Origin: a virus
IMG/VR virus record: IMGVR_UViG_3300030520_000119
Span: 1 to 21,353 of that record
Direction: 5' to 3' (one strand)
DNA: 21,353 nt
The notes beneath the pieces were generated by a model. That model was not told where the DNA came from. It saw only the letters and a list, made by a program, of their open reading frames with translations, and made no database searches. The position numbers and the translations under genes were made by a program. This document shows, piece after piece, positions 1 through 21,353 of this stretch. The first letter of the stretch is position 1. Every line of letters begins with the position of its first letter.

Positions 1-383
1 TACGCGCAGGCCGAGGTGCAGTTCATGATGACAAGCTTGCCGGAATCCGAACTGGAGGCCGTCGTGCTGGTGGTGTAGGTGACAGTGCCGCTTGCACCGC
101 CTCCGCTAACGCCAGCCACCGCCGCCAGCATGGCGGTATGCTCAGTCGATACGGCGGCGGTGGCGAACGTCTCTGCCGTAGTGATCGCCGCGGCGGCCGC
201 GTTGGCAGGGTCATAGGTGCCGCTGGGGATGTAGCAGGAGAAATTGCCGGAGCCATCGTGCTGGAACTGGCAGTTTTGGCCGCCGGAGGGCGCGGCGGGG
301 GTGGTGCTGGAAGCGTTGGGCGTCTGCGCTGCGGCCATTGCGGACCCGCACAGAATCAGGAGAAGTGCGCGAAGAGTTTTCAT
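1..383 (-). CDS. Secreted fibre-like protein (partial, runs off left edge)
   Basis: The frame opens with ATG at 381-383 and stays open to the window edge, about 127 codons; the C-terminus lies outside. Its ATG shares one base with the TAA stop of the upstream fibre gene (TAATG), so translation is probably coupled. The N-terminus reads MKTLRALLLILCGSAMAAAQ, a clear Sec signal peptide with likely cleavage after Ala17 or Ala19. The Cys in LILCG does not fit a lipobox. The rest is rich in Ala, Ser, Thr and Gly, with a small Cys-containing region (residues ~36-51) and a GGGASG linker at ~100. It then enters a segment around GKLVIMNCTSACA, which I associate with the start of beta-rich repeats in phage fibre or secreted proteins. 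The location at the end of the tail module suggests a distal fibre or adsorption accessory protein. No catalytic motif is visible. A host-surface or lysogenic-conversion role is the alternative. Confidence 0.72.
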   Translation of the reverse strand, partial: MKTLRALLLILCGSAMAAAQTPNASSTTPAAPSGGQNCQFQHDGSGNFSCYIPSGTYDPANAAAAAITTAETFATAAVSTEHTAMLAAVAGVSGGGASGTVTYTTSTTASSSDSGKLVIMNCTSACA

Positions 384-1546
384 TAGATTGTGGCTCCATT
401 CACTGTGAAGGTGGTTGCAGAAGTGGTAATGACCGTGCCGTTGACTGAGAAACTGAAGGTGCCGGATCCGCTGCTGGTGCCCGCCGGAATGCCGAAGTTC
501 AGCACCATATTGGAAGAGCTTCCACTGTTGGTCACCGTTGGAGTGGCACCCGACGCAAGCGCGGTAACCGTGCCGATTGCGATGGTTGCTGGCCCCGCAG
601 GCCCCGTTGCGCCGGTTGGTCCAGTGAGCCCCTGCACGGCCAGCTCCACCGAGGGATTCGAAGCGGACAGGCTGGTGAATGTCGCGCCGCGCGTAGTAAA
701 GAACAAGACGACAGGCAATAACGCGCCCGCGCTATATCCCGATGGCGAAAATGTGAACGTGGATATACCGGAAGACGCGACGCCCGGCGCAACATAAATC
801 GCCGCGTAGATGGTGGTGAGTCCCGGGTTGACGATTGCCCAGGACGGATCCGTACTTCCAGAGACGCCGGTTGCATTTATGTACCCGGATAGCACATAGG
901 TTTGTCCGACCGTCAGAAAGAATGTCGAGGATGTCGACCAGAACGAGGTTCCGGACGCGGAGACTGGAACTACAAGCGAGTTGAGCCCGGCGTAGGGAGA
1001 GCCATTAGCGATCGTCCAGCCACCCGGCTGCGACCAGTAGGTAAAGCCGCTCAGGAAGTTGGGATCCTGCACCAGGTTGGCGTTGATGCCGGGGATGCCG
1101 TACTGCTCCAGCACCAGGTTGCCGAGGTTGGGCGTATAGGTGTCGAAGTTCCATGAGCTGCCGCTGGGCTGGATGCAGCTATAACCGGGAAACGGAATCT
1201 GACGGCCGGTAAGGTTACTGATCAGCGTGACACTGTAGCAGACGTTCAGGGGTGATGTGAGCGAAGTATCCGCCAGCTGAATACTGAAGGCTCCGCTGGT
1301 GACGGTGGTGGAAACAGGATTCGCAATCGCCTGGCCGCCAGCGCCGCCCGCGCGAAAGCTGATAGGCACGCCTGCCGCATTCACAGGCTGGAACCGGATA
1401 GTGGCGCTGGTGACCACCGTGCCCGTAGCGTCAAGCAGGTGCGATCCGCTGACGATGGTATAGCCGGACGTTTGCGCGGACGCAGTGGCAGCGCCAAACG
1501 CGCACAGAAGGGCTAGAGCTGCAGAGCGCAGCACGTTGTGTTTCAT
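383..1546 (-). CDS. Collagen-like tail fibre protein with signal peptide
   Basis: 387 aa. The start is ATG at 1544-1546, with an AAAGGAG ribosome site 6 bases upstream. Residues 1-24 form a Sec signal peptide (n-region Lys, hydrophobic ALALLCAFGAA, ASA|QT cleavage), which is unusual for a virion protein. Residues ~28-145 are a beta-sandwich-like region. Residues ~158-303 begin with NLVQDPNFLSGFTYW and look like a CBM4/9-type jelly roll. Residues 306-320 contain five Gly-X-Y triplets (GLTGPTGATGPAGPA), a collagen-like trimerisation segment as found in many phage fibres. This is followed by a segment ending in LNFGIPAG, typical of phage collagen-associated domains, and a short C-terminal beta region. 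It lies after the tail tip genes and is coupled to the following secreted gene. Probable role: host-binding fibre or secreted adsorption accessory. Fibre architecture is visible; the receptor and the reason for export are unknown. Confidence 0.75.
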   Translation of the reverse strand: MKHNVLRSAALALLCAFGAATASAQTSGYTIVSGSHLLDATGTVVTSATIRFQPVNAAGVPISFRAGGAGGQAIANPVSTTVTSGAFSIQLADTSLTSPLNVCYSVTLISNLTGRQIPFPGYSCIQPSGSSWNFDTYTPNLGNLVLEQYGIPGINANLVQDPNFLSGFTYWSQPGGWTIANGSPYAGLNSLVVPVSASGTSFWSTSSTFFLTVGQTYVLSGYINATGVSGSTDPSWAIVNPGLTTIYAAIYVAPGVASSGISTFTFSPSGYSAGALLPVVLFFTTRGATFTSLSASNPSVELAVQGLTGPTGATGPAGPATIAIGTVTALASGATPTVTNSGSSSNMVLNFGIPAGTSSGSGTFSFSVNGTVITTSATTFTVNGATI

Positions 1547-1573
1547 GGGCTTCTCCTTTGGAGTGGTAAAGAG

Positions 1574-1912
1574 TTAGGACTTGGGGTGCATAGCCGCCAT
1601 ACCGTGGGCAGCGTGGATTTTTTTGAGTGCGCTGAAGGTGCTATCCGAAGTGCTAAGCCCAACGCCGGCGGGAAACGCTTCGACCACTGCTTGCGAAAGA
1701 TGCTCGGAGGCATCGTGCAGCTCGGGAAAGGCCGCATACTTTGCTGCGAAGGCCATCTCCATCGCCAGGGTGGGCGCGATGACCACCACCAGCAAGCTGC
1801 CATGATCCGGAGGGATGCTGTGGAAGTGCCACTCGCGCTGCGCGCCCGCGCAGGTTCCGGCGATCGTCGCCTGCTCTGTGCGCGGCGCCACGAAGTAGAG
1901 TTTGTTGCGCAT
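1574..1912 (-). CDS. Small protein of unknown function after the tail tip gene
   Basis: 112 aa, starting at ATG 1910-1912 with a strong AGAGGAG ribosome site 5 bases upstream, 9 bases after the tail tip stop. I do not recognise the family. The middle (about residues 40-60) is hydrophobic but broken by Pro and Glu, so it is not a confident membrane segment. The first third contains HFHS, and His recurs near the C-terminus. There is no signal peptide, Cys pair or coiled coil. Between the J-like tip and the collagen-like fibre, phages often place fibre assembly chaperones or small tip proteins, but nothing in the sequence proves either. Good initiation signals and tight packing support a real gene. 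Confidence 0.75.
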   Translation of the reverse strand: MRNKLYFVAPRTEQATIAGTCAGAQREWHFHSIPPDHGSLLVVVIAPTLAMEMAFAAKYAAFPELHDASEHLSQAVVEAFPAGVGLSTSDSTFSALKKIHAAHGMAAMHPKS

Positions 1913-1921
1913 AATTCTCCT

Positions 1922-4900
1922 CTATGCTCCCGGCACAAGTTTTTGGTTGTGAGAATAGATGCGGGCGCTCGCCATTCTTCCGGCGGCGAAGATCCGATCC
2001 CCTGCATAGATCTGGTTCACCATCCGCGCCGGCACGCGCTCCGCATGGCACTCCATCCAAACCTTCTCTGTACCGCTCCCTGTGTCGGTCAAGACGAGCT
2101 GACCGTCCATCGCGTCGGCCGTCCGCATGAAGCCATCCGGCAAATGGAAGGGCGTGGAATCACTGGTGATCAACTCGTGGCCCATATCCGTCCACAGCCG
2201 AATGCAGGGCTGGGGGCTGAGCTGCATCGACTCCACGGCATGCCTGCCGTCTGTGCAGTCCAGCAGGTGGCCAGGACGGAGATGCGCAACCCGCAACCCT
2301 TCCGCAACGAACATCTCCACGGCTGGGCAGCCCCTGGGCGCGCCGCCGCCGCCGCCGGTTCCACCACCACCGCTTGCGGCCGTAGTGCCCTGCATGCCAG
2401 GACCGCCGACCAGCAGCGCTACATAGCCGTCAAGCCCTAGAACGGTAGTGAGCGTGAGAGCGCTGAACGTAGTGGCTGCACCCAGGGTATTGGCGGAGCT
2501 CATCCAGTTGCCGATGGCGAGGGTTGCCACATCCAGATTGCAGCCAATGTCGTATGTGGTGCTGGCCGTTAGTCCGGTGAACTCGAAGCTGCCCGCAGCA
2601 ACCACGGTGGTGGACCCGTCCGACCGGTAGAGATCGAACGCGGCCCAGGAGACGGTAATCGTGGAGGACGTGCCCGCATATGTAAATTGCAGGTTGCCGA
2701 AGCCGGTGATCCCCGCCTGCTTATTCAGCGCGGAGCTGAGCCCTGCCGTGAGCAGTGATCCCAACAGCGAGGAAACCAGGCTGGCGGTGATCGTCTCCCC
2801 AACCCATACGCTGGTCGAGCCGTTCGGCCGCACGGAACAGATCTGCACGTTGTAGGTGTCGCCCGCGACGATGGGGCCGATGAACGCGGAGTTGAGCTCG
2901 ACAGAAGTACTCCCAGCGTCAATCCATGCGGTAGCACCCGACAGCTGGTACTGAACCTTGATGGCCGTCGCGAAAGGATCCTGCGGCGTATCCCAGGTCA
3001 CTTCGATCTGCGCCGTCACAATGCCATCGGCAGAGACGGCAGCCGTCGACGGGCCGCTGAGCAGCGCCATCGCCGTGGGCGGCGCCACAATGCTGGACAT
3101 CCCCATGGTGGTGCTGGGAACGTCGTACGCGCTCATCTCTTCCGTGGCAGCCCAGGTGTAGATGCTGGGGTCAGTCTCGCCCACGTTGAAGCTGGCGCGG
3201 ATCTCTGCCGGCGAGCCAGGAGCGCCCGCGCTGCCTTCCTGCGACTTGACGGCCAGATTGCTACCCAGGATCTCCAGCGTCTTCCCTACCCAGCTATGCG
3301 GCGGGAAGGTGAACGTCATCACGTCATTCTCTTGCAGTGAATAGGCCGCAAGGCCCATCTCCAGTTTGCCGCGCCCCCAGAAGCGGCCGCGCATGAGGTC
3401 GATCTTTGCCAGCCGCTGGGCCTGCGCGCTGGACAACACCATGTCGTAGTTAGCGTTGCCGTTGAGATTGACGGGCGCGAGCTGCCACTGCGTGGAGGTG
3501 GGCGAAGGCGTATGGCCGATATTGCTGGCGATGAGCGATTTGTAGACCTGGGCGTAAGGGAAAGCCTCACTGTCGACATACACCGTGGTAACGTAGGCGA
3601 CAATCTGGCCAAGCGCGAAGGTGGTGCCCGAAGCCCACACAGCCGTGACGCCGGAATCTTGATTCAGCCACTGGTTGGCCGCGTAGCCGTGTAGTGGATC
3701 CTGCGCGTACGGCGGGAAGCTGGTGGGCGTGAAGCCAAACTGCCAGGTGTTGAGCAGTGTGCCGTCCGGAGCGAAACCGTTCTTATCGTAAAGATTGCCC
3801 GCGATGTTGTATGGATAGTTGGGCGCGGTATACGTTCCACGCACCTGGTTCACCGCCGATTTATACGCTGCGGTCGGATCCCAACTGACGGGCGCCGTCA
3901 GCATCGATTCATCAAACTCTGCCGAGGACCCGACCCACGCGGCCGGGAAGAGATAGATCTCTCCGCCGATGAGCGAGACGCGGCCGCCCATGCTTTTGAG
4001 CATGGTGGCGAGAGCGTCAGTGGGCGCCGTCGCGGTGTCGAAGTGATAGTGACACTGGTAGCGGGCTTCCGTAAGGCCACTGGTGATGCCTGTGGGCTGG
4101 TCGGGTTGGTTCGCCAGTGGCACCTGCTCATCGCAGATGTTGGCAGCCGCGATCAGCTGCGCCTGGTTCACCTGCATCCCCAGGCCGAACTCGGTGTCGG
4201 TGATCCAGTCCGCGCAGACCAGCGCAGAGTTTGCAGAGTAAACCGTCGTGCCTGTGCGGGGATCATAGACAGGCTTGCCCATCACCGTGATGCGGATCTC
4301 CGGGCGCTGCGGAAAGGTGCCGGAGTTGTACTCCGCCTTGAAATAGAACCAGCTGCAGCCGCCGATGTAGGGCGTGCCGGCCGCCGTGGTAGCCCATGCG
4401 GGATCGTTCGCCTCGAGACCTCCATCTAGATCCGCCGCCGTTTGCGTGCCGTAATACGCGTCCGCGTAGATGCCGCTGTGGCCGGTGCCCCCGAAGTTGT
4501 ATTGCTGGCCGTCCGGGCCTTCGTGATTATTGCCGTCCGCGATGCCGCCGAAGTAGATGCCACCAGGTGAAGGCAAATACCCATCACCGCTGCCCTGCCA
4601 CCAGACTTTGCGGCCGTCGAGGTAAAGCTCGCTGAACCCCCAGACCGGGTGACCAGCAACCACGATTACCATGTTGTACTGATCGAGGCTGCTGCCGGTG
4701 GTGGACTGGTAGACCATCACGCCACCCACGCGCTGCATGCCGTAGATGATCTGCCGCGGCGTTGCTGCCTGCCGGGTGGTGATGTCCATGCCCCGGTTGC
4801 TAGTGAGGGCGCTGGCGATGGCGCCGGCCTCCATGGCGACACCCGCCGCGCCGATCGCGGCGATGCCCATGCCGAGGGCCGAGCCAGCATAGAAGGCTTC

Positions 4901-4996
4901 CACGCCCACTAAGCTGAGCGACGCACCACCGGCGGTGATAATCGTCGCAGCAATAGCCACGCCGAGTAACGCTGCGCCTTCAATCGCCTTACTCAT
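1922..4996 (-). CDS. J-like tail tip / host specificity protein with C-terminal Hint-like domain
   Basis: 1024 aa from ATG 4994-4996, which overlaps the upstream stop as ATGA; an upstream in-frame GTG at 5005 is less likely. Domains: Ala/Gly-rich hydrophobic N-terminus (residues ~5-65); J-like core (~70-640) with motifs such as PRQIIYG, GHPVWGFSELYLDG, RPEIRITVMGKPVYDPR and CADWITDTEFGLG, typical of lambda J-type central tail proteins; inside it a CBM5/12-like insert (~450-507, W..GTTFALGQIVAY..TVY); a fibronectin-III-like domain (~637-740); a second beta domain (~765-850); a GGGGTGGGGG linker (~876-886); and a Hint-like C-terminus from Cys890 to His1016-Asn1017, followed by seven residues. 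The protein should close the tail tip and contact the receptor. The Hint block-B TxxH histidine is not evident, so activity is uncertain. Placement after the NlpC/P60-like gene is the classic tip-complex order. Confidence 0.9.
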   Translation of the reverse strand: MSKAIEGAALLGVAIAATIITAGGASLSLVGVEAFYAGSALGMGIAAIGAAGVAMEAGAIASALTSNRGMDITTRQAATPRQIIYGMQRVGGVMVYQSTTGSSLDQYNMVIVVAGHPVWGFSELYLDGRKVWWQGSGDGYLPSPGGIYFGGIADGNNHEGPDGQQYNFGGTGHSGIYADAYYGTQTAADLDGGLEANDPAWATTAAGTPYIGGCSWFYFKAEYNSGTFPQRPEIRITVMGKPVYDPRTGTTVYSANSALVCADWITDTEFGLGMQVNQAQLIAAANICDEQVPLANQPDQPTGITSGLTEARYQCHYHFDTATAPTDALATMLKSMGGRVSLIGGEIYLFPAAWVGSSAEFDESMLTAPVSWDPTAAYKSAVNQVRGTYTAPNYPYNIAGNLYDKNGFAPDGTLLNTWQFGFTPTSFPPYAQDPLHGYAANQWLNQDSGVTAVWASGTTFALGQIVAYVTTVYVDSEAFPYAQVYKSLIASNIGHTPSPTSTQWQLAPVNLNGNANYDMVLSSAQAQRLAKIDLMRGRFWGRGKLEMGLAAYSLQENDVMTFTFPPHSWVGKTLEILGSNLAVKSQEGSAGAPGSPAEIRASFNVGETDPSIYTWAATEEMSAYDVPSTTMGMSSIVAPPTAMALLSGPSTAAVSADGIVTAQIEVTWDTPQDPFATAIKVQYQLSGATAWIDAGSTSVELNSAFIGPIVAGDTYNVQICSVRPNGSTSVWVGETITASLVSSLLGSLLTAGLSSALNKQAGITGFGNLQFTYAGTSSTITVSWAAFDLYRSDGSTTVVAAGSFEFTGLTASTTYDIGCNLDVATLAIGNWMSSANTLGAATTFSALTLTTVLGLDGYVALLVGGPGMQGTTAASGGGGTGGGGGAPRGCPAVEMFVAEGLRVAHLRPGHLLDCTDGRHAVESMQLSPQPCIRLWTDMGHELITSDSTPFHLPDGFMRTADAMDGQLVLTDTGSGTEKVWMECHAERVPARMVNQIYAGDRIFAAGRMASARIYSHNQKLVPGA

Positions 4997-5583
4997 ACGC
5001 GCCACGCCCTTACAATGCTGGTGATCGGCAGCCGCACCGCACCGGATTCAGCGACGGAGACGACATGCGCTCCCGTTAGGTGCACAATCCCTGCAATCAA
5101 TTGATCCGGCGCCGCCCCTGCCTGCCGTATTACCACTAGATCTCCGCGCTGGGCGCAGAGTGGATGCTCCAGCTCGTCGAGGCCGTACTTGGCCGCGCAC
5201 CATGCGGCCGCATCCGCTACCGTGGTGCCGCCGGTGATCTTGCGGATCGCCTGAAACGCGGAAACCCTGTCCGTATACAGGCCGCGAAAGTCTGCGGCGA
5301 TGTCGACACCCGTGAAGCCCTGCGCGACCTTGGCGTGGGCCGCCGCGCGATCGGCAGCGTGGGTGTGATGGCTGATGCTGTCTGCGGCCATGTGCGCGGC
5401 TGTGTTGGTAGCGCAGGCGGCAGCGGCCTCCGGCGTATTGAGCGCGGCGAAGCTGCGGATGGCATTGGCGGCGAAGAGGCAGCAATCATGCTCACCCCAC
5501 GCGAACGGCTTGCGCGCGATCGCGGTGAGATGCGCGTGAAACTCGTACTCGCGCCAATGCTCGGAAGAACGTTGCAGTGCCAT
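4993..5583 (-). CDS. NlpC/P60-like tail tip peptidase
   Basis: 196 aa, ATG 5581-5583 with GAGG five bases upstream. The start of the fold shows FAWGEHDCCLF (residues 27-37), the catalytic-Cys motif of NlpC/P60-like phage tail proteins (the WGxHDC family, later named DUF6950-type). The nucleophile would be Cys34. Downstream are TGVDIAADFRGLY (91-103), CAQRGDLVV (143-151) and a closing RAWRV, all typical of this family. The catalytic His is probably His168 or His173. Such proteins sit in the tail tip and are thought to cut peptidoglycan or process tip proteins during entry. Residues ~46-90 are an Ala/His-rich insert not usual for the family. The stop overlaps the start of the tip protein (ATGA), and a terminator-like hairpin lies just upstream. 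Confidence 0.8.
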   Translation of the reverse strand: MALQRSSEHWREYEFHAHLTAIARKPFAWGEHDCCLFAANAIRSFAALNTPEAAAACATNTAAHMAADSISHHTHAADRAAAHAKVAQGFTGVDIAADFRGLYTDRVSAFQAIRKITGGTTVADAAAWCAAKYGLDELEHPLCAQRGDLVVIRQAGAAPDQLIAGIVHLTGAHVVSVAESGAVRLPITSIVRAWRV

Positions 5584-5592
5584 GGAAGCCTC

Positions 5593-5621
5593 AAAAAGGA
5601 AGCCCTACCGAAGTAGGGCTT
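5593..5621 (-). terminator. Intrinsic terminator with TTCG loop, just upstream of peptidase gene
   Basis: On the minus strand AAGCCCTAC, loop TTCG, GTAGGGCTT forms a perfect 9-bp stem, followed by CC and TTTTT. It lies between the DUF2163-like gene (stop at 5645) and the peptidase start at 5583. The U-tract ends only 9 bases before the start codon, abutting the GAGG ribosome site. As no gene-free space follows, it should act as an attenuator or require antitermination rather than ending the operon. Confidence 0.75.
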
Positions 5622-5644
5622 GGAGGAAAGTCGAAAATAGGCGC

Positions 5645-6205
5645 CTAGCCCCAACCGAGGGCGATGCAGTTGAGCGATTCAACCCAGTTGAGGCCGGTAT
5701 CGTCGGGGTAGCCGTTGGAGTGCTGATCGTTGGCGGTATAGAGCCGGCCATTGGGCCGCTCGCCATTGATCAGCCGCGTCTCCAGCGGCACGGTGATGGT
5801 GATCTTATCCGCGCCAGTGTTCACGGTTGGCTTGTCGACCTGCCCAGCAAACAGCAGGTACGGCGTTCCGATGAGCGTGCGTGTTCCTGGCTCAACCGCG
5901 CCCAGCCAGCGATATGCCGGAGCGCCCAGCCAGATATCATTCAGCGCCTCGCCCAGCCAAACTGGATCGATGCCGGAGAGTGAAAGGCTGGTGCCGTCCG
6001 CGCGCAGGTCGACGCCTTCCATGTAGTCGCCCAGCGTGCCCAGGCTGCCGACACCAAGAAAAACGTTGCCATTCCACGCGAGGCCGCCCACGCCCGACCA
6101 CACGTAGCACGTCTGTGAGTGGAAGGTGATCTGCGCCAGGTGCACCGGCTCCACATAGGGCGCAGAGAGCGCAGCCAGCAGCGTGCTGTCAATGTCGCGT
6201 GGCAT
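5645..6205 (-). CDS. Distal tail protein, DUF2163/BR0599-like
   Basis: 186 aa, ATG 6203-6205 immediately after the TAG of the previous gene (TAGATG). The opening RDIDSTLLAAL, the LAQITFHSQTCYVWSGVGG segment, WNGNVFLGVGSLG, the GQVDKPTV strand and the C-terminal LYTANDQHSNGYPDD...NCIALGWG follow the pattern of the phage BR0599/DUF2163 family. These proteins are found between the tape measure and the NlpC/P60 gene in siphophages and gene transfer agents and belong to the baseplate hub/distal tail. No enzyme motif is present. The family call is from pattern memory, so an unrelated hub protein is possible; the position argues strongly for a distal tail role. Confidence 0.7.
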   Translation of the reverse strand: MPRDIDSTLLAALSAPYVEPVHLAQITFHSQTCYVWSGVGGLAWNGNVFLGVGSLGTLGDYMEGVDLRADGTSLSLSGIDPVWLGEALNDIWLGAPAYRWLGAVEPGTRTLIGTPYLLFAGQVDKPTVNTGADKITITVPLETRLINGERPNGRLYTANDQHSNGYPDDTGLNWVESLNCIALGWG

Positions 6206-6847
6206 CTAGCGATACTCCGTGATCGGGAAGCTGATGTGCGTGAGCTGGTTGTAATCCTTGCTCCAGTTGCGTTTATTCCCTGCCAGCCGAAAGAGGCCCA
6301 GGGGGTTGCCGGTGATGACAGTGGTACCGCTCGCCACATCTTCCCGCAGGCTCGGCCAGATCTCGAAGCTGGCATTGCCACTGCCGTCCGAACTCACGAT
6401 ATCCAGCACAGCATGCAGCCGATAGCCGATCTGGATCAGATCATCCTGCAGCAGCAGCCCGAAGGTGCTGGGCGTCCAGCCAGTGGTGACGAGCGTGGTG
6501 GCAGCTGCAACCAGCGCGCCACTGGTAACGGGCACGCCCGACGGCAAACCGGCAGGCCCCACATAATCCGCCGGCGTCCACTGGAAGGCTCGGCTGATGC
6601 CGCGCATCTGCTTGAGGAACGCACGCATGGGCGCGGCCTGCAGTTCGGTGAGCGGAGGATAGGTGACCATCATGCCCCAGATATCCGCGCCGCTGCTGGC
6701 TTGCGTCTGCGTCTGCCCGGTAAAGGGAAACGTGATGCTGGCAACGGAATCATTCACCCAGGGCTCTACCATGCTGGGAACGGCGCAGGTAGGCAGAGGA
6801 ACAAGGGTGACGGGGTTGCCGTCGAGGGTAATAGTGCTGGTTGACAT
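6206..6847 (-). CDS. Distal tail protein after tape measure
   Basis: 213 aa, ATG 6845-6847, with AAGGGA about five bases upstream and the tape-measure stop 11 bases before. It resembles the tail protein commonly found directly after the tape measure in lambda-like siphophages: an N-terminal beta domain, a YPPLTELQAAPMRAFLKQMRG helix-loop (~residues 62-82), then a hub-type beta domain (TTGWTPSTFGLLLQDDLIQI, ~120-140) and a segment ending in FEIWPSLRED..GTTVITGNP (~162-183). These features suggest a distal tail/hub subunit that seeds tube assembly. No numbered family is assigned with certainty. It forms a block with the two following distal genes. Confidence 0.7.
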   Translation of the reverse strand: MSTSTITLDGNPVTLVPLPTCAVPSMVEPWVNDSVASITFPFTGQTQTQASSGADIWGMMVTYPPLTELQAAPMRAFLKQMRGISRAFQWTPADYVGPAGLPSGVPVTSGALVAAATTLVTTGWTPSTFGLLLQDDLIQIGYRLHAVLDIVSSDGSGNASFEIWPSLREDVASGTTVITGNPLGLFRLAGNKRNWSKDYNQLTHISFPITEYR

Positions 6848-6858
6848 CTACTTCCCTT

Positions 6859-9627
6859 CTACTTGCGCGCCGTTGGGGGCAACCGGCCGTTTTTGTCGTC
6901 ATGCGCCCGCAGGGAAGCTGCCACGATATGCGGCGCCGCCTGCATAATGCCTTGCCGCACCAGGGCCATGGTTTGCGCTGGATCGGTGGATCCGCGTGCA
7001 TCGACAGTGATGGGCATGTGGTAGTGCTGATCGCCTGTACCGCTTGAGGTTTTGCCGTTGGGTGTTACATGGCCTGCGCTGCCAAAGTGCACAACCTCCG
7101 GACCCTGCTCCCCGACCAGCGCCGTGGTGCCCGCACCGAAGTCTCCGCCATCGGCGAAGGCCGGCAGGAACCCCGAGGCCATCTTGAGGATGCCGCTGAG
7201 AACGCCGCTGGTCCCGCCCGCCGCACTACTCGCTGCCGAGGCCGCGCCGGCAGAAACAGCATCAGCATTCTTCACAAACATGGGATTGCCCCGACTGCCG
7301 AGCTTGCCGATACCCAGCGCACCCATCAGCGAGCCTTCACCCTTCTTCAGCGCCTGATCCGCAACGTCGGTGAAGATTCCCTTGCCCGCGCCCGTCCAAG
7401 CGCCTCGCCGCTGCTGCCGGTTTCCCGTAAGGTCGGTAAGGATGGCTCGGTTCGCATCATTCAAAACAGTGTCGGTGATCTGCTTCATCTGCGAAGCGGA
7501 ATCCATGGACGCAGCCGTGAAAGCCTGCAGCGCCGAGACGGCGCCTCCCAACCCCGTTTCCGCAAATGCAGCATACGCATCCTTGACAGCTTGCAGGTTC
7601 GCAGCCGCCGTCGCGGAGTCAATCTGATTTTTGATGCCTTGCCCTTGCTGCGCCAGCCGTGAAGCGTCTTCGCTTCCTTCTTTCGTATAGGGGTTCAGCT
7701 TGGCTTGATCTTCCTGCACCTGAGCCAACTGCCTGCGCAGCTCGGCAATCTCCATCGCTGCCGCCTCGGAATGGATCTGGCCAGTCTGCTGCGCGGCATC
7801 GGATCTTGTGACTGCGCCAGCCTTGACACCATGCTCCAGTTGAACCTCACGCATAGCCTGGTTGCTCTTGATCAGCAGCTCGGCGTTCTTTGCTATCTCA
7901 GAGTTGTAGGCCCTCCAGCGCTCCCCGGTGCGGGAGATGTTCTCCGCAAGCCGCGTCATTTCGTCGCTGTTTTCAGCAATGCCGCGATTCGCTTCATCCG
8001 GGCTGAGGTTCGCAGTATCGCGGATCTGCTTCATCCCACGCGTCAGCATTTCATGCGCCTGCTTCGCGCCCTCGACGGCCAGCTGCGACTCCTTCTCTAC
8101 AATCGCGTTGTACTGATCAGAACCTCTCTTGAACGCGCTGATGCGCTCCTGCCAGAATTGGTATTCCGCCTGGACCGTGACGCTGTTCTGCTGCTTCATC
8201 TCCGCCAGCTCGGCCTCCATGGCTTTGAGCTTGGCCTCGGCAGCCTTCCGTGCAGCAGCCTCGGCAGCGGCCACCGCGGCCGGATCGACTACATTGAGGG
8301 ACGGCTTTCCGCCGCTCGCACCCGAAGATGAGGTGGTGTCCTTCGGATCGGGAGCGCCGCCGCGTGCGTTCTTGTCGAATTGTTCCGCCTTGGCACGTTC
8401 CCGCGCAGACGCCGAAAGGTCGGCGTCGCGATCCTTCTTCACGCCGAGATCCCACGTATAGGCACGGATCGTGTCAAGGCTGGCACCGAAGCTGAATGCA
8501 GCGGCGGCGCCAAAGTTCAGTTGCTTCGTTAGCCCTTCTGCCAGCTTCGTGAAGAGCGAAACCTGGACGCCGCTCCCCTGAAGGGTGCTGGCAAACGCAT
8601 CCAGACCCTTGGTCAAGCCTTCCGTAAAAGCCAGCTTGGCGCCGTCAATACGTTGGCCCATGACACGCAGCCGCTCGCTCGTCGCTTCGAGAGATTCGGC
8701 CGTGCCGCTATCCAGCATCAATCCGGCGTTCTTTGCGCCCTCGGTGTACTTGTCCCAGTTCTCACCCAGCTTGGTGAGGGTGGGGATCTGGTCGATCCCC
8801 GCCTTGCTCAGCAGCTTCTGAGCGACCAGCTGTCTCTCAGGCCCGGACGTGTTGGCCATCGCGCTGGCGAGACGCTGCAGGGCAATCTGCGCACCGTTAG
8901 AATTTCCGGCCAGGTCCTTCGCGTTGAGTCCCAGTGCCGTGAAATAGGCACCGAGTTCCTTGTTGCCGTTCGCAGCCTCGGCGATGCTGACGTCCAGCTT
9001 GCCGACGCCCTTGCTAAGCGTATCGAAATCACCGCCGGTAACCTTCGCGGCATAGTGGAGAGTAGAAAGCGTCTCAACCGACAGGTTTGTCTTCTGCGAG
9101 GCGCGTTCGATGGATTCGCCGAACTCCAGTGAGGAAGTGACGGCATCCTTCATGCTTCCGAAGATGTCACGGATCCCGGTGGCGGCGGCAATATAGCCCA
9201 CCGAGCTGAGGACAACGCGCTCTGCGACATCCTTGAAGGCGTTGCCGCTGTCTTTACTGGCCGCAGCCACCCGCCGCTGCGCTTCCGCTGCCTGGTCCTG
9301 CGCCGCCGTCAGCCGCTGCAATGCGGCACCAAGGGTCTGTGCGCCCGATGCCTCATCCAGATAGCCCGCGCGGACGATCTTCTGGGCGCGAGCATAGCCT
9401 TCCTGCGCATTCCGCAATTTCAGCATCGACGAAACTTGGCTATCCGTCGATTTCTGAATTGCATCGGATGCATATTGGGCCGCGAACTTCGTGGCGTCTG
9501 CTGCGCGCTTTGTGGCCTTCTCCGTGGCCGTTCCCGTCGCAGTCGCAGTCGCGGCAGACTTATTCATCGCCGCATCAAACTGCGCATTATCCGCGAGCAG
9601 CCGAGCTGTTACATCCATGTTTCCCAT
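6859..9627 (-). CDS. Tail tape measure protein
   Basis: 922 aa, the longest helical protein in the cluster. ATG 9625-9627 overlaps the gp10-like stop (TAATG); a second in-frame ATG three codons on (9618) is possible. Residues 1-130 are Ala-rich with coiled-coil character (NAQFDAAMNKSAATATATG and onward). A hydrophobic patch follows at ~138-150, then long Gln/Glu/Ala helices, notably ~455-490. The C-terminus contains FADGGDFGAGTTALVGEQGP, a hallmark of tape measure C-termini, and a QHYHMPITVDARGS strand. It spans the tail lumen and sets tail length. With the general rule of about 0.15 nm per residue the tail would be roughly 140 nm (inference). No lytic transglycosylase or peptidase motif is visible within it. 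Confidence 0.93.
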   Translation of the reverse strand: MGNMDVTARLLADNAQFDAAMNKSAATATATGTATEKATKRAADATKFAAQYASDAIQKSTDSQVSSMLKLRNAQEGYARAQKIVRAGYLDEASGAQTLGAALQRLTAAQDQAAEAQRRVAAASKDSGNAFKDVAERVVLSSVGYIAAATGIRDIFGSMKDAVTSSLEFGESIERASQKTNLSVETLSTLHYAAKVTGGDFDTLSKGVGKLDVSIAEAANGNKELGAYFTALGLNAKDLAGNSNGAQIALQRLASAMANTSGPERQLVAQKLLSKAGIDQIPTLTKLGENWDKYTEGAKNAGLMLDSGTAESLEATSERLRVMGQRIDGAKLAFTEGLTKGLDAFASTLQGSGVQVSLFTKLAEGLTKQLNFGAAAAFSFGASLDTIRAYTWDLGVKKDRDADLSASARERAKAEQFDKNARGGAPDPKDTTSSSGASGGKPSLNVVDPAAVAAAEAAARKAAEAKLKAMEAELAEMKQQNSVTVQAEYQFWQERISAFKRGSDQYNAIVEKESQLAVEGAKQAHEMLTRGMKQIRDTANLSPDEANRGIAENSDEMTRLAENISRTGERWRAYNSEIAKNAELLIKSNQAMREVQLEHGVKAGAVTRSDAAQQTGQIHSEAAAMEIAELRRQLAQVQEDQAKLNPYTKEGSEDASRLAQQGQGIKNQIDSATAAANLQAVKDAYAAFAETGLGGAVSALQAFTAASMDSASQMKQITDTVLNDANRAILTDLTGNRQQRRGAWTGAGKGIFTDVADQALKKGEGSLMGALGIGKLGSRGNPMFVKNADAVSAGAASAASSAAGGTSGVLSGILKMASGFLPAFADGGDFGAGTTALVGEQGPEVVHFGSAGHVTPNGKTSSGTGDQHYHMPITVDARGSTDPAQTMALVRQGIMQAAPHIVAASLRAHDDKNGRLPPTARK

Positions 9628-10112
9628 TAGCCCAGCACCTCACGAAACGATTGCTGCAAACTCTCTTCCATGGCCGTCGCGACTTCGCCCATGCTGGCCT
9701 CAAAGGCCGGGCGCAGAAACGGATATGCGGGCACGTCAATACCAGCAGTGCCCGGCCCGCGCGATTTGCCGTTACCCAGCAGCTTCAAGTAGCCGCCTGA
9801 TACCTGCCGGTGGCCGTATTCAACGAAACGCGCGACGTGCGCCACCTTACTATTGGGGCCGATCAGCGCCTCTAATCCGTTCTCGCCTTCCACGATCGCA
9901 ACCCGCATGCCGCCTTTGAGCTCGCCCGGCTCCAGCGAATCCGATCCAGGCGTCTTCGCATCCAGCATCATCGGCGCGCGCTCTACCATCGCGTCCTCAA
10001 TGACGCGGCCGCCAGCTCGCAGCGCCTTCTTCATCTCCGGGCCGCCCATCTTCGCGCCCGCAGCGTTCAGCTTGTCGACGAGACTGCGCATCCCTTCGAG
10101 TTCGAAGTTCAT
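9627..10112 (-). CDS. HK97 gp10-like head-tail/tail protein
   Basis: 161 aa, ATG 10110-10112 with GGAG six bases upstream. It begins FELEGMRSLVDKLNAAGAKM, then KKALRAGGRVIEDAMVERAP, and near the C-terminus shows AHVARFVEYGHRQVSGG and VPAYPFLRPAFE. This is the conserved pattern of the HK97-gp10_like family (PF04883), which acts in tail completion or neck assembly. In most HK97-like phages the gene lies between head closure and the tail completion protein. Here it sits after the tail chaperones and directly before the tape measure, so it has been moved or duplicated. A terminator-like hairpin lies in the 64-base gap upstream, and the stop overlaps the tape measure start by one base. Confidence 0.88.
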   Translation of the reverse strand: MNFELEGMRSLVDKLNAAGAKMGGPEMKKALRAGGRVIEDAMVERAPMMLDAKTPGSDSLEPGELKGGMRVAIVEGENGLEALIGPNSKVAHVARFVEYGHRQVSGGYLKLLGNGKSRGPGTAGIDVPAYPFLRPAFEASMGEVATAMEESLQQSFREVLG

Positions 10113-10128
10113 GGGGGTCTCCGGGCAA

Positions 10129-10154
10129 GAGAAAAGCCGCCCGGAGGCGGCTTT
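10129..10154 (-). terminator. Weak terminator-like hairpin upstream of gp10-like gene
   Basis: Minus-strand AAAGCCGCC, loop TCCG, GGCGGCTTT is a perfect 9-bp stem with a UNCG-class loop. It is followed by TCTC, so the U-run is only four and partly in the stem. It fills the gap between the membrane protein (stop at 10177) and the gp10-like start (10112), and may attenuate or stabilise the transcript. Confidence 0.55.
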
Positions 10155-10176
10155 GATGGATGCGGCTGAAAGCGGC

Positions 10177-10569
10177 TTAGGTGCGCGCGATGAGTTGCTG
10201 CGCGGCCGGCGCCGTCAACGGAATCGGGTTCGGCGCTTTGCAGACCGGGCAGATCAGTGTGCGAGCGTTGCGACGCCACAGGCTATACAGCAACCCCGGC
10301 ACCAGGAAGACGATCCAGGCCAACAGTTCGAGGCCAGCGCTGCCGGGCGTGTGAACTTCCGGCGTGACGCGCGTATGGCAGTGAGTGCAGATGCACTCCG
10401 GCTGCCTTTCGACGCTGACGAAGCCTTCGCGAATCTTGAGGAAGATGCCGACGCCGATGGCGACGGGGATGAACCACCAGCCGGAAATCTGCCCAACCGA
10501 AGGGAAGAATGTGCAAACCGCATAGCCCAGCAGCCCTACTCCGAAGAAAATACAGATCCACTTGATCAT
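10177..10569 (-). CDS. Membrane protein with LITAF-like split zinc ribbon
   Basis: 130 aa, ATG 10567-10569; no strong ribosome site is visible in the 61-base gap upstream. Residues 3-22 and 31-45 are hydrophobic and likely membrane segments. Two CxxC pairs (C61-THC64 and C107-PVC110) flank a hydrophobic stretch (residues ~79-97, LELLAWIVFLVPGLLYSLW). This is the layout of LITAF-type and related bacterial zinc-ribbon membrane domains, where the Cys pairs meet to bind zinc and the middle dips into the membrane. It is not a structural tail component in any phage I can name. It separates the tail chaperones from gp10 and the tape measure, so it is probably a moron-type gene, perhaps acting on the host envelope. 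Function is unknown. Confidence 0.8.
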   Translation of the reverse strand: MIKWICIFFGVGLLGYAVCTFFPSVGQISGWWFIPVAIGVGIFLKIREGFVSVERQPECICTHCHTRVTPEVHTPGSAGLELLAWIVFLVPGLLYSLWRRNARTLICPVCKAPNPIPLTAPAAQQLIART

Positions 10570-10630
10570 CGCCGTGCCCTCTGGCTGGAAAGTGTATCAC
10601 AGAGCGTACAGCCGATGAATATACGTTGAC

Positions 10631-10957
10631 CTACTTGGACACAAAGTGCATGAACGCTTCCCGCATCTGCAACGCGAGTGCAGCTTGCCGTTTTTTCGTC
10701 ATGCGGAGCTTACGTGGCGGGCGATTGGAGACTGCGGCGGCTTTCTTCATCCGCAGGCTGGGCATAAAGTCTTTCGGCTGTAACGGCTCTTTGAACTCCC
10801 GGAAGCCGGTGTTGCCGATCATCGCGATCACCTGGGCGAGCATGAGCTCCACCATGCCGCCCTTCGGCCGATCAATAACCTCCAGGCGATCAATCATGGC
10901 AAAGAGTTGGCGTGGCGTATGCCGGCGCATCTCCTCCAGGCTCATCCCGAGATCCAC
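10631..10957 (-). CDS. Tail assembly chaperone, T-like frame
   Basis: 108 aa if started at GTG 10955-10957, but this start lacks a ribosome site. The same frame is open upstream to 11026 and there encodes a plausible extension, ARRIGREEYWHYLRTVTR, running into VDLGMSLEEMRRHTPRQ. The frame is -1 relative to the preceding chaperone and overlaps its end, as in lambda G/GT. The natural product is therefore likely a fusion made by frameshifting, with this segment as the T domain that recruits the tail tube subunit to the tape measure. The C-terminal half is Lys/Arg-rich (PSLRMKKAAAVSNRPPRKL). The usual position directly before the tape measure is broken here by two inserted genes. Independent translation from GTG or from ATG 10945 cannot be excluded. 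Confidence 0.72.
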   Translation of the reverse strand: MDLGMSLEEMRRHTPRQLFAMIDRLEVIDRPKGGMVELMLAQVIAMIGNTGFREFKEPLQPKDFMPSLRMKKAAAVSNRPPRKLRMTKKRQAALALQMREAFMHFVSK

Positions 10958-10998
10958 ACGCGTAACCGTGCGCAGATAGTGCCAATACTCCTCCCGTC

Positions 10999-11026
10999 CT
11001 ATTCGACGGGCGGGGTAGGGTCCGCT
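10999..11026 (-). other. Candidate -1 frameshift window joining the two tail chaperone frames
   Basis: The G-like frame ends at TAG 10999-11001. The T-like frame becomes open after a TAA at 11027-11029, so any switch must occur in these 28 bases. The zero-frame codons are GCG GAC CCT ACC CCG CCC GTC GAA TAG. No classic XXXYYYZ site is present. The C-rich ACC CCG CCC stretch would let a Pro-tRNA on CCG re-pair with CCC one base back. The relation of the two frames is exactly -1. Confidence 0.5.
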
Positions 11027-11397
11027 TTATCCTCCGACGGCTTTGCTTCGGGAAGGCTGAGCACCCATACCTTCGCGATCGCGTCGCTGATGGCCCCGAG
11101 GTTTTTGAACGTGACCAGGTCTCGAAGTTCTTCCGGCTTGAGGTGTGGCTGGAAGCGCTGGGCGGAGATAATGAAGAAGATGCGGAGAGCAGAAGCTGTT
11201 GACGCCTCCAGCGCGGTAAGTAAGCTGACATCCTTATGCCCGGCGCGGATGAGAGCTTCTTCTGCATCGATGAGGGCGCCGGCGTCGAGGCAGAGGGTGA
11301 TATCACCTGCGGCGCTGGGAATAAGCGCTGTGGGGAGCGTGGGATCCAGCGTGGGCGGAGCGAGAACTGGGCGGAGCGGGGTGCGATTGCGTGCCAT
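10999..11397 (-). CDS. Tail assembly chaperone, G-like
   Basis: 132 aa from ATG 11395-11397. An ATG two codons earlier (11403) touches the AAGGA ribosome site, whereas this one is six bases from it, so it is the better start. The N-terminus is Pro-rich (TPLRPVLAPPTLDPTLP). Residues ~35-115 are helical, with LIDAEEALIRAGHKDVSLL and LKPEELRDLVTFKNLGAI, similar to the GTA-gp10/tail chaperone type (Phage_TAC). It ends in an Asp/Pro-rich tail where the -1 frame opens. It lies directly after the major tail protein, the standard site of the G-like chaperone that keeps the tape measure soluble. Confidence 0.78.
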   Translation of the reverse strand: MARNRTPLRPVLAPPTLDPTLPTALIPSAAGDITLCLDAGALIDAEEALIRAGHKDVSLLTALEASTASALRIFFIISAQRFQPHLKPEELRDLVTFKNLGAISDAIAKVWVLSLPEAKPSEDKADPTPPVE

Positions 11398-11433
11398 GAT
11401 CATTCCTTATGCGGAGGATGTTATGCGGGAAAA

Positions 11434-11475
11434 GGTATTCGGGGCGACGGCGCCCGCATGCGACGCCGCCCCGAA
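11434..11475 (-). terminator. GC-rich hairpin after major tail protein, weak terminator
   Basis: On the minus strand TTCGGGGCG (11475-11467) pairs with CGCCCCGAA (11446-11438), with further partial pairing in the 20-base interior. It is followed by TACCTTTTCC. It begins 5 bases after the major tail protein stop codon. Position after a very highly made protein fits partial termination or 3-prime end protection. The U-run is short, so strength is uncertain. Confidence 0.5.
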
Positions 11476-11480
11476 CTTCG

Positions 11481-11936
11481 TTAGGAACCTTCGACGAGGG
11501 TTGCGGTGCCGATGACCGTGAGGTTCGCCGTGAATGTGACAACCTTGGTCGGTTCGACGTCTTCGATCTGGTAGCCGATCACCCACGCGCTGCCGCTGAA
11601 GAGATCGCCGGTGGTTGTCTGACCACCCGCAAGGTTTACCGGAAGCTGCAGCTTCCAGAAGATGGGGGCCTTCGGCACCGTCTGAAAATTGGTGTACAGC
11701 AGCGCCTGGCCGGCATCTGTGGAGACGCGGTTGCCCTTGAGCGGGATCGTGCCGAGCTTCTGCAGCACCGGCGCGATCTCTTCCGTGGTGCTCTGGAGGT
11801 TGGTGGTGGAGACGGTGCCGAGTTCTCCAGCCTTGTACGGCGCGCTGGTGATATCCCCGACAGGGACGTAGGTGCCGGCGAGCGTGAGGCAGACTGAAAA
11901 TATCGCGCCTACGCCAGATTGAGCTTTGCTGGACAT
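11481..11936 (-). CDS. Major tail (tube) protein
   Basis: 151 aa, ATG 11934-11936; AGGAG lies about ten bases upstream, a longish spacing. It shows the N-terminal pattern FSVCLTLAGTYVPVGDITSAP and the strand-loop pattern TTEEIAPVLQKLGTIPLKG expected of a lambda gpV-type tube subunit. It ends in a beta strand run (VVTFTANLTVIGTATLVEG). It sits between the tail completion protein and the G-like chaperone, the canonical place. It would polymerise in hexamer rings around the tape measure. There is no C-terminal Ig-like decoration domain, so it is a minimal tube protein. Confidence 0.85.
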   Translation of the reverse strand: MSSKAQSGVGAIFSVCLTLAGTYVPVGDITSAPYKAGELGTVSTTNLQSTTEEIAPVLQKLGTIPLKGNRVSTDAGQALLYTNFQTVPKAPIFWKLQLPVNLAGGQTTTGDLFSGSAWVIGYQIEDVEPTKVVTFTANLTVIGTATLVEGS

Positions 11937-11995
11937 GATTTGCTGCTCCTGTTACTGCAAGATGCCGCGCCCTCGCGAGCAACGGGGTGATACGG

Positions 11996-12394
11996 TTAGG
12001 CGCCCTGAATGGCGAAGTCGAAGTAAAACTCAGCCGAGCAGCGGAACTGCCGGGCGTCGTTATCGAAGTAGTCGATCGGTTGAATCAGCCAGCAGTCCGC
12101 GATCAGGAACCCGTTCGGCATGGGCCCGTTGAAGCCGTTGAGTACCGCGATCGTCGCGTTCCGCAGATTGTTGGCTGCGAGATAGCTATTGCCGCGGAAG
12201 TCCAGCTGCACGCGGCGGCGCTGCATGCCGGAAGTGCCGAAGATCGGCGTCTGGCTACCACCCACAACGTGGTACGTGGTGCAGGGCATCGGCTCGTCTT
12301 CCGGCACGACGACCGGAAACACCCGAGCGGCCTGCAGCGCGACCAGGGATGCCGACGTGGAGAGCAGCGAGTAGAGTCCAGTTTCGAAGCTCAT
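11996..12394 (-). CDS. Tail completion protein, DUF3168-like
   Basis: 132 aa, ATG 12392-12394 sharing one base with the upstream TAA (TAATG). The opening SFETGLYSLLSTSASLVALQAARVF (part of the first helix and strand), then PEDEPMPCTTYHVVGG and MQRRRVQLDFRGNSY, match the DUF3168/lambda gpU-like tail terminator pattern (short N-terminal helix, inhibitory loop, edge strands). The C-terminus is a strand pair around FRCSAEFYFDFAI. It should cap the tail tube and join it to the head closure protein. Its place between head closure and major tail protein is standard. Confidence 0.82.
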   Translation of the reverse strand: MSFETGLYSLLSTSASLVALQAARVFPVVVPEDEPMPCTTYHVVGGSQTPIFGTSGMQRRRVQLDFRGNSYLAANNLRNATIAVLNGFNGPMPNGFLIADCWLIQPIDYFDNDARQFRCSAEFYFDFAIQGA

Positions 12395-12774
12395 TACTGA
12401 CTCCCGTTGATCTCAAGGCACATGAGATGAACCGTGCGGTTCATTTCCTGCACGTTGTCCGGCACCTGAACGATGAAGGTGCGTGATCCGAATAGAACCT
12501 GCATGCCACCGATCAGAACAATGGAAGGGCCCGGCCAATCGAAGCTGATCCGATGTGTTACCTGAGCTGAATACTGGCCGCTCTGATAGGCTTCCTTTTG
12601 CGCCAGCGTGGTGATTGCTGCCATGCAACTGAGCACCGTCGTCCAGCCTGTACTGGACTGGCCGCCCGCAGCATCTACTGTGTTGCCTTCCTGCTGCACC
12701 TGAATGAAATGCTTCTTCGCTCCAGCGGGTATCGCGAGGGGGTTGCGGTTGCGGTTCTGGGGATAGGGCCACAT
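12394..12774 (-). CDS. Head closure protein (phage head-tail joining family)
   Basis: 126 aa, ATG 12772-12774 directly after the TAA of the connector gene. The beta-barrel pattern HRISFDWPGPSIVLIGGMQ (residues ~74-92) followed by LFGSRTFIVQVPDNVQEMNR and LMCLEI near the end is typical of the SPP1 gp16-like head-tail joining family (PF05521). An early AAITTLAQKEAYQSGQY stretch also fits. The protein docks on the connector ring and closes the DNA exit channel before the tail attaches. Nothing is odd apart from very tight gene packing on both sides. Confidence 0.85.
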   Translation of the reverse strand: MWPYPQNRNRNPLAIPAGAKKHFIQVQQEGNTVDAAGGQSSTGWTTVLSCMAAITTLAQKEAYQSGQYSAQVTHRISFDWPGPSIVLIGGMQVLFGSRTFIVQVPDNVQEMNRTVHLMCLEINGSQ

Positions 12775-13644
12775 TTACGCCGTCCTATTCCGGTAGAACT
12801 CCAGCATGTCTGCGACGATGCGGGGCGTGGGCATGTCGATGGAGCCGCCCTGCTCAAACAGAAACTGAGTCATCAGCAGGATGGCAATGATGATGTTGCT
12901 GGGCACCTGCTGCCCAATCCAGACATTATTCGCAGCCGAAGCAACAGCGGTGGTGGCCTCAGCAGCGAGCGTTGCCTGCCCATTGTTATCTACAGAGGCG
13001 ATAGTGGTGGTGAGTGCTGCGCCAGCAACGCCGGCGGCTGGAACGCAGACAGCCTGTCCAACGTCTCCCTGGTCAAACACCGGGCCAGCGAGGATTGCGG
13101 AGGAAGCGGCCACGGCTGCCGTTACAGGGCCTCCGTAGCCTGCCTTGAATTGGATCTGCACTGCGTTCGGCACCCAGCGCAGCGGCGGCCAGGGGGTTGC
13201 CCAGCGGGGTGAGAGGCGGGCGGGGCGCGTATCCGTACCAGGATCCAGCTGATAGCCGTACATGGGCTCGCTGACGTTTGTTCCGTAGCTGGCGTCAAGC
13301 GCTAACGGGACGATATTGCCGTCTTCGTTGACGTAGTTGAACGAGACGATGGACTGGAAAGGAGTGCGCGGCAGAAGGAACGCGCCAGGCTGCCCGCGGT
13401 CCTCATACCGAAGATCACGCGGTGGCCAACCATCACGCTGGTAAAGCCAGGTGCTGGTGATGAAGCAGCTCCGCGTGTAGTTTTCGCAGTGGATCCGCGC
13501 CGCCGTCGCGAGATTGGTAATCCGAGTGGTAAGTTGCGGTCCATACACGTCATCGTCGGGGACTGTAAGGCCCAACTGACCCGCGATCGCTTCGACATTC
13601 ACCGGCTCTACTACCGGCAGCGCAATGGGAATTAGCTCATTCAT
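12775..13644 (-). CDS. gp6-like head-tail connector with inserted domain
   Basis: 289 aa, ATG 13642-13644, overlapping the upstream stop as ATGA. The N-terminal half carries the phiE125 gp8/HK97 gp6-type pattern: LTTRITNLATAARIHCENYT (helices, 38-57), LYQRDGWPP, LPRTPFQSIVSFNYV (91-105), DPGTDTRPARLSP and WPPLRWVPNAVQIQFKAGYG (152-171). The C-terminal helices that normally follow directly (VPSNIIIAILLMTQFLFEQG, 248-267) are separated by an Ala/Val-rich insert (~172-247) with PVFDQGDVGQAVCVPAAGVAG and TTTIASVDNNGQATL. This insert resembles beta modules of phage fibres rather than connector parts, and makes the protein about 75 residues longer than usual. It forms the ring under the portal. Confidence 0.88.
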   Translation of the reverse strand: MNELIPIALPVVEPVNVEAIAGQLGLTVPDDDVYGPQLTTRITNLATAARIHCENYTRSCFITSTWLYQRDGWPPRDLRYEDRGQPGAFLLPRTPFQSIVSFNYVNEDGNIVPLALDASYGTNVSEPMYGYQLDPGTDTRPARLSPRWATPWPPLRWVPNAVQIQFKAGYGGPVTAAVAASSAILAGPVFDQGDVGQAVCVPAAGVAGAALTTTIASVDNNGQATLAAEATTAVASAANNVWIGQQVPSNIIIAILLMTQFLFEQGGSIDMPTPRIVADMLEFYRNRTA

Positions 13645-13850
13645 GGGCGGCTCCGGCGGCGAGACGTGACAATGGGCGCGAGGGGCGCCGCAACGGTTGG
13701 CAGCGTGACTTCAGCGGCGGCAATGGGCAACTGCGCCTCAAAGCGCGGATCTGTGGCGCGCCCGTCTGCCAGCATTGCCCAGCCTGCCGCAGGGTCGACT
13801 TCTGCAATCTGCCCCTTGCGAGGCCCGTCAGCGAAGCGAATACGGAGCAT
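13641..13850 (-). CDS. Small protein between decoration protein and connector
   Basis: 69 aa from ATG 13848-13850, chosen because AGGGG lies five bases upstream. A longer frame from TTG 13913 would start inside a hairpin and has no ribosome site. The sequence begins MLRIRFADGPRKGQIAEVDP and ADGRATDP follows, then a Pro/Ala-rich strand and a basic C-terminus SRRRSRP. Small proteins with a similar start and an ADGRA segment are common in this position in HK97-type clusters, but their role is not known to me. The stop overlaps the connector start (ATGA), so the two are likely coupled. Confidence 0.68.
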   Translation of the reverse strand: MLRIRFADGPRKGQIAEVDPAAGWAMLADGRATDPRFEAQLPIAAAEVTLPTVAAPLAPIVTSRRRSRP

Positions 13851-13897
13851 AGAACCCCTGAAAAACTCAAATAAACGCGAGAAAATAGCCGATAACA

Positions 13898-13931
13898 GCC
13901 TCAAAACGGCCAATTTCGACCGTTTTGAGGC
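13898..13931. repeat. Perfect 12-bp inverted repeat in the gap after the decoration gene
   Basis: GCCTCAAAACGG (13898-13909) and CCGTTTTGAGGC (13920-13931) are exact inverses around a 10-base centre. It lies between the decoration-type gene (stop 13946) and the small gene (start 13850). No T-run follows on either strand, so it is not a classic intrinsic terminator. An RNA stability hairpin or a protein-binding site is possible. Confidence 0.7.
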
Positions 13932-13945
13932 GCTTTCGGGGTTGG

Positions 13946-14446
13946 TTAGGTGGTAGCCGAGGGCTGCTGCGAACCGGGATAGTCCAGCCCGGTCAGAATC
14001 GCCGAGGCCGCAACATAATCCGCATTCGTGCCGTCCGCGAAGGCGATCGCGAGATAGTTCAGCCCTGCCGGCAGCTGATCTTCCTCAATGACGATCCCCA
14101 CGAACGTGTTCGCGGTATTTGCCGGCGTGAAGCCCGCGGCTGTCGCGGAATTGGCGGCGGAGGGTCCCGTAACCAGATCCAGCGTGTCCGCGGCGTTACC
14201 GGTGGTGCTCTTGGTGTAGTAGGTGAACGGGATCGCCGTCGCACCAGCACCAGCATTGTTCGAGGCAGCAAGCAACGTGAGAGCGCCCTCAGCAGCGGCC
14301 AGTGCGCCAATGTTGATGAGGATGTTCGCCTTGGCGGCGGTCTTGAGGTTGAAATACGTGGAGGTTACGCCGCCGCTGATGCTGCCCGGCGAGAGGATCT
14401 GTACTACATGACCCTCTTCGAAGATGTTGAATCCGCGTGCTGCCAT
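13946..14446 (-). CDS. Probable capsid decoration or accessory head protein
   Basis: 166 aa, ATG 14444-14446 with a strong GAAGGAG ribosome site five bases upstream, as expected for an abundant protein. The start ARGFNIFEEGHVVQILSPGS and the ISGGVTSTYFNLKTAAKANI strand region lead into an Ala/Thr-rich beta-type body with a C-terminal ASAILTGLDYPGS. The pattern reminds me of structural proteins encoded right after the major capsid gene in siphophages, where shell decoration or cement proteins are found. There is no enzyme motif and no Cys. The role is inferred from position, ribosome site and composition; a second minor head protein is the alternative. Confidence 0.62.
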   Translation of the reverse strand: MAARGFNIFEEGHVVQILSPGSISGGVTSTYFNLKTAAKANILINIGALAAAEGALTLLAASNNAGAGATAIPFTYYTKSTTGNAADTLDLVTGPSAANSATAAGFTPANTANTFVGIVIEEDQLPAGLNYLAIAFADGTNADYVAASAILTGLDYPGSQQPSATT

Positions 14447-14479
14447 GGTGGATCTCCTTCGGTCGCGTGGACCGCGTGG

Positions 14480-14511
14480 GCAGCGGGGCCGACCTAATGC
14501 GGCCCCGCTGC
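14480..14511. repeat. 12-bp GC-rich hairpin after the major capsid gene
   Basis: GCAGCGGGGCCG (14480-14491) and CGGCCCCGCTGC (14500-14511) are perfect inverses around an 8-base loop. It lies in the 95-base gap between the capsid gene stop (14542) and the decoration gene start (14446). No U-tract follows, so it more likely protects or processes the mRNA than terminates it. Confidence 0.65.
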
Positions 14512-14541
14512 GGGTTAGGTGGGTTAGCTATGCGGCCGAGA

Positions 14542-15828
14542 TTAGCGGCTCTGCAGAGCGACGAAGGAGCTGAGGGCCTGCGTACCGTTCAGCGGGGTGA
14601 GCGGTGCGCGCCACTTCGGCTTGCCGTCGTTGCGCATCATCCAGCGGAAGGCTGTCTGGCCGGTGAGGAACTGAACATGAATCGAGGAATCCGCGCGGAT
14701 GCCCGAACGCTCGCCGATCAGATACTCGCCCATGTCTGCCAGCACGATGTCACCCGTGGTGGAAAGCGTCGACGCCTGCTCCACCGGGATTACCGGATGG
14801 CCCAGGATCTTGCCGTACTGGCCGTTGACGTTGCTGCCGGTGCCAGGCTGCACATACAGAGCGACTGCCGTGCCAGCTTCGCCAGGAATGGTGAGCTGAT
14901 ACAGCTGCTGCTCGCAGTTCTGATTAATAAACCAGGCTGCGTTCGCGCGGCTGGAGGCCACCAGGGCAGCATGCATGTTCAACACATTGCTGGTGCTGAT
15001 GGTGCCTGTCGCCTGGCCGCTGTCCTTCGCGACCGTCACCAGCGCCGGCGCATTCATGAAGCCGAGGAACTGGCCCGCACCGGTGCCACTAAAGCACTCC
15101 AGATCAAGCTGGAACGCCATTGCCTTGGGGAACGTCTTCGACGCCCACGCGTTGAGTGCGTCGGTATCGTCCAGAAGTTCCTCGGTCGCGTAGAGCAGGC
15201 CGATGAGCTTCTGGCTGATCAACTCCAAAAGGCCGAAGTTCGGCTTGCTGGGGTTGTAGGCGGCAGCCTCAGCCTCGCGATACACCTGGATGCCGCCATA
15301 GCGGAAGCCAGCAGCTCGGCTGTTTTCGTTGAGAACCGGGCGTGTCATGCGCGAGGACTTCATCGGCGTGCGATCAGCACGGCTCGAGATCAGGCCCTCG
15401 CTCCACACGCGTTCGATGACTTCGAGATTCTGCTCGATCGGCACCAGGAAGCCGCCATCCGCATCCGAGGTTTCCGAAGCGCCCAACGCAGCCTGCAGGC
15501 GGGGATCCGCAACATGACCACCACGAATCGTCTGCGTGCGGACCGCGCCCAGGAACTCGCCAAAGTTCTTGAACGGCTTGTCCTCCGCGCGATTCTTTCC
15601 GACTTCGATGCTGACAACGCCAGCAGCGGGTGCGGTGCGAGCGGCGGCGTTCAACTCTTCCTTGGTGGCGATCTGCTCATCAAAGCTCTTCACTTCTGCG
15701 AGCAGGCCTTTGATCTTGGTGGACTCTTCCGCCGTGTGGGCGCGGTTTTCGCGCTCCGCCAGGGCGTCGATGGCAACAGCCGAGGTGTGTGCCTCATGCC
15801 GCAGCTGCTTCAACTGTGCAAGTGTCAT
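14542..15828 (-). CDS. Major capsid protein, HK97 fold
   Basis: 428 aa, ATG 15826-15828 with a GGAGGGGAG ribosome site close upstream. Residues 1-~105 are charged and helical (a delta/scaffolding-like domain, e.g. KGLLAEVKSFDEQIATKEEL). The mature part begins near SETSDADGGFLVP (118-130), a signature of the Phage_capsid (PF05065) family, followed by FAWG-less E-loop and P-domain segments such as KLIGLLYATEELLDD, FSGTGAGQFLGFMN, GKILGHPVIPVEQ and ADMGEYLIGERSG. The upstream protease gene should remove the N-terminal domain during maturation; the exact cut site cannot be read. A terminator-like hairpin upstream and a hairpin downstream isolate this highly expressed gene in the operon. Confidence 0.96.
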   Translation of the reverse strand: MTLAQLKQLRHEAHTSAVAIDALAERENRAHTAEESTKIKGLLAEVKSFDEQIATKEELNAAARTAPAAGVVSIEVGKNRAEDKPFKNFGEFLGAVRTQTIRGGHVADPRLQAALGASETSDADGGFLVPIEQNLEVIERVWSEGLISSRADRTPMKSSRMTRPVLNENSRAAGFRYGGIQVYREAEAAAYNPSKPNFGLLELISQKLIGLLYATEELLDDTDALNAWASKTFPKAMAFQLDLECFSGTGAGQFLGFMNAPALVTVAKDSGQATGTISTSNVLNMHAALVASSRANAAWFINQNCEQQLYQLTIPGEAGTAVALYVQPGTGSNVNGQYGKILGHPVIPVEQASTLSTTGDIVLADMGEYLIGERSGIRADSSIHVQFLTGQTAFRWMMRNDGKPKWRAPLTPLNGTQALSSFVALQSR

Positions 15829-15945
15829 AGCTCCCCTCCATGGGGTGGTTGGGTTGAAGGGCGAGCGCCACAGCCAGCAGCCATCGGGCTACCAGCGAAC
15901 GCACACGATCGGCAACGCAACGCGCGCCGAAGGGATTGGCAAAGC

Positions 15946-15968
15946 AAAAAGCCCCGCATCGGCGAGGC
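15946..15968 (-). terminator. Intrinsic terminator between protease and major capsid genes
   Basis: Minus-strand GCCTCGC, loop CGAT, GCGGGGC (one T-G pair) followed directly by TTTTT. It lies 26 bases past the protease stop and 118 bases before the capsid start. This 165-base gap contains no other gene. Because the capsid must be strongly expressed, either an extra promoter lies in the following 118 bases (no convincing -35/-10 seen) or the phage uses antitermination. Confidence 0.72.
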
Positions 15969-15993
15969 CTTCTACTTGAACTTGTGGTGGAAC

Positions 15994-17145
15994 CTACCGG
16001 GCAGCTGCGAGTTGCAGGCGCAACCGAGTGGTGGCCGTATCGGCTTTTGCCTTTGCCGCCGACTTCGCCGCTTCACAGTCGCAACCGGCACAATCACAGC
16101 CGTCATGCGAGCAACCGTCACAATCGCCGCCCTTGCATGAATCGCACGTGCAGGTGCAGTCGACATCACCAGACATGTCGATACCGTCACCGGCTTTCAC
16201 CGCGCCGAGCGTCGGCATGATCGTATGCGCGTGGGCATGTTTGCCATCGTCGACCAGCATCGACATGCTTCCTGAACTCATGCTGACGCCGAACCTGGCC
16301 AGCACATCATCCAGCGTGCCGATCTTATCCGCCATGCCGATCTTCACTGCATCCTTCGCGTTGAAAACCTTGCCTTGGCCGAACGCCTGGTGCACCTTCG
16401 CCTGGCTGATCTTACGGCCAGCGGCGACAGCCTTCTCAAACATATCGCCGAAACTATCGACCATGCTTTGCATGTCCGCGCGGGCGGAATCAGAAAGGGG
16501 CTCATAATTGTTGCCGGCCGTCTTGTTCTCTCCGAAGCTGATCAGCGTTACCTTCACGCCGATGTCTTCCAGCATCTTCGAATCGTCCTCATGAGCGCAG
16601 TACACGCCCACCGAACCCGTCAGCGAGCTGGGGCTTACCACCACTTCCGAGCAGCTGGCTGCGACGTAGTACGCGGCCGAGGCGCAGAGGCAGTTTGAAA
16701 CCGCAATCACTTGCTTCTTCGAACGCGCTGCGCGGATCTCGCTGGCGAGCTCGTCAACACCCTCGACGGTTCCACCAGGGGAATCGACGTCCACCACGAT
16801 GGCCTGCACGTTGGGATCGTTCACCGCCTGGCGAAACTGCTGCAGGAACTTTGCTGTGGAGGTCGCTGTGGGGCCACTGATGTCGCCCATGGCGCTGCCG
16901 CGATGCAGGATCAGACCGTAGAGCGGCAGGACAGCCACCGCGCCCTTGCTGGACGCAGAGACCTTCTGCGCGCGGGCAGCCGTGACAGCGCTCTGCCCTT
17001 GGATCCCGGCCAGCGTCTCGGCCTCGACGGCTTTCCCCTCAGCCTTGAGCTGCAGGAAGGCCATGACGGCTTCGAGCTTTTCCGGCTGGATGGCCCAAAG
17101 TTGGGACCGCATCGCGTGACGAATTGCGCTGTATGCCTTGCTCAT
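15994..17145 (-). CDS. S49-family capsid maturation protease with Cys-rich tail
   Basis: 383 aa, ATG 17143-17145 overlapping the portal stop (ATGA). The S49/SppA-like core has AVLPLYGLILHRG (71-83), VDVDSPGGTVEGVDELA (118-134, oxyanion region), NCLCASAAYYVAAS with the predicted nucleophile Ser156, LTGSVGVY (175-182) and GENKTAGN with the predicted general base Lys208. The Ser-Lys gap of 52 equals that of Bacillus SppA (Ser147/Lys199). The protease processes the HK97-fold capsid shell. After residue ~288 comes an unusual tail: a His-rich KHAHAHT, then ten Cys between 330 and 357 as CxC and CxxC units, then an Ala/Lys/Arg-rich end. No separate scaffold gene exists, so this tail or the capsid N-domain may serve that role. 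Confidence 0.92.
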   Translation of the reverse strand: MSKAYSAIRHAMRSQLWAIQPEKLEAVMAFLQLKAEGKAVEAETLAGIQGQSAVTAARAQKVSASSKGAVAVLPLYGLILHRGSAMGDISGPTATSTAKFLQQFRQAVNDPNVQAIVVDVDSPGGTVEGVDELASEIRAARSKKQVIAVSNCLCASAAYYVAASCSEVVVSPSSLTGSVGVYCAHEDDSKMLEDIGVKVTLISFGENKTAGNNYEPLSDSARADMQSMVDSFGDMFEKAVAAGRKISQAKVHQAFGQGKVFNAKDAVKIGMADKIGTLDDVLARFGVSMSSGSMSMLVDDGKHAHAHTIMPTLGAVKAGDGIDMSGDVDCTCTCDSCKGGDCDGCSHDGCDCAGCDCEAAKSAAKAKADTATTRLRLQLAAAR

Positions 17146-18830
17146 TTCGCTCCTTCAACTGCAAGTGTGGCGAGCTTTAGCGGCTCGCTGGCGGCGATGG
17201 TGTCAATCCACACCTGCGCGCCGGCTGAAAATTCGTCGTCTTCGTCTTCGAGCAGCATCGTGAGGTGTTGGGCCCGGTTATCGCAGCCAACCTTGACAGC
17301 GAGCTGCGTGGCGGCATCCAGCATCGGAAAGACACCTAGGATGAAGCGCACCTGCTCCGCGTAGAACTCGCCAACCTGATAGCCGTTCGCGTCCTGCTCA
17401 ATCAGCCGCTTGACTCCGTTGACCTCGCGACGAACGCAGCGATCGGCCGAAGCCGACGCCATGAGCGTGAGCCGAGCCGTCGCGGCCGCATCGCCTCCGC
17501 TGCCCGTTTCGTCCGCCTGATCATCGTTCTCGTCGGCCGAGCCGTCTTTGCCATCCTTGCCTGTGCTGCCACCCTTGCCGCCAAACGCTCCGCCCTGCGG
17601 CTGGGGGTTGGCGAGTTGCTTGAGCGGTGCCCAGTTGACTGGCCGCCAGTAATTCGAACCTACGCCGTCCGCGATGGGATTCATGTCCTCCAGCTCGCGA
17701 ACATCGTCCTGCGACATCCAGCCGTCGCCGATCGCGACGTGGTAGGCAGCGAAGCGGCTGGCAGTATCTCCACGCAGTAAGGACGCAAGCGAGGCCTTCG
17801 CATAGTAACGAGTACTCGTCAGCAGATCCCGCTGGATCGCTTGCTCCCACATGATCGCCATGGGAAGGACGCTCTGCACGGCGTTCATGATGTTGAACTG
17901 CTCGACCGAGGCGTAGGTTGCTGCCTTGCCGGCGTCCACGCCGACCAGGTGAGGTAGCACGTTGAAGATGGTGCAGATCTCGACCTGCGAAGCCTTGTGG
18001 CCTTCGATGAGCTGCGCATCGACGGGCGTTACGCCCAGCGACTTGATATCGTAGCCCGCTCCGAGAATCGCTATTTTGCCTCGGTTGCTACCTGTACCAC
18101 CAGCCTGGAGATTATCCCTAAAGAGATCCGCGTCATCCTTCGTTTTGAAGTTCGCGCCAGTAACAATCCAGCCGGTACGCGCATCATTTTTGAGGAAACG
18201 AGCGATGTAGTCTTGCCGCGATAGCGCCACGCCCAGCGTATCGAGCGCCATGCTGATGCGCGACTGGCCGATCGCCATGACATCGCAGAAGTCGCGGAGG
18301 TGAAATACCTCTTCCTGCAGGAGTACTCGGTCGACGTCTGTGAGCGGGTCGCGGTAGACATACCGCAGATCGCCGGTGGCCTTGATAATCTCGACCTTTA
18401 CGCGGTCAGGATGCAGCGGCACCAGCTCTTCGATCTGCCCGTTCGCGTCGTAAAACTTCTCGGCGTAAGCATTGCCACGGAGCTCGACATGGCCCTGCAT
18501 CATCGTCTTGAATTCGTAGGCTGTCTGCCAGCGGTTTGGCTGGTAGTAGAGGACCTTGTACAGCGGATGGCTGGTGACGACACGCTTGCCGCCCTTCGGG
18601 CTATCCGTGTAGATCTTGAACGGCAACATCGCGAGCTGGCGAGACTTCGCCGAAACGCAAGCAATGACCGTGCTGAGCCGCTTCGAAGATTCCGGTGTGA
18701 CCCGCATGCCGGCGCTCGAGCTATGGCCGCCTACGGGCTCGTACCAATAGTTATCCCAGGGCGCAGGCGCGCCGCTGACATCGGCGCGCAGTTGAAACGC
18801 GCCCTCGAAAATACCAGAGATCAGCTTCAA
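17142..18830 (-). CDS. Portal protein, HK97 family
   Basis: 562 aa, started at TTG 18828-18830, which has an AAGGCGGG-type ribosome site just upstream and lies 9 bases after the previous stop; the next Met (residue 42) would remove the usual N-terminal arm. Residues 42-410 are a Phage_portal (PF04860) core: VTPESSKRLSTVIACVSAKS (44-63), LPFKIY, GHVELRGNAYAEK (113-125), LVPLHPDRV (136-144), VFHLRDF, IGQSRISMALDTLG and NVLPHLVGV. The dodecameric ring forms the DNA channel. Residues ~410-562 extend beyond the usual core with a Gly/Asp/Ser-rich linker and an acidic helical C-terminal domain. The stop overlaps the protease start, so portal and protease are co-translated. Confidence 0.95.
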   Translation of the reverse strand: MKLISGIFEGAFQLRADVSGAPAPWDNYWYEPVGGHSSSAGMRVTPESSKRLSTVIACVSAKSRQLAMLPFKIYTDSPKGGKRVVTSHPLYKVLYYQPNRWQTAYEFKTMMQGHVELRGNAYAEKFYDANGQIEELVPLHPDRVKVEIIKATGDLRYVYRDPLTDVDRVLLQEEVFHLRDFCDVMAIGQSRISMALDTLGVALSRQDYIARFLKNDARTGWIVTGANFKTKDDADLFRDNLQAGGTGSNRGKIAILGAGYDIKSLGVTPVDAQLIEGHKASQVEICTIFNVLPHLVGVDAGKAATYASVEQFNIMNAVQSVLPMAIMWEQAIQRDLLTSTRYYAKASLASLLRGDTASRFAAYHVAIGDGWMSQDDVRELEDMNPIADGVGSNYWRPVNWAPLKQLANPQPQGGAFGGKGGSTGKDGKDGSADENDDQADETGSGGDAAATARLTLMASASADRCVRREVNGVKRLIEQDANGYQVGEFYAEQVRFILGVFPMLDAATQLAVKVGCDNRAQHLTMLLEDEDDEFSAGAQVWIDTIAASEPLKLATLAVEGAK

Positions 18831-18839
18831 TTACCCGCC

Positions 18840-19040
18840 TTATGCCTTGCTGGAACGCACGTCGTTATACAGCCAAAGGAACGCAGGAGAGGCAACCGCA
18901 AGGCCAGCAACCATCCACCCAGCGGGATGCCACGCGAGCCATGCGCCGCGTGTGAAAGCCGCGATACCCCCGCAGAGGATGGCTGCGCCGATCGACCGGG
19001 CGATGTTTTGGACCCGTTGCTTCTGCTCTGCGGTTGTCAT
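18840..19040 (-). CDS. Small membrane protein between terminase and portal
   Basis: 66 aa, ATG 19038-19040 overlapping the large terminase stop (ATGA). Residues ~16-36 (IGAAILCGGIAAFTRGAWLAW) and ~42-59 (WMVAGLAVASPAFLWLY) are hydrophobic, giving two likely membrane helices with a basic N-terminal segment (EQKQRVQNIARS). The family is not recognised. Small genes at this position occur in many HK97-type packaging modules, but a membrane protein is not required for packaging. A superinfection or holin-like role is imaginable but unsupported. Confidence 0.75.
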   Translation of the reverse strand: MTTAEQKQRVQNIARSIGAAILCGGIAAFTRGAWLAWHPAGWMVAGLAVASPAFLWLYNDVRSSKA

Positions 19041-20752
19041 ACATAACCCACATACGGCGAGGTGAATTTTTCAGTCTCGGCCGTGTAGGCCCGATTCATT
19101 GCGGTGATCAGCGCCGCGACGGGATCAATCTTCAGCTTCGCGTCCGGACCCTTGCGGGGGAAGAGCGTTTCATTCTGCCCCTCGCGTACTTCAACGTTCG
19201 ACATCGCCCAAGTGAGCACTGGGTCACCGTTGTGATGCAGGCGCCCGCTATACACGGCGGCCTGCAGTTCCTTCATCGGGTCGCTGAGGTACTGCGCCGT
19301 CTGCGGGATGGTGAGCACCACATCATCGCCAAACTCGGCGGCCAGGTCCTGTTGCATCTGCAGAGCAGACCAGGGATCGAAGCCGAGGCACTTCATGTCG
19401 TACAGCTGGCAATCGTTCCGAATGTCGCGCTGGATCTGCGAGAGCCGGATTTCAGGACCTTCGACGGAGATCAATGCCTTCTCGGCAACCCACTGCGCAT
19501 AGGCTGAATGCTCTCCATCGTTGATCGTCGCGCTCGGCGCATAGTGGTAGCCGAAGACGTAATAGTGATCCTGGTCGACCTCTTCCAACTCGCCAGTGTC
19601 GCCGTTCGGCACCTTGTCAATCTGCGACCGCTTGAAGATCAGGATGCGGCTGGCGAGATCGATGCGAGCCGCGAGATCGTTACCCATCCAGCAGGGCTTG
19701 CTGGCGAAGTCTGCGATGCGAAGGCTGCGGTCGGCGCAAGACTTCCACTTCTCCATGTTCATCCAGACGGTGCCCTGGTTGGTCCATACGCTGAAGTGCT
19801 TTGTGAGGATGTTGTTTTGCTTGTGCGCGAACTCGATCGCATCCTGCTGGCGACCACGCAAGTACTCCCAACTGATGGACACGCCGACGTTGGGGTTCGC
19901 CTTCGCGATTCCGATGTCCGTCTTCCACTCATCTGGTGAATCAATGGTGAAGATGATGCCGAACTGCCGGTCATCCTTGATCGTGCCCGACAGAATCTTG
20001 ATGACGTCCTGCCGGAGCATGTAGCAAGGGCCGCCGACGTTGAAGCCTGCGGTGGTGATGACGAACAGGATCGGCTGCTCACGCGCTCCCATGCCCGACT
20101 CCATCGCGTCGTAGAGCGTTGGGGAGTCGTGTTCGTGGTATTCGTCGACGATCGCGCAGGACGGGCTGGATCCGTCACCAGGGTTCTTTACCAGCGGCTC
20201 GAAGCGGCTGCCATCGGTGCGGGTGAGGCTTTTCTTGTTGACTTCTACGTTGAAGGCCCGCAGAAAACCGTGCGAGCGCATCGCCATGAGACGAGCCGGC
20301 CGGAAGACTTCGAGTGCCTGCTTCTCCTTCGTGGCGCCGGAAAACACCTGGGCATCCGTTTCGCCATCGCAGGCGAACATATACAGGCCCTTTTGCCCGG
20401 CGCTGGTCGACTTGCCACTCTTGCGGCCGGTCTCGACGTACACCTTGGTGAAGCGACGCTTGCCGGTCGACTTGCTAACCCATCCGAAGATGCTGCAGTC
20501 GATGAAGAGCTGCCAGGGTTCAGCAGTGATGCGGTGATCCTTGCCGCGGATCCGCCGGGCCCACTTGCCGGAGACGTGGGGGAACTTGCTGACGATCCAG
20601 CAGTAGCGATGCGCCAGGCCTTCGTCAAAGCGGTACGGGTAGAGCGGATCGAGCGACTGTTGTAGATCGTCCAGATGACGGTGGCAGGCCTGGCGGACGA
20701 AGAGGCAAGCGATAATCTCACCCGAAACCACGCCCCGCGCATAGGCCATCAT
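19037..20752 (-). CDS. terL: Terminase large subunit
   Basis: 571 aa from ATG 20750-20752. The open frame extends upstream to 20956, but that part overlaps the small subunit gene and has no start near it; the MMAYARGVVSGEI opening is the normal start of this family. ATPase: Walker A-like TGRKSGKS (108-115), Walker B AIVDE (200-204), coupling motif ITTAG (232-236). Nuclease: acidic residues in ARIDLAS (Asp365), LGFDPWS (Asp459) and KIDPVAALITAM (Asp543). It belongs to the Terminase_1-type large subunits paired with P27-like small subunits. It drives DNA into the prohead through the portal and cuts concatemers. It starts 16 bases after the small subunit stop. Confidence 0.96.
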   Translation of the reverse strand: MMAYARGVVSGEIIACLFVRQACHRHLDDLQQSLDPLYPYRFDEGLAHRYCWIVSKFPHVSGKWARRIRGKDHRITAEPWQLFIDCSIFGWVSKSTGKRRFTKVYVETGRKSGKSTSAGQKGLYMFACDGETDAQVFSGATKEKQALEVFRPARLMAMRSHGFLRAFNVEVNKKSLTRTDGSRFEPLVKNPGDGSSPSCAIVDEYHEHDSPTLYDAMESGMGAREQPILFVITTAGFNVGGPCYMLRQDVIKILSGTIKDDRQFGIIFTIDSPDEWKTDIGIAKANPNVGVSISWEYLRGRQQDAIEFAHKQNNILTKHFSVWTNQGTVWMNMEKWKSCADRSLRIADFASKPCWMGNDLAARIDLASRILIFKRSQIDKVPNGDTGELEEVDQDHYYVFGYHYAPSATINDGEHSAYAQWVAEKALISVEGPEIRLSQIQRDIRNDCQLYDMKCLGFDPWSALQMQQDLAAEFGDDVVLTIPQTAQYLSDPMKELQAAVYSGRLHHNGDPVLTWAMSNVEVREGQNETLFPRKGPDAKLKIDPVAALITAMNRAYTAETEKFTSPYVGYV

Positions 20753-20768
20753 CTTTTCGACGAAGGGG

Positions 20769-21212
20769 CTACTGAACTCGTATTCCGGTACTACCGTCTG
20801 CGGCTTGCTGCCACTCGTCCTCTTCTTCTTCGGTGGTTTTGACGCCGTTGCCGTTGACGAGGCTTCGGCTGGCCGGGTTGAGGCCGAGCTGCGACTGATA
20901 CTTGTTGAGCTGCGCGAAGTCACCGGTGGATGCTCCAGGGCGTCGGCACCGCACACGCAGGCGGGCCGTCATCTCGAAGTGCCCTCGGTCGGCGCTTGTT
21001 ATCAGCACTTCCTTGGTCTCTTCGAGCAGTTCATTCCACGCCTCAAGATGTTCGCGCGACGTGGGGCTGTTCGGGTTGGTGAAGCTGGACGGCGGGGGGC
21101 CAAGCGGCCCGGTGACAACCGGCTCCAAGGCCCGCTCGCGAGCGCGTTGAGGATTCTTATCGAAGGCACCCTTGCGGTCGAGTTCAGCGGACGTTTTGCG
21201 GGTTCGACCCAT
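20769..21212 (-). CDS. terS: Terminase small subunit, P27-like
   Basis: 147 aa, ATG 21210-21212 with GAGG seven bases upstream. The region TARLRVRCRRPGASTGDFA followed by QLNKYQSQLGLNPASRS (residues ~82-117) is the signature of the P27-type small terminase family (PF05119). The N-terminus is basic (GRTRKTSAELDRKGAF) and carries a Pro-rich loop (GPLGPPPSS), as common in this family. The C-terminus is acidic (TTEEEEDEWQQ). It recognises the phage packaging site and loads the large subunit. It is the first gene of the operon in this window; 141 bases upstream contain no gene. Confidence 0.9.
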   Translation of the reverse strand: MGRTRKTSAELDRKGAFDKNPQRARERALEPVVTGPLGPPPSSFTNPNSPTSREHLEAWNELLEETKEVLITSADRGHFEMTARLRVRCRRPGASTGDFAQLNKYQSQLGLNPASRSLVNGNGVKTTEEEEDEWQQAADGSTGIRVQ

Positions 21213-21353
21213 ACGAAAACCTCATCAAGAATGCCCCTGCACGCGCATTACAGCGCCCGTGGCTGATCGCCACACAGAATCACTGATTTTCGAGGGGTCA
21301 AACTGCTGTGTTTTGTTTCCAAATTGCTTATTTCGTGGAAGCGAAAATTTGTC

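Follow-up and report, generated by a model that had tools for sequence, protein, structure and literature searches.

The tail tip protein encoded in the window, by which we mean the whole 21,353-base stretch of the virus record analysed here, is predicted to end in a Hint-fold domain that is followed by only seven residues before the stop codon. About 70 relatives of this domain were assembled, which lie at the very C-terminal end of phage virion proteins, tail and fibre proteins among them, and a lysine is present in every post-domain tail that could be read. We lean towards interpreting this C-terminus as an autoprocessing domain in which a Cys1 thioester is resolved, or its resolution assisted, by the tail lysine; processing has been shown for no member, and the activity of the domain, its products, timing and biological role are all inferred.

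On its minus strand the window carries a structural module of siphophage type, in which terminase, portal, S49 protease and capsid genes are followed by tail genes. The tip protein is J-like according to its matches to PHROG 5616 (tail fiber, E=1.7e-55) and PHROG 31 ('central tail fiber J', E=7e-24), both of which span its N-terminal part. An alternative start, an in-frame ATG at 4996, lies three codons downstream of the GTG and would give a protein of 1024 aa; Cys1 of the domain is residue 893 when counted from the GTG and residue 890 when counted from the ATG. The features of the gene are as follows:

1922 to 5005, minus strand: J-like tail tip protein with PHROG matches, carrier of the Hint domain, 1027 aa from GTG
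2330 to 2374, minus strand: Gly-rich linker SGGGGTGGGGGAPRG, read from the sequence, directly preceding Cys1
1946 to 2329, minus strand: predicted Hint-fold domain, Cys1 to Asn128 (AlphaFold and Foldseek)
2327 to 2329, minus strand: Cys1, the N-terminal nucleophile position (block A), kept in 63 of 63 full-length members bearing the His-Asn (HN) end
2204 to 2206, minus strand: second conserved Cys (QPC-[VI]-R), present in 84% of the family
2153 to 2164, minus strand: block B, S-D-S-T, with Ser for Thr(B:7) and Thr for His(B:10), aligned to the intein TxxH
1946 to 1951, minus strand: penultimate His and terminal Asn (block G), found in all 65 members with a resolvable tail
1925 to 1945, minus strand: post-Asn tail QKLVPGA, seven residues and then the stop; tails of 3-11 residues in all members
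1940 to 1942, minus strand: tail lysine (+2), universal in the family (65 of 65 tails)

The domain comprises 128 residues and ends YSHN, with Ser-His-Asn at its very end and the Asn at 1946-1948; the first residue after it (+1) is Gln. A sequence-only reading made earlier on this DNA had already placed the linker, Cys890 (ATG count), Ser-His-Asn, the following Gln and the seven-residue tail, and its coordinates and residues were exact. Conceivably, the second conserved Cys could form a redox-sensitive disulfide with Cys1.

Modelling on the family alignment with AlphaFold2 (pLDDT 92, pTM 0.88) gave a structure whose best 50 PDB fold matches listed by Foldseek were all inteins, bacterial intein-like (BIL) domains or Hedgehog domains, including the gp41-1 intein (PDB 6qaz/6riz; E=3.6e-6, TM 0.71/0.78), NpuDnaB (TM 0.74), the BIL 2lwy (E=9.6e-4, TM 0.68) and Hedgehog 1at0 (E=1.1e-3, TM 0.58). 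In a viral structure library, large phage proteins matched best, followed by phage proteins named 'Hint'. Furthermore, a family profile of 31 sequences searched against all PDB chains returned inteins as its top four matches (E=2.2e-4 to 0.025), among them gp41-1 (E=2.2e-4) and the CDC21 intein (E=9.8e-4), and aligned the S-x-x-T-P motif of the family over the block B T-x-x-H. Inteins were reached by the family profile only: phmmer with the single window domain against the PDB gave chance-level matches, no model in Pfam, NCBIfam or PHROGs matched the window domain or its relatives when these were scanned sequence by sequence, and the Pfam scan of the window domain returned nothing up to E=10, S74-type peptidase included. 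Structure prediction and profile comparison agree that the C-terminal domain of the tip protein has the Hint fold. The earlier proposal of a Hint/intein-like domain, for which comparison of a predicted structure with Hint folds had been suggested as a check, is supported by the model, by the profile match to PDB inteins and by a Vint domain at the same place on a related tip.

A tblastn search against isolated phages detected relatives (E=6e-6), which came from Xanthomonas phages LucasX, XacN1 and PhiXhv-12/15/16, Erwinia phage Ep032 and Stenotrophomonas phage DLP_6, the latter with two copies, and the domain was the last element of the protein in each phage examined. Automatically chosen search patterns found no relatives of the domain, and hand-made C-terminal patterns did. 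A DNA pattern for [FY]AAGx6[IV]Y[ST]HN, which covers the C-terminal motif only, matched 35 viral contigs, all 35 of which carried true members at an ORF C-terminus; Cys1 and the block-B Thr, both outside the pattern, were invariant in the 35. The domain recurs far more than chance would allow. The same pattern identified four members in bacterial and archaeal genomes (Dyella, a Granulicella bin and two other bins), and a second pattern combined with an HMM scan of all loci brought the number of unique members whose tail could be read to 65. Whole-genome HMM searches were positive in about 1% of genomes or fewer, a plasmid search found no relative of the domain, and the divergent L058 domain used as a query recovered no further relatives in phages or in 399 genomes. 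Two genome pattern matches (L046 and L050) were rejected as chance. Separately, one Pseudomonadota genome (G869, L130-L135) holds six copies of the domain, four of them intact; of the remaining two, one is without the Cys1 end and the other is a short decayed fragment ending ITHKGVHKS.

Carriers are diverse and include J-like/GTA-like tip proteins (Phage-tail_3, Rcc01698_C), fibres and uncharacterised proteins; the sequence-only reading was right that other J-like proteins have similar C-termini. The linker ahead of the domain is usually Gly/Pro-rich, with at least six Gly within the 30 residues before Cys1 in 49 of 61 members, and most members are 22-38% identical to the window domain. The family is apparently uncatalogued, being without a model in Pfam, NCBIfam or PHROGs and distinct from the catalogued Hint families. 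In addition, it was not described in the open-access literature on Hint domains with phage tails, fibres or tips, or with isopeptide or lysine (subscription papers were not covered), where the phage papers found concern inteins in terminases and replication genes.

Because His-Asn formed part of the search patterns, members found without those patterns were counted separately, and Cys1, His-Asn and the tail lysine were kept in 15 of 15 intact members obtained by BLAST, genome HMM or a secondary match. Block B is different. The stretch assigned to it in the earlier reading (GHELITSDSTPF in the window domain) does align with intein block B, but that reading missed that the His there is Thr family-wide: Ser is found in 60 of 63 members and Thr in 62 of 63, with Ala in L058 as the sole exception, so the TxxH characteristic of the Hint superfamily is absent and SxxT stands in nearly all members. 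The block-B His is the most conserved intein residue (PMC4031507), and its loss is a real objection to an active domain. It is not absolute for Hint domains, since several natural inteins have been reported that lack it and are compensated (PMC7664689), and compensation for the missing His is documented in an engineered intein with bulky -1 residues (PMC6333167). In the new family the -1 residue is Gly in 28 of 63 members and Tyr, Trp, Phe or Leu in 20 of 63. No tested precedent that could be cited was found for a natural His to Thr replacement in block B, and the family showed no conserved equivalent of the two assisting block F residues of inteins, Asp and His.

The tail lysine was overlooked by the earlier reading. 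Post-Asn tails of 3-11 residues contain exactly one Lys in 64 members and two in the remaining one, at positions from +1 to +10 and mostly +3 to +5, and no tail (0 of 65) has Arg without Lys. Lys occurred in only 21% of the matched tails of 659 control ORFs from the same loci, which were picked by a mechanical rule and are not all genes; the composition of the carriers is 2.1% Lys and 4.1% Arg. After clustering at 50% identity, a tail Lys was present in 24 of 24 clusters, which compared with the control appears far from chance. We give no exact probability for this excess because the control includes non-genes and the members are related. The block-B Thr replacement and the universal tail lysine are both newly noticed features of the family. 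Given its variable position, the lysine could instead be a docking feature.

A stand-alone ORF of 140 aa in the PhiXhv phages, which overlaps the end of the carrier gene (L005 after 4360, PhiXhv-15 XYR93252.1; also in L009), matches the family at E=8e-8 and has lost Cys1, His-Asn and the lysine together. It is the only intact-length copy without Cys1, and the joint loss fits all three elements sharing one active site. This degenerate copy is perhaps a partner or decoy subunit.

In inteins, Cys1 forms a thioester with the preceding residue, and a +1 Cys, Ser or Thr and Asn cyclisation complete the reaction, whereas type A BILs, which have no nucleophile at +1, cleave for the most part and show some free-amine ligation (PMC4031507, PMC7664689). 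The +1 residue of the new family is Ser or Thr in 8 of 65 members and Cys in none, and the earlier judgement that splicing is unlikely holds for lack of this nucleophile. In the mechanism we propose, Cys1 would attack the preceding peptide bond of the linker, giving a thioester where the linker meets Cys1. The acyl group may then pass to the tail lysine amine, so that an isopeptide joins the linker end to the tail, either within one protomer or in a neighbouring one; alternatively, this amine may assist cleavage. Asn cyclisation, which would be optional, could free the Hint domain. Such processing would leave the Gly-rich end of the tip trimmed, capped or cross-linked once assembly has taken place. 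The amine would be placed to accept the acyl group because there is no +1 Cys, Ser or Thr, the lysine is only a few residues away from the C-terminal junction, and splice junctions adjoin in the Hint fold. Only as a tentative suggestion, and one we think unlikely in its full form, do we propose that the lysine replaces the +1 residue as acyl acceptor, with the isopeptide tying the Gly-rich end to the tail within or between the protomers of the trimer and closing or cross-linking the distal end of the virion. If this were true, phage tail maturation would employ a new branch of protein-splicing chemistry, and an intein-fold ligase without either +1 Cys, Ser or Thr or block-B His would be useful for protein ligation. 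Host contact occurs via tail-tip C-termini, whose maturation is poorly known; a large Hint family at these C-termini suggests that tails mature by way of a reaction of the protein-splicing type, and the invariant lysine offers a directly testable chemical hypothesis.

Plain self-cleavage, in which the domain is a removable maturation module that hydrolysis or thiols release at Cys1 and that the mature virion no longer contains, with the lysine aiding only catalysis or folding, is a serious contender that we nevertheless consider improbable. The domain is always C-terminal, usually behind a flexible linker, and few members have a splicing nucleophile at +1, as such a module would predict, but the retention of lysine, and never of arginine alone, in every tail is left unexplained. 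Type A BILs (Clostridium thermocellum BIL, PDB 2lwy) share with the new family the Hint fold, Cys1, the His-Asn end and the absence of a +1 Cys, Ser or Thr; the family differs from them by its block-B Thr, where known BILs keep the His, by its C-terminal location in phage virion proteins and by its lysine-bearing tail of 3-11 residues. Known phage fibres also shed C-terminal chaperones by autoproteolysis, and the fibre and tailspike chaperones of K1F and T5 are likewise C-terminal, self-removed maturation modules (PMC10579305). They differ from the new family in fold and chemistry (Ser-based, helical trimer), and neither an S74-type nor any other Pfam match was obtained with the window domain.

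The nearest carriers, L032 and L048, share 68% and 59% identity with the window in the domain and 27% in the main N-terminal tip region, and by these sequence comparisons the Hint domain moves as a module. The better conservation of the domain speaks against a catalytically dead Hint that serves as a structural or receptor-binding tip, as does the invariance of Cys1, His-Asn and Lys at 22-38% identity, the opposite of what would be expected of a dead fold or a fast-evolving adhesin. This reading, which we hold to be doubtful, draws on the family-wide loss of the block-B His, on the degenerate PhiXhv copy beside an intact one, by which the fold can serve without catalysis, and on the poly-Gly regions that occur in known fibre adhesins.

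Additionally, the tip protein of L010, 38% identical to the window tip, bears a different C-terminal Hint domain after a Gly-rich linker (CFSPNTL...STPNHQMW...EHSYTLANGQVVHN, ending VHN plus the six residues LFTNPE). It matches Pfam Vint at E=1e-5, slightly under the curated cut-off. The Vint/Hint_2 type (PF14623, PF13403) seen here thus occupies the same place on a J-like tip, but keeps the block-B His (TPNH), has no tail lysine and shows no sequence-level alignment with the new family. The single L010 Hint could not be aligned with the family when the two were compared as profiles, and its AlphaFold model, made without relatives, reached a pLDDT of only 44, so its assignment rests on Pfam Vint and the motifs. 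Since L010 carries a Vint-type domain at this position, selection seems to be for a Hint of any type at the tip end.

The Hedgehog Hog domain (PDB 1at0), which lacks a His-Asn end, has in common with the new family a C-terminal Hint fold, the N-S acyl shift proposed here and the absence of splicing, and differs in having His in block B where the family has Thr. Hog transfers to cholesterol (PMC7664689). A corresponding attack on the thioester by a host-surface nucleophile, fixing the tip covalently to the cell, would suit a C-terminal Hint on a surface-contacting protein with a 1at0 fold match; we find it very hard to credit, as no sterol-recognition-like extension lies past the Hint, only 3-11 residues following it, no host target is known, and His-Asn and the tail lysine are left unexplained. 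That the domain is a true intein, a mobile splicing element inserted near the gene end, has the intein-like sequence and fold in its favour and can practically be dismissed, given that +1 Cys, Ser or Thr is missing in the window domain and in 57 of 65 members and that the 'C-extein' has only 3-11 residues, the domain in every case ending a virion protein, with carriers unrelated to one another. Class 1 inteins, by comparison, sit inside a host protein and are followed by a functional C-extein, while class 3 inteins have no Cys1 and use a WCT motif with a block F Cys, unlike the new family with its invariant Cys1. The gp41-1 cyanophage-type intein, the best sequence-profile and fold match of the family, splices with a +1 Ser, has the block-B His, as seen in the profile alignment, and is not C-terminal.

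Regarding the neighbourhood, a universal downstream partner gene was sought and none was found, the neighbours varying with phage type. In the window, a gene at 1574-1912 (minus) encodes a 112-aa protein (MRNKLYFVAP...) without a Pfam match, which begins 9-14 bases past the carrier gene in the window and in two relatives (L020, and L048 at +14). An unusual stretch rich in Cys, CTCTCDSCKGGDCDGCSHDGCDCAGCDC, lies close to the C-terminus of the S49-type phage protease at 15994-17145 (minus). The tip protein of L032 (797-7405, minus) contains an ILEI domain (PF15711, E=1.3e-8), a family known from animal proteins. Lastly, two genes past the tip gene of the window, at 383-1546 (minus; MKHNVLRSAALALLCAFGAATASAQT, with short collagen-like Gly-X-Y runs) and 3-383 (minus; MKTLRALLLILCGSAMAAAQT), both encode signal-peptide-like N-termini, which are unusual in phage structural proteins.
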